In this document: piece after piece, positions 1-45,882 of the stretch
Numbering within the stretch: the first letter of the stretch is position 1
Layout: each line of letters opens with the position of its first letter
Origin: Bacteroidales bacterium
GTDB lineage: Bacteria > Bacteroidota > Bacteroidia > Bacteroidales > P3
Direction of reading: 5' to 3'
Length of the DNA stretch: 45,882 nucleotides
Assembly (NCBI GenBank): GCA_017530105.1
Contig: JAFXMW010000072.1
Location: 1 to 45,882, forward strand
The notes under the pieces: model-generated
Seen by the model: only the letters and a program-made list of their open reading frames with translations
Databases searched by the model: none
What the model was told of the DNA's origin: nothing
Position numbers and translations under genes: made by a program

Positions 1-1
1 A

Positions 2-583
2 GACCAGAAGCACATCAAGTATGACATCGTGGGCGGTCACATGGCTAACTATGACTTTATGATTGCCCTCAGCCACTTCAAAGGACACCCCATGGGCGGC
101 TACGGCGGGGCACTGAAAAACATCTCCATTGGCTGCGCCAGCAAGAACGGCAAGGCTTACATCCACTCGGCTGGCAGAATGAACAAGCTCGACATGCTGA
201 AACTTTGGACAAAGTATGTCAATGACCAGGAGGGATTCCTCGAGAGTATGGCTGCCGCCGCACAGGCTGTGGCGAACTATTTTAACAAGAAAGAGGGCAT
301 CATCTACATCAACGTGATGAACAACATGAGTATTGACTGCGACTGTATGGACCACCCTGCACCTGTGAAACTCGAAGACTATGGCATTCTGGCCTCCACC
401 GATCCTGTAGCCCTTGACCAAGCCTGCATCGACATCATCAATAATCAGCAGGTGACGGCTACCAACGATCCCACCGACCTTCTCAAACGTATTGACAAAC
501 AGCATGGCATCCACACCATTGAGCACGCTGAAGCCATTGGACTTGGCACACGCCAATACAAGATTGTAAGCATTGACAAATAA
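2..583 (+). CDS. DUF362 domain-containing protein (5' partial)
   Basis: The frame is open from base 2, so the gene runs off the left edge and only about 193 C-terminal residues are visible. The GTG at 29 is internal, because the residues before it (DQKHIKYDIV) continue the same conserved stretch. Visible features are a Gly-rich segment (HPMGGYGGALKNISIG), a CDCMDH motif and the ending ASTDPVALDQACIDII, which is the typical C-terminal signature of DUF362 proteins. Members are often found with ferredoxin domains, and their substrate is unknown. No 4Fe-4S motif is visible in this part. It is separated from the next gene by 217 bases that contain that gene's own promoter, so the two are probably independent. 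Confidence 0.85.
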   Translation, partial: DQKHIKYDIVGGHMANYDFMIALSHFKGHPMGGYGGALKNISIGCASKNGKAYIHSAGRMNKLDMLKLWTKYVNDQEGFLESMAAAAQAVANYFNKKEGIIYINVMNNMSIDCDCMDHPAPVKLEDYGILASTDPVALDQACIDIINNQQVTATNDPTDLLKRIDKQHGIHTIEHAEAIGLGTRQYKIVSIDK

Positions 584-702
584 ATCATAAATACCACATT
601 CCCAATCCACTTGTTCATAATGTCATCCCGCACATTACAGACAAGTAGTCCTTGTCAGTGTGCCTGTGCTTCATTTCAAAGACCTGTGAAGAATGATAAC
701 AT

Positions 703-733
703 TTTGCCATGTCGGGATTTTGTTGTATATTTG
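703..733 (+). promoter_or_regulatory. Bacteroidota-type promoter for the alcohol dehydrogenase
   Basis: TTTG at 703-706, a spacer of exactly 19 bases, and TATATTTG at 726-733 match the phylum consensus TTTG-N19-TAnnTTTG without mismatch. The predicted transcript starts near 738-740, giving a 5' leader of about 60 bases. The rest of the 584-702 gap holds only a weak hairpin (GACAAG 640-645 with CTTGTC 651-656). Confidence 0.8.
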
Positions 734-800
734 CAGACGAATATGAGGTGTATCGCCACATATAACCTATTCATTTTGAAACATTAAACATCAGAATACT

Positions 801-1967
801 ATGCAAGGAAATTTCACTTACCACAATCCCACGAAGCTGTACTTCGGCGAGGATGCAATGAATCATTTATGTAAAGAACTGGCAAACTACGGGCCAACGG
901 TAATGCTGTGTTATGGTGGCGGCTCGATTAAGCGCAACGGCATTTACGACGCTGTGATTGCCGCTCTGAAGACGGCAGGCAAGACCGTGGTGGAAGACTC
1001 CGGCGTGATGCCCAACCCCACTTACGAAAAGGTGATGGAGGGTTGCCAACTGGTGCGGGAGAACAACGTCGACCTCATCCTGGCTGTGGGCGGCGGCTCG
1101 ACCATCGACTACACCAAGGCTGTGAGTGCCTCGGCTTACTGCGAAGAAGATGCCTGGGAAAAGTACTGGGTGAAGCAAGGCTGGCCTTCGTGCAAGACTG
1201 TCCCTATTGGAGCCGTTCTCACCATGGTGGGAACAGGCAGCGAGATGAACGGCGGCAGCGTTATCACCAACCGCAAAGCCGGCTTTAAGCTGGGCAAGGT
1301 GTTCGGTCCGGACTTGTACCCTAAGTTTACCATCCTCAACCCGCGTTTCACCATGACAGTGCCTCAGTACCAGATGGTGGCAGGTTTCTTCGACATCATG
1401 AGCCATCTGATGGAACAGTATTTTGCCGGAAAAGCCGACTGCACCACCGACTACATCAACGAGGGATTGATGCGCTCGCTTATCCACTCCTCACGCATTG
1501 CCGCCAAGAACCCGCAGGACTACGAGGCTCGTGCCAACATCATGTGGACCGCCACCTGGGCATTGAACACCCTGCTGAAATGTGGCAAGGGCGGCGACTG
1601 GGAGGTACACCAGATTGGCCACGCCATCGGCTTGGTGACCGACGCCACCCACGGCATGACGCTGGCATCGGTATCCCTGCCCTACTACCGCCATGTGATG
1701 CACGACGGGCTTCACCAGTTTGTGCGTTTTGCAAAGAATGTGTGGGGTGTGCGTCCCGAGGGCAAGAGCGACGAGCAGATTGCCACCGAAGGCCTCAACT
1801 GTCTGGAGAGCTGGATGAAAGAAATAGGTGTGGTGACACACAGCCGGGAATTGGGAGTGACCGAGGAGAATTTACCTGCCATAACCGATGCCGTGCTGAT
1901 TCTGCCAGTAGGTTACCGCACCCTCACCCGCGACGAAGTAATCGAAATACTCCGCCAAAGCATGTAG
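801..1967 (+). CDS. Iron-containing alcohol dehydrogenase (butanol dehydrogenase/YqhD type)
   Basis: The protein has 388 residues, the usual length for group III Fe-type alcohol dehydrogenases, which reduce aldehydes with NAD(P)H in the cytoplasm. The N-terminal half carries the nucleotide-binding segment AVGGGSTID (about 95-103) and MVGTGSEMNGG. Metal ligands expected in the C-terminal half are visible: Asp198 and His202 in FDIMSHLMEQY, His270 or His274 in WEVHQIGHAIG, and His284 in DATHGM. The opening FTYHNPTKLYFGEDA is typical of the BDH/YqhD branch, which is usually NADPH-dependent. ATG at 801 follows the strong promoter at 703-733. The gene is monocistronic and convergent with the next one, only 8 bases apart. 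The physiological aldehyde is not deducible. Confidence 0.93.
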   Translation: MQGNFTYHNPTKLYFGEDAMNHLCKELANYGPTVMLCYGGGSIKRNGIYDAVIAALKTAGKTVVEDSGVMPNPTYEKVMEGCQLVRENNVDLILAVGGGSTIDYTKAVSASAYCEEDAWEKYWVKQGWPSCKTVPIGAVLTMVGTGSEMNGGSVITNRKAGFKLGKVFGPDLYPKFTILNPRFTMTVPQYQMVAGFFDIMSHLMEQYFAGKADCTTDYINEGLMRSLIHSSRIAAKNPQDYEARANIMWTATWALNTLLKCGKGGDWEVHQIGHAIGLVTDATHGMTLASVSLPYYRHVMHDGLHQFVRFAKNVWGVRPEGKSDEQIATEGLNCLESWMKEIGVVTHSRELGVTEENLPAITDAVLILPVGYRTLTRDEVIEILRQSM

Positions 1968-1975
1968 TACTACAA

Positions 1976-2821
1976 TCAGTAGTATTTAAAACTCCTCACC
2001 TCCAAAATTGTGGGGGAAGAGACTCCGGCGGTGGTGCGGCGTATCCAGTTGTTGTGGTCGTCGTAGACATAAGAAGCAATAACCGGGGCATCTGTGTTGC
2101 CTGAAGATGCGTCCACCACCTTTTCTATTACACGCCCCAGGCTGTCGCGACTCGAGGCTGGAGGGCGTGAAGAATACCATGTATGCACGCCTTCACGGTC
2201 GATTTTTGAACGCAGTTCGCCTTTGCTGTCGTATTCATACCTCTCGGTCGAAGCATCGGGCCAAGTGCGGCACACAAGCCGTCCGGCGGTGTCGTAGTCG
2301 TAGCTGAAGCGCGACCCGTCGGGATAGATGAATTTCGATAGCTGTCCTTTTCTGTCGTACCGCAACCTGAAGGAGTGCTTTTTGCCATCTGGACCGCAGA
2401 CAACCGCTTTGCACCGGCGTCCGTTTTGGGAATAGCTATAAGTCGTAACCACACATTGTTTCAAACTGTCGTAGGACACCCCTGCTGTGTCTTCCCATGC
2501 CTGTTCCTCTGTCCTGTGGCCAAGACTGTCGTAGCTGAATATCCGATGCTGGCAGATGTCGTGGTCGCGGTAGAAATACTCCACACAATGTCCCAGGCTG
2601 TCGAAACAGGCCACCCGTTCCGAAGCCAACCCTTCGTAATACTCATGGAACACCTCGTGGGTAATCATTGCCACAGAGGTGTCCTGCAATTCAAATCTGT
2701 CACGGTTATACTCGGTTGGGAGATTGGGCACATAGGGGAAAGGCATGCCGTCCCCCTCGCATCCTGCAAGAAGAATCAACCCAAAGACAAGGGGGAAGAC
2801 TATTCGCCCACGGTGTTTCAA
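1976..2821 (-). CDS. YD/RHS-repeat-like lipoprotein
   Basis: The protein has 281 residues. An N-terminal lipoprotein signal ends in LILLAGC (Cys near residue 21), so it is probably anchored at the outer or inner membrane. The rest is built of repeats resembling YD/RHS repeats: SYDSLGHRTEEQAWED, RYDRKGQLSKFIYPDGSRF, YDTAGRLVCRTWPD, YEYDSKGELRSKIDREG, DSLGRVIEKVVD and YVYDDHNNWIRR. Such repeats form beta-strand shells in RHS proteins, but here there are only about eight and no toxin core. The start is TTG at 2821, overlapping the TGA of the upstream gene (TTGA). The signal peptide begins there, which supports this start. It is probably co-transcribed with the gene at 2818-3315. Function is unknown. 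Confidence 0.75.
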   Translation of the reverse strand: MKHRGRIVFPLVFGLILLAGCEGDGMPFPYVPNLPTEYNRDRFELQDTSVAMITHEVFHEYYEGLASERVACFDSLGHCVEYFYRDHDICQHRIFSYDSLGHRTEEQAWEDTAGVSYDSLKQCVVTTYSYSQNGRRCKAVVCGPDGKKHSFRLRYDRKGQLSKFIYPDGSRFSYDYDTAGRLVCRTWPDASTERYEYDSKGELRSKIDREGVHTWYSSRPPASSRDSLGRVIEKVVDASSGNTDAPVIASYVYDDHNNWIRRTTAGVSSPTILEVRSFKYY

Positions 2822-3315
2822 ATGCCTATGGCCTTGGACACTACGGCAGCGAGATCACCCCGTTGCTGTTGCTTAAGCAGTTTTTCGGTCTTTTTCGACT
2901 TGCCAACAGAGCCTTTGAAGGTTTCGTAGTAGCGAAGCATATCTTCAACGGCCACATTGGCACAGACAAGACTACCGTCCTCCTTGTATTCCAACGCGTG
3001 GCGTGTCCAAGCCGAGATATAGGCGAGAAGAAGATTTGAGTTCTTGATGTCGACAAGGTCGGGGGCTATCGCCACGCTGACCTCGGGGGTTCCGGAGAGC
3101 CAGCGAAGCAGGAAGGAGGCACACTCTTCGTGTTTAGGCTGGTTGAAAGCGGGGTCGGCAGTGAGGAGATAATTGCAGCAGTTGAGTACATCGGTCTCGT
3201 ACTTTGCATAGTCCGAAGGCCACAACTTTTCGGGCATAATGGGGAGTGAGAACTGCTGTGCCATGGCAAATTGTGCCATCATCAAGGCGACAAGGAGTAG
3301 TATTGTTCTTTTCAT
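2818..3315 (-). CDS. Small secreted protein of unknown function
   Basis: The protein has 165 residues and a clear Sec signal peptide (MKRTILLLVALMMAQFAMAQ), so it is probably periplasmic. The mature part has conserved-looking elements such as WPSDYAKYETDVLNCCNYLL and FLLRWLSGTPEVSVAI, followed by a basic C-terminal tail (GKSKKTEKLLKQQQRGD). The pattern, with a short helical body and an aromatic core, resembles small secreted Bacteroidales proteins with no assigned role. Its stop overlaps the start of the YD-repeat lipoprotein, so the two are probably translated in a coupled way and may act together. I cannot assign a function. Confidence 0.7.
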   Translation of the reverse strand: MKRTILLLVALMMAQFAMAQQFSLPIMPEKLWPSDYAKYETDVLNCCNYLLTADPAFNQPKHEECASFLLRWLSGTPEVSVAIAPDLVDIKNSNLLLAYISAWTRHALEYKEDGSLVCANVAVEDMLRYYETFKGSVGKSKKTEKLLKQQQRGDLAAVVSKAIGI

Positions 3316-3374
3316 TTCGTTTAGGGATTTATTATATTGTATATTGTCGTTGATATTTTACAAAATCGGGTAGG

Positions 3375-4565
3375 CTATTCATCCACAGCAAGCCCGCCGA
3401 GGGCTGTTTCTTTGTAAAGGCTGGGGAGGTCGTGGCCGGTGCGTTTCATAGTGCGCACCACTTTATCGAAGGAAATGATGTGCTTCCCATCGCTCATCAT
3501 GGAATAGATGTTGATATCGAGGGCGCGCAGGGCGGCCATAGCATTGCGCTCGATGCAGGGTATCTGGACAAGACCGCACATAGGGTCGCAGGTGAGTCCG
3601 AGGTTATGTTCCATGGCCATTTCAGCAGCATATTCTATCTGCTGCGGGCTACCGCCGAAAAGCTGGTTTGCCGCCACAGCGGCCATGACGCAGGCACTTC
3701 CCACTTCACCCTGACAACCCACCTCGGCACCTGAAAGGGAGGCATTATGCTTAATCACATTGGCGAAAAGTCCTGCCGTGGCCATGGCACGGAGTATTTC
3801 GGTATCGCTGAAGTCGTGGGCTTTCTTGAGGTGATAAAGCACTGCCGGCAACACTCCCGATGAGCCACAGGTGGGAGCCGTGACAATATAACCGCCTGCA
3901 GCATTGCGTTCCGAAGTGGCCAAAGCATAAGCTATGACGAGGGCACGGCTCTGGAGCGAAGGTTTGTAGCTGGATGCCCTGACATAGTATTGCCTTGCTT
4001 TACTACGCAGGTGAAGTCCTCCGGGGATAACCCCTTCTGCTTGGAGCCCTTCGTGTATGGTGTTCTGCATCACGTCCCACATGTCCTGCAAATAGTCCCA
4101 AATGTCCGAGTCTTCACACTGCTGTACATATTCCCAGTAGTTCATCCCTTCATGCTCTATGAAAGGGAGGATTTCGGACAGGGTGGATTTGTCGTAGACA
4201 TGGTGATTTTCCTCGGAGGTGTTCTCATTGGCAAGGGCACCTCCCCCAACACTGTAGATTGTCCAATCGGAAGTGGTGTTCTCGTGCATGTCGAGAGCCT
4301 CGAAATGCATACCGTTAGTGTGGAAAGGGAGCACGACATCGGGGTTCCAGACAATCTCCACAGGGATGGGTGCCGCACCGTCTTCAAGAGCCTTGTCGGT
4401 ACGGTGTCCCCGACCCGTAGCCGCCAAACTTCCATAAAGAGTCACCCGGATACGATGAGCGTCGGGATGCTCGGAGCGGAACTGGGTGGCAGCCTGGAAC
4501 GGCGCCATTGTGTGGCTGGATGAAGGGCCATAGCCCTTGCGGTATATCTTCTTGATTGATTCCAT
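3375..4565 (-). CDS. sdaA: L-serine ammonia-lyase (iron-sulfur type)
   Basis: This cytoplasmic Fe-S enzyme deaminates L-serine to pyruvate and ammonia. The 396-residue chain is the single-polypeptide form, with the beta domain first (SSSHTMAPFQAA near residue 20) and the alpha domain after it. Candidate cluster cysteines lie in APTCGSSG (about 233), CDPMCGLVQIPC (about 326-337) and the alpha-domain motif GAEVGCQGEVGSAC. The ATG at 4565 is chosen over a start 8 codons upstream because family members begin ESIKKIYRKGYGPSSSHT and because the -7 box at 4579-4586 would place the transcript start between the two. It is divergent from thiamine pyrophosphokinase. Confidence 0.93.
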   Translation of the reverse strand: MESIKKIYRKGYGPSSSHTMAPFQAATQFRSEHPDAHRIRVTLYGSLAATGRGHRTDKALEDGAAPIPVEIVWNPDVVLPFHTNGMHFEALDMHENTTSDWTIYSVGGGALANENTSEENHHVYDKSTLSEILPFIEHEGMNYWEYVQQCEDSDIWDYLQDMWDVMQNTIHEGLQAEGVIPGGLHLRSKARQYYVRASSYKPSLQSRALVIAYALATSERNAAGGYIVTAPTCGSSGVLPAVLYHLKKAHDFSDTEILRAMATAGLFANVIKHNASLSGAEVGCQGEVGSACVMAAVAANQLFGGSPQQIEYAAEMAMEHNLGLTCDPMCGLVQIPCIERNAMAALRALDINIYSMMSDGKHIISFDKVVRTMKRTGHDLPSLYKETALGGLAVDE

Positions 4566-4578
4566 AAAAATTGCGATG

Positions 4579-4586
4579 CAAAGATA
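4579..4586 (-). promoter_or_regulatory. -7 box of the sdaA promoter
   Basis: Reading the minus strand gives TATCTTTG, a perfect TAnnTTTG box, 13 bases before the sdaA ATG. The leader would be only a few bases long. No clear TTTG -33 element is visible at the right distance. Confidence 0.55.
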
Positions 4587-4617
4587 CAATATTTTTTCGA
4601 CATTGAGAAATTATTCG

Positions 4618-4625
4618 TACCTTTG
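4618..4625 (+). promoter_or_regulatory. -7 box of the thiamine pyrophosphokinase promoter
   Basis: TACCTTTG fits TAnnTTTG, 37 bases before the ATG at 4663. The -33 region is T-rich (4592-4598) but not a clean TTTG. Together with the box at 4579-4586 this makes a compact divergent promoter region. Confidence 0.5.
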
Positions 4626-4662
4626 CCCCTGCCGCAATTGGAGTCATTATACAGATAGCAAA

Positions 4663-5337
4663 ATGAAAATCATAATAATAGCCAACGGACTATTTCCCCA
4701 GAAGTCATGGGTGGACGACCTGCTTCACCATGCCGATACCGTAATCTGCTGCGACGGCGCTTTGGAGAAATTCCTCCTTTGGGCATCAAAAGAAAACGAC
4801 GTTTCCAAGGATATTTCTGTTGTGGGCGATGGCGACAGCCTCGACCCCTCCCTACTCGAAAAGGCACGGCAGGCTGGCTTGGAGGTGAAACACCAGATTG
4901 TCTTGGAACAGGAATACAACGACCTTACCAAAGCCACCCATTATGCCATATCCTATGCCCGGAACAAAGGATGCCCCGACGGAGAAATCGCCATTGACTT
5001 TATCGGAGCCACCGGTCTGCGCGAAGACCACTCCTTGGGCAACATCAGCCTGCTGGCATACTATATGGAGACATATCCCGGCGTTTCTTTCCGCATGGTG
5101 AGCGACTATGGCACCCTTCTCCCCATGAATGGACAGAGGCGTTTCTCTTCGCACCGGGGGCAGGAAATCTCCATCTTCTCCCTCACACCCGACAAACCCG
5201 TGTCTGCCTCCGGGCTTCAATACCCTTTGCAGAACCGTTGCCTCACCTCGTGGTGGCAGGGGACATTGAACGTGGCCCTTGGTGACACTTTCGAAGTCTT
5301 CGGGGGCTCGGTCATCGTGTACCTCGATGCCGAATAG
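4663..5337 (+). CDS. Thiamine pyrophosphokinase
   Basis: The 224-residue protein transfers pyrophosphate from ATP to thiamine to make thiamine diphosphate. The start at 4663 (MKIIIIANGLFP) is the family N-terminus, and an in-frame ATG 126 bases upstream lies before the promoter. Motifs visible are CCDGALE (about 33), VVGDGDSLDP (about 55), the metal-binding QEYNDLTKA (about 86) and FIGATGLREDHSLGNISLL (about 110). The C-terminal half has the thiamine-binding beta domain with ISIFSLTPDKPVSASGLQYPL. It is convergent with the TSCPD gene, 3 bases apart. Confidence 0.92.
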   Translation: MKIIIIANGLFPQKSWVDDLLHHADTVICCDGALEKFLLWASKENDVSKDISVVGDGDSLDPSLLEKARQAGLEVKHQIVLEQEYNDLTKATHYAISYARNKGCPDGEIAIDFIGATGLREDHSLGNISLLAYYMETYPGVSFRMVSDYGTLLPMNGQRRFSSHRGQEISIFSLTPDKPVSASGLQYPLQNRCLTSWWQGTLNVALGDTFEVFGGSVIVYLDAE

Positions 5338-5340
5338 GGA

Positions 5341-5613
5341 TTATCCCTTCATAGCCTGACGGATTGCACGGCAGAGCTGGTCGGGACAGGAAGTGTCCTT
5401 CCATCCGCAGCGTATTCCCTCAAGGCGGGCGAGCACATCCTCTATCTTCATTCCTTCCACAAGGCGCGACACACCTTGAAGGTTCCCGTCACAACCGTCT
5501 AAGAAAGACACATTATGCAACACCCCGTCGACAATATCGAAATCGATAAGCTGGCTACAAGTCTGTTCAGTCTGATATGTATAATGCATATTAATTAAAA
5601 ATGTTTTTTTCAT
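5341..5613 (-). CDS. TSCPD domain-containing protein (TIGR03905 type)
   Basis: This small protein belongs to the TIGR03905 family, whose core resembles the C-terminal TSCPD domain of class II ribonucleotide reductases. The motif CGWKDTSCPDQLCRAI is near the C-terminus, and TYQTEQTCSQLIDFDI near the N-terminus is also family-typical. Two starts are possible. ATG at 5613 overlaps the radA stop (ATGA) and would give 90 residues. ATG at 5589 (MHYTYQTEQTC) gives 82 residues and aligns better with the usual family start. The role is not established. The cysteines suggest metal or redox chemistry. Confidence 0.8.
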   Translation of the reverse strand: MKKTFLINMHYTYQTEQTCSQLIDFDIVDGVLHNVSFLDGCDGNLQGVSRLVEGMKIEDVLARLEGIRCGWKDTSCPDQLCRAIRQAMKG

Positions 5614-6983
5614 GAAAACAAGGCACGGAAAGCCTCCTCAATCACCCCGACGGCGACAACCTCGATGCCCTGCCTTTCGTTGCCCAGATTGCGGGTGTCG
5701 TATTTCGAGATAAAGATTCGTTCAAAACCCAGTCTTGCAGCCTCACCCACACGGCTGCCTATCCGGCTGACAGGCCTCACCTCGCCGCTTAGCCCTACCT
5801 CGGCGGCAAAACAATAGCGTGGCGACACCGCGATATCGACATTGCTGGAAAGAATGCTGCAAGCCACAGCCAGGTCGAGGGCAGGGTCGCTCACACGCAA
5901 GCCCCCTGCCATATTGAGAAACACATCCTTGGCTCCCAGTTTAAAGCCGCACCGTTTCTCCAACACCGCCAGCAGCATGTTCATTCGACGCATGTCGAAT
6001 CCGTTGGCGTTGCGCTGCGGAGTGCCATAAACCGCACTACTCACCAGCGACTGCACCTCGACAAACATCGGCCGGACTCCCTCCAATGTGGCCGCCACAG
6101 CAGCTCCGCTGAGTTGTTCATCACGGTGCGACAAGAGCAGAGCCGAAGGGTTCGACACCTCGCACAGTCCATTCCCCCGCATCTCGAAGATGCCTATCTC
6201 CGCAGTGGAGCCGAACCTGTTCTTCAATGCCCTGAGGATACGGAATCCATAGTTCCTGTCGCCCTCAAACTGAAGCACTGCATCCACTATATGCTCCATC
6301 ACCTTGGGACCTGCCAGAGTGCCGTCCTTGGTGATGTGTCCAACCAACAGCACCGGCACATTGCTCTCTTTGGCATAACGCTGCAACTGGGTGGTACATT
6401 CGCGGATTTGCGAAATACTGCCGGCTCCCGACTCCACCGTCTCTGTGGTCACAGTCTGTATGGAATCCACTATCACCAACTGCGGCTTTACCGCATCGAT
6501 ATGTTCGAAAATACGCTCCATCACCGTCTCGCTCACCACATAACATTCTTCGGGTTTTCCTGTCCCGGCGATACGGTCGGCACGCATCTTTATCTGCTCC
6601 TCGCTTTCCTCGCCGCTCACATAAAGGATACGCACATGCGACATGACCAAAGCCGTTTGCAGCAGGAGGGTGCTCTTGCCTATCCCCGGCTCGCCACCCA
6701 GCAGCAACAGCGACCCCGGCACAATGCCGCCTCCCAGCACCCTGTCCAGTTCGTCACACCGCGTAGTCCACCGCTGTGTAGCGTTACTCTCCACATCCTG
6801 TATCCTCTTGGGCAGCGATGCGACCTGTCCCCTGCCCTTTGCCTGCGGGGTGGCATGTGCAACAGACTGCACCACCTCCTCGTCGAAAGTGTTCCATTTG
6901 CCGCACTCCGGGCAACGTCCCAGCCAGCCACTCGACTGGTAGCCACACTCCCTGCAGAAATAATATGTCTTAGCTTTTGCCAT
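5610..6983 (-). CDS. radA: DNA repair protein RadA
   Basis: RadA is a RecA-related helicase that promotes branch migration in recombinational repair. The 457-residue chain has the N-terminal zinc finger with CREC and CPEC (Cys10, 13, 24, 27), Walker A GGEPGIGKST (about 96-105), Walker B-like LVIVDSIQT, the RadA-specific KNRFGST near residue 255, and the C-terminal Lon-protease-like domain (VFLNMAGGLRVSDPALDLAV). The ATG overlaps the last 14 bases of the thrE-like gene, and the stop overlaps the next ATG, so thrE-like, radA and the TSCPD gene form one translationally coupled unit. Confidence 0.96.
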   Translation of the reverse strand: MAKAKTYYFCRECGYQSSGWLGRCPECGKWNTFDEEVVQSVAHATPQAKGRGQVASLPKRIQDVESNATQRWTTRCDELDRVLGGGIVPGSLLLLGGEPGIGKSTLLLQTALVMSHVRILYVSGEESEEQIKMRADRIAGTGKPEECYVVSETVMERIFEHIDAVKPQLVIVDSIQTVTTETVESGAGSISQIRECTTQLQRYAKESNVPVLLVGHITKDGTLAGPKVMEHIVDAVLQFEGDRNYGFRILRALKNRFGSTAEIGIFEMRGNGLCEVSNPSALLLSHRDEQLSGAAVAATLEGVRPMFVEVQSLVSSAVYGTPQRNANGFDMRRMNMLLAVLEKRCGFKLGAKDVFLNMAGGLRVSDPALDLAVACSILSSNVDIAVSPRYCFAAEVGLSGEVRPVSRIGSRVGEAARLGFERIFISKYDTRNLGNERQGIEVVAVGVIEEAFRALFS

Positions 6984-8217
6984 TGCTTTTGTGTTTTATC
7001 AGTTTGTTAATAACCCCCGAGGCCAAGATAATGCCGCCCGCTATGGCTATGGTCACCTTCAGGGCAACAAAGCCCGTCGCCGCAGCCATGCGCAACTGGT
7101 CGGTCACAATGTAGTACGCCGTCCAAAAAATCCCTCCCCCAGGCACCAGCGGGATGATGCCGCAGATGAGAAACACGGTGACGGGACAGCGGCACATCTT
7201 AGCCATGACATGGCTGATGGCCGCCACAGCGAGTGCGGCAAAGAAGGCCGCGCCGACCACCGAATGACCGGCAGCCACAAGCAGATACACCGCCCAGCCA
7301 GCCATACCCGCCAAACCACATGTGACATAATAACGTCGGGGTGCACCAAAAAGAGCCGAGAAACCCACCGTGCCCGCAAAAGCCGCAGCCAGCTGGATGG
7401 CCCAATGCCCCGCCACACAATCCTTGACCGGAGCGCCGAGCTGGACAATGCCGCCGACGGCAACACCATCGACAATAAAAGCCAGGACAACACCCAAGGC
7501 GATGCAAAGGAACACCAGGAAAGCGTCGGTGAGGCGTGTGGTGCCGGCGATGTAGTCCTCGTTGGCCAAGTCGCGCATACCGTTGGTAAAGGGGACTCCC
7601 GGCACCAAGGCAATAATGGTCCCGATAATCATGTTGGCCAGATGCAGCCGAGGCAAGCCCTCAAAGCCCAGGGCGAGCCTGTAAAACAATATGCAGAGAA
7701 TTCCGCCCACCATTCCACCCGCCACATTGCCCACCAAACGCGACAAATGTGGGCTCACAAACGACATGAACAGCCCCAAACACACACCCGCCGCAAACGT
7801 GGCAAGCGCATCGACAAGGCTGCCACCGAAGAGGATGCTGAATGCCGACACACCAAGGGCGATACCCAGCACCGTCTCCCACCACGCCTTGCCGCGCATG
7901 GTGCGGATGGCCCGAATCCTTTGTCCGAGGGCATCCACAGGCATTTTCGTCTCGGTCACGTCGCGGCTCAGCTGGTTCACCTCCACCACCTTGGCCAACT
8001 GAGTGCCCTTGATGGGGATGAACTCAGCACGGGCATAGTGCTGCCCCGTAGCGATGATGCCGTTGCTCAGCACAAAGAAACTCTCGTCCTCGACGCCATA
8101 GGCCGAGGCGATACGGGTCATGGTCTCCTCCACACGGCTGATTTCCGCGCCGTTCTCGAGGAGGATGTGTCCCGCTTCGGTGGCCAGCTGCAAAGCCTGT
8201 TCCTGTTCCGTCGTCAT
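6970..8217 (-). CDS. Threonine/serine exporter, fused ThrE-type
   Basis: This inner-membrane protein of about 415 residues combines the two ThrE domains. The N-terminal region (DUF1212-like) contains HILLENGAEISRVEETMTRI and the conserved LVPGVPFTNGMRDL. A second membrane domain at the C-terminus (DUF3815-like) contains LVPGGGIFWTAYYIV. About ten hydrophobic segments are visible. ThrE proteins export threonine and serine by proton motive force. ATG at 8217 is chosen because the family starts just before EQALQLATEAGHILLENGAE. An in-frame start 25 codons upstream reads through AT-rich intergenic sequence. The stop lies inside the start of radA (14-base overlap). Confidence 0.88.
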   Translation of the reverse strand: MTTEQEQALQLATEAGHILLENGAEISRVEETMTRIASAYGVEDESFFVLSNGIIATGQHYARAEFIPIKGTQLAKVVEVNQLSRDVTETKMPVDALGQRIRAIRTMRGKAWWETVLGIALGVSAFSILFGGSLVDALATFAAGVCLGLFMSFVSPHLSRLVGNVAGGMVGGILCILFYRLALGFEGLPRLHLANMIIGTIIALVPGVPFTNGMRDLANEDYIAGTTRLTDAFLVFLCIALGVVLAFIVDGVAVGGIVQLGAPVKDCVAGHWAIQLAAAFAGTVGFSALFGAPRRYYVTCGLAGMAGWAVYLLVAAGHSVVGAAFFAALAVAAISHVMAKMCRCPVTVFLICGIIPLVPGGGIFWTAYYIVTDQLRMAAATGFVALKVTIAIAGGIILASGVINKLIKHKSNGKS

Positions 8218-8290
8218 GATACCAATCTCAAATCTTTTGTAAGTGATTGTTTTAACACGAATTGCCGTGTAATGACCATAAATTAATGAC

Positions 8291-8316
8291 AATTAATGAT
8301 AATTCATGTTTTAAAA
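8291..8316 (+). repeat. Solo copy of an AATTAATGATAATTCA repeat
   Basis: AATTAATGATAATTCATGTT at 8291-8310 shares the core AATTAATGATAATTCA with the reverse complement of 39200-39215 beside the GxxExxY gene. The repeat sits in the short gap (8218-8323) between the U32 gene and the thrE-like gene and may be the trace of a lost cassette. Confidence 0.5.
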
Positions 8317-8323
8317 AAAAATC

Positions 8324-9616
8324 TCAAAACTCGTCAACCACCTTGTCCACACGGTAGAGCTTGTCCCCGCGGTGCAGCATCTCGGTGGTCTTCACGCTGA
8401 ACACGTCGCCTTGACGCACTTCCGACACTGACTGTGCCGAGTCGCCAAGGCGCAGCTCCTCCACGGTGGCGCGGTAAACGCCGGTGGTCTGCCCTATCAC
8501 CATGAGGTCGTCGCCCTGTTTCAGGGTCTCGGCAGTCTCGATGCGCATCTCGGCCACCTGCGGACGGTTGTAGTAGTTGGTCACCCTGCCTAAATAGACC
8601 TTGTTCTCCGTGGCCTGCGAGCCGTACCGCTCGCTCCACTCGCCCATCTTGCGCCCCAGATAATAGCCGTCCCAGAAACCGCGGTTGAACACCGTGCGGA
8701 GTCTTTCGGTCCAGGCGGCAATCTTCTCCTGCGTGTAGGTGCCGTCGGCAACGGCTTGCACCGCCTCCTTGTAGCACTCCACCACCGTCTTCACATAGTC
8801 CGCCGAGCGTCCACGACCCTCAATCTTCAACACCCGCACGCCGGCGTGGATAATCTTGTCGAGGAAACCGATGGTGCACAAGTCCTTCGGCGACATGATA
8901 TACTTGCCGCTCACCAGCAGCTCCGTGTCGCTCTCCACATCCTTCACCAAATACTCCCTGCGGCACAGCTGCAGGCAGGCGCCGCGGTTGGCGCTGAAGT
9001 TATACTCGTCAAGGCTCAGGTAGCACTTGCCGCTCACGCTCATGCACAATGCCCCGTGGGCAAACACCTCCACCTGCACCAACTCCCCCTTGGGACCGCG
9101 TATGTCGTTTTCCTTGATATACTGAGTAATCTCAGCCACTTGCCTCAATGGCAGCTCACGGGCTGTCACCACCACGTCGGCGTAACGGGCAAAGAAACGC
9201 ACCGCCTCCACATTCGAGATGTTGCACTGTGTGGAGATGTGCACCTCCACACCGATGCTGTTGGCATAGAGAATCACCGCCATGTCGCTGGCTATGATGG
9301 CCGTGATGCCAGCCTCCTTGGCAGCCTGCACCAGCGTGTGCATCTCCTCAATCTCGTGATTATAGATAATCGTGTTTACCGTCAAGTAAGTGCGCACACC
9401 ATGCTGCTGCGCCATGTCGGCAATACGGTGAAGGTCCTCCACCGTGAAATTAGCCGCCGAGCGCGAACGCATATTCAAATTCCCCACACCGAAATACACT
9501 GCATCGGCACCCGCCTGAATGGCAGCACTGAGGCTCTCATAACTCCCCACAGGAGCCATCACCTCCACCCCTTTCGGTGCAGCGGACATCTTCATATCCT
9601 CATTCTTTACATCCAT
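8324..9616 (-). CDS. U32 family peptidase, TrhP/YegQ-like
   Basis: The 430-residue protein has the U32 pattern: MAPVGSYESLSAAIQAGADAVYFG near residue 20, and in the middle EVFAHGALCMSVSGKCYLS and NRGACLQLCRREY. These contain the four cysteines expected to hold an Fe-S cluster, followed by SPKDLCTIGFLDKIIHAGVRVLKIEGRGRS. The length and C-terminal domain (about 350-430) match the group that includes E. coli TrhP, which takes part in prephenate-dependent 5-hydroxylation of tRNA U34. The longer RlhA group acts on 23S rRNA. Peptidase activity is not proven for most members. It has its own -7 box upstream, so it is probably separate from the T9SS gene before it. Confidence 0.88.
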   Translation of the reverse strand: MDVKNEDMKMSAAPKGVEVMAPVGSYESLSAAIQAGADAVYFGVGNLNMRSRSAANFTVEDLHRIADMAQQHGVRTYLTVNTIIYNHEIEEMHTLVQAAKEAGITAIIASDMAVILYANSIGVEVHISTQCNISNVEAVRFFARYADVVVTARELPLRQVAEITQYIKENDIRGPKGELVQVEVFAHGALCMSVSGKCYLSLDEYNFSANRGACLQLCRREYLVKDVESDTELLVSGKYIMSPKDLCTIGFLDKIIHAGVRVLKIEGRGRSADYVKTVVECYKEAVQAVADGTYTQEKIAAWTERLRTVFNRGFWDGYYLGRKMGEWSERYGSQATENKVYLGRVTNYYNRPQVAEMRIETAETLKQGDDLMVIGQTTGVYRATVEELRLGDSAQSVSEVRQGDVFSVKTTEMLHRGDKLYRVDKVVDEF

Positions 9617-9668
9617 CGTGTTGACAATCTGTTAAAACCAACGGCGACCCACCTTGAGCCACCGTTTG

Positions 9669-9676
9669 CAAAAATA
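9669..9676 (-). promoter_or_regulatory. -7 box upstream of the U32 gene
   Basis: The minus strand reads TATTTTTG, a TAnnTTTG match, about 52 bases before the ATG at 9616. No clean -33 TTTG is seen. Confidence 0.45.
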
Positions 9677-9751
9677 CAACTTTTTTAGGGAATACGGCTT
9701 TACTTTTTTGCACACCGCCACCCAGACTCTCTTTTCAGAGGACTGAATGGG

Positions 9752-11443
9752 CTATTCCACCTGTAGACGGCGGGTGCCGCCTGCACCGTCGCGGCATTTC
9801 AGGGTCACCAAGTATGTACCCGATGCCACCGCGCCAAGCTCCAGTGTCACAGGGGTGCCGTCCTCAAGCGTGCGCCTCTGCACCTCGCGCCCCTGTGCAT
9901 CGGTCACCGTCAGCACCGCAGGACACTGCCCCGACGACAGCTCCGGCCTCACCGTCACCCTCCCCCGCGCCGGGTTGGGCATCAAGCTGAACAACTCCGT
10001 GCCGTCACTCTTCGCCTCCTGCAACCCCTCTCTCAATGGGGTCGTAACCCTCTCCACACTGCTCCACGGCCCCCACATCACCGTGTCGTGGATATAGCAC
10101 CTGTGCACACATTTCGCCCTTACCCGCACCTTATACTCCACTCCGGGCCTCACCGTCTCAGGCATCCTCCATGACGTTCCCTGAACCACCTCCGTCTCCC
10201 AAGCAGCACGGTCAGGGGCATACGCCACCTCAAACAAGGTCTGTCCTCTCCCCCGCACCCACTCAAAATAAGGCATTTCTCCGCTCTCTCCATTGCAATG
10301 GAATCCCTCCACCTCGCCACACTCCAGCGGCAATGTGTCGGGATAGCGTGTCCCAGTATAGAAATAAGCCTCCTCTCCCCATGGTCCCCACACCACCGTG
10401 TCGTGAATGTCGCACACATGGCGACTAAGTGCACGGCATCGCATCTTGTAATACTTCATCGTGTCGAAAGTACCCGGCAACGTACACCAGGTATTCACTG
10501 TCTCCACTACATCCGCTGTGTCATAAACCCTCCCGTACTCCGCATAGTTCACCTGATACATGTCCACATTCACCCCCAAAGGTCCCCACTCTGGACCTAT
10601 AACGCTGTCCCATCCGACCATAGGCATACCCATATCCATCCCTTCCATTCGCAACCCATGCACCCCTTCGGGCACTATTGGATGCTCATGCCGGGGATTC
10701 AACTCCTCTCCTATTGGCGGATGGACAATAGGGAGAAAACCAAAAGTTTTATATACTCCTGGATATGATGAAGTATCAACCTCTGTCATAAAATTTAAAA
10801 GCATTATCGACCATGCACTATCCATTGGGGCAGGTATCAGTGGCCAAACCTGTCCCATTACACAAAATAAAGGTGCAGGAAGCGGAGAATTCACCAATTC
10901 CTTTGTCGCAACAGAATAATGCCATACATTGCATGGCGATTCACACACTCCGACGTATATTCTTTCACCCGCCGGCAAATAATATGGCTCATCGAAAAAA
11001 AACTCATACGCTGGACTATACTCCACATTTGTATATTCCCCCCTTGAAACGAACTCCATCTCCGAAAAAGAAACAGGGGGATGTCCAATGAAACAGTATA
11101 AAGCAGACCTTACTGGCCAAAAAGTAAAAAGAGGTTGATTATCAATACTTGTATCATAACCAACCAATTCCTCTTTCAAAATATACACCCACAAATATGG
11201 ATTATATGATAAATAGTTACATGGGACCACCACACCATACACCATAGTGTCTTGCTCGGACTGAATCACTGTCCCCTTGAATCCACCCCTCGGCGTCATA
11301 TATGTTTGACCATATCTAATATTATAACTTGCACATTCTCGGCCATAAAGATAACCAGAATCTCCACAATGCAATACAGGCAGCTGCGCCCAAACCATAC
11401 CGGACGCCATCACCATTCCTATTATCATCAAATATCTTTTCAT
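9752..11443 (-). CDS. Secreted T9SS cargo protein with type A sorting domain
   Basis: The 563-residue protein starts with a Sec signal peptide (MKRYLMIIGMVMASGMVWAQ). The middle contains two fibronectin-III-like segments with a repeated Cys/Trp motif (RCRALSRHVCDIHDTVVWGPW and, later, VRAKCVHRCYIHDTVMWGPW). The last about 75 residues are a T9SS C-terminal domain: LMPNPARGRVTV, then TVTDAQGREV and SGTYLVTLKC. Such proteins cross the outer membrane through the type IX system and are attached to the surface or released. The N-terminal part (DTMVYGVVV, LYCFIG, RIYVGVCES) is organised like the 477-residue proteins at 29572 and 33880, so it is probably a distant paralog. No catalytic motif is seen. 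Confidence 0.85.
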   Translation of the reverse strand: MKRYLMIIGMVMASGMVWAQLPVLHCGDSGYLYGRECASYNIRYGQTYMTPRGGFKGTVIQSEQDTMVYGVVVPCNYLSYNPYLWVYILKEELVGYDTSIDNQPLFTFWPVRSALYCFIGHPPVSFSEMEFVSRGEYTNVEYSPAYEFFFDEPYYLPAGERIYVGVCESPCNVWHYSVATKELVNSPLPAPLFCVMGQVWPLIPAPMDSAWSIMLLNFMTEVDTSSYPGVYKTFGFLPIVHPPIGEELNPRHEHPIVPEGVHGLRMEGMDMGMPMVGWDSVIGPEWGPLGVNVDMYQVNYAEYGRVYDTADVVETVNTWCTLPGTFDTMKYYKMRCRALSRHVCDIHDTVVWGPWGEEAYFYTGTRYPDTLPLECGEVEGFHCNGESGEMPYFEWVRGRGQTLFEVAYAPDRAAWETEVVQGTSWRMPETVRPGVEYKVRVRAKCVHRCYIHDTVMWGPWSSVERVTTPLREGLQEAKSDGTELFSLMPNPARGRVTVRPELSSGQCPAVLTVTDAQGREVQRRTLEDGTPVTLELGAVASGTYLVTLKCRDGAGGTRRLQVE

Positions 11444-11458
11444 ATTATTATACGATTT

Positions 11459-11533
11459 TTATAGTGCAAACGTCTCCACCGACACCGCCAACAGACAAAC
11501 AATCAACAGGATAAATGTAAACAGTCTTTTCAT
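11459..11533 (-). CDS. 24-residue signal-peptide-like small ORF
   Basis: An ATG at 11533 opens 24 codons that read like a complete Sec signal peptide: MKRLFTFI, a Leu/Val-rich core, then SVETFAL and TAA. It lies between the promoter at 11554-11583 and the T9SS gene, whose ATG is 15 bases after this stop. The first residues (MKRLF) resemble those of the following gene (MKRYL). It could be a leader peptide that affects translation of the next gene, a relic of a disrupted earlier gene, or chance. There is no RBS evidence either way. Confidence 0.35.
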   Translation of the reverse strand: MKRLFTFILLIVCLLAVSVETFAL

Positions 11534-11553
11534 AATAGTGTTTTTCCTTTTTG

Positions 11554-11583
11554 CAAATATACATGTTTTCTTCAAATCACAAA
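11554..11583 (-). promoter_or_regulatory. Promoter of the T9SS cargo gene
   Basis: On the minus strand, TTTG (11580-11583), an 18-base spacer and TATATTTG (11554-11561) fit the phylum consensus. It precedes the 24-codon ORF and the gene at 9752-11443. Confidence 0.65.
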
Positions 11584-11707
11584 CATTTTTACAAAAAAAA
11601 CGACCACACCCTTGAATTCATGTCTATTCACGACAATTCGCCTTCCTCTTCAGAAAAATCCTTATCCCACAAAGTCCATGAAAAAAAACTTTTCCACCCT
11701 ATATTTA

Positions 11708-11724
11708 TGTGTAAAAAATACACA
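11708..11724. promoter_or_regulatory. Palindromic site 1, candidate operator
   Basis: TGTGTA-AAAAA-TACACA is a perfect 6-bp inverted repeat with a 5-base spacer. Two more sites of the same layout occur downstream. It lies in the otherwise featureless AT-rich stretch 11562-11824, where I see no credible gene. Confidence 0.45.
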
Positions 11725-11824
11725 ATTCAGACATAAAAAAAGGACAAAACAACAATCGAAAATGATATGTGAACTAAAAAAACACATTTTTTTCATATTC
11801 ATATACAGACAATTACATATTATT

Positions 11825-11841
11825 TGCGTAAATTATACACA
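11825..11841. promoter_or_regulatory. Palindromic site 2, candidate operator
   Basis: TGCGTA-AATTA-TACACA has the same 6-5-6 layout as site 1 with one arm mismatch. It ends 6 bases before the -33 element of the Nudix gene promoter. Confidence 0.5.
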
Positions 11842-11847
11842 TTTTTT

Positions 11848-11878
11848 CTTGCTATATTATTTTTTTGCTGTATCTTTG
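11848..11878 (+). promoter_or_regulatory. Promoter of the Nudix/VWA/ARG operon
   Basis: CTTG at 11848-11851, a 19-base spacer, and TATCTTTG at 11871-11878 fit the Bacteroidota promoter consensus. The transcript would start near 11883-11885, inside palindromic site 3, about 38 bases before the ATG at 11922. Confidence 0.7.
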
Positions 11879-11893
11879 CGTCAAAATTACACA
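11877..11893. promoter_or_regulatory. Palindromic site 3, candidate operator over the start site
   Basis: TGCGTC-AAAAT-TACACA has the same layout as sites 1 and 2. It overlaps the last two bases of the -7 box and the expected transcription start. Its centre is 52 bases from that of site 2, close to five helical turns, so dimers on both sites would sit on the same face of the DNA. A regulator bound here would block transcription. Confidence 0.5.
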
Positions 11894-11921
11894 AATACAA
11901 ATACCCCTAAAACAACATAAA

Positions 11922-12782
11922 ATGTCGACGGAACAATACACCTATCAATACCCCCATCCGGCAGTCGCCACCGACTGCGTGGTTTTCGGCTTCGATGGAC
12001 GAGAACTGAAAGTCCTGCTCATTGAACGGGGGATAGACCCCTTCAAAGGCATGTGGGCTTTCCCCGGTGGATTCATGCGTATGGACGAGACAGCAGAAGA
12101 ATGTATACTACGTGAACTGAAAGAGGAGACCGGTCTCCAACTCACCACCATCAAACAACTTGGAACCTTCACCGGCATCAACCGCGACCCTCGTGAGAGA
12201 GTCATCTCCATCGCCTTCTACTCCCTCTCACCCGACACCGAGGTTCACGGGGGCGACGATGCTACCAATGCCCGTTGGTGGCCTATCGACGACATCCCAC
12301 AGCTGGCCTTCGACCACGACTATATCCTGCGACAAGCCATGAAACGCATCCGACAGGACATCCATTTCGAGCCCGTAGGCTTCGGCCTCCTCCGCGAAGA
12401 ATTCACCATGGCCGAACTGCAACGTCTCTATGAGAGCATCCTCGGCATTCATTTCGACCGCCGCAACTTCTACAAAAAAATGCTCCAAACCGGTATCCTG
12501 CATGAGGTGAGCGAAACCGACTCGCCCTCCTACTATGGCAAACGCCGGGAAATGGTAAGCATGGACATCGACAACCTCTTTGCCGACCATGCAGCAACCG
12601 ACAACGGTATCCCCCGCCTGTTCATGGCTCAGTCCCTGCCTGACTGCGACATGGACGACGAAACCCCATCCCTCCATTCTTCCCCACGCCAGCAACCTGG
12701 ACGCAAAGGCAAACTCTTCCGTTTCGACAAGGAAGGCTACGACCGAATGAAAGAAGAGGGCAATTTCCGCCTTGAATTCTAA
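11922..12782 (+). CDS. NrtR-like Nudix hydrolase/transcription regulator
   Basis: The protein has 286 residues. The N-terminal Nudix domain has an intact Nudix box, G-x5-E-x7-REUxEExGU, at about 50-72 (GGFMRMDETAEE then RELKEETGL), so it could still hydrolyse an ADP-ribose-type substrate. The C-terminal part (about 150-200) matches the winged helix of NrtR regulators: FGLLREEFTMAELQRLYESI and DRRNFYKKMLQTGIL. The family's usual final strand, GKLFRFDKEGYDRM, comes only after about 60 extra residues (about 202-262), so the wing carries an insertion. NrtR proteins repress NAD-related genes and sense ADP-ribose, while the related AraR of Bacteroides senses arabinose. ATG at 11922 follows the promoter. 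It is first of four co-directional genes with gaps of 18-33 bases, and three palindromes upstream suggest autoregulation. Confidence 0.85.
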   Translation: MSTEQYTYQYPHPAVATDCVVFGFDGRELKVLLIERGIDPFKGMWAFPGGFMRMDETAEECILRELKEETGLQLTTIKQLGTFTGINRDPRERVISIAFYSLSPDTEVHGGDDATNARWWPIDDIPQLAFDHDYILRQAMKRIRQDIHFEPVGFGLLREEFTMAELQRLYESILGIHFDRRNFYKKMLQTGILHEVSETDSPSYYGKRREMVSMDIDNLFADHAATDNGIPRLFMAQSLPDCDMDDETPSLHSSPRQQPGRKGKLFRFDKEGYDRMKEEGNFRLEF

Positions 12783-12814
12783 TCAAAAAATATTAACCAC
12801 AAAACTATACAACA

Positions 12815-13903
12815 ATGGAAACCACAGCAAAGAACAAAATCTTCAACCTCATCATCCTCGACAAAAGCGGCTCCATGTCCAGCATCGAGGAGGCTGCCAT
12901 CGCCGGCTTCAACGAAACCCTTGGCGGAATACAATCCGCCCAGAAACAATTCGCCGACACCCAGCAGCACTTTGTCTCGCTCCTGCCCTTCTGCGCCTGC
13001 TCCATGGAATACGTCTACGACTGCTCCCCCGCCGAAAGCGTCAAGAAACTCACCCACCGCGAATACCAACCCTGCTGCTGTACCCCTCTCTACGATGCCA
13101 TGGGCCACGGCATCAACGACATGCTGCGCAAAACCCAGGACGACAAAGACGCCTCCGTCATCGTCACCGTCATCACCGACGGTATGGAAAACGCCTCGCA
13201 CGAATACTCCGGAGCCGCCATCAAAGCCCTCGTCGACAAAATGCGCGACCAATACGGATGGAATTTCGCCTACATCGGCACCAACCAGGACGTGGAGTCG
13301 GTGGCGGCAAAGCTCTCCATCACCAACACCATGTATTTCGAGGACACCTCCGAAGGCATGAGGGAAGCTTGGGAAAAAGAACGCAAAGCCCGCCACCGCA
13401 TGTACAGCAGGATTGAAAACATCTCCTACGCCTGCTGCGAATCGGCCGCTCCCGTAGAGAAAGCCCAATCCATACGCAACATGTTGAAAGAAAACGTCAA
13501 CTACCGCAATATTTCGGAGTTCAAACAACGCACCACACCCGACAGAATCGACCACCTTTCGCCCAATCAAATCTTTGTCTTTGGCAGCAACAGCAAGGGC
13601 ATCCACGACGGCGGCGCCGCATACCTTGCCCTCAACAAATTCGGTGCCGTCCCCGGACAAGGCTCAGGACTGCAAGGCAACAGCTACGCCATCCCCACGA
13701 TGGACGGAATGAGAGCCCTCTCCATACACGTGAGGGATTTCATAAGATTCGCCAATCAACACCCCGAGCTCACTTTCCTCGTCACCCGCATAGGCTGCGG
13801 CACCGCAGGCCTCACCCCTGCACAGGTGGCACCCCTCTTCGCCGGTGCCGTGGACATGGAAAACATCTGGCTCCCCGCCGACTTCTGGCAAGAGATCATC
13901 TGA
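12815..13903 (+). CDS. VWA domain fused to a macro-like A1S_2505-type domain
   Basis: The protein has 362 residues and no signal peptide, so it is cytoplasmic. Residues 9-200 form a von Willebrand A domain with a complete MIDAS: DKSGS (Asp16, Ser18, Ser20), CCCTPLYDA (Thr90) and ITDGME (Asp122). It should bind a divalent metal and a protein partner. From about 250 a second domain begins with IFVFGSNSKGIHDGGAA, continues with GQGSGLQGNSYAIPT, and ends with FLVTRIGCGTAGLTPAQVAPLF. I recognise this as the A1S_2505-type family, whose N-terminal strand and Gly-rich loops resemble ADP-ribose-binding macro domains. That likeness is inferred from motif pattern only. The region is Cys-rich (CCCT, ACC, CAC). 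The gene lies 32 bases after the Nudix gene and before an ADP-ribosylglycohydrolase, which fits ADP-ribose handling. Confidence 0.75.
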   Translation: METTAKNKIFNLIILDKSGSMSSIEEAAIAGFNETLGGIQSAQKQFADTQQHFVSLLPFCACSMEYVYDCSPAESVKKLTHREYQPCCCTPLYDAMGHGINDMLRKTQDDKDASVIVTVITDGMENASHEYSGAAIKALVDKMRDQYGWNFAYIGTNQDVESVAAKLSITNTMYFEDTSEGMREAWEKERKARHRMYSRIENISYACCESAAPVEKAQSIRNMLKENVNYRNISEFKQRTTPDRIDHLSPNQIFVFGSNSKGIHDGGAAYLALNKFGAVPGQGSGLQGNSYAIPTMDGMRALSIHVRDFIRFANQHPELTFLVTRIGCGTAGLTPAQVAPLFAGAVDMENIWLPADFWQEII

Positions 13904-13936
13904 ACCGCCCATAAACAATAACACCCAACAGTAATT

Positions 13937-14266
13937 ATGAACCCCGACAGAGACAAACCACGCAACTGGATGCTACGAAAAAGCCACCTCGACGACATCA
14001 GCGAAGAACGGCTTACCGAAATTATAGCGATGCTGCAACGCGTTGCCCACAACACCGGTGCCACCCTCAACCAGACAATCAGCGTCTACGATGCAGCCAG
14101 CCGCAACCGACTCACCGAAGTGCTGCTGGACAGCGGCGACGCTTTCGACAGAGTTGTATCTGACTTCCATAGCTGGAAAAAGTCCGACGGCTACCTCTAC
14201 GTGAAGCTTAGCGGTGACGACTTGGCAGACGAAGTACGTGTACAGATAGAAGAAAAAGACAACTAA
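13937..14266 (+). CDS. Small protein of unknown function in the Nudix/ARG operon
   Basis: The protein has 109 residues, is soluble and acidic, and has no signal peptide or cysteines. I do not recognise the family. It looks mostly helical at first (DDISEERLTEIIAMLQRVAHN), then has a segment ISVYDAASRNRLTEVLL and a strand-rich end (SDGYLYVKLSGDDLADEVRVQI). Spacing of 33 bases from the VWA gene and 18 from the ARG gene, codon use like its neighbours and an uninterrupted frame argue that it is real and co-expressed. It may be an adaptor for the VWA or ARG protein. Confidence 0.65.
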   Translation: MNPDRDKPRNWMLRKSHLDDISEERLTEIIAMLQRVAHNTGATLNQTISVYDAASRNRLTEVLLDSGDAFDRVVSDFHSWKKSDGYLYVKLSGDDLADEVRVQIEEKDN

Positions 14267-14284
14267 CAAATAAACAACAAAAAA

Positions 14285-15049
14285 ATGATAGGAGCAATAA
14301 TAGGTGACATAGTAGGGTCACGTTTCGAGTTCAACAACCACCGCTCGACAGAGTTCGAGTTCTTCCACCGCGACTGCAACTTCACCGACGACACGGTGAT
14401 GACCATCGCCGTAGCCGACGCCATCATGAACAACCGCCCTTTCGGTGAGGTGATGCACGAATATGGCAGCAAATATCCCAACCGAGGTTATGGCGCCCGT
14501 TTCTTCAACTGGCTGCTTTCCACGACCCCGAAGCCTTACAACTCCTACGGCAACGGGTCGGCCATGCGTGTCGCTCCCTGTGCACTCCTTGCCCGGGGCA
14601 ACCGCGAACAGGCTTTGACCTGGGCTGCGGCCTCAGCAGTATGCACCCACAACCACCCCGAAGGGGTGAAAGGAGCCTTGGCAGTGACCGACTGCATACT
14701 CCTGGCGGCAGAACACCGTCCGATGAAGGAAATAAGGCACCTTGCCCAACAACTCTACGGCTACAACATGGACTTCTCCATCGACCAAATACGTCCCACT
14801 TTCCACTTCAACGAAACCTGCCAGCACACCGTGCCGCAGGCCATTGAAGCATTCCTCGAAAGTCACGACTTCGAAAGCGCCATCCGCCACGCCGTCTCAC
14901 TCGGGGGCGACAGCGACACCATAGCCTGCATCACCGGCGGCATGGCCGAAGCCTACTACGGGGTGCCCGATGCCTACAAAACAGCCGCCATGGCCCTGCT
15001 GCCCCCTCAAATGCAGGGAATCGTAACCCGTATGTATGGCAAAGAATAG
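14285..15049 (+). CDS. ADP-ribosylglycohydrolase (DraG family)
   Basis: The protein has 254 residues and is cytoplasmic. Members of this family remove ADP-ribose from modified proteins, nucleic acids or small molecules using two metal ions. The ligands are visible: Thr34-Asp35-Asp36 in NFTDDTVM and Asp209, Asp211, Thr212 in LGGDSDTIACITGGMAEA. The start MIGAIIGDIVGSRFEF is the classic N-terminus, and YGNGSAMRVAP (about 88-98) is the substrate loop. It lies 18 bases after the small unknown gene and is last in the operon. No ADP-ribosyltransferase is visible nearby, so the substrate must come from elsewhere or be a free metabolite. Confidence 0.9.
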   Translation: MIGAIIGDIVGSRFEFNNHRSTEFEFFHRDCNFTDDTVMTIAVADAIMNNRPFGEVMHEYGSKYPNRGYGARFFNWLLSTTPKPYNSYGNGSAMRVAPCALLARGNREQALTWAAASAVCTHNHPEGVKGALAVTDCILLAAEHRPMKEIRHLAQQLYGYNMDFSIDQIRPTFHFNETCQHTVPQAIEAFLESHDFESAIRHAVSLGGDSDTIACITGGMAEAYYGVPDAYKTAAMALLPPQMQGIVTRMYGKE

Positions 15050-15075
15050 TTCAATCCTCCTTCGTTCAAGGTTCG

Positions 15076-15144
15076 CTTGTTTTACACTTTAATGCCAGTT
15101 GTTTTACACTTGTTTTACACTTTAAAAGTGTAAAACAAGTGTAA
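15076..15144. repeat. Four-unit CTTGTTTTACACTTT repeat with 19-bp hairpin
   Basis: CTTGTTTTACACTTT occurs exactly at 15076-15090 and 15109-15123 and, inverted, at 15125-15139. A near copy (GTTGTTTTACACTT) is at 15098-15111. Bases 15104-15122 pair perfectly with 15126-15144 around a TAA loop. No T-run follows, so it is not a standard terminator. It lies just after the ARG gene and before the flavodoxin gene. The rest of the 15050-15276 gap holds nothing I can name. Confidence 0.7.
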
Positions 15145-15276
15145 CAATACTGCAAAACGAGCGGGGAAAGATGCTTGAAACCTGAAATCGAGACCCTGCA
15201 ATCACGGGCTGCACAGAAATGCCTCAAAAAAAAGGGGCATATCCAATAAAAAACAAAAAATGCCGTTACATAAAAC

Positions 15277-15792
15277 ATGAAACACATAATTTTATTCGTC
15301 GCAACCTGCTCCCTGATGCTGGGAGCCTGCGCTCAAAACAACAACACTAAACAGAACAACACTATGAAAAAGACACTTGTAGCTTATTTCTCCGCCACAG
15401 GTACCACCCAACGGGCTGCCGAAAAGCTGGCCAAGGAGAAAAATGCCGACCTCTTCAGGATTGAGCCTGCCGAGCCTTACACGGCCGCCGACCTCGACTG
15501 GACCAACAAAAAGTCACGTTCCTCCGTCGAGATGAACGACAAGAGTTCCCGTCCAGCCATCGCCCACAGGTGCGACAATCTGGCCGACTACGACACGGTG
15601 TGGATTGGTTTCCCCGTGTGGTGGTACACCGCCCCCACCATCATCAACACCTTCATCGAGGCCCATGATTTCAGCGGCAAGACTATCTGCGTTTTCGCCA
15701 CCAGCGGAGGCAGCAGTGTCGCCGGTTCGGCCAGCGATTTGAAGAAGTCCTATCCTCAGTACAACTGGGGCGAAAGCCGCCTGATGAACTAA
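15277..15792 (+). CDS. Flavodoxin-like lipoprotein
   Basis: The protein has 171 residues. A lipoprotein signal ends at LMLGAC (Cys18), and a flavodoxin domain follows with the FMN phosphate loop FSATGTTQRAAEKLA (about 38-52), VWIGFPVWWYTAP and FATSGGSSVAGSASDL. It is probably a membrane-anchored flavoprotein on the periplasmic side. The chain stops right after GESRLMN, about 15 residues before where many relatives end with a final helix, so it may be slightly truncated. An internal ATG at 15364 would give a cytoplasmic form. The stop is 6 bases before the HD gene, suggesting one transcript. Confidence 0.82.
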   Translation: MKHIILFVATCSLMLGACAQNNNTKQNNTMKKTLVAYFSATGTTQRAAEKLAKEKNADLFRIEPAEPYTAADLDWTNKKSRSSVEMNDKSSRPAIAHRCDNLADYDTVWIGFPVWWYTAPTIINTFIEAHDFSGKTICVFATSGGSSVAGSASDLKKSYPQYNWGESRLMN

Positions 15793-15798
15793 GATGAG

Positions 15799-16404
15799 AT
15801 GACTACAAAGGAGAAGATTCTACAACTGCTCGACGCCACCGACCGTGAGGGGATTGACGAGGTGATGGACTGGCTGAAGGGCTCCGGTTATTTCACGGCT
15901 CCCGCTTCAACCAATTTCCATGGCAATTATGAGGGCGGTCTTGCCGACCACTCGCTCAATGTCTACACCGCCGCCATGCGTCTCCGCGCCACGGCTCTGA
16001 GCCTCAACCCGTCGCTCGAAGAGCTGCTGACCGAGGACAGTGTGGCCATTGCCACCTTGTTGCACGACGTGTGCAAAGCCGACATATACAAGGAGGTTAC
16101 CAAGAAACGCCAGAACAGTTTCGGGAGGTGGGAAGAGTATAACGGCTACACCGTGGACTACAGCAATTTCCCCCTCGGCCACGGCGAGAAGAGTGTCATC
16201 ATCCTTCTGCGTCTGGGTCTTGACATGACCGATGCCGAGATTGCCGCCATACGGTGGCACATGACCGCTTGGGACTTGCCCTTCCAAAGCATGGAGGCCA
16301 AGGGCAACCTCAACACCGCCAGAGACAAGTATCCGCTCTGCTCCCTGCTCCAGTTGGCAGACGGTTTCGCCTCATCCTTGATGGAAGACACGGTGGTGCT
16401 CTGA
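15799..16404 (+). CDS. HD domain-containing hydrolase
   Basis: The protein has 201 residues and is cytoplasmic. HD-type metal ligands are visible in order: His in HSLNVYTAA (about 51), His-Asp in ATLLHDVCKADIY (about 90), and later His in LGHGEKSVIILL and AIRWHMTAWD. Family members are phosphohydrolases acting on nucleotides or related compounds. The exact substrate cannot be read from the sequence. It follows the flavodoxin gene by 6 bases and is followed by a strong terminator at 16425-16464. Confidence 0.8.
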   Translation: MTTKEKILQLLDATDREGIDEVMDWLKGSGYFTAPASTNFHGNYEGGLADHSLNVYTAAMRLRATALSLNPSLEELLTEDSVAIATLLHDVCKADIYKEVTKKRQNSFGRWEEYNGYTVDYSNFPLGHGEKSVIILLRLGLDMTDAEIAAIRWHMTAWDLPFQSMEAKGNLNTARDKYPLCSLLQLADGFASSLMEDTVVL

Positions 16405-16424
16405 TTTACGGAGAAGAAGAAAGA

Positions 16425-16464
16425 CCTCGCCTTTGTCGTGTGGAACGAGCAAAGGCGAGGTTTT
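16425..16464 (+). terminator. Rho-independent terminator after the HD gene
   Basis: CCTCGCCTTTG (16425-16435) pairs with CAAAGGCGAGG (16450-16460), with inner pairing TCGT/ACGA, followed by TTTTG. Confidence 0.85.
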
Positions 16465-16487
16465 GTATTTCCGGCCGAAACTGAGGA

Positions 16488-16694
16488 CTACCGGTTGAGC
16501 CGGTTATCCTCGGGTGCGGCAAGCCATACGATGATGTAGGCCCAGAAGCCGAATCCGCCAAAAATCAAGGCAAAGAGGAAGAGAATCCGGATGACCGTGA
16601 CATCCACATTGAGGTACTGGGCTATGCCTCCGCACACTCCGGCTATGCGGCGGTCGGAGGTGCTGCGGGTAAGGCGGCGAATGTTGTTGTCCAT
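16488..16694 (-). CDS. PspC domain-containing membrane protein
   Basis: The protein has 68 residues. RRLTRSTSDRRIAGVCGGIAQYL, then DVTVIRILFLFA and a single transmembrane segment, is a complete PspC domain. In enterobacteria PspC is part of the envelope-stress response. In Bacteroidota small PspC proteins occur alone and their role is not defined. It lies 12 bases after the M3 peptidase gene in the same direction, so it is probably last in that operon. Confidence 0.9.
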   Translation of the reverse strand: MDNNIRRLTRSTSDRRIAGVCGGIAQYLNVDVTVIRILFLFALIFGGFGFWAYIIVWLAAPEDNRLNR

Positions 16695-16706
16695 GGTTCT
16701 GTTGTA

Positions 16707-18803
16707 TTAAATGAGTCCACGGTCTTTGAGGAGAGGAGTGACCGAGGGTTCCTTGCCGCGGAATTCGATGTACATCTGCATGGGTTCGACGGTGTTGCCG
16801 CTTTCGAGGATATGACGGAATTTCTTGGCTAACACGGGATTGTAGAGGTCGCCGCTCTCGGTGAAGGCAGCAAAGGCATCGTGGTCGAGGATGGCAGTCC
16901 AGGTGTAGCTGTAGTAGCCTGCATCGTAGCCGGTGGTGAAGATGTGCTGGAAGTAGGGGCTTTTGTAGCGGCTGACAATCTCGGGGATGAGACCGATGCT
17001 GTTGAGGTAGTCGGCTTCGAAGGCGTTGGGGTCGATGTGGCGGGGAGCGGCGATGCTGTGGTAGGCCATGTCGAGCAGCGAGGCGGCAAGGAGTTCGGTG
17101 TTGATGAAGCCTTGTCCGTAGGTCTGGGCAGCGGCAATCTTGGCAATCAGCTCGTCGGGGATGCTCTCGCCGGTCTGGTAGTGCTTGGCATAGGTCTTCA
17201 TGACCTGCGGGTTGCGGCACCAGTTTTCCATAATCTGCGAGGGGAGTTCGACAAAGTCGCGGGGGACATTGGTCCCGGCCAGCGAGGGGTAGTGGCATTT
17301 GCTGAGGAGTCCGTGGAGGGCGTGGCCGAACTCGTGGAAGAGGGTCTCGCTTTCGTCGAAGGTGAGGAGCGAGGGTTTGTCGGCCGTGGGGTTGGTGAAG
17401 TTGCAGACCACTTGGATGATGGGGATGACGTTCTTGCCCTCGCGGTCAATCTTTTGTCCGCGGAACTCGGTCATCCAGGCTCCGCTGCGCTTGCTGGCGC
17501 GGGGATGGAAGTCCATGTAGAGGATGCCGATGACCTGGTCGCCGTCGAGCACTTCGTAGGCGTGGGCCACTTTGTTGTAGGTGGGCAGAGAGGGGTTCTC
17601 GCGGAAGGAGATGCCGTAGAGTTTGCCAGCGGTGGCAAAAGCACCTTCGCGCACGTTGTCGAGTGAGAAATAGGGTCGCACCACATCGTCGTCGAGGTCG
17701 TATTTCGCTTTGCGGAGTTTTTCACTGTAGTAACGCCAGTCCCAAGGCTGGAGTTTGGCATCGGGGGCGTCGGCTTTGATCATCTTCTGATACTCAGAAC
17801 ATTCCTGTTTGGCTTTGGTCAGGGCAGGTCCCCAGATCTGCATGAGGCAGGCGTTGACGGCTGCTGGGGTTTTGGCAAGGCAGTTGTCGAGCACATAGTC
17901 GGCATGGGTTTTGAAGCCGAGGATGTTGGCACGCTCGAGACGGAGGTTGACGAGGGTGTCGATAATCTTGGTGTTGTCGAACTCGCCGCCATTGCAGCGC
18001 GAGGTGTAGGCCTCCCACATCTGCTGGCGCAGGCTGCGGTCGGAGCAATTCTGCATGAAAGGTTCCCAGCTGGGGAGGTTGAGCTTGAAGACCAATTTGC
18101 CCTTTGTGGCGGGGTCGGCATCGGCGGCCTCCTTGGCGGCGGCAATCTGGTCGGAGCTAATGCCTGCAGGGGCGGTGTCGAGTACCAGCTGGTAGGCATT
18201 GGTGGCTTTGAGCACGTTTTGTGCAAAGCGGAGGGTGAGCGAGGCAATCTGCTCGTTCAGCTGACGGAAACGGGCCTGCTTTTCGGCAGGAACATTGGCG
18301 CCGCTGCGCACAAAACCTTTGTAGGTCTCTTCGAGCAGACGCATCTGTTCGGGGTCGAGTCCAAGGCCTTCGCGCTGGTCGTAGACGGTTTTGATGCGCT
18401 CGAAGAGTTTGGCATTGAGGGCGATGTTGTCGCCGTGAGCCGACAGTTTGGGGGTCACCTCTTCGGCAATGGCCTCCATCTCGTCGCTGTTTTCGCACTC
18501 GCTGAGGTTGAAGAAAACACCTGCAACGGTGTTGAGCAGCTCGCCGCTGTACTCGTAGGCCTCGACGGTGTTCTGGAAGGTGGGGGCTTCGGGGTTGTTG
18601 ACTATGGCGTCGATTTCTGCCATCTGTTGTTTCATGCCTTCCTCGAAGGCGGGCATGTAGTGTTCGGTTTTGATTTTCCCGAAGTCGGGGATTTCGTAGG
18701 GGGTGCCCCACTGCGAGAAGAAGGGATTGTCCATACTTTTTTTACATCCTGTTGTAAGCAGGGTTGCTGCGGCGAACCCTGCAATTAATAACGATTTTCT
18801 CAT
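16707..18803 (-). CDS. M3 family oligopeptidase lipoprotein (Dcp-like)
   Basis: The protein has 698 residues. The signal ends in LLTTGC (Cys20), so it is a lipoprotein. The zinc site HEFGH is at 490-494 within ETLFHEFGHALHGLLS, and the third ligand is expected in the VPRDFVELPSQIMENW segment about 25 residues later. Overall length and order match the peptidyl-dipeptidase Dcp / oligopeptidase A group, which degrades short peptides. A lipid anchor suggests peptide trimming in the periplasm. It is 38 bases downstream of the redoxin gene and 12 bases before the PspC gene. Confidence 0.93.
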   Translation of the reverse strand: MRKSLLIAGFAAATLLTTGCKKSMDNPFFSQWGTPYEIPDFGKIKTEHYMPAFEEGMKQQMAEIDAIVNNPEAPTFQNTVEAYEYSGELLNTVAGVFFNLSECENSDEMEAIAEEVTPKLSAHGDNIALNAKLFERIKTVYDQREGLGLDPEQMRLLEETYKGFVRSGANVPAEKQARFRQLNEQIASLTLRFAQNVLKATNAYQLVLDTAPAGISSDQIAAAKEAADADPATKGKLVFKLNLPSWEPFMQNCSDRSLRQQMWEAYTSRCNGGEFDNTKIIDTLVNLRLERANILGFKTHADYVLDNCLAKTPAAVNACLMQIWGPALTKAKQECSEYQKMIKADAPDAKLQPWDWRYYSEKLRKAKYDLDDDVVRPYFSLDNVREGAFATAGKLYGISFRENPSLPTYNKVAHAYEVLDGDQVIGILYMDFHPRASKRSGAWMTEFRGQKIDREGKNVIPIIQVVCNFTNPTADKPSLLTFDESETLFHEFGHALHGLLSKCHYPSLAGTNVPRDFVELPSQIMENWCRNPQVMKTYAKHYQTGESIPDELIAKIAAAQTYGQGFINTELLAASLLDMAYHSIAAPRHIDPNAFEADYLNSIGLIPEIVSRYKSPYFQHIFTTGYDAGYYSYTWTAILDHDAFAAFTESGDLYNPVLAKKFRHILESGNTVEPMQMYIEFRGKEPSVTPLLKDRGLI

Positions 18804-18841
18804 ATTGATTAACTTTATTGATAACTATTTGCGCTTTGATT

Positions 18842-20263
18842 TCACTCGGCACAGATGGCCTTGATGACATTTTCGATGCTGCTCTCGCCCAGTTTCTTGG
18901 CCTGGATGATGTTGTCCTGGTCGATGAGGTAGATTTGAGGGGTGCTGGTGATGTCGTAAACGTCGTGCCAATCGACGTTGGCCTCACCCCCGTCGAGGCT
19001 GAGCCATGCGGGGCTGGTCATGCCGTGCTGAGCCATGAACTGTTTCCACTCGGCACGGGTCTTGTCGTCGGGGTCGCTGAGGATGGTGAAGGCTCCAATG
19101 TCGTATTGGGTGCTGTATTGGTTAAAGACGCGGTACACTTCGGGGATAATGTGCTTGCAATGGCCACAGTTGGGAGACCAGAATACCAGCAGTTTCCATT
19201 TGTGAGGGTAGTTGTGGAGCGAATGGGGGATATGGAGGGTGTCGTAGAGAATGAGTTCGGGGGCTTCGTGACCCACAAGCAGCTGTTCCCATTTGTTGGC
19301 ACGAATCAGTTCTTTGTCGATGGTGCTGGGGGAAGACCAGAAGTTGTCGCCGCTGGCATAGTATTTCTTCACAAGGTGGACATACACCTCGTCGTGGACC
19401 ATCACGTTGCTTTGCAGATACTTTTGAGTCAAAGTCATGACCAGATACATAAACACGTCGGGGGCGGCTTTGGCACGCTCGAGCATGGGGTCCATATAGC
19501 TGATGATGGTCTGGGGAGGGGCAAACTTCAGCACTTTGTCGTAGAAGGTCATCACCCTGTCGTAGAACACAGCCTTGGGGGTGCGCACCAGGGCATTGTC
19601 GTCGAGCATCATGTTGTCGAAATAATGCGCAATGTAGTATTGCCTGCGCTGGTCGACGGTCATTGAGTCGCCATTGGCATCCACATAAGGGACATCAACC
19701 TCTTTGGCGGAAAGCATCATCTTGGAGAGGAATTTCTCGGGGTGTTGTTCAATCATTGACATTTTCACGCTGTCCAAGGCCAGGAGTTTCTTATAGCGAT
19801 AGGCGGCAAAAGTTGCGGAGTCCATCCTTGCTTCGTGCAGGATAAGGTCTTCGGTAACGGTGGCGTCGATGCGATGGAAAGCATAGAAGAACTCGTTTTC
19901 CTTGCTTCCTTTCACTTTCATGTTCGAGGTCCAGTCTTTCTGCTCGGTTTCGAAAGTGAAGAATGGCTTTTCGTTATAAATGACAAACTCCACATAGGTC
20001 CCCTTCGGGTTGGCGAAGAAATAGAGACCGTTGGCCAAGGTGTCAGTCCCCTCAAACACAAAACGTCCCTTCTTGTCCACCTTGACGGTGTCCACCACGG
20101 AGTTGCCTTTGGCATAGTAATGCCCCATATACATAATGGAGTCGCGCCCGCCATTGATTTTGAGCGTGATTTCGTACTGGTTCTTCTTACGTGCCTGGGC
20201 AGGGATGGACAGCAAGAGAGCCAAGGCTAACAAGAATGTTATTTTTACAAACCTTTTCATCAT
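18842..20263 (-). CDS. Thioredoxin-like (redoxin) protein, DUF5106-type
   Basis: The protein has about 473 residues and a Sec signal peptide (MMKRFVKITFLLALALLLSI, then PAQA). An N-terminal beta-domain of the DUF4369 kind (YEITLKINGGRDSIMYMGHYY) is followed by a long helical middle region and a C-terminal thioredoxin fold with WSPNCGHCKHIIPEVYRVF, in which CGHC is the redox pair, and the cis-Pro loop TSTPQIYLID. Such periplasmic oxidoreductases resemble the TlpA/ResA group. ATG at 20263 (or 20260) is preferred to a TTG 21 bases upstream. It is first in a likely operon with the M3 peptidase and PspC genes and is divergent from mntP. Confidence 0.88.
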   Translation of the reverse strand: MMKRFVKITFLLALALLLSIPAQARKKNQYEITLKINGGRDSIMYMGHYYAKGNSVVDTVKVDKKGRFVFEGTDTLANGLYFFANPKGTYVEFVIYNEKPFFTFETEQKDWTSNMKVKGSKENEFFYAFHRIDATVTEDLILHEARMDSATFAAYRYKKLLALDSVKMSMIEQHPEKFLSKMMLSAKEVDVPYVDANGDSMTVDQRRQYYIAHYFDNMMLDDNALVRTPKAVFYDRVMTFYDKVLKFAPPQTIISYMDPMLERAKAAPDVFMYLVMTLTQKYLQSNVMVHDEVYVHLVKKYYASGDNFWSSPSTIDKELIRANKWEQLLVGHEAPELILYDTLHIPHSLHNYPHKWKLLVFWSPNCGHCKHIIPEVYRVFNQYSTQYDIGAFTILSDPDDKTRAEWKQFMAQHGMTSPAWLSLDGGEANVDWHDVYDITSTPQIYLIDQDNIIQAKKLGESSIENVIKAICAE

Positions 20264-20362
20264 GTCACCAATAACGCCCTCCAATGGATATTATTGTGCC
20301 AACACAAACAAATTCAAGTTCATTTTTTCAATTCCGTTTTTCATTTTTCGATAAAAAAATGT

Positions 20363-20370
20363 TATTTTTG
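20363..20370 (+). promoter_or_regulatory. -7 box of the mntP promoter
   Basis: TATTTTTG fits TAnnTTTG, 42 bases before the ATG at 20413. The -33 region is T-rich (TTTTTC) rather than TTTG. I see no recognisable yybP-type manganese riboswitch in the short leader. Confidence 0.5.
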
Positions 20371-20412
20371 CATCCTTTTAATACAGGAACAGTAGAATAC
20401 AATCCGCTCATT

Positions 20413-20982
20413 ATGACTATTGTTGAGGCATTATTACTATCGCTTTCGCTATGCGTGGACTCGCTTGTAGTGTCCGCAACCACGGCATTTCACAGCAAGG
20501 TGAGTTATCGCCGGGGCATTCTCATGGCACTGATTTTCGGACTGTGCCAAGGCTTGTTCCCGTTGCTGGGAGCATTGATTGGAGACGTGGCACGCAGCTT
20601 TATCGAGGCTGTGGACCACTGGGTGGCCTTCGGCCTTCTGCTCTTTGTAGGCGGCAAGATGATTGTTGACGGCCTCCGCAACAAGGGCGAAGAGGCACCT
20701 CAACGCACCGTGGTCAACCCCGGCACCATGGTGCTGCTGGGCATAGCTACCAGCATCGACGCTTTTGCCGTGGGGATAGGGATGGGACTGGAGCATACGA
20801 TGTCCGACGTGCTGTGGGCTGTGGCCATGATTGGAGGCACTACCGTTATTGTGTCGTTAGTGGGCGTATATCTGGGACGCCGCAACATCCCTGTACCAGA
20901 ACGCACGGCCACCATACTTGCCGGCGTGGTGCTGATTGGGCTGGGAGTGAAAATCCTTTTGGAACATCTTGTCTTGAATTGA
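20413..20982 (+). CDS. mntP: Manganese efflux pump MntP
   Basis: The 189-residue inner-membrane protein has six hydrophobic segments. The conserved acidic motifs CVDSLVVSATTAF (first helix) and ATSIDAFAVGIGMGL (fourth helix) carry the aspartates that move Mn2+. Also typical are LGLC-like FGLCQGLFPLLGALIG and VGGKMIVDGL. The ATG at 20413 gives the family N-terminus (MTIVEALLLSLSLC). A longer frame upstream would run through the promoter. It is divergent from the redoxin gene. Confidence 0.94.
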   Translation: MTIVEALLLSLSLCVDSLVVSATTAFHSKVSYRRGILMALIFGLCQGLFPLLGALIGDVARSFIEAVDHWVAFGLLLFVGGKMIVDGLRNKGEEAPQRTVVNPGTMVLLGIATSIDAFAVGIGMGLEHTMSDVLWAVAMIGGTTVIVSLVGVYLGRRNIPVPERTATILAGVVLIGLGVKILLEHLVLN

Positions 20983-21131
20983 CCGCGGATGGCCGATTGT
21001 ACATTTACCACCCTCAAATAATGCCTGCGTGGTTAAAAACAGTTAAATGGTGTGAGATTTCCAAACCTTGGGCGTTTTATAAGTGAAGTCAACAACATGG
21101 GCAAGATAAGTACAATATTAATATTCCTGTT

Positions 21132-21902
21132 ATGAAAAACATCCTCCTACACCCCATTATCGCAGCTGTATGCTGCCTGTGTCTTGTCTCTTGCGGCAAG
21201 CAGGATAGTATCACCCCTCTCGGCACTGTGCCGAACCCCGTGTGTCACTGTGGCTGCGACGACGCCCTGCAGCAGCTTGAGTGGTTGCGCAACACCGTGA
21301 TATTCATGGAGACCTACCGCGGCACTATCCGTGCCGAGATAAGCACATGCAAATACGACGGAGGCAAGGACGGTTTTCTGTTGAACTACTGCGTCTCTTG
21401 CCCCGACGGAACGGTAAGCCTTGTCGATTGCCAGGGGAATCTGCTTGTGACCATGGGCGGTATAGCTGGCGAAGGCTACGACGTATATGAAATAGACTGG
21501 GCAAGCATACGCTGCATTTATCGGAACTACCACATCCCGAAGATTACCGACCACCGGTGGTATCTGGCACGCTTTGTGGACCGAGCCACCAACACCAGCG
21601 AGGCTCCGATGTGGAACGGCCACCTGCAATACTATGTGATACAGTTCAACCCCGACGGCACGATGTCGGGCATCGGGGCGAACATTCTGCAAGGCACTTA
21701 TACTATGAACAATGGCGACATAAGTATTCACATTGAGCCTGTCACTGAATTATATGACGCGACAGGATGGGAAGAAAGGATGCTTAATGCACTCAACGCC
21801 GCCATAAAATGTGACGTTGGAGAAGACAAAATCCGGATATACTACAACTACACAAACACATACATGGAGTTTCGCGCATTTGACGAATCGATGGAGGACT
21901 GA
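21132..21902 (+). CDS. Lipoprotein with a HslJ/META-like C-terminal domain
   Basis: The protein has 256 residues. The lipoprotein signal ends in LCLVSC (Cys21). The middle has several cysteines (CHCGCDD, STCKYD, NYCVSCPDG, VDCQGN). From about residue 140, HRWYLARFVD, QYYVIQFNPDGTMSGIGANILQGTYTMNNGDISI resembles META/HslJ-type domains found in many Bacteroidetes lipoproteins. The function is unknown. It lies 149 bases after mntP with no clear promoter or terminator between them, so co-transcription is possible. Confidence 0.72.
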   Translation: MKNILLHPIIAAVCCLCLVSCGKQDSITPLGTVPNPVCHCGCDDALQQLEWLRNTVIFMETYRGTIRAEISTCKYDGGKDGFLLNYCVSCPDGTVSLVDCQGNLLVTMGGIAGEGYDVYEIDWASIRCIYRNYHIPKITDHRWYLARFVDRATNTSEAPMWNGHLQYYVIQFNPDGTMSGIGANILQGTYTMNNGDISIHIEPVTELYDATGWEERMLNALNAAIKCDVGEDKIRIYYNYTNTYMEFRAFDESMED

Positions 21903-21920
21903 CACAAGGACACCGATAGA

Positions 21921-21954
21921 ACAAAAAAAGAGAGGTCTCCGCAAGGCCTCTCTT
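21921..21954 (-). terminator. Terminator of the rpoD-rsmG unit
   Basis: AAGAGAGG (21928-21935) pairs with CCTCTCTT (21947-21954). On the minus strand the stem is followed by a run of T (plus-strand A-run 21923-21929). It may also stop the plus-strand lipoprotein transcript. Confidence 0.8.
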
Positions 21955-21975
21955 ATTGTTATGCCAATGATGGGT

Positions 21976-22599
21976 TTAGCGCATGGGGAGATGTATCACT
22001 TTCTTTGTCTGAAAGTACTCTTCGGTAAAGAAGTCGGAAATATCCCACGTGCGGACTTTTTTCTTGAAGGGAGCCAGTTCGGCGGTCAGGTCACCCCCTT
22101 TGAGATAGAGGATGCCATTAGCAAGGTTGTGGTAGCGCGAGGAAGATATTTTTCCACGCACCCATTGCACAAACTGCGGGAGGTCAGTGACCGCCCGGGA
22201 GACGATGAAATCGTATTCGCCCTTTATTTGCTCGGCTCGCACTTGCTCGGCTCGGACATTGGCGAGTTGCAGTTGGTCGGCCACATCCTGCACCACCTTG
22301 ATTTTTTTCCCTATGGAATCGACAAGATGGAATTTTGCATCGGGGAACATGATGGCCAGAGGGATGCCGGGAAAACCGCCGCCAGTACCCACGTCGAGTA
22401 TCTCGGCCATGGTGCCGAAGGGCTGCACCTTAGCAATGGCAAGGCTGTGGAGGACATGATGCTCATAGAAATTGTCCATGTCCTTGCGCGAAATGACATT
22501 GATTTTAGCGTTCCAGTCACTATAAAGGGGCAACAGGGCGGCAAATTGTTCTTTCTGCCGCTCTGTAAGGTTTGGGAAATATTTTAGTATCAGGTCCAA
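21976..22599 (-). CDS. rsmG: 16S rRNA (guanine527-N7)-methyltransferase RsmG
   Basis: The 207-residue cytoplasmic enzyme methylates N7 of G527 in 16S rRNA. The SAM-binding motif EILDVGTGGGFPGIPLAI (about 66-83) and the upstream NAKINVISRKD and HHVLHSLAIA are diagnostic, as is DFIVSRAVTDLPQFV. The start is TTG at 22599. It is supported because family members in the phylum begin xLILKYFPNLTExQKEQF and no ATG exists before residue 40. It lies 11 bases after the primary sigma factor gene and shares its terminator. Confidence 0.94.
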   Translation of the reverse strand: MDLILKYFPNLTERQKEQFAALLPLYSDWNAKINVISRKDMDNFYEHHVLHSLAIAKVQPFGTMAEILDVGTGGGFPGIPLAIMFPDAKFHLVDSIGKKIKVVQDVADQLQLANVRAEQVRAEQIKGEYDFIVSRAVTDLPQFVQWVRGKISSSRYHNLANGILYLKGGDLTAELAPFKKKVRTWDISDFFTEEYFQTKKVIHLPMR

Positions 22600-22610
22600 A
22601 CTGAAAACTG

Positions 22611-23471
22611 TTAGAGGTAGGCCTGAAGGTGCTTGCTTTTGCTGCTGACGCGGAGACGCTTGATGCCTTTTTCCTTAATCTGGCGCACACGCTCACGGGT
22701 GAGGCCGAATTTCATGGCAATCTCGTCGAGACTGAGGGCGTGGGGCATTCCAATACCGAAGTACATCTTGATGACTTCGCGTTCATACTCGGTAAGAGTG
22801 GAGAGGGCACGTTCGATTTCCTGCGAAAGGGATTCCTGCATCAGAGCGCTGTCGGTGGGCGGCGTGTCCTCGTTGGGGAGGACATCGACGAAGTTGACAT
22901 CTTCGTCGGCCACAAGGGGCGCGTCGATGGAAATATGGCGGCCGGAGATGCCAAGGATACTTTTAATTTTCTCCTCGGGAATGTCGAGCATATCGGCCAA
23001 CTCCTCTTCCGATGGGGGGCGTTCCAGTTCCTGTTCCAGTCGGCTGATTTCCTTCTTAAGTTTATTGAGTGCACCAAGTTGGTTGGAGGGCAGACGGACA
23101 ATGCGGGAGTTTTCGGCAATGGCCTGGAGAATGGACTGGCGAATCCACCAGACAGCATAGGATATGAATTTGAATCCACGGGTTTCGTCGAAACGTTTGG
23201 CAGCCTTGATGAGACCCACGTTGCCTTCGTTGATGAGGTCGGGAAGGCTGAGACCCTGGTTCTGGTACTGCTTGGCCACAGAGACGACAAAACGCAGATT
23301 GGCCCGCGTAAGGCGGTCGAGGGCTTCCTGGTCACCGGCTTTGATGCGTTGGGCCAGACGCACCTCCTCCTCGGGGGTGAGCAATTCCTCGCTGCAGATG
23401 TCTTGCAGGTATTTGTCCAGCGACTTGATGTCGCGGTTTGTAATAGAATGGGTAATTTTTAATTGTCTCAT
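22611..23471 (-). CDS. rpoD: Primary RNA polymerase sigma factor (RpoD/SigA)
   Basis: The 286-residue protein is the short form of the housekeeping sigma factor typical of Bacteroidota, without the long region 1.1. It begins [22 protein letters not shown], then region 2 with [37 protein letters not shown], region 3, and region 4 with the helix-turn-helix [28 protein letters not shown]. It recognises the TAnnTTTG promoters seen elsewhere in the window. The ATG at 23471 is chosen because an earlier in-frame start adds 22 unrelated residues. It is followed by rsmG at 11 bases. Confidence 0.96.
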
Positions 23472-23596
23472 AGCAATATAATCTATTCCACCATCATTTT
23501 TAAGACCAATAACGTCAAATTTGGAAAAAAGTTTCACAAAAATGAAAAAAAAGTTGTTAATTCTTATTTAAGAGATGAAAATCCAAAAAAAAAACG

Positions 23597-23604
23597 TAAA
23601 TTTG
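23597..23604 (+). promoter_or_regulatory. -7 box of the ffh promoter
   Basis: TAAATTTG fits TAnnTTTG, 28 bases before the ffh ATG. I see no TTTG at the right distance upstream. Confidence 0.45.
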
Positions 23605-23632
23605 CATTTTCAACAGAAAGAGTAACAAGCCT

Positions 23633-24955
23633 ATGTTTGAAAGCATTAGTAGTAAGATAGAGAAAGCGTTACACACGCTTAGAGGCAAGGGAAGTATCAC
23701 CGACATCAACATTGCGGAGACCGTGAAAGAGGTGCGCAAGGCTCTGTTGGATGCCGATGTGAGCTATCCCATCGCAAAGGAATTTACCGACAAGGTAAAG
23801 GCCGAGGCGTTGGGACGGAATGTAATTCAGAGTATCGAACCAGGGCAATTGATGGTGAAGATTGTCCACGAAAAACTCACCGAATTGATGGGGAGCGAGA
23901 CTGTGGACATCAATACCAAGGGCAACCCCGCCATAATCTTGATAGCCGGTTTACAGGGTTCGGGTAAAACCACGTTCTCGGCCAAACTGGCCTATTATCT
24001 GAAAAACAAGAAGAACAAGAGCGTGATGCTGGTGGCAGGCGACGTGTACCGTCCGGCAGCTATCAGCCAGTTGCAAACTCTGGGGCAGCAGATACAGGTG
24101 CCCGTATTCACCGAAGAGGGGAACACTAACCCCAACGACATTGCCACGAAAGCCCTTAAGGATGCCCGAATGAAAGGCACCAATGTGCTGATAGTGGATA
24201 CTGCTGGCCGATTGGCGGTGGACGAAGAGATGATGAACGAGATTTCGGGACTGAAGCAGACCCTGAACCCGCAAGAGACGCTGTTCGTGGTAGATTCGAT
24301 GACGGGTCAGGATGCCGTCAACACAGCCAAGGCTTTTAACGAGCGACTGGACTTCGACGGCGTAGTGTTGACAAAACTCGACGGCGACACCCGCGGCGGT
24401 GCGGCTCTGACCATCCGCTACGCGGTGCAGAAACCCATCAAGTTTGTGGGTATCGGCGAGAAGATGGATGCACTGGATGTGTTCCACCCCGACCGAATGG
24501 CAAGCCGTATTCTGGGCATGGGCGACGTGGTATCGCTGGTGGAACGCGCCCAAGAACAGTATGACGAGGAGGAGGCCCGCAAGATACAGAAAAAACTTAT
24601 CCATAATGAATACAGTTTTGAAGATTTCCTGTCGCAGATAAACCAAGTGAAGAAGATGGGAAGCATGAAAGACCTTATCGGCATGATTCCCGGCATGGAC
24701 AAGCTGACAAAGAACGTGGAAATCACCGACGACGCTTTCAAACCCATCGAATCGATGATAGGAAGCATGACCCCTTACGAGCGCCGCAATCCGTCGTGCC
24801 TGAACGGAAGCCGCAAACAGCGCATTGCCGCAGGAAGCGGACACACAATACAGGATGTGAACCGCTTTGTGAAACAGTTCGAGGAGACACGCAAGATGAT
24901 GAAAGCCGTAAGCACCAAGGGCAAAGCCCCCCGGTTGCCCAAACGCCACAGATAA
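23633..24955 (+). CDS. ffh: Signal recognition particle protein Ffh
   Basis: The 440-residue GTPase binds SRP RNA and signal sequences of nascent membrane proteins. The N domain (1-90) is followed by the G domain with GLQGSGKTTFSAKLA (G1, about 105-119), VAGDVYRPAAISQL, DTAGRLAVDEEM (G3) and TKLDGDTRGGAAL (G4), then the M domain with the RNA-binding ERRNPSCLNGSRKQRIAAGSG and the helix DVNRFVKQFEETRKMM. The Met-rich tail is short. The folD gene follows at 34 bases. Confidence 0.96.
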   Translation: MFESISSKIEKALHTLRGKGSITDINIAETVKEVRKALLDADVSYPIAKEFTDKVKAEALGRNVIQSIEPGQLMVKIVHEKLTELMGSETVDINTKGNPAIILIAGLQGSGKTTFSAKLAYYLKNKKNKSVMLVAGDVYRPAAISQLQTLGQQIQVPVFTEEGNTNPNDIATKALKDARMKGTNVLIVDTAGRLAVDEEMMNEISGLKQTLNPQETLFVVDSMTGQDAVNTAKAFNERLDFDGVVLTKLDGDTRGGAALTIRYAVQKPIKFVGIGEKMDALDVFHPDRMASRILGMGDVVSLVERAQEQYDEEEARKIQKKLIHNEYSFEDFLSQINQVKKMGSMKDLIGMIPGMDKLTKNVEITDDAFKPIESMIGSMTPYERRNPSCLNGSRKQRIAAGSGHTIQDVNRFVKQFEETRKMMKAVSTKGKAPRLPKRHR

Positions 24956-24989
24956 TAAACAACACCACTAACATACAAAAGCCACTCTC

Positions 24990-25871
24990 ATGTTTGAATT
25001 ATTAGACGGAAAAACCTTATCTATCCAGATTAAAAACGAGATTGCCACCGAGGTGCGCAATCTTATGGCCGACGGATACCGCACGCCACACCTGGCAGCA
25101 GTGATTGTCGGTAACGACGGAGCAAGCCAAACTTATGTCGCCAACAAGGAGAAATCAAGCCACGAGGTGGGGTTTACCTCGTCGGTGTACCGCTATCCCG
25201 AAAGCACATCCGAGAAGGACTTGCTCGAAGCAATCGAGTTCCTGAACAACGACCCGGAGATTGACGGCTTTATCGTGCAGCTACCCCTGCCCAAGCACAT
25301 CAACGAGCAACACATTATCGATGCCATCTCGCCCGACAAGGATGTGGACGGATTCACCGCCATCAACGTGGGGCGCATGGTGCTGGGTGAGGATGCCTTT
25401 GTTCCCGCCACCCCAATGGGGATATGCACGTTGCTGAAAAGATACGGCATAGAGACATGTGGCAAACACTGCGTGGTGATAGGCCGTAGCAATATCGTTG
25501 GCACTCCTGTGGCCAACCTGCTTTCGCGCAAGGGCTTCGACTGCACCGTTACACTGTGCCACAGCCGTACCAAGAACCTGGCTGAATTAACCCGCTCGGC
25601 AGACATCCTTATTGTGGCCATTGGCAAGCCCGAATTTGTAACAGCCGAAATGGTGAAGGAAGGTGCTGTGGTTATTGACGTGGGTATCCACCGCATCCCC
25701 GACGAAAGCCGCAAATCCGGTTACCGTATCATTGGAGATGTGAAACACGACGAGGTCGACAAATTGTGCAGCTGGGTTACTCCCGTACCGGGAGGCGTGG
25801 GACCTTTGACCATCATTTCCCTGTTGGAAAACACCATGAAGGCATACAAGAAGAACCTAAACATCAAGTAG
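24990..25871 (+). CDS. folD: Bifunctional methylenetetrahydrofolate dehydrogenase/cyclohydrolase
   Basis: The 293-residue enzyme interconverts 5,10-methylene- and 10-formyl-tetrahydrofolate with NADP(H). It contains the catalytic Lys motif SQTYVANKEKSS (about 46-57), DGFIVQLPLPKHIN, DKDVDGFTAINVG, the nucleotide-binding GRSNIVGTPVANLL and the closing TPVPGGVGPLTIISLLENT. It follows ffh at 34 bases and is closed by the terminator at 25895-25935. Confidence 0.96.
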   Translation: MFELLDGKTLSIQIKNEIATEVRNLMADGYRTPHLAAVIVGNDGASQTYVANKEKSSHEVGFTSSVYRYPESTSEKDLLEAIEFLNNDPEIDGFIVQLPLPKHINEQHIIDAISPDKDVDGFTAINVGRMVLGEDAFVPATPMGICTLLKRYGIETCGKHCVVIGRSNIVGTPVANLLSRKGFDCTVTLCHSRTKNLAELTRSADILIVAIGKPEFVTAEMVKEGAVVIDVGIHRIPDESRKSGYRIIGDVKHDEVDKLCSWVTPVPGGVGPLTIISLLENTMKAYKKNLNIK

Positions 25872-25894
25872 CGGTTTTTCTTCCATCGAAAAAG

Positions 25895-25935
25895 AATCCC
25901 CGTATCGGTATCGGACCGGATACGGGGATTTTTCT
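25895..25935. terminator. Bidirectional terminator between folD and the small membrane gene
   Basis: AATCCCCGTATC (25895-25906) pairs with GATACGGGGATT (25919-25930), followed by T-run on the plus strand and a T-rich stretch on the minus strand. Confidence 0.88.
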
Positions 25936-25952
25936 GTCCTTGTTCTGTCAGT

Positions 25953-26204
25953 TCAAGAACGAGTCTCTTCCATCAAGTTCTCGTTCACATCAAGGGGAGA
26001 ATAGCGTTCTTTCTCCTTGCAATGGACCTTGGGCGACTTGGCACAGATACATCCGGCCGATTGTCCAGTATAGGGGTCCATGCTGCTGCAATGGCGTTTG
26101 AACTCGCCGTGTTTAGTCAACAGCATTTTGATGCCCAGACCCAACATCATCGCCGCAACAATGACCAGTGCACACAACAGGGTTATCAGTAAGATTTTAA
26201 TCAT
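25953..26204 (-). CDS. Small Cys-rich membrane-anchored protein
   Basis: The protein has 83 residues. One N-terminal transmembrane helix (IKILLITLLCALVIVAAMML) is followed by KMLLTKHGEFKRHCSSMDPYTGQ, then CICAKSPKVHCKEK with four cysteines in all after the helix. The pattern of a helix, a Lys-Phe stretch and a small Cys cluster resembles short Bacteroidota membrane proteins of unknown role, and the cysteines could hold a metal. ATG at 26204 is chosen because longer frames run into the tRNA gene. Confidence 0.65.
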   Translation of the reverse strand: MIKILLITLLCALVIVAAMMLGLGIKMLLTKHGEFKRHCSSMDPYTGQSAGCICAKSPKVHCKEKERYSPLDVNENLMEETRS

Positions 26205-26286
26205 TGATTTGTATGTTTGTTTACCATAGCTTGAACAACGAAAGCAAGGGCAACAAAAAAGCCGCATTTGACTGCGGCTTTTGTTG

Positions 26287-26360
26287 CTCCCCAAGCAGGA
26301 CTTGAACCTGCGACCCCCTGATTAACAGTCAGGTGCTCTAACCAACTGAGCTATTGAGGA
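26287..26360 (-). tRNA. tRNA-Asn (GTT)
   Basis: On the minus strand, 74 bases fold as a full cloverleaf. The acceptor stem is TCCTCAA with TTGGGGA (one G-T pair), the D arm contains AGCTCAGTTGGTTAGAGC, the anticodon loop reads CTGTTAA with anticodon GTT, and the T arm has GGTTCAAGTCC. The discriminator base is G and CCA is not encoded. Confidence 0.95.
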
Positions 26361-26389
26361 AGGCTTGCTTTTCTCTTTCAAAGCGGTTG

Positions 26390-26420
26390 CAAAGATACGA
26401 ACTTTTTTTGAATTGGCAAA
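26390..26420 (-). promoter_or_regulatory. Consensus promoter of tRNA-Asn
   Basis: On the minus strand, TTTG (26417-26420), a spacer of exactly 19 and TATCTTTG (26390-26397) match the consensus without mismatch. The mature tRNA starts about 30 bases downstream. Confidence 0.8.
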
Positions 26421-26466
26421 TTTTTTTTTGAAAAAAATTTTTCTTTTGTAAGGATACCAATGATTA

Positions 26467-27351
26467 TCACATCGTTGACAGAGATAAAAAATGTACTATA
26501 TCCCCTGCTGTAAGGCTGCATTGAGACTGGTTTTTGAGTGCTAAATCGCCAGATTTGCCATGTATCCACACACCCAGTGAGGCACATATCGCTGCATTAT
26601 ATTGATATTCTTTATTTTGAGCCAAAATAGCAAGTATTACTCCCGTCAAAACATCACCGCTTCCCGCAGTTGCCATGCCTGGATTACCAGTAGTATTGAT
26701 ATACATTTCCCCCTTTCCGCCAGTGATTTGGGTGCGGTGACCCTTATAAACTATGGCGCACGACGTGGCCCGGCTCCATGCACGCTGGGTTTCGATTCGT
26801 TTTTCGTTGTCCTGCTGAGAACCGAAAAGCCGTTCAAATTCTCGCGCATGGGGTGTCAACACCACAGGGGCGCCGATGCCAAGGGAACGCAGGAGCTGTT
26901 CCTTGTCACTAAACGAGGCCAACATGTTGAGGCCATCGGCGTCGATAACAAGAGGTTTGCCTTGAGCCTCAACAAGCAGACAGCGCAAGGCTTCGGTGCT
27001 TTCCAACCCCAGTCCAGGGCCTACGGCTATAGCATCGTATCGCGATAGTTCACTACGGTGAAAGGCATGACTCCAGCGCAAAGGGTTAGGATCGATGGAA
27101 ACCATGGCCTCGGGGACTGCGGTCTGCATAATGTCCACCCCTTTTTGCGGCACATGGACAGTAAGGAGGCCAACGCCAGAGCGCAGGCAGGCCTTTGCCG
27201 CCAGCACAGCAGCACCCATTTTGCCATAGCTCCCCGCCACTAATAGGGCATGGCCGAAAGTGCCTTTGTGGCTGTTGACAGGACGGTTGTTGAGGAAGTC
27301 TGGCCACACCGGGCGGTCCACCTCGAATGTTGTTTCGTCGATTTGTATCAT
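26467..27351 (-). CDS. nnrD: ADP-dependent NAD(P)H-hydrate dehydratase
   Basis: The 294-residue enzyme repairs hydrated NADH and NADPH using ADP. It contains NSHKGTFGHALLVAGSYGKMGAA (about 27-49), the dinucleotide-binding-like VGPGLG, VIDADGLNML, LTPHAREFERL and the diagnostic NTTGNPGMATAGSGDVLTGVI with catalytic Asp. The chain starts directly with the dehydratase domain. The NnrE epimerase domain that is fused at the N-terminus in many bacteria is missing here. ATG at 27351 fits the domain start, and the longer frame upstream has no family similarity. Confidence 0.9.
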   Translation of the reverse strand: MIQIDETTFEVDRPVWPDFLNNRPVNSHKGTFGHALLVAGSYGKMGAAVLAAKACLRSGVGLLTVHVPQKGVDIMQTAVPEAMVSIDPNPLRWSHAFHRSELSRYDAIAVGPGLGLESTEALRCLLVEAQGKPLVIDADGLNMLASFSDKEQLLRSLGIGAPVVLTPHAREFERLFGSQQDNEKRIETQRAWSRATSCAIVYKGHRTQITGGKGEMYINTTGNPGMATAGSGDVLTGVILAILAQNKEYQYNAAICASLGVWIHGKSGDLALKNQSQCSLTAGDIVHFLSLSTM

Positions 27352-27396
27352 GATGCTATGTTTTTCTTTCACCCCTACAGGGAATGACTGCAAAAG

Positions 27397-27429
27397 ATAA
27401 AAAAACGGCACCTTGATAACAGGTGCCGT
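27397..27429 (-). terminator. Terminator of the outer-membrane barrel gene
   Basis: ACGGCACC (27405-27412) pairs with GGTGCCGT (27422-27429). On the minus strand the stem is followed by a run of seven or more T. Confidence 0.88.
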
Positions 27430-27464
27430 CCAAAATAACCATATAACTTAACCACAAATAAATT

Positions 27465-28478
27465 TTAGAAGTGATAGGTGACGCCCATGCCAAAAGTCCA
27501 TGTGCGATTGAACGTTTTGCTGGGAGCCTTGGCGGTGCTGATGAGGCCGTGGTAGTAGTTGCCTTCAAAATGCAGCTGCCAATTGGGGGTGACCTTCATA
27601 GTAAGGCCTAAGCCACCGGCAATACCGGCATCGAAACGGTTGTCGTAACCTTTGATAAAACGATAGGTCCAACCAGTGTAATTCTGGACTGCATCGGGCA
27701 CATAAATGTAGCCGTCGCGGTACTGTGAGAGCCAGTAGGCGGCATAACCTCCAGCCATAAGGTGCAGACGGACAGACTCGCCTCCGATGGAGAAGTCAGC
27801 CATGAGGGGGAGTTGGAGGTACTGGTTCTGATGGAAAGTCTGGTATTTTTCGCTCACACCGTTGTTGTCGACAGTCAACTTGGTGGCATAATTCTTGGAA
27901 AGGAGGTTGAGACCGCTGCGGATGCCAAACCATTCGTTGAACTGATAACCGGCACGGAGCTCAAGGTTAAGGCCGCGGGAAGAATACCAAATCCCATTGA
28001 AGATGGTTTTCTGAACATAGAGGTCGTTGCTCGAACCGCCCAGCATCAAACCAAGATACCAGCCTTTGGCCTCGTCGTTGCGGATATCCTGTTCGGGGAT
28101 AACATGGTGGCGCACATCTTCGCGGTCTTCATAACGGTTGTCGACAGCCTTTTCGTGTTTACGATAGGGAGTCTCGGTGAAAGCAGCGTTGTCAGACACT
28201 TGGTTGCTGCGCAAAAACACACGGGTAGAGGGTTGTACGCGCTCCACAATGGGACACAGCACAAAGGCCTTGTACTGCTCAGCAGCAATAAGACCAGTGG
28301 CCATGCGACCCGAACGGGTTTGGATAAGAACGCCATACTTGTTCAGCGTATCCTGAGGCACAACGCTGCCATCCCTAAAGGTTATCAACGCTGAAACATA
28401 CTCGGTGGTGCCCTGATTTTGGGCAAATGCTCCGCCCATCAAGGCAAGAAAGAGCACGATAAATAGAGATTTCTTCAT
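27465..28478 (-). CDS. Outer-membrane beta-barrel protein with a protease-prodomain-like N-terminus
   Basis: The protein has 337 residues and a Sec signal (MKKSLFIVLFLALMGGAFAQ). Residues about 24-85 (VSALITFRDGSVVPQDTLNKYGV, QTRSGRMATGLIAAEQ, CPIVERVQPSTRVFL) resemble the propeptide fold that precedes subtilisin-like proteases in Bacteroidetes, but no protease follows. After a charged linker (KHEKAVDNRYEDRED), the rest (about 140-337) is an 8-stranded-type barrel with alternating strands such as LNLELRAGYQFNEWFGIRSGLNLL and the final aromatic strand TWTFGMGVTYHF, ending in Phe as outer-membrane proteins do. The function is unknown. Confidence 0.78.
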   Translation of the reverse strand: MKKSLFIVLFLALMGGAFAQNQGTTEYVSALITFRDGSVVPQDTLNKYGVLIQTRSGRMATGLIAAEQYKAFVLCPIVERVQPSTRVFLRSNQVSDNAAFTETPYRKHEKAVDNRYEDREDVRHHVIPEQDIRNDEAKGWYLGLMLGGSSNDLYVQKTIFNGIWYSSRGLNLELRAGYQFNEWFGIRSGLNLLSKNYATKLTVDNNGVSEKYQTFHQNQYLQLPLMADFSIGGESVRLHLMAGGYAAYWLSQYRDGYIYVPDAVQNYTGWTYRFIKGYDNRFDAGIAGGLGLTMKVTPNWQLHFEGNYYHGLISTAKAPSKTFNRTWTFGMGVTYHF

Positions 28479-28514
28479 GATAATATAGTTTTTATTTTTT
28501 CCGTTTTGAAAATG

Positions 28515-28522
28515 CAAATATA
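28515..28522 (-). promoter_or_regulatory. -7 box of the beta-barrel gene
   Basis: The minus strand reads TATATTTG, 37 bases before the ATG. A TTTTG lies upstream with a 21-base spacer. The remaining gap to 28647 holds nothing else I can name. Confidence 0.5.
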
Positions 28523-28647
28523 CGTATTTTTTTTCTTTTGTTGCAAAAACAATCTGAAAATTAATTACTATATATTCATTGTCTGATACTTACAATTGCA
28601 TTATTGCGGGTTTTTCCTTGCCGAAATGGTGTTATTTTAATGCCATA

Positions 28648-29502
28648 TCAAAGGCTGGCATAGCTTGGCGAGAAGGTGTCGCCATCTTTTACATTGCCTG
28701 TGGTCAGACCCTTCTTAAGCCATTTGGCACGTTGGGCTGAAGTGCCGTGGTTGAACGAATCGGGTATGGTGTAGCCACGCGCTTTCTTCTGTAGATAGTC
28801 ATCACCAATCTTCGAAGCCGCATTGAGTCCCTCTTCAATGTCGCCATCTTCCAACGAACCAAACCGGTCATTTTCATGATGAGCCCACACGCCGGCATAA
28901 AAGTCGGCCTGCAGTTCAAGACGGACACTCATCTGATTGGACTCCTTTTCGCTCGAGCGACTCATTATTTTGTGTGCCTCGGACAAAGTACCCAAAAGAT
29001 ATTGCACATGATGTCCCACTTCGTGGGCAATAACATAGGCATAGGCAAAATCGCCGTCGGCACCGAGTGTCTTGTGCATACTTGAGAAGAACTCCAAGTC
29101 AAGATAGACACACTGGTCGGCCGAGCAATAGAAAGGACCCGACGAAGAAGTGGCATTGCCGCATCCGCTCTGCACAGCGTCTTTGAAAAGGACAAGTTTC
29201 GGGGGCTGATATGTGCGTCCCATCTTCTTGAACTCGGCAGACCACACATCCTCGGTACTTGCCAGGATTTGTTTAGCGAATTTGGCAAGAGCCTCCTCCT
29301 CAGGAGTGGCCACATACTCGGTGTTTTCAGTTGTAGTGCTGTTGCTGGCCAACTGCGACAGCACACTCGAGGGGTCGCCACCCATTACCAAAGCGATAAT
29401 ACCAGCAATAATCAGTCCGCCGATTCCAAGTCCTGCGGTCTTGGTGACTCGACCTCTACGGTCGTCAACATTGTTGCTTTCGCGTCTTCCATCTAATTTC
29501 AT
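28648..29502 (-). CDS. Neutral zinc metallopeptidase (YpfJ family)
   Basis: The protein has 284 residues. It starts MKLDGRRESNNVDDRRG, typical of the family, followed by one transmembrane helix (about 24-40) and a periplasmic domain. The zinc motif HEVGHH is at 160-165 in YAYVIAHEVGHHVQYLLG, and LELQADFYAGVWAHH supplies the third ligand region. A NHGTSAQRAKWLKKG stretch closes the domain. The physiological substrate is unknown. The T9SS gene upstream ends 69 bases before this start. Confidence 0.92.
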   Translation of the reverse strand: MKLDGRRESNNVDDRRGRVTKTAGLGIGGLIIAGIIALVMGGDPSSVLSQLASNSTTTENTEYVATPEEEALAKFAKQILASTEDVWSAEFKKMGRTYQPPKLVLFKDAVQSGCGNATSSSGPFYCSADQCVYLDLEFFSSMHKTLGADGDFAYAYVIAHEVGHHVQYLLGTLSEAHKIMSRSSEKESNQMSVRLELQADFYAGVWAHHENDRFGSLEDGDIEEGLNAASKIGDDYLQKKARGYTIPDSFNHGTSAQRAKWLKKGLTTGNVKDGDTFSPSYASL

Positions 29503-29571
29503 ATTGAACTGTTTTTTAGTGTTAATATTTCTTTCTCAATCATGATGACACAGCATCGGGCAAGCCACGCC

Positions 29572-31005
29572 CTACTCCACCACAAGTTTTTTCGTCACCC
29601 TGCCGGCGGCAGTGTGCACCACCAGCAAATAGGTGCCCTTTGCCCAGTCCCGGACGGCAAAGCCCGAGACACCCTCTTGCATCCTGTACTGCAGCACCCC
29701 GTCCATACCGTATACATCCACACCTGTCACCCTCAATGGGCAGAGCATATCCACCCACTCCGTGGCGGGATTGGGTCGGAGTGTCACCTGTGACGCCACA
29801 TCACCCGTTTCGTCAACAGATATATCAAACGGTGACAAAAACCATTCAAAACCCTCGCTCCAATCGCTATAGCGTATGGTGTCCAACTCGCTGCAAACCG
29901 TGCGCACGTATGCCACCATCGGCACCCCTCCGGTGTCCTCATATTGCCACCGGTTCACCGTGCAGTCCACCATCGTGCCGCTGTCGGGCGGTGTCCCTTG
30001 TGGACCGTAGGAAAGCTGCCACTCTTCATGCGTGCCGTCGTGGTCCCACTGTAGCATGATTGTGTTGCCGAAACGGCTCAACATCCTCACCCTGTACACA
30101 GGCGTACAGGCCGGGGTGTCCACTATCCACGTGGTGTCGTAGGTTGCTATAAGGGGAACTATCATCCAAAACAGGCGCTGCTCATGATTCCCCCACTCAC
30201 CTAACCTAAGTCCATGCGAACGGCATATCCAATTATCTGTCAGCCTATTAATCCTCACCTTCTTTTTAAAGAAAGGCATCCAGCAGGTGGAATCATAATT
30301 GATTTGCATAAAATTGGTACCGAACACACCGTAATAAGGATATACTAATTCCGGCAGCGGCTCATCTATGTGGTTCTCATACCGCTCAATATACCAATCT
30401 ATCCAAAAACCAGTATTATCCGAAGCACCCACGTAAAACGAATCCGCCACCCTAACGGGTTTGTCAAAATAGAAATTCCAATAATAATAACCGCTTCTGT
30501 TAAAAGTGTCGTTCATGGAATCAAGACAACTATAATAAACATTGGAAATACGAGGTTGGTAAACCCAGCCAATTAAGGCATTGGTATCGGTATTGTCGAA
30601 AACAACTGCCTCCATCAACTGGAAAGTGTCTGGCGTTGCTTCATAAAGGAATAACGTATCCGTGGGGAACATCGGAGTGGTAAACTGTGCATCACCCGTA
30701 GGACCATGTAACTCCCCCCACACGGCTATCCCGTATACATCGACATCCCTCTCCACATAATTGTACTGTAGCAAGTCGCCTGTAAAATTCACATATCCCC
30801 ATGGATGATCTGGATGACTAACAAACAATGGATTGCATGTTGACAACAAAGGATGGTGCGGGTCGGAATTCACCCATTCCATATAGTCGAAATCAAAGTA
30901 TGGGGTTATCACCGTGTCGACAATGAACGACTTTGCCGGTGCCTGAGCCTTGACAAAAAACGGAATGGCAAAAACTAAAACTATAATAAAAACAATCCTT
31001 TTCAT
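29572..31005 (-). CDS. T9SS cargo protein, copy A
   Basis: The protein has 477 residues with a Sec signal (MKRIVFIIVLVFAIPFFVKA). The N-terminal half contains DVDVYGIAVWG, TLFLYEATPDTFQLMEAVVF and VRVADSFYVGASDN. A fibronectin-III-like segment (RVRMLSRFGNTIMLQWDHDG) follows, and the last 75 residues are a type A sorting domain (TLRPNPATEWVDML, DVYGMDGVLQYRM, KGTYLLVVHTAAGRVTKKLVVE pattern). It should be exported by the type IX system. The 3' part is almost identical to copy B, while residues 215-275 differ. It starts 2 bases after the 468-residue gene, so they form one transcript. Confidence 0.85.
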   Translation of the reverse strand: MKRIVFIIVLVFAIPFFVKAQAPAKSFIVDTVITPYFDFDYMEWVNSDPHHPLLSTCNPLFVSHPDHPWGYVNFTGDLLQYNYVERDVDVYGIAVWGELHGPTGDAQFTTPMFPTDTLFLYEATPDTFQLMEAVVFDNTDTNALIGWVYQPRISNVYYSCLDSMNDTFNRSGYYYWNFYFDKPVRVADSFYVGASDNTGFWIDWYIERYENHIDEPLPELVYPYYGVFGTNFMQINYDSTCWMPFFKKKVRINRLTDNWICRSHGLRLGEWGNHEQRLFWMIVPLIATYDTTWIVDTPACTPVYRVRMLSRFGNTIMLQWDHDGTHEEWQLSYGPQGTPPDSGTMVDCTVNRWQYEDTGGVPMVAYVRTVCSELDTIRYSDWSEGFEWFLSPFDISVDETGDVASQVTLRPNPATEWVDMLCPLRVTGVDVYGMDGVLQYRMQEGVSGFAVRDWAKGTYLLVVHTAAGRVTKKLVVE

Positions 31006-31007
31006 AG

Positions 31008-32414
31008 CTAATCAGCGTTTTGGGTTCGACGGAAACAACTAATGTTTAACATGCTTTCTACCGCCACAAATTGTAAATGAAAATCCCAAACATTAGGTAC
31101 AACCGTACACTGGTATCTTGAAACAACATGCATTGAAGGAGTAGAGGTGGTGAACATGGGCATTATTTCCCGTTGCCCGCAGGAATAGGGTGCCGGTATA
31201 AACTCTTCCAATACCGCCAACTGCCCCACAACATTCATCTGACCCGATAAAACATATCCGCTGTTCTGGCTCATATCCAAAGAATATTCGCTGTAACGAT
31301 AAGGAAAAAACCTTATCTGATGAGGTCCCGTATTGAAATTCAACATGTCGAACAAATAGACATTTGACCCAAAATTAGATGTCGAAAGGGCTGGGCAGTC
31401 GTTCAAAGCCATCAGTGTGTGGTAATGACTGCAGTACTTCACATCGCGCATCTTCCAATTGTTCAGGTTTCCGCTCGACATCGACACCTCAAGGCTTCCC
31501 GTCAGCGACGGTACCCCGCCAGTCACACTGTATTTCTTCACCCCCATAATACTGTTACCAAAAGCATTTGGTTTAGTATGGTACGCCACGGCAAAGTTGT
31601 TGCCATCCAGTGCTGTCAGCATTGGATTTCCCATCAAAACGTGGTCGTTGTGGCAATACCTGTCTGTCGTATATGAATAATACTTGCATCTGGCAAAATC
31701 ATGGGTCTTGTCAAACACCTGCAATCTGAGCGTGGAGGAATCTGTCGCCTTGGCCGCTATCACGATGTAATTCTCCATTGTATCGATATCGGTATATTCC
31801 TCCATGCCATACTTGTTGTAATGATATTCAAACATATGCCCATTCAATGGAACATAATCAGCACTCCCGTACCCCACACGGTTAAACAATACCGTATGAG
31901 TCCCCCTAGTCCCTATTACATTATCGGCAACATAAGCAATTGCCGGTATTGCACCTTTAACTAAGGCTATCCGCCTAACTTCGGTAATTAGATTTTCGTA
32001 ATCTACTGAACAACAACCTTCGTCCATTCTGGTCCAATCAAAATAGCAACCATTGAAAGTGCCTCTGCCCTCAATCAATTCAGGAATATCAAAAAAAGCC
32101 AGTACACCTTTTTTCTGCGTACCCGACATGATAAAACCACCAGCAAACACCCTATTCCCGTCAATGCGGAAATCGTTTATCATTACTCCTGACGGCAACA
32201 TTGCGGTTTTGGCTGTTTGGGTGCCGAAATCAATCAACGAAACCGTTGCCGGGTTGCTCCCCTGGCGAGAATAAACCACATACATCTGGTTCCTCCACCA
32301 CCGCACTATCGACGTGTCCGTGGCCACGGACGGTGCCTCACAAATAAAGCTCTGTCCCCACAGGCTGCCGACTCCTGCAACAAGAAATATTAATATAAAC
32401 AATCTGTTTTTCAT
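31008..32414 (-). CDS. Secreted protein of unknown function, copy A
   Basis: The protein has 468 residues with a Sec signal (MKNRLFILIFLVAGVGSLWGQ). The body is made of repeated strand-turn segments (YVVYSRQGSNPATVSLIDFG, INDFRIDGNRVFAGG, NYIVIAAKATDSSTLRLQVFD, NNFAVAYHTKPN), suggesting a beta-propeller-like fold, with scattered cysteines and no sorting domain at its end. It is always paired with the T9SS cargo gene 2 bases downstream, so the two probably act together at the surface. The IS element sits upstream, cutting this gene off from its native promoter. Confidence 0.75.
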   Translation of the reverse strand: MKNRLFILIFLVAGVGSLWGQSFICEAPSVATDTSIVRWWRNQMYVVYSRQGSNPATVSLIDFGTQTAKTAMLPSGVMINDFRIDGNRVFAGGFIMSGTQKKGVLAFFDIPELIEGRGTFNGCYFDWTRMDEGCCSVDYENLITEVRRIALVKGAIPAIAYVADNVIGTRGTHTVLFNRVGYGSADYVPLNGHMFEYHYNKYGMEEYTDIDTMENYIVIAAKATDSSTLRLQVFDKTHDFARCKYYSYTTDRYCHNDHVLMGNPMLTALDGNNFAVAYHTKPNAFGNSIMGVKKYSVTGGVPSLTGSLEVSMSSGNLNNWKMRDVKYCSHYHTLMALNDCPALSTSNFGSNVYLFDMLNFNTGPHQIRFFPYRYSEYSLDMSQNSGYVLSGQMNVVGQLAVLEEFIPAPYSCGQREIMPMFTTSTPSMHVVSRYQCTVVPNVWDFHLQFVAVESMLNISCFRRTQNAD

Positions 32415-32440
32415 AGAGATAGGACTTTAGTTTAACATCA

Positions 32441-33765
32441 GGTAGGCTCTAAAAATTGATTATTTTAAGTTTCTAGTTTAAGCGGTGAGCCTACTTTAGC
32501 CGCTTCGCCAGAATTTGTTATTATTTGCAAAGTTATTTCGAGGTGCAAACAAGGTTGCAATTCTCGTCATTAGGTATTGTTTTCTGTTAGTCTACATTAT
32601 TTCACCTCGCTTTTTGTTGTTTAGGTTGGTTATTCCGTTATCTTATTCCGTTCCTTACAAATTGCTCGTACCTGAACATATTGTACGTTAGACATTTCAG
32701 GAATATGTGTGCTGTGGCTCTTGCGATGCCTATTGTTCGTACTGTCAGCCCGTGCATCGCGCCTTCCATAAACCCGAACACGTGCTCTACTCGGGAGCGA
32801 ATCACGGATTTCTTGCGGTTCTCTTCCCTCTGTTCGTCGGTCAGCGGTTTGCCGCGATAGCCTTTCTCGCATATCTCGTCTTTCAGCCCGTATTTCTTCA
32901 GAGTCTCTTCCTGACCGACATGCGCACTGTCCGCGAATGTGACCTGTCCACGGTCGCTCTCGTCCATCAGGTCGGGAAACATTTTCGAGTCGTGAGGCGA
33001 CGCAGTTGTAACCACAATCTTCTTGATGAACTTGCTCTTGCCGTCCACCTTTGCGCTGACCTTGTACCCGAAGAAGTCCTCGCCGCCCTTCTGTGCCCAG
33101 CTGGCATCGATGTCCTTCTGCCGTTTCTTGTTCGGTTTGTCGCCCCACAGGCCGCCTCCCTCACCGTCCTTGATTTTCTTGTTCTCCTCGCGGGTGTTTC
33201 GCTGGCGTGGTGCAAGTACAAAGCTCGCATCAACTATCTGTCCCTCATTGAAGATGAAACCCTTCTCTAGCAGGTCGTCGACGAAGTCCTGAAAAAGTGT
33301 CTCTCCAAGACCTTTCTCTTTCAACCCCTCGAAAAAATTACGGATTGTGTTTGCATCAGGCACCTTATCGCCGCTTGCCAGTCCGAGGAACTGCTTGAAA
33401 CTGCTGCGGTCTATTATCTGGTACTCCGTCTGCTCATAACTAAGGTTGTAGTACTGCCGCAGCACCATCACCTTGAACATCATTACCACATCGTACTGCT
33501 TCGCTCCGGCATTGCTTTTGGTGCTGTGGTTCACCATTGCTTCCTCCAGACGACTGCGGAACATCTCGAAGTCTATCACGCTGTCGAGTTTCTCCAGCGG
33601 GTTGCCTATCTCGGAGAGTTTCTGTGCCGCATTCTCGGCGTCAAAGAGGGTCTGTTTACCTGTGGACTTGTACTTGCTCATAGGTGATGTTGTTTTTTAT
33701 AACATATAACGCAGAATCATACTGTATATTGTTGAATAATTAATATTTAATTTTTAGAGGTTACC
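32441..33765 (-). mobile_element. IS5-family insertion sequence, complete
   Basis: The element is 1325 bp. The ends are imperfect inverted repeats: GGTAGGCTCTAAAAATT at 32441-32457 and, reversed, GGTAACCTCTAAAAATT at 33749-33765. A 4-base target duplication ATCA flanks it (32437-32440 and 33766-33769). Joining the flanks restores a leader like that of copy B (AATATCATCGAACATTC versus AACATCATAGAACATTC), which proves the insertion point. It contains one transposase gene. Confidence 0.93.
32638..33681 (-). CDS. IS5-family transposase
   Basis: The protein has 347 residues. An N-terminal IS5-type domain (FRSRLEEAMV, YDVVMMFKVMVLRQYYNLSYEQTEYQI, FKQFLGL) precedes the DDE catalytic core: Asp151 in QIVDASFVLAP, Asp251 in TFADSAHVGQEE, and Glu299 in RSRVEHVFGFMEG. 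The frame is intact, so the element may still be active. A basic linker (KKIKDGEGGGLWGDKPNKKR) lies between the first two acids. It lies in the same direction as the flanking cassette genes. Confidence 0.93.
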   Translation of the reverse strand: MSKYKSTGKQTLFDAENAAQKLSEIGNPLEKLDSVIDFEMFRSRLEEAMVNHSTKSNAGAKQYDVVMMFKVMVLRQYYNLSYEQTEYQIIDRSSFKQFLGLASGDKVPDANTIRNFFEGLKEKGLGETLFQDFVDDLLEKGFIFNEGQIVDASFVLAPRQRNTREENKKIKDGEGGGLWGDKPNKKRQKDIDASWAQKGGEDFFGYKVSAKVDGKSKFIKKIVVTTASPHDSKMFPDLMDESDRGQVTFADSAHVGQEETLKKYGLKDEICEKGYRGKPLTDEQREENRKKSVIRSRVEHVFGFMEGAMHGLTVRTIGIARATAHIFLKCLTYNMFRYEQFVRNGIR

Positions 33766-33790
33766 ATCATAGAACATTCTTTTTGTCCTG

Positions 33791-33798
33791 CAAATATA
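33791..33798 (-). promoter_or_regulatory. Native -7 box of cassette copy A, displaced by the IS
   Basis: The minus strand reads TATATTTG followed by CAGGACAAAAAGAATG, the same as upstream of copy B. The -33 position reads GTTT instead of CTTG. The IS element now separates it from the gene at 32414 by 1.3 kb. Confidence 0.6.
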
Positions 33799-33879
33799 CT
33801 ATTTTTTTTCACGCACTAAACTATTTTCATATGTTTATTTTTCTCAATCATTCTGGCAGTGCACCAGATACACTATGTT

Positions 33880-35313
33880 CTACTCCACCACAAGTTTTTT
33901 TGTCACCCTGCCGGCGGCAGTGTGCACCACCAGCAAATAGGTACCCTTTGCCCAGTCCCGGACGGCAAAGCCCGAGACACCCTCTTGCATCCTGTACTGC
34001 AGCACCCCGTCCATACCGTATACATCCACACCTGTCACCCTCAATGGGCAGAGCAAATCCACCCACTCCGTGGCGGGATTGGGTCGGAGTGTCACCTGTG
34101 ACGCCACATCACCCGTTTCGTCAACAGATATATCAAACGGTGACAAAAACCATTCAAAGCCCTCGCTCCAATCGCTATAGCGTATGGTGTCCAACTCGCT
34201 GCAAACCGTGCGCACGTATGCCACCATTGGCACCCCTCCGGTGTCCTCATATTGCCACCGGTTCACCGTGCAGTCCACCACCGTGCCACTTTCGGGCGGT
34301 GTCCCTTGTGGACCATAGGAAAGCTGCCACTCTTCATGCGTGCCGTCGTGGTCCCACTGCAGCATGATTGTGTTGCCGAAACGGCTCAACATCCTCACCC
34401 TGTACACAGGCGTACAGGCCGGGGTGTCCACTATCCACGTGGTGTCGTAGGTTGCTATAAGGGGAACAATCATCCAAAACAGGCGCTGCTCATGATACCC
34501 CCACTCACCTAACCTAAGTCCAAGCGGACTGCACATCCAATTCTCTGTCTGCCTATTAAGCCTCACCTTCTTTTTAAAGAAAGGCATCCAGCAGGTGGAG
34601 TCGAAATGGATTTCCATCATATTGGTTCCAAAAAAACCGTATTGAGGATATAGCAGCTCTGGCAGAGGCTCATCAATATGATTCACATATCGATCAACCC
34701 ACCAATCGTAATAAAAATCACGATTATCGGAAGCACCCACGTAAAACGAATCCGCCACCCTAACGGGTTTGTCAAAATAGAAATTCCAACAATAATAACC
34801 GTTTCTGTTAAAAGTGTCATTCATGGAATCAAGACAACTATAATAAACATTAGTAATACGAGGTTGGTAAACCCAGCCAATTAAGGCATTGGTATCGGTA
34901 TTGTCGAAAACAACTGCCTCCATCAACTGGAAAGTGTCTGGCGTTGCTTCATAAAGGAACAACGTATCCGGTGGGAACATCGGAGTGGTAAACCGATTAC
35001 CCGTAGAACCAAATAAATGCCCCCACACAGCTATCCCATATACATCGACATCCCTCTCCACATAATTGTACTGGAGCAAGTCGCCTGTAAAATCCACGTA
35101 CCCCCATGATGGATGGTTTGGATTGGTAACCGACAAATTGCGACTCGATGACAGCAAAGGGTGGTGAGGGTCGGAATTCACCCATTCCATATAGTCGAAT
35201 TCGTAGTATGGGGTTATCACCGTATCGACAATGAAAGACTTGGCCGGTGCCTGTGACATGACAACAACCGGAAAAAACAAAATAAGCGAAATAATAAGTA
35301 TACTTTTCTTCAT
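33880..35313 (-). CDS. T9SS cargo protein, copy B
   Basis: The protein has 477 residues and is the paralog of 29572-31005. Its signal peptide differs (MKKSILIISLILFFPVVVMS), but the N-terminal body, fibronectin-like segment and sorting domain (TLRPNPATEWVDLL, KGTYLLVVHTAAGR) are nearly the same. Differences cluster in the signal peptide, around residues 58-70 (SSSRNLSVTNPNHPSWGYV) and 205-275 (FYYDWWVDRYVNH, LLYPQYGFFGTNMMEIHF). Nothing catalytic is visible. It follows the 468-residue gene by 2 bases. Confidence 0.85.
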   Translation of the reverse strand: MKKSILIISLILFFPVVVMSQAPAKSFIVDTVITPYYEFDYMEWVNSDPHHPLLSSSRNLSVTNPNHPSWGYVDFTGDLLQYNYVERDVDVYGIAVWGHLFGSTGNRFTTPMFPPDTLFLYEATPDTFQLMEAVVFDNTDTNALIGWVYQPRITNVYYSCLDSMNDTFNRNGYYCWNFYFDKPVRVADSFYVGASDNRDFYYDWWVDRYVNHIDEPLPELLYPQYGFFGTNMMEIHFDSTCWMPFFKKKVRLNRQTENWMCSPLGLRLGEWGYHEQRLFWMIVPLIATYDTTWIVDTPACTPVYRVRMLSRFGNTIMLQWDHDGTHEEWQLSYGPQGTPPESGTVVDCTVNRWQYEDTGGVPMVAYVRTVCSELDTIRYSDWSEGFEWFLSPFDISVDETGDVASQVTLRPNPATEWVDLLCPLRVTGVDVYGMDGVLQYRMQEGVSGFAVRDWAKGTYLLVVHTAAGRVTKKLVVE

Positions 35314-35315
35314 AG

Positions 35316-36722
35316 CTATTCGGCATAAGGGGTTTGACGACTACAGGTATTGTTCAACATGCTTTCCACTGCCACAAACGGAATAACGATATCTGAGACA
35401 ACAGGTACAACCGTACACTGGTATCTTGAAACACGATACATTGAAGGAGTAGAGGGAGTAAACTTGGGCAATATTTCCCGTTGCCCGCAGGAAGAGGGTG
35501 CCGGTATCAACTCTTCCGATACCACCAACTGCCCCACAGCATTCATCTGACCCGACAAGACATATCCATCGTTCCTGCTCATATCCAAAGAATATTCGCT
35601 GTAGTGATACGGCAAAAACCTTATCTGATGCGGCCCGGAATTGAAGTTCAGCATGTCGAACAAATAGACATGCGAACCGAAACCTGGTGTCGACTGGGCA
35701 GGGCAGTCGTTCAAAGCCATCAGTGTGTGGTAGTAACTGCAGTACTTCACATCGCGCATCTTCCAATTGCTCAGATACCCGCTCGATATCGACACATCAA
35801 GGCTTCCCGTCAGCGACGGCGCCCCGCCAGACACACTATATTTCTTTACCACCATGATGCTATTGCCAACCAAATTAGGCTTGGTGTGATATACCACGGC
35901 AAAATTATCCCCATCCAGCGCCGAGACCATTGGGTTACCCATCAAAACGTGGTCGTTGTGGCAATATCTGTCTGTCGTGTATGAATAATACTTGCATCTG
36001 GCGAAATCGTGGGTCTTGTCAAACACCTGCAATCTGAGTGTGGAGGAATCTGTCGCCTTGGCCGCTATCACGATGTAGTTCTCCATTGTATCGATATCGG
36101 TATATTCCTCCATGCCATACTTGTTGTAATGATATTCAAATATATTTCCAGACACTGGTGGAATAGCCGCGCTGCCGTACCCCACCCGGTTAAACAAAAC
36201 AGTCTCACCATCCGAATCCAGGATAACATTGTCAGCGATAAAGGCAACTTCCGAAACCCCTCCTTTGACAATGGCTATACGCTTGACATCGGTAATACGG
36301 TTAAAGTAATCAACCGCACAGCAGCCATCATCCGTCCAGGTGTTTGAGAACGAACAGACATGGAAAGAGCCTGAACCTGCCTCCAAATCCAAGATATCGA
36401 CACAAGCCAGCAAACCCACTTTCTGCGAACCTGACATGTTGGAACCTCCGGCAATCACCTTGTTCCCGTCAATGCGGAAATCGTTTATCGTCGCTCCCGA
36501 CGGCAAAGTCGCGGTTTTTACCATTCCCGACGCAAAGTCAACCAACGAAACCGTTGCCGGGTTGCTCCCTTGACGCGAATAAACCACATACTTCTGCGCC
36601 TTCCACCACCGCACTATCGACGTGTCCGTAGCCACGGCCGGTGCCTCACAAATAAAGCTCTGTCCCCACAGGCTGCCGACTCCTGCAACAAGAAATATTA
36701 ATATAAACAATCTGTTTTTCAT
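35316..36722 (-). CDS. Secreted protein of unknown function, copy B
   Basis: The protein has 468 residues and is the paralog of 31008-32414, with the same signal peptide (MKNRLFILIFLVAGVGSLWGQ) and the same propeller-like strand pattern. It diverges most around residues 70-190 (SGMVKTATLPSG, AGSGSFHVCSFSNTWTDDGC) and agrees closely in the middle (NKYGMEEYTDIDTMENYIV). Its own promoter at 36770-36800 is intact, so this copy is the one likely expressed from the native signal. Confidence 0.75.
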   Translation of the reverse strand: MKNRLFILIFLVAGVGSLWGQSFICEAPAVATDTSIVRWWKAQKYVVYSRQGSNPATVSLVDFASGMVKTATLPSGATINDFRIDGNKVIAGGSNMSGSQKVGLLACVDILDLEAGSGSFHVCSFSNTWTDDGCCAVDYFNRITDVKRIAIVKGGVSEVAFIADNVILDSDGETVLFNRVGYGSAAIPPVSGNIFEYHYNKYGMEEYTDIDTMENYIVIAAKATDSSTLRLQVFDKTHDFARCKYYSYTTDRYCHNDHVLMGNPMVSALDGDNFAVVYHTKPNLVGNSIMVVKKYSVSGGAPSLTGSLDVSISSGYLSNWKMRDVKYCSYYHTLMALNDCPAQSTPGFGSHVYLFDMLNFNSGPHQIRFLPYHYSEYSLDMSRNDGYVLSGQMNAVGQLVVSEELIPAPSSCGQREILPKFTPSTPSMYRVSRYQCTVVPVVSDIVIPFVAVESMLNNTCSRQTPYAE

Positions 36723-36769
36723 AGAGATAGGACTTTAAATTAATATCATCGAACATTCTTTTTGTCCTG

Positions 36770-36800
36770 CAAATATACTTTTTTTTTTTCACATACCAAG
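36770..36800 (-). promoter_or_regulatory. Promoter of cassette copy B
   Basis: On the minus strand, CTTG (36797-36800), a 19-base spacer and TATATTTG (36770-36777) fit the consensus. The leader is about 45 bases. Confidence 0.7.
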
Positions 36801-36927
36801 AAAAAAAAGTCTTGGAACCATACAACGCCCTCATTCTGATAGCAATCAACGCTTTACACCTTAACGGCACCACCTGCCTTACATCTACGACAAAAGAAGA
36901 ACCGCCACCCCTACCCTCGCTAATTAC

Positions 36928-36997
36928 CCCTCAGTTCTCCCATATTTCTCCCATATTTCTCCCATGCAGGATGGGAGAAATATGGGAGAACTGAGGG
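36928..36997. repeat. 27-bp perfect inverted repeat with internal CCCATATTTCT repeats
   Basis: Bases 36928-36954 pair perfectly with 36971-36997 around a 16-base loop. The left arm contains TTCTCCCATA followed by TTTCTCCCATA, repeated once more in the loop. It lies between the GH2 gene and the copy B promoter. No T-run follows on either strand. Apart from this hairpin, the 36801-37031 stretch holds nothing I can name. Confidence 0.85.
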
Positions 36998-37031
36998 TGA
37001 AGAAACGGTGAAGGAGCGAAGGAACCGCTGT

Positions 37032-39128
37032 TTATCGGCTCAGCACCTGGTTGAGGCACTTGAGGGTAATCTTGACTCGCGACAAGTCGGCCTTGGGGTC
37101 GGCAGGGATGAAACGCAGTGTGGCAGTGGAACCTGCAGTGAGGTCGAAATAGTTATTGTCGAAACGTCCGTCGACATGGGGTTCGGTCTGAAGCATCACG
37201 TCGCGGAGATTGGTCTCTGCCTTGACGGTGGCGGTGAGTTGCCCCTTCTTGTTCAGCGATTGGCTTAACTGATACTTGGCCTTGCGGAGGTGGAGGTTCT
37301 TGGGGTAGGTCTTATAGTATTTCTCCCAGCGTGAGAGGTCGGCGGTATCGGCAAAGAGGTCGCGGGCACGGTAGTGGAGGGCTTTCCAGTTGCCATAGCA
37401 GTCGATGCTGCTCCACGATGCCACGGGCCAGCAGTCGTTCAGTTGCCAATAGAGGGTGCCCATGCAGTGGGGTTGCGCCTTCAGGTGGCAGAAGATGCCG
37501 TAGCCCGTGCCCCAAGCCTGTAGCAACTGGCTGACATAGCAGTAGTCCTCGAGGCTAAGCGAGCGGCTGTCGACGCCATAGTATTGTTGCATGGCTTTGT
37601 CGATTATCTCCCTTCCACGGCCGTGCTTTTGGTGGTTGCGCATGGTGGGCGAGTCGATGGTGCGCTGGTCTTCGGGGCAGAAACGGCACACTGTGCTGTA
37701 GTCGGGGTAGCTCTGGAATCCGTATTCGGACATAAAGCGGCCCGTTTTCTCCTTGTACATCTCAAAAGGCTGCTCCCCCCACCATACGCCCCAATAGTGG
37801 CTGTCGCCATGGGTTACGCACTCGGGATGCCCCCAGCCGAAGAGCGGCGAGGTGGTGATGTAAGGACGATGCAACGGGTCGTGTTGCTTGACGGCTTGGG
37901 CCAGGATGCCGTTCTCGCCGAAGAGGGTGTCGATGCCGTGCTTCAATATGTCGCACTGCTCGGGAGTCCATTGGTACTGTGATTGCCAGCCCCAATCTTC
38001 CCAGCCGTTCTTCACCTCGTTGTTGCCACACCACAGCACCACACAGGGATGCTTCGAGATGCGGCGCACCTGCTGCACGGCCTCTTCTTTGACGTTGGCG
38101 AGGAACGCGCTGTCGGAGGGATAGAGGGCACAACTGAAGTTGAAATCGACCCACACCATTAGACCCAGCGAGTCGCAGAGGTCGAAGAAATAGTCAGGTT
38201 CGTAGATTCCACCACCCCACACGCGTAGCATGTTGAAGTTGGCCTCCTTGGCGGAGGTGAGCAGGTGGCGGTAACGGGCACGGTTGGCGCTGTCGAGCAC
38301 GGGGAAAGAATGGACGGGAATCCAGTTGGCACCCTTCACAAAGAGGGGCTTGCCGTTACGATAAAAGGTGAAGCTTTGACCAATGGAGTCCTGCTCCTGC
38401 TTCAGCGTTACGCCCCACGACTTGGGATTTGTCTCCGGCTCTTCGGGCAGGTCACCGTTGTAGCACTCCAGCCTTGCACTGCCGAGGACGCCCACGGTGC
38501 TGAGCTTTGGACCCCAGTCCCACCCCAGCATGTAGGGGGCCATACGGCTCATGGCGCGGTGGTCGGGCAGGTCGTAGTCCATGTCGGGCCATGGGTAGCC
38601 GTCCTCTTCACTTACTTCGGTGGCAAAGTGGTTCTCGTTGTTCTGCTCGATGGGGTAGAACCTTATCTCCAGCACAGCCTCATCGCCGAGGTCGGGCAAC
38701 TCCTTGTTGTCGAGCAAGACATCAAAGAGGCACACCCTATATTCGCGGAACATGTTATCGATGGTCATCACCCGTGTTTGGAATTTGGTGCCGAACGACT
38801 CGCCACTGAGCCACACATCGCAATAGGTGGCCCCGTTGAGCACGAGGTCGCAGTGTTCAAAGCCCTCCCACATGTCGCGGGTGATGATGGTGCGGTATTT
38901 CCATGCCTGCTTGCCAACCCATTGCACGGAGTCCTCGTTGGTGGCGTAGAAAGGGTCGGGAATGAGGCCGTGAGCCATGAGGTCGGTATGGATGCAGCCA
39001 GGCACCTTGGCGGAGTACCATTGGTCGTTATACTCAAACTCCCAGTCGGTGAGTTCGGTTTTGTCCATATCGCTGTTGCATCCTGCAACAAGCAAGAGTG
39101 CAATCAACACGGGTATTATTCTTTTCAT
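37032..39128 (-). CDS. GH2 beta-mannosidase-like lipoprotein, lacking one beta-sandwich
   Basis: The protein has 698 residues. A lipoprotein signal ends in LLLVAGC (Cys17). The sugar-binding domain (about 25-220, with [20 protein letters not shown]) and the TIM barrel follow. The barrel includes [41 protein letters not shown] (acid/base Glu371) and SEYGFQSYP (nucleophile Glu468). Relatives have an immunoglobulin-like domain of about 100 residues between the two. Here only a short linker ([19 protein letters not shown]) remains and the total is about 150 residues short. Substrates would be beta-mannosides from plant or yeast glycans. ATG at 39128 is preferred to a TTG 9 bases upstream. Confidence 0.88.
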
Positions 39129-39177
39129 GGGTAACAATACGTTTAATATTCAAAAATATTGGTATTCAATTTCTTTC

Positions 39178-39215
39178 TTTTTAACATGAATTACCGTGAA
39201 TTATCATTAATTATC
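39178..39215 (-). repeat. Left inverted repeat of the GxxExxY cassette
   Basis: Read on the minus strand, GATAATTAATGATAATTCA is followed by CGGTAATTCATGTTAAAAA. It ends 2 bases from the GxxExxY stop codon and mirrors the repeat at 39677-39714. Confidence 0.6.
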
Positions 39216-39217
39216 GT

Positions 39218-39673
39218 TTATTCAAATGTCCTCGGAATAAAAGGGTAATCATATACAGGTTTCATATTCTTATTGAGCAGCACACATTCGTTTTCGACCA
39301 CGTCATAAGCATAACGTTCCCCTTGCAGGCTTGGTTGTCCAAAGTTGACAAGTAAGCCGACAGGCATACGGACCAAACGCAAATAATTGAAAAGTTGTGT
39401 CCGGTGCGCTGAGGTCAAATCACTTACAGATTTTAGTTCTACCACAACGTCACCTACCACTAAATCCATCTGATAATATTTCTCTAACCGATGATGTTTG
39501 TAGAATACAGGCAAATGCTTTTCCCTTTCAGAAGCTATTCCCCTATCAAGTAGTTCTAACTGTAGTGCTTCACTATATACAGGTTCTAATAAACCATATC
39601 CCAATACATCATGAACTTCCATCGCTGCACCGATGATTTCATATACCACGTCCTTATAACGCTGAACATCCAT
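39218..39673 (-). CDS. GxxExxY protein
   Basis: The protein has 151 residues. The name-giving motif is GYGLLEPVY (about 25-33), with the N-terminal DVVYEIIGAAMEVHDVLG before it. The core DLVVGDVVVELKSV carries the E-x-K of a PD-(D/E)XK-like nuclease fold, and a later RMPVGLLVNFGQ is also typical. The role of the family is not established. The gene is fitted tightly between two inverted repeats (39178-39215 and 39677-39714), suggesting that it moves as a small cassette. Confidence 0.88.
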   Translation of the reverse strand: MDVQRYKDVVYEIIGAAMEVHDVLGYGLLEPVYSEALQLELLDRGIASEREKHLPVFYKHHRLEKYYQMDLVVGDVVVELKSVSDLTSAHRTQLFNYLRLVRMPVGLLVNFGQPSLQGERYAYDVVENECVLLNKNMKPVYDYPFIPRTFE

Positions 39674-39676
39674 CTC

Positions 39677-39714
39677 TTAATTAATGGTTATTATATGGTA
39701 ATTTATGTTTAAAT
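39677..39714 (+). repeat. Right inverted repeat of the GxxExxY cassette
   Basis: Read on the plus strand, TTAATTAATGGTTATTATAT is followed by GGTAATTTATGTTTAAAT. It matches the reverse complement of 39178-39215 at most positions and begins 3 bases after the GxxExxY start codon's outer edge. Confidence 0.6.
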
Positions 39715-39725
39715 CTATTTTTAAA

Positions 39726-40103
39726 TCATTCAGTTTTCATGAAAGCAAAGAAGACGGCAAGGACGATGAGGCCGAAGGCTACGAGGTGGTTCCAGCGGAT
39801 GGGCTCGCCTTTGAAGACGGTGGCTACAATGACGGTGAACACTACGAGCGAGACGCACTCTTGTATGACCTTGAGTTGCATGAGGGAGAAGGGTCCTCCG
39901 GTGATTTGGGAGCCGATGCGGTTGGCAGGAATCATAAAGGTGTATTCGAAGAAGGCCATGCCCCACGAGAGGACAATAATGCCTATCAACGGCCAGTCTT
40001 TGATGAGGTTCATCTGCTGCAGTTTGAGGTTGCCGTACCAAGCAAACGTCATGAAGACGTTGGAGCAGACGAGCATGAGTATGGTGATTAATCCTTTTGG
40101 CAT
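39726..40103 (-). CDS. DMT-family membrane protein (DUF486)
   Basis: The protein has 125 residues with four transmembrane helices. LMLVCSNVFMTFAWYGNLK, VLSWGMAFFEYTFMIPANRIG and QLKVIQECVSLVVFTVI are the DUF486 signature. These proteins resemble half-size drug/metabolite transporters and probably work as dimers. The transported compound is unknown. The ATG lies 16 bases inside the end of cinA, so the two are translationally coupled. Confidence 0.93.
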   Translation of the reverse strand: MPKGLITILMLVCSNVFMTFAWYGNLKLQQMNLIKDWPLIGIIVLSWGMAFFEYTFMIPANRIGSQITGGPFSLMQLKVIQECVSLVVFTVIVATVFKGEPIRWNHLVAFGLIVLAVFFAFMKTE

Positions 40104-41332
40104 AACAGGCGTATTAACATTGCGTAGGCTTGGTTTACAGTGCGGTCGATGGTCTGCTGGCGGCGGTCGCCGTAGTGCATGAGTTGGGTGACGGTGGCGG
40201 TGCGGGAGCAGACGGCTATCCAGACGGTGCCGACAGGTTTGTCGGGAGTGCCGCCTGTGGGGCCGGCGATGCCGGTGGTGGCTATGGCATAGTCGCTGTC
40301 GAGACGGAAGCGGACGCCCTCGACCATCTCGCGGACGGTCTCTTCACTGACGGCTCCGTGTGCCGCAAGGGTTTCGTGCCGGACACCGAGGGCACATTCT
40401 TTCACCTCGTTGCTGTAGGCCACGATGCCGCCCTTGTAGTAGGACGAGGCTCCGGCCAGGGCGGTGAGACGGCTGGCAATGGTGCCTCCGGTGCAACTCT
40501 CGGCAGTGGCAAGGGTACACCCTGTGGCAGTCAGTTTTTGGGCAACCAGTTCGGGAAGGGTCTCGCAATCCTCACCAACGATGTATTTCCCCGCAAGGGG
40601 GTACAACCCGGCAACGGCTTTGTTGACGGCCTCCTGCAGCAGGGCGACATCGTTGCCACGGGCTGTGAGGCGCAGTTTTACCATGCCGGCCACAGGGAGA
40701 TAGGCAAGCCTGATGAAGGGGGGCAGCGCCAGTTCCCACGGCTCGATGAGGTCGGAAAGGAACGACTCGCCAATGCCTTGGACGAGGATGTTCTTGTTGA
40801 GTATGGCGCCCATGCTGAAATGCTGTTGCAGACGGGGCAGCACACGGTTGTTCATCAGCCATTCCATTTCGAAAGGCACACCCGCCATGGAGACGAGGAC
40901 ACGGCCGTCGCGCTCGAACCACATGCAGGGGGCAGTACCCAGATCGTTGTTGAGTACTTGGCAGCAACGGGGAACCCATGCCTGACGGCGGTTGACTTCG
41001 GTCAACTCATAGCCTCTGGCCTTGAAAATGCGCTTCACATTGTCGAGAGCCTCGGCGTTTTCGTACAACTCACTGCCGAAATATTCACAGAGCAGATGCT
41101 TGGTGATGTCGTCTTTGGTGGGTCCAAGTCCACCGGTTACCAAAACGGCATCGGTTTGGTGCATGGCGGAATCGACAACATTCCAGATATCCTCGCGGTT
41201 GTCGCCCACCACCACGGTGCGGACAACATCCATGCCGATAGCGGTCAACAAACGGCACATTGTGGAGGCGTTGGTGTTGACTACCTGCCCGATAAGCAGT
41301 TCATCACCTATGTTGATAATCGTTGCTTTCAT
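40088..41332 (-). CDS. cinA: CinA family protein (NMN deamidase-related)
   Basis: The protein has 414 residues. The N-terminal domain is MoaB/MogA-like (IINIGDELLIGQVVNTNAS, VLVTGGLGPTKDDITKH). The C-terminal domain (about 250-414) is the CinA deamidase fold with LATAESCTGGTIASRLTAL, GGIVAYSNEVKE and IATTGIAGPTGGTPDKPVGTVWIA. The C-terminal domain converts NMN to nicotinate mononucleotide in several bacteria, and the N-terminal domain of some members has pyrophosphatase activity on ADP-ribose-like compounds. ATG at 41332 lies just after the -7 box at 41337-41344, so the mRNA is leaderless or nearly so. A longer frame upstream cannot be transcribed from that promoter. Confidence 0.92.
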   Translation of the reverse strand: MKATIINIGDELLIGQVVNTNASTMCRLLTAIGMDVVRTVVVGDNREDIWNVVDSAMHQTDAVLVTGGLGPTKDDITKHLLCEYFGSELYENAEALDNVKRIFKARGYELTEVNRRQAWVPRCCQVLNNDLGTAPCMWFERDGRVLVSMAGVPFEMEWLMNNRVLPRLQQHFSMGAILNKNILVQGIGESFLSDLIEPWELALPPFIRLAYLPVAGMVKLRLTARGNDVALLQEAVNKAVAGLYPLAGKYIVGEDCETLPELVAQKLTATGCTLATAESCTGGTIASRLTALAGASSYYKGGIVAYSNEVKECALGVRHETLAAHGAVSEETVREMVEGVRFRLDSDYAIATTGIAGPTGGTPDKPVGTVWIAVCSRTATVTQLMHYGDRRQQTIDRTVNQAYAMLIRLLCQKD

Positions 41333-41336
41333 GGTG

Positions 41337-41344
41337 CAAAAGTA
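41337..41344 (-). promoter_or_regulatory. -7 box of cinA, implying a leaderless mRNA
   Basis: The minus strand reads TACTTTTG (TAnnTTTG), ending only 4 bases before the cinA ATG. The expected start site falls on or next to the ATG. Confidence 0.5.
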
Positions 41345-41396
41345 CGAAAAAAAGAGGAAATGAAAAGAATATTTTATATAATTCAAAGAATATTCG

Positions 41397-41404
41397 TATT
41401 TTTG
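41397..41404 (+). promoter_or_regulatory. -7 box of nadC
   Basis: TATTTTTG fits TAnnTTTG, 26 bases before the nadC ATG. The -33 position is T-rich. It is divergent from the cinA promoter, with both boxes inside a 100-base gap. Confidence 0.5.
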
Positions 41405-41430
41405 CAATTTGAACATAATAGTTATTTGAC

Positions 41431-42300
41431 ATGATGACCAGTATTCCAAACATGGACCAATTGATTCAGATGGCGCTGCTCGAAGACGTAGGCGACGGCG
41501 ACCATAGTACCTTGTCGTGCATACCCCCTACCGCCATAAAAACAGCCAAAATGGTGGCCAAACAGGAGGGGATAGTTTGCGGCATGGAGGTGGGTGAACG
41601 GGTGTTTAACTTTGTAAACGACTCGTTTTATCACACACAACAACCCATGACTATTGTGCTGATGAAAAAAGACGGCGACCATGTGGCCAAAGGCAATGTG
41701 CTGATGACCATAGAAGGGTCAGCGGCAGCCATTCTCACAGCCGAACGCACCGCCTTGAACTTCATGCAAAGACTCAGCGGCATCGCCACGCAGACCCACC
41801 ACATGGTGCAGATGCTCGACGGCCTGCACACACGGCTGCTGGACACCCGCAAGACCACGCCCAATATGCGTTTGCTGGAGAAATACGCCGTGAAGTGCGG
41901 CGGCGGCACCAACCACCGTATTGGTCTGTACGACATGATTATGCTCAAGGATAACCATATCGATTTTGCCGGGGGCATCGAGGCCGCAATCGACCGCACC
42001 CACGCTTACCTCAAGGAGAAGGGCAAAGACCTGAAGATAGAGATAGAGATCCGTAATCTCGATGAGCTGGAACAGGTGCTCGCCCACGGCGGCGTGGACC
42101 GTATTATGCTCGACAACTTCGACACCGACACCCTGCGCGAGGCCGTGCGCCGCATTGACGGGAAGTACGAGACCGAGGCCAGCGGAGGCATCACCGAGGA
42201 GACCCTGCGCAGCTATGCCGAGACCGGAGTGGACTTTATTTCTGTCGGTGCCCTCACCCACCATATCAAAAGCATGGACATCTCACTTGTGAAAAAATAA
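41431..42300 (+). CDS. nadC: Nicotinate-nucleotide pyrophosphorylase (carboxylating)
   Basis: The 289-residue enzyme converts quinolinate and PRPP to nicotinate mononucleotide, the last step of de novo NAD precursor synthesis. It contains ALLEDVGDGDHST (about 15-27), ERTALNFMQRLSGIAT, LLDTRKTTPNMRLLEKYAVKCGGGTNHRIGLYD (about 133-165), and the barrel end SGGITEETL and FISVGALTH. Two ATG codons are in a row (41431 and 41434) and either could be used. It is divergent from cinA, whose product makes the same compound from NMN. The yihY gene follows at 12 bases. Confidence 0.95.
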   Translation: MMTSIPNMDQLIQMALLEDVGDGDHSTLSCIPPTAIKTAKMVAKQEGIVCGMEVGERVFNFVNDSFYHTQQPMTIVLMKKDGDHVAKGNVLMTIEGSAAAILTAERTALNFMQRLSGIATQTHHMVQMLDGLHTRLLDTRKTTPNMRLLEKYAVKCGGGTNHRIGLYDMIMLKDNHIDFAGGIEAAIDRTHAYLKEKGKDLKIEIEIRNLDELEQVLAHGGVDRIMLDNFDTDTLREAVRRIDGKYETEASGGITEETLRSYAETGVDFISVGALTHHIKSMDISLVKK

Positions 42301-42312
42301 CCGACCGCTGTA

Positions 42313-43302
42313 GTGAACGCCCGCATCAATAACCTGTCCGACCGTTTCCGAAACATGGGGGAGCGCGTTAAGCAGAGCCGCACTGTGCGGAAATCACGCA
42401 TTATGGTGCACCGCATCACCCTGCCGCGAGGGCATGGGGTGCCACTTTACGATGTGGGGCTGTATCTTTGGCGGGGCATCTTCAACGGCAACCTGTGGCG
42501 GGCATCCAAAGGACTGGCTTTCTCATTCCTCACCGCCTTGCCCCCGTTGCTCATCTTCATCTTCACCCTAATTGCCTTCCTGCCTTTCGACGGACTGCAG
42601 GACGAGCTGCTGTATGAGCTTCAGCTTCTCGTTCCCGAGAAGATATATGGCCCCATTGCCAACACCATCAACGACGTGATGGGCCACAAGCACACCAGCC
42701 TCCTCTCTATCGGCTCGGCATTGTCGGTCCTCTTCGCCGCCAACGGTCTCAACAGCATGATGGCTTACTTCACCGACCGCCATACCGAGCAACGCCCTGT
42801 GGTATTATCCTACCTCATCTGCATCGGGCTGGTCTTCCTGCTGTATATCCTGCTGGTGCTTGTATTGGTGCTGATTATTGGCTACAAGACCATCCTCGTC
42901 TGGCTCTTCCGGCAAGGAATACTCATACCCGGGTCCTTCACCCATATCATCATCAGCATAGGCCGCTGGGTAATCCTCATCGGCATGGCTCTGCTCACCC
43001 TCAGCCTTATCTACTATCTCATCCCTATGAAAAAACAGCGTGTAGGCTTCTTCTCTGCCGGGGCTATGTTCGCCACCCTTATGTTCATCCTCCTCTCGTG
43101 GGGATTCAAGATTTATCTGGCCAACTTCAACCGCTACAATCTCCTTTACGGCTCTATCGGCACCCTTCTGCTCGTCATGCTGTGGCTGCTGCTCAACTGC
43201 TTCGTCATCATGCTCGGCTATGAACTCAACATTGCCATAGCCAATGGCCGGAAGCACAATGCAGTTTCTATTTCTGAAAACGTTCAAACACAAAATTCAT
43301 AA
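42313..43302 (+). CDS. YihY/UPF0761 family inner-membrane protein
   Basis: The protein has 329 residues with about six transmembrane helices. FNGNLWRASKGLAFSFLTALPPLLIFIFTL is the N-terminal hallmark, followed by FAANGLNSMMAYFTDRH, and RYNLLYGSIGTLLLVMLWLLLNCFVIMLGYELN near the C-terminus. The family was once called RNase BN or BrkB, and its function is unsettled. The start is probably GTG at 42313, 12 bases after nadC. The ATG at 42355 is the alternative. Confidence 0.9.
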   Translation: MNARINNLSDRFRNMGERVKQSRTVRKSRIMVHRITLPRGHGVPLYDVGLYLWRGIFNGNLWRASKGLAFSFLTALPPLLIFIFTLIAFLPFDGLQDELLYELQLLVPEKIYGPIANTINDVMGHKHTSLLSIGSALSVLFAANGLNSMMAYFTDRHTEQRPVVLSYLICIGLVFLLYILLVLVLVLIIGYKTILVWLFRQGILIPGSFTHIIISIGRWVILIGMALLTLSLIYYLIPMKKQRVGFFSAGAMFATLMFILLSWGFKIYLANFNRYNLLYGSIGTLLLVMLWLLLNCFVIMLGYELNIAIANGRKHNAVSISENVQTQNS

Positions 43303-43339
43303 ATCTAAAAACCTTTAATCCTTTTCATCTTCCTCACCC

Positions 43340-44581
43340 ATGATAATCCAAAAACAAAACGGCAAAGCCGTACCCGTGCAAAACTCCTTTAAAGAGAAAT
43401 TCAAGATGGTGGCCAAGACCATGATGGGTCTTGAAGAAGTCCTTGCCGACGAACTCCGGGCTCTCGGAGCGGAAAACATCGAGTGCATCAACCGCGCAGT
43501 CACGTTCGAAGGCGACATGCGCCTTCTCTACCGCGCAAACTACACCTGCCGCACCGCCTTGGCAATCCTCAAGCCCTTTGCCGAGTTCGAGGCCAATGAC
43601 GAACAGGAGCTCTACGACCATATCTATCGCATCAAATGGGAGAAAATCCTCGATGTCGACTGCACCTTTATGATTGACAGCACCGCCAGCGGCGAAATCT
43701 TTACCAACTCCTACTATGCCGCCCTCAAGACCAAGGATGCCATCGTCGACCGTTTCCGCCGCAATTTCGGCCAGCGTCCCTCCATCGACACCGAGAGCGC
43801 CGACTACAAGTTCAACCTCCACATCCGCGATAACAAGGTCACTCTCCTCCTCAATTCCAGCGGCGACTCCCTCCACAAGCGCGGCTACCGTCAGGCTGTC
43901 GGTCTGGCACCCATCAACGAGGTGCTTGCTGCCGGCATGATCAAGCTCACCGGCTGGAAGTGCGACACCAATTTCTACGACCCCATGTGCGGCTCCGGCA
44001 CCCTCCTCATCGAGGCAGCCATGATGGCTATGAATATCCCCGCCCAGTACTACCGCGGCGACCGCTTTGCCTTCAAACGCTGGAAAGAGTTCAACCTCGG
44101 CGAGTGGAAGAGCGTCAAACAGGAAGAGGACCGCAAGATTGGCTCCACCGACTTCGACTACGAGATATGGGGCAACGACATCGACCTCACCGTCCTCTCC
44201 CAGGCCGAGAAGAACCTCCAGTTCACCAAACTCCACAAGGATGTGATGCTCTTCAACGGCTCGTTCGAAGACCAAGACCCGCCCGAAGGCCGCACCCTCA
44301 TTGTCACCAACCCGCCCTATGGCGAGCGCATCAAGATTGAGGATCTCAATGCCATGTACCAGCAACTGGGCGACACCTTCAAGCGTAAATACGGCAAAGA
44401 CTGCGAGGTATGGCTCATCACCTCCGACTTCGAGGCCATGAAACACATCGGCCTCAAGCCCTCCAAGAAGATACCCCTGCTCAACGGACAGCTCGACTGC
44501 CGGTTCCTCCAGTTCGAACTCTTCGACGGAAGCCTGAAAGAAAACCGTGCTGCCGCTGCCAGCCAGTCCGAAAACGAATAG
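43340..44581 (+). CDS. THUMP-domain 23S rRNA methyltransferase (RlmL N-terminal type)
   Basis: The protein has 413 residues. An N-terminal ferredoxin-like/THUMP part (about 20-170) has MVAKTMMGLEEVLADELRALG and FNLHIRDNKVTLLLNSSGDSLHKRGYR. The methyltransferase domain has FYDPMCGSGTLLIEAAMMA (SAM-binding, about 212-230) and IVTNPPYGERI (about 315-325), a catalytic NPPY motif for N2-guanine methylation. This matches the half of E. coli RlmL that modifies G2445. The RlmK half is absent, as is usual in the phylum. It is 3 bases before queG. Confidence 0.93.
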   Translation: MIIQKQNGKAVPVQNSFKEKFKMVAKTMMGLEEVLADELRALGAENIECINRAVTFEGDMRLLYRANYTCRTALAILKPFAEFEANDEQELYDHIYRIKWEKILDVDCTFMIDSTASGEIFTNSYYAALKTKDAIVDRFRRNFGQRPSIDTESADYKFNLHIRDNKVTLLLNSSGDSLHKRGYRQAVGLAPINEVLAAGMIKLTGWKCDTNFYDPMCGSGTLLIEAAMMAMNIPAQYYRGDRFAFKRWKEFNLGEWKSVKQEEDRKIGSTDFDYEIWGNDIDLTVLSQAEKNLQFTKLHKDVMLFNGSFEDQDPPEGRTLIVTNPPYGERIKIEDLNAMYQQLGDTFKRKYGKDCEVWLITSDFEAMKHIGLKPSKKIPLLNGQLDCRFLQFELFDGSLKENRAAAASQSENE

Positions 44582-44584
44582 ACC

Positions 44585-45505
44585 GTGGACACTCCCACCC
44601 TCTCCTCCTCTTTCGTGAAAGAGGCCGCTATCCGTGTAGGTTTTGATGCCTGCGGCATAGCCGTTGCCTCTCCTTTGACCGAGGAGGAATGGGGCTATGA
44701 AGAATGGCTCCGCCTCGAATACCAGGCCGACATGACTTATATGGAGCATCACCGCGAAATGAGGAGCGACCCCTCCCTGCTTGTCCCCGGAGCTAAGAGT
44801 GTCATCGTACTCCTGTCGGGCTACAAGCCCTCCCAAACCATGCAGGACCGTGTCCCTGGAGCCCGCATAGCACAATACGCCTACGGCGAGGACTACCACG
44901 AGCGCATCAAACGGATGCTTTTCCAGCTCATCGCCGCCATCCGTCAGAATTACCCCGACTTCGAAGCCAAGCCCTGTGTCGATACTGTCCCCATCAGCGA
45001 CAAGCAATGGGCCCGCCGTGCCGGTCTCGGCTGGATAGGACGCAATACCCTCCTCGTCAATCCTATCCTTGGCTCCTACTGCAACATCGGCGAACTCGTC
45101 ACCCCTTTCCCTGCCGACAAGTACGACACCCCGATAGAGAACCGCTGCGGCGACTGCCGCGCCTGTGTTGATGCCTGTCCAAATTTTGCACTCACCCAAA
45201 CCGCCGACACCCATGTCCCTTTGCTCAACGCCAACCGCTGTGCCTCATACCATACCATCGAGAACCGCGCAGAAACCCTGCCCGAAGACCTTCACCTCTC
45301 CGGCTATGCCTTCGGCTGCGATGTATGCCAACTTGTTTGTCCCTACAACCGGACCGCCGCCGTCCGCTACCAGCTAACCGATGAGCACAAAGACCAACTC
45401 GAGGCACTCAAAGATGCCGACCCCATCACCTTCAAACGCCTCACCAAGCACACCGTCCTCAGCCGCATCCGCCACTCCCAATGGCTGAGGAATCAGAAAA
45501 AGTAA
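44585..45505 (+). CDS. queG: Epoxyqueuosine reductase
   Basis: The 306-residue cobalamin-dependent Fe-S enzyme makes the last step to queuosine in tRNA. The N-terminal domain has FDACGIAVASPL and YMEHHREMRSDPSLLVPGAKSVIVLL. The active-site region contains DTVPISDKQWARRAGLGWIGRNTLLVN, and two 4Fe-4S motifs are CGDCRACVDACP (about 193-204) and CDVCQLVCP (about 244). The chain ends without the C-terminal HEAT-like domain of longer members. The start is GTG at 44585, 3 bases after the methyltransferase stop. No ATG is near. Confidence 0.95.
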   Translation: MDTPTLSSSFVKEAAIRVGFDACGIAVASPLTEEEWGYEEWLRLEYQADMTYMEHHREMRSDPSLLVPGAKSVIVLLSGYKPSQTMQDRVPGARIAQYAYGEDYHERIKRMLFQLIAAIRQNYPDFEAKPCVDTVPISDKQWARRAGLGWIGRNTLLVNPILGSYCNIGELVTPFPADKYDTPIENRCGDCRACVDACPNFALTQTADTHVPLLNANRCASYHTIENRAETLPEDLHLSGYAFGCDVCQLVCPYNRTAAVRYQLTDEHKDQLEALKDADPITFKRLTKHTVLSRIRHSQWLRNQKK

Positions 45506-45587
45506 ACCTTTAGTTTCAGAAGATGCTGCCACGACCACGTCCCCTGGAGGGGATGCTGCCGAGGTTGTTGTCCATATTGGGAGGGGA

Positions 45588-45623
45588 TGAAAAAACAAGG
45601 CACCCTTCTGGGAGTGCCTTGTT
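45588..45623 (-). terminator. Terminator of the right-edge T9SS gene
   Basis: AACAAGGCAC (45594-45603) pairs with GTGCCTTGTT (45614-45623). On the minus strand a T-run follows. It probably also stops queG transcription. Confidence 0.85.
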
Positions 45624-45641
45624 GAGAATTTGATTTCAGGG

Positions 45642-45882
45642 TTATTGCTTCACCACTCGGCGGACTTCTATGCGCTCGGGGAGGGTGACACGGAGTGTGT
45701 AGATGCCCGTCGCCAGACGACTGAGGTCTATCGTTGTCTGATTCTCGTAGGTGGCTACACAGCGACCGGTGTAGTCATACACTTCCACGCGTTCCACTTC
45801 CTCATCAGCCTCGACAGTCAACATGCCGGAGGTTGGGTTGGGGTAGACATTCATCTCGTGGTGTCCTGCAAAGTCATGGTTG
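45642..45882 (-). CDS. T9SS cargo protein, C-terminal sorting domain (partial)
   Basis: Only about 79 C-terminal residues are visible; the frame stays open to the right edge, so the true start is outside. The segment is a complete type A sorting domain: MNVYPNPTSGMLTVEADEE, VEVYDYTGRCVATYEN, ATGIYTLRVTLPERIEVRRVVKQ. The preceding residues (NHDFAGHHE) continue upstream in frame. The rest of the protein, and thus its role, cannot be seen. Confidence 0.88.
   Translation of the reverse strand, partial: NHDFAGHHEMNVYPNPTSGMLTVEADEEVERVEVYDYTGRCVATYENQTTIDLSRLATGIYTLRVTLPERIEVRRVVKQ

Follow-up and report, generated by a model that had tools for sequence, protein, structure and literature searches.

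ADP-ribose tags are a chemical mark in cell stress and in the warfare between bacteria and phages. Systems centred on an ADP-ribosylglycohydrolase (ARG) and devoted to ADP-ribose deconjugation were predicted in 2022, without being tested there (PMC9503650, section 3.8). The predicted operon comprises an NrtR-like Nudix regulator, a vWA or other chaperone (TY-type, for instance) and optional macro genes, with no transferase or sirtuin coupled to it; a Nudix or WYL sensor is fused to an HTH in over 42% of the systems, a phosphatase is coupled, as an optional member, in little over 55% of the neighbourhoods, and the proposed purpose is to counter viral ADP-ribosylation (PMC9503650). The lineages named include actinobacteria, planctomycetes and proteobacteria (PMC9503650), and the term ‘Bacteroidetes’ is absent from the main text of that source as available to us. 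Here, a four-gene locus is analysed in a stretch of 45,882 nt (the window) from an uncultured Bacteroidales bacterium (GCA_017530105.1, contig JAFXMW010000072.1), which on balance we read as an ADP-ribose-responsive, autoregulated operon for ADP-ribose removal. In the initial annotation of this locus, the self-regulation, the macro-like domain, the co-conservation and the intact Nudix box have stood up, but its novelty was overstated, since an ARG-centred system of such logic had already been predicted (PMC9503650, section 3.8). Novel elements are the form found in Bacteroidales, the assignment of the macrodomain, an operator, and sister loci carrying an ECF-sigma-like::macrodomain fusion.

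Gene layout, regulator and operator

The features of the operon and of its promoter region are as follows.

11707..11725, no strand: operator-like palindrome ATGTGTAAAAAATACACAA, one mismatch to TTGYGTN7ACRCAA
11824..11842, no strand: operator-like palindrome TTGCGTAAATTATACACAT, one mismatch to TTGYGTN7ACRCAA
11871..11878, + strand: TATCTTTG, read from the sequence, fits the -7 element TAnnTTTG and overlaps the proximal operator
11876..11894, no strand: predicted proximal operator TTGCGTCAAAATTACACAA, exact match to TTGYGTN7ACRCAA
11922..12782, + strand: gene 1, NrtR-type regulator with a Nudix domain and a winged-helix DNA-binding domain, 286 aa
12815..13903, + strand: gene 2, VWA::macrodomain fusion protein, 362 aa
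12830..13393, + strand: VWA domain of gene 2, about residues 6-193, with MIDAS-type residues
13520..13900, + strand: A1S_2505 domain of gene 2, predicted ALC1/DarG-type macrodomain fold, 127 aa
13937..14266, + strand: gene 3, 109-aa protein, optional member
14285..15049, + strand: gene 4, ADP-ribosylglycohydrolase (DraG/ARH family), 254 aa
15076..15152, no strand: A+T-rich inverted and direct repeats 3′ of the last gene, candidate transcript end

The order is thus regulator, VWA::macro protein, 109-aa protein and ARG, and the ORFs confirm the co-directional set annotated with gaps of 18-33 bases, the intergenic gaps being 32, 33 and 18 bp on the + strand. The ATG of gene 1 at 11922 sits within a longer TTG-started frame from 11865, and a terminator scan returned no site at 15076..15152. 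Pfam was run on nine ORFs located from 8.3 to 16.7 kb, five of them flanking the four genes of the operon; as annotated, no ADP-ribosyltransferase or NAD-synthesis family was matched among them, nor was a sirtuin, and the scanned flanking genes are ordinary chromosomal genes.

Gene 1 matches NUDIX (PF00293, E 6e-24) and NrtR_WHD (PF21906, E 4e-17) in Pfam. Its Nudix box, annotated as intact, is full (residues 50-72), and its R36 and R91 align with Arg41 and Arg98 of SoNrtR, which contact ADP-ribose. Self-regulation, proposed initially, is well supported at the level of promoter sequences, where a 19-bp palindrome, TTGYGTN7ACRCAA, is exact in 21 of 22 related promoters and present in three copies in the window; it usually occurs twice per promoter, mostly 52-53 bp apart. 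The 22 promoters, some from close relatives, are those of the listed loci where the regulator gene comes first in the operon and its N-terminal anchor was found (L040, L268, L277, L278, L283 and L284 are excluded). Exact sites also occur in L278, L283 and L284, and none was found within one mismatch in L277, in L294 and L394 (the two loci inspected where the ARG is encoded in trans) or in seven sigma::macro loci (L078, L080, L085 and L285-L288). A control of 22 loci (251,628 bases) gave no exact site and three within one mismatch. With up to two mismatches the motif is not commoner in the window than by chance (eight sites versus a shuffle mean of 7.7), so that the evidence lies in placement and recurrence rather than in counts. 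The site at 11876..11894 is the sole exact match in the 2.75-Mb assembly, which suggests a dedicated conditional response. The start coordinate of the initial annotation, 11708, lands on the palindrome at 11707-11725. The consensus of the Bacteroidetes -7 promoter element is TAnnTTTG, and strings resembling it stand at the corresponding place in many of the related promoters inspected.

The VWA::macro protein, the small protein and the ARG

No Pfam family matches gene 2 up to E 0.1. The VWA assignment of its N-terminus relies on a PHROG profile (phrog_7371, E 5e-37), on a MIDAS-type pattern (DxSxS, T, D) conserved across 27 aligned sequences and on the predicted fold. The C-terminus matches NCBIfam NF049995 (E 4e-39), a family named solely as A1S_2505 phage non-structural protein. 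Because fold searches with the whole two-domain model gave PDB lists filled by the VWA part (the viral-library list held phage proteins, mostly without informative names), the A1S_2505 domain was modelled alone, and a macrodomain fold was predicted. With Foldseek, the best PDB match of this model stood at E 0.016, none falling below 0.001, and the A1S_2505 profile had no match among PDB sequences up to E 10. In hhalign, the profile matched that of 19 DarG-type sequences (probability 94, E 1.4e-7), sequences that are DarG-type by our own reading and are so named by no library, being mostly proteins of ~350 aa that carry the macrodomain at the N-terminus together with the motifs FPTK and GGL; with a single DarG-type sequence the probability was 8% (E 0.001). 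Together, the predicted fold and the profile match bear out the macro-like domain of the initial annotation. MacroD-type macrodomains, considered as the nearest class, gave no hhalign match; a bacterial PARG found with the single sequence against PDB (E 0.75) was not counted as evidence; and a Pfam Macro match in L298 (E 0.004) was set aside, its coordinates placing it before the A1S_2505 domain.

The position of the catalytic lysine (Lys84 in TARG1, Lys80 in DarG) is occupied by Met in gene 2, and Lys never stands there in a set of 69 distinct domains, each either part of a fusion or taken from a bacterial genome locus, the genome copies being best matches to the window. Since at least seven of these domains (L077 and six sigma fusions) are on viral contigs, the missing lysine characterises copies that are fused or derived from genomes. 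Hydrolysis by the gene 2 macrodomain is consequently doubtful, judging from these alignments; SCO6735, however, also lacks the catalytic lysine and yet is active, the lysine not being obligatory (PMC9411070). The phage antitoxin mimic AdfB was discarded as support for this reading of gene 2 since it is reported to resemble the C-terminus of DarG and not its macrodomain.

Gene 3 has no credible match in Pfam, NCBIfam, PHROG or PADLOC (weak HrpD6 and PHROG matches are not believed) or in PDB (actins, E 0.018 and worse). Its relatives among the loci examined, besides the window, are L033, L271 and L275, all within such operons; none was found in viral contigs or in 295 genomes of the order besides its own, and in 149 genomes of the family the search covered the fetched loci alone. 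The small gene is an optional extra of the operon: of the 18 full-length operons fetched only 2 carry it, as do L033 and the window. Gene 4 matches ADP_ribosyl_GH (PF03747, E 6e-39), and is the sole such match in its assembly; its closest solved relatives are ARH3, and its TDD and GGDxDT motifs, which we take to be the metal ligands, are kept in 11 aligned sequences. An ADP-ribosylglycohydrolase in a hemin locus, mentioned in a paper on iron stress, does not belong to this operon.

Distribution and alternative explanations

The co-conservation anticipated for this gene order holds across genomes: among 18 full-length VWA::macro relatives, the regulator lies within 1.5 kb of 16 and an ARG within 1.5 kb of 12. 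These 18 places, which exclude the window, come from 17 genomes (G404 twice) and are near-whole-query matches in a single piece; G316, whose one frame is matched in two pieces (L279), and the genome-contig loci L033-L036 are outside the count. At L268 neither regulator nor ARG is nearby, and at L040 the regulator is present but beyond 1.5 kb. Six of the 18 genes lack an ARG at that distance; of their genomes, G201, G438, G418 and G404 carry one elsewhere (in G404 next to its second VWA::macro copy), and none was found in G385 and G439. A DarTG arrangement was not encountered, as no DarT adjoins the macrodomain gene and none was matched in the window's own assembly, which is 82.7% complete; DarT, the one transferase searched for, occurs in 3 of the 18 operon genomes.

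Two explanations concern the purpose of the operon. That it chiefly undoes ADP-ribosylation by phage transferases, which would add a purpose and leave the mechanism as it is, is a tentative suggestion. The lack of a transferase among the nine ORFs and of DarT in the assembly is consistent with it, as are the patchy occurrence of the full-length VWA::macro gene (by manual count in 11 of the 79 genomes of the genus, among them that of the window), the frequency of the macrodomain family in phages (a match in 418 of 50,697 records) and the single PADLOC match of the operon genes, PDC-S07 on gene 1 (E 1e-12), where PDC stands for phage-defence candidate. This match is, however, confined to the Nudix domain and may reflect no more than how common the Nudix family is; none of the defence models matches genes 2-4, the scanned flanks are chromosomal, and DarT in some operon genomes makes an internal source of ADP-ribosylation possible there. 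Clearance of ADP-ribose and adducts that the cell itself generates through NAD turnover, stress or DNA repair is an equally tentative suggestion. The assembly has a single ARG, gene 4, and within the genus the macrodomain is frequent outside this operon (the VWA::macro protein finds some match in 67 of 79 genomes, largely in its macrodomain part only), a second copy in the window's own assembly (L073) having neighbours whose first residues suggest chromosomal genes; against this, a full-length gene missing from most same-genus genomes is unusual for housekeeping, and the single exact operator points to a conditional response.

Two further explanations would change the nature of the operon itself. 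A pentose sensor of AraR/XylR type controlling ribose or arabinose salvage is very improbable, even if the best solved relative of gene 1 is BtAraR (E 2e-55, versus 5e-36 for SoNrtR) and an AraR_C match is obtained in Pfam (E 1e-7): an ADP-ribose-contact position is Arg in gene 1 and Gly in BtAraR, AraR proteins are without the full Nudix box that gene 1 has (PMC4666351), and the operon encodes ARG and macro domains, with no sugar-catabolic enzyme family matched (Pfam, NCBIfam). Comparison of these residues in SoNrtR and BtAraR thus favours ADP-ribose as the probable ligand, as initially annotated. A toxin-antitoxin system, in which the 109-aa or the VWA protein would be toxic and restrained by other members, is hardly credible; the genes are small and tightly coupled, and the related macrodomain protein DarG is an antitoxin according to PMC7050489, but no transferase domain is recognised in the operon (Pfam, NCBIfam) and the small gene is absent from most full-length operons.

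Proposed mechanism and comparison with known systems

From the computed gene set, co-conservation, operator, predicted macrodomain fold and conserved ligand and Nudix residues, we infer the ligand, repression, enzyme activities, substrate, adaptor role and biological trigger of an ADP-ribose removal operon. Dimers of the Nudix-wHTH regulator would occupy two or three palindromes, one overlapping their own promoter, and keep the operon off. Once ADP-ribosylated molecules arise, whether made by the transferase of a phage or a rival or stemming from NAD use by the cell itself, free ADP-ribose would fill the Nudix pocket and release the repressor, and the ARG would then strip ADP-ribose off proteins (or nucleic acids). 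The intact Nudix box makes it probable that the regulator hydrolyses ADP-ribose as well; destruction of the inducer would make the response self-ending. The VWA::macro protein is most likely a reader/adaptor, recognizing ADP-ribosylated molecules via its macrodomain, with the VWA metal site holding or delivering them. Weighing against this mechanism are the VWA::macro genes with no ARG nearby (at L268 also no regulator), the two trans-encoded ARG loci in which no operator was found, the absent catalytic lysine, the higher overall score of gene 1 with BtAraR than with SoNrtR, and a best Foldseek E of 0.016 for the macrodomain.

A broader reading, offered as a conjecture, would make A1S_2505 a widespread, unrecognised class of ALC1-type macrodomains on both the phage and the bacterial sides, in which phage copies (80 of 351 viral relatives were taken) often keep the catalytic lysine and would be erasers, while bacterial or fused copies have lost it and would be ADP-ribose readers. 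If so, bacteria and their mobile elements would have built readers into responses of three kinds: VWA::macro/ARG operons under NrtR control; macrodomains joined to enzymes that remove ADP-ribose (ARG, PARG, Nudix); and a sigma factor that senses ADP-ribose, in the shape of an ECF-sigma-like::macro fusion (e.g. L285), which adjoins VWA and in some contigs also ARG and Nudix. Alongside the NrtR and WYL regulators (PMC9503650), this fusion would be a possible third kind of ADP-ribose sensor, and NF049995 gains a likely structural and functional class, that of macrodomains. The general prediction (PMC9503650) becomes a directly testable case, with a named operator, an intact-Nudix regulator carrying ADP-ribose-contact residues and one ARG in the assembly.

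Compared with individual proteins, gene 1 shares with SoNrtR and NAD-type NrtR the Nudix and winged-helix domains, the ADP-ribose-contacting arginines and a palindromic operator. It differs in its predicted target, an ADP-ribose-removal operon and not NAD synthesis (no NAD gene was matched in the operon), and in its intact Nudix box, which is impaired in NAD-type NrtR according to PMC4666351. BtAraR (5bs6), its closest solved sequence, has the same two-domain layout and is without the Nudix residues and the second arginine that gene 1 keeps. The macrodomain of the window, of 127 aa, differs from TARG1 and DarG at the catalytic lysine, a trait shared with SCO6735. Gene 4 has the family membership and characteristic motifs of ARH3 and DraG hydrolases and, unlike them, no transferase partner among the nine ORFs scanned. 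With ARG-centred systems the operon shares the ARG core, the NrtR-like Nudix-HTH regulator, the vWA protein, the macro accessory and the lack of a transferase in the scanned ORFs of the window. No phosphatase or ARPP gene is recognised in the operon, although the phosphatase link appears among relatives of its macrodomain, one fused to a DSP/PTP-type phosphatase (L112) and another adjoining an ARG-phosphatase-ARG protein (L047). The operon also departs from the predicted systems in that VWA and macro are one protein.

The operon and its predicted operator

Four plus-strand genes, separated by gaps of 32, 33 and 18 bp, follow three sites that resemble a 19-bp palindrome, TTGYGTN7ACRCAA, hereafter the operator.

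Features of the operon
11707-11725, operator site (pattern search)
11824-11842, operator site (pattern search)
11876-11894, operator site (pattern search)
11922-12782, + strand, gene 1, Nudix domain and NrtR winged helix (profile search)
12815-13903, + strand, gene 2, VWA at the N-terminus and A1S_2505 at the C-terminus
13937-14266, + strand, gene 3, a small gene
14285-15049, + strand, gene 4, ADP-ribosylglycohydrolase (ARG; profile search)

A Pfam search of gene 2 to E 0.1 returned no family. Its C-terminal part matches the NCBIfam family A1S_2505 (E 4e-39), a predicted macrodomain, and its N-terminal part matches phrog_7371, a PHROG of unknown function, with the VWA metal-site pattern and a predicted VWA fold. 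PADLOC matches only gene 1, where model PDC-S07 hits the Nudix part (E 1e-12), and gives nothing for genes 2-4. The five neighbours scanned are ordinary (U32 peptidase, secretion-tail protein, flavodoxin, HD domain and PspC). The HD-domain gene (15799-16404) lies two genes downstream of the ARG gene, past a 227-bp gap and the flavodoxin gene; HD phosphatases are among the partners of ARG systems (PMC9503650). Right behind the ARG gene, an A+T-rich cluster (15076-15152) contains direct and inverted repeats of TTGTTTTACACTT.

When the window and its relatives are taken together, the operator is found upstream of the regulator gene in exact form in 21 of 22 operons and with at most one mismatch in all 22 promoters, 15 of which have at least two such sites. 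Over 200 dinucleotide shuffles of the set, the mean number of promoters with a site was 0.005 for exact sites and 0.16 when one mismatch was allowed; reversing the promoter sequences yielded no site. A second site (up to two mismatches) is present in 20 promoters, and in 15 of these it is 52-53 bp from the proximal one, about five helical turns. The evidence lies in position and recurrence rather than in raw count, since the whole window has 8 sites with up to two mismatches against a shuffle mean of 7.7 and is thus not enriched. The site at 11876-11894 overlaps TATCTTTG, which fits the Bacteroidetes -7 element, and is the sole exact match in the 2.75-Mb assembly to which the window belongs. 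With one mismatch allowed, this assembly has 19 matching places, three of them at the operon, and a control pattern has 25; control loci (251,628 bases) contain no exact operator and three within one mismatch. On these counts, the operon looks to be the main or sole predicted target of its own regulator, and the self-regulation proposed in the initial annotation is supported by the operator at the regulator promoter.

Recurrence of the gene set

Matches to any part of gene 2 occur in 66 of 295 genomes of the order and 97 of 149 of the family, many covering just a single domain. Matches along the full length are less common: a hand count gives 11 among 79 genomes of the same genus, the own one included. 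Seventeen other genomes supplied 18 full-length places with their surroundings: no more than 1.5 kb away, 16 of these have the regulator, 12 the ARG and 11 both, versus 2 with the regulator and 0 with the ARG among 20 loci with a VWA relative only. The regulator is farther away in locus L040. The gene set of the initial annotation recurs in other genomes. In four public contigs (L033-L036, of which L034 is filed under Candidatus Colimorpha pelethequi) the genes are arranged as regulator, VWA::macro, (small gene), ARG; among the loci examined, gene 3 is found only in the window, L033, L271 and L275. One relative operon contains a second VWA gene and a tandem pair of ARG genes (L265:6130-6906 and 6923-8513), and a contig filed as viral (L077/L157, IMGVR_UViG_3300031867_010011) ends with window-type regulator and VWA::macro genes, which may be bacterial flanking DNA or cargo carried by the element.

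The window's own assembly, 82.7% complete, has a single ARG, that of gene 4, and no match to DarT. Across the 18 operon genomes (own included), ARG is present in 16 and DarT in 3. The DarT-positive genomes (G438, G418 and G404) are all among the six in which a VWA::macro copy has no ARG within 1.5 kb, maybe by chance given the small numbers. A second, standalone A1S_2505 gene is found on another contig of the own genome (C13; L073:6037-6405), and its neighbours, judged by their initial residues, seem to be chromosomal genes.

Likely ligand of the regulator and likely role of the macrodomain

By profile, the solved relative nearest to gene 1 is the arabinose regulator BtAraR; 2fml, a 'MutT/nudix family protein', and SoNrtR (3gz5) come next. 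According to PMC4666351, which reports on BtAraR, NAD-type NrtR proteins have an impaired Nudix motif and AraR proteins do not conserve it, and ADP-ribose is contacted by SoNrtR Arg41 and Arg98, the second position being Gly89 in BtAraR. In gene 1, the Nudix box is complete (residues 50-72), as initially annotated, and R36 and R91 align with Arg41 and Arg98 (a PDB chain numbering offset of three is inferred from Arg34/Arg41). Together, these features point to ADP-ribose as the likely ligand and to hydrolysis as a likely activity of the Nudix domain. Of 17 distinct family-level proteins, 14 have the box when D is accepted in place of one E (16 of 19 hit rows, with two proteins listed twice).

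In profile alignment, the position of the catalytic lysine of TARG1 and DarG is Met in the window. None of 69 distinct domains, taken from bacterial genome loci or from fusions with VWA, ARG, Nudix or sigma regions (at least seven lie on viral contigs), has lysine; the residue is Met in 60, Thr in 6 and Ile, Val or a gap in the remainder. Among the matches listed, the other 68 distinct viral-contig domains have Lys in 36 cases and Met in 15. SCO6735, an ALC1-like hydrolase, is active without the lysine (PMC9411070 and PMC7050489), so a reader role for the gene 2 macrodomain is no more than likely. The invariant His at domain residue 29 could be catalytic, and SCO6735 requires a His (PMC9411070) that may be its counterpart.

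Fusions, sister loci and predicted ARG-centred systems

A1S_2505 is also fused to ARG (L061, L066, L271, L291-L294), to a Nudix domain from which most of the winged helix is missing (L068), to microbial PARG (L070:4990-6378, L298:4974-6266), to a DSP/PTP-type phosphatase (L112) and, on viral contigs, to DUF7666 (L093, L114, L118, L142). Each PARG fusion places two macrodomain-type modules in a single protein, and the DUF7666 fusions also carry long arrays of short repeat units (L114 has Pentapeptide_2 repeats, L093 Collagen-like ones). An 845-aa frame open to the stretch end (L047:13272-15809) encodes a DSP/PTP-type phosphatase between two ARG domains; it adjoins a sequence-divergent A1S_2505 gene and an operator-like site with one mismatch (L047:13139).

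In at least ten places, on viral contigs (L078-L082, L085) and in genomes (L285-L288), A1S_2505 follows a sigma-70/ECF-like region at the N-terminus (TIGR02937 at E 8e-8 to 2e-5, under the curated cut-off, in the five proteins scanned), and a VWA gene lies nearby on the opposite strand in each of the ten. ARG and Nudix genes are near in L078, L080, L085 and L160 (a wider stretch of the L081 contig); within the fetched extent, L079, L082 and the four genome loci have no ARG nearby. Seven sigma::macro loci scanned contain no NrtR-kind operator. The contigs concerned could belong to prophages or mobile elements, and the fusion protein may be an ADP-ribose-sensing sigma factor.

The core idea of the initial annotation, an ADP-ribose operon, was right and the finding is real, but the idea had already been published as a prediction. 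Section 3.8 of PMC9503650 predicts host systems built around an ARG, in which a Nudix or WYL regulator is accompanied by vWA or TY chaperones, optionally by macro genes and often by a phosphatase; it proposes that they are induced by ADP-ribose and act against phages. The window operon fits this logic. It differs in lineage (the main text does not name Bacteroidetes), in having VWA and macro fused in one protein, in being without a recognised phosphatase and in using a different macrodomain family. New here are the operator, the sigma::macro module of the sister loci and the assignment of A1S_2505, a widespread family that bears a phage name, to the macrodomains.
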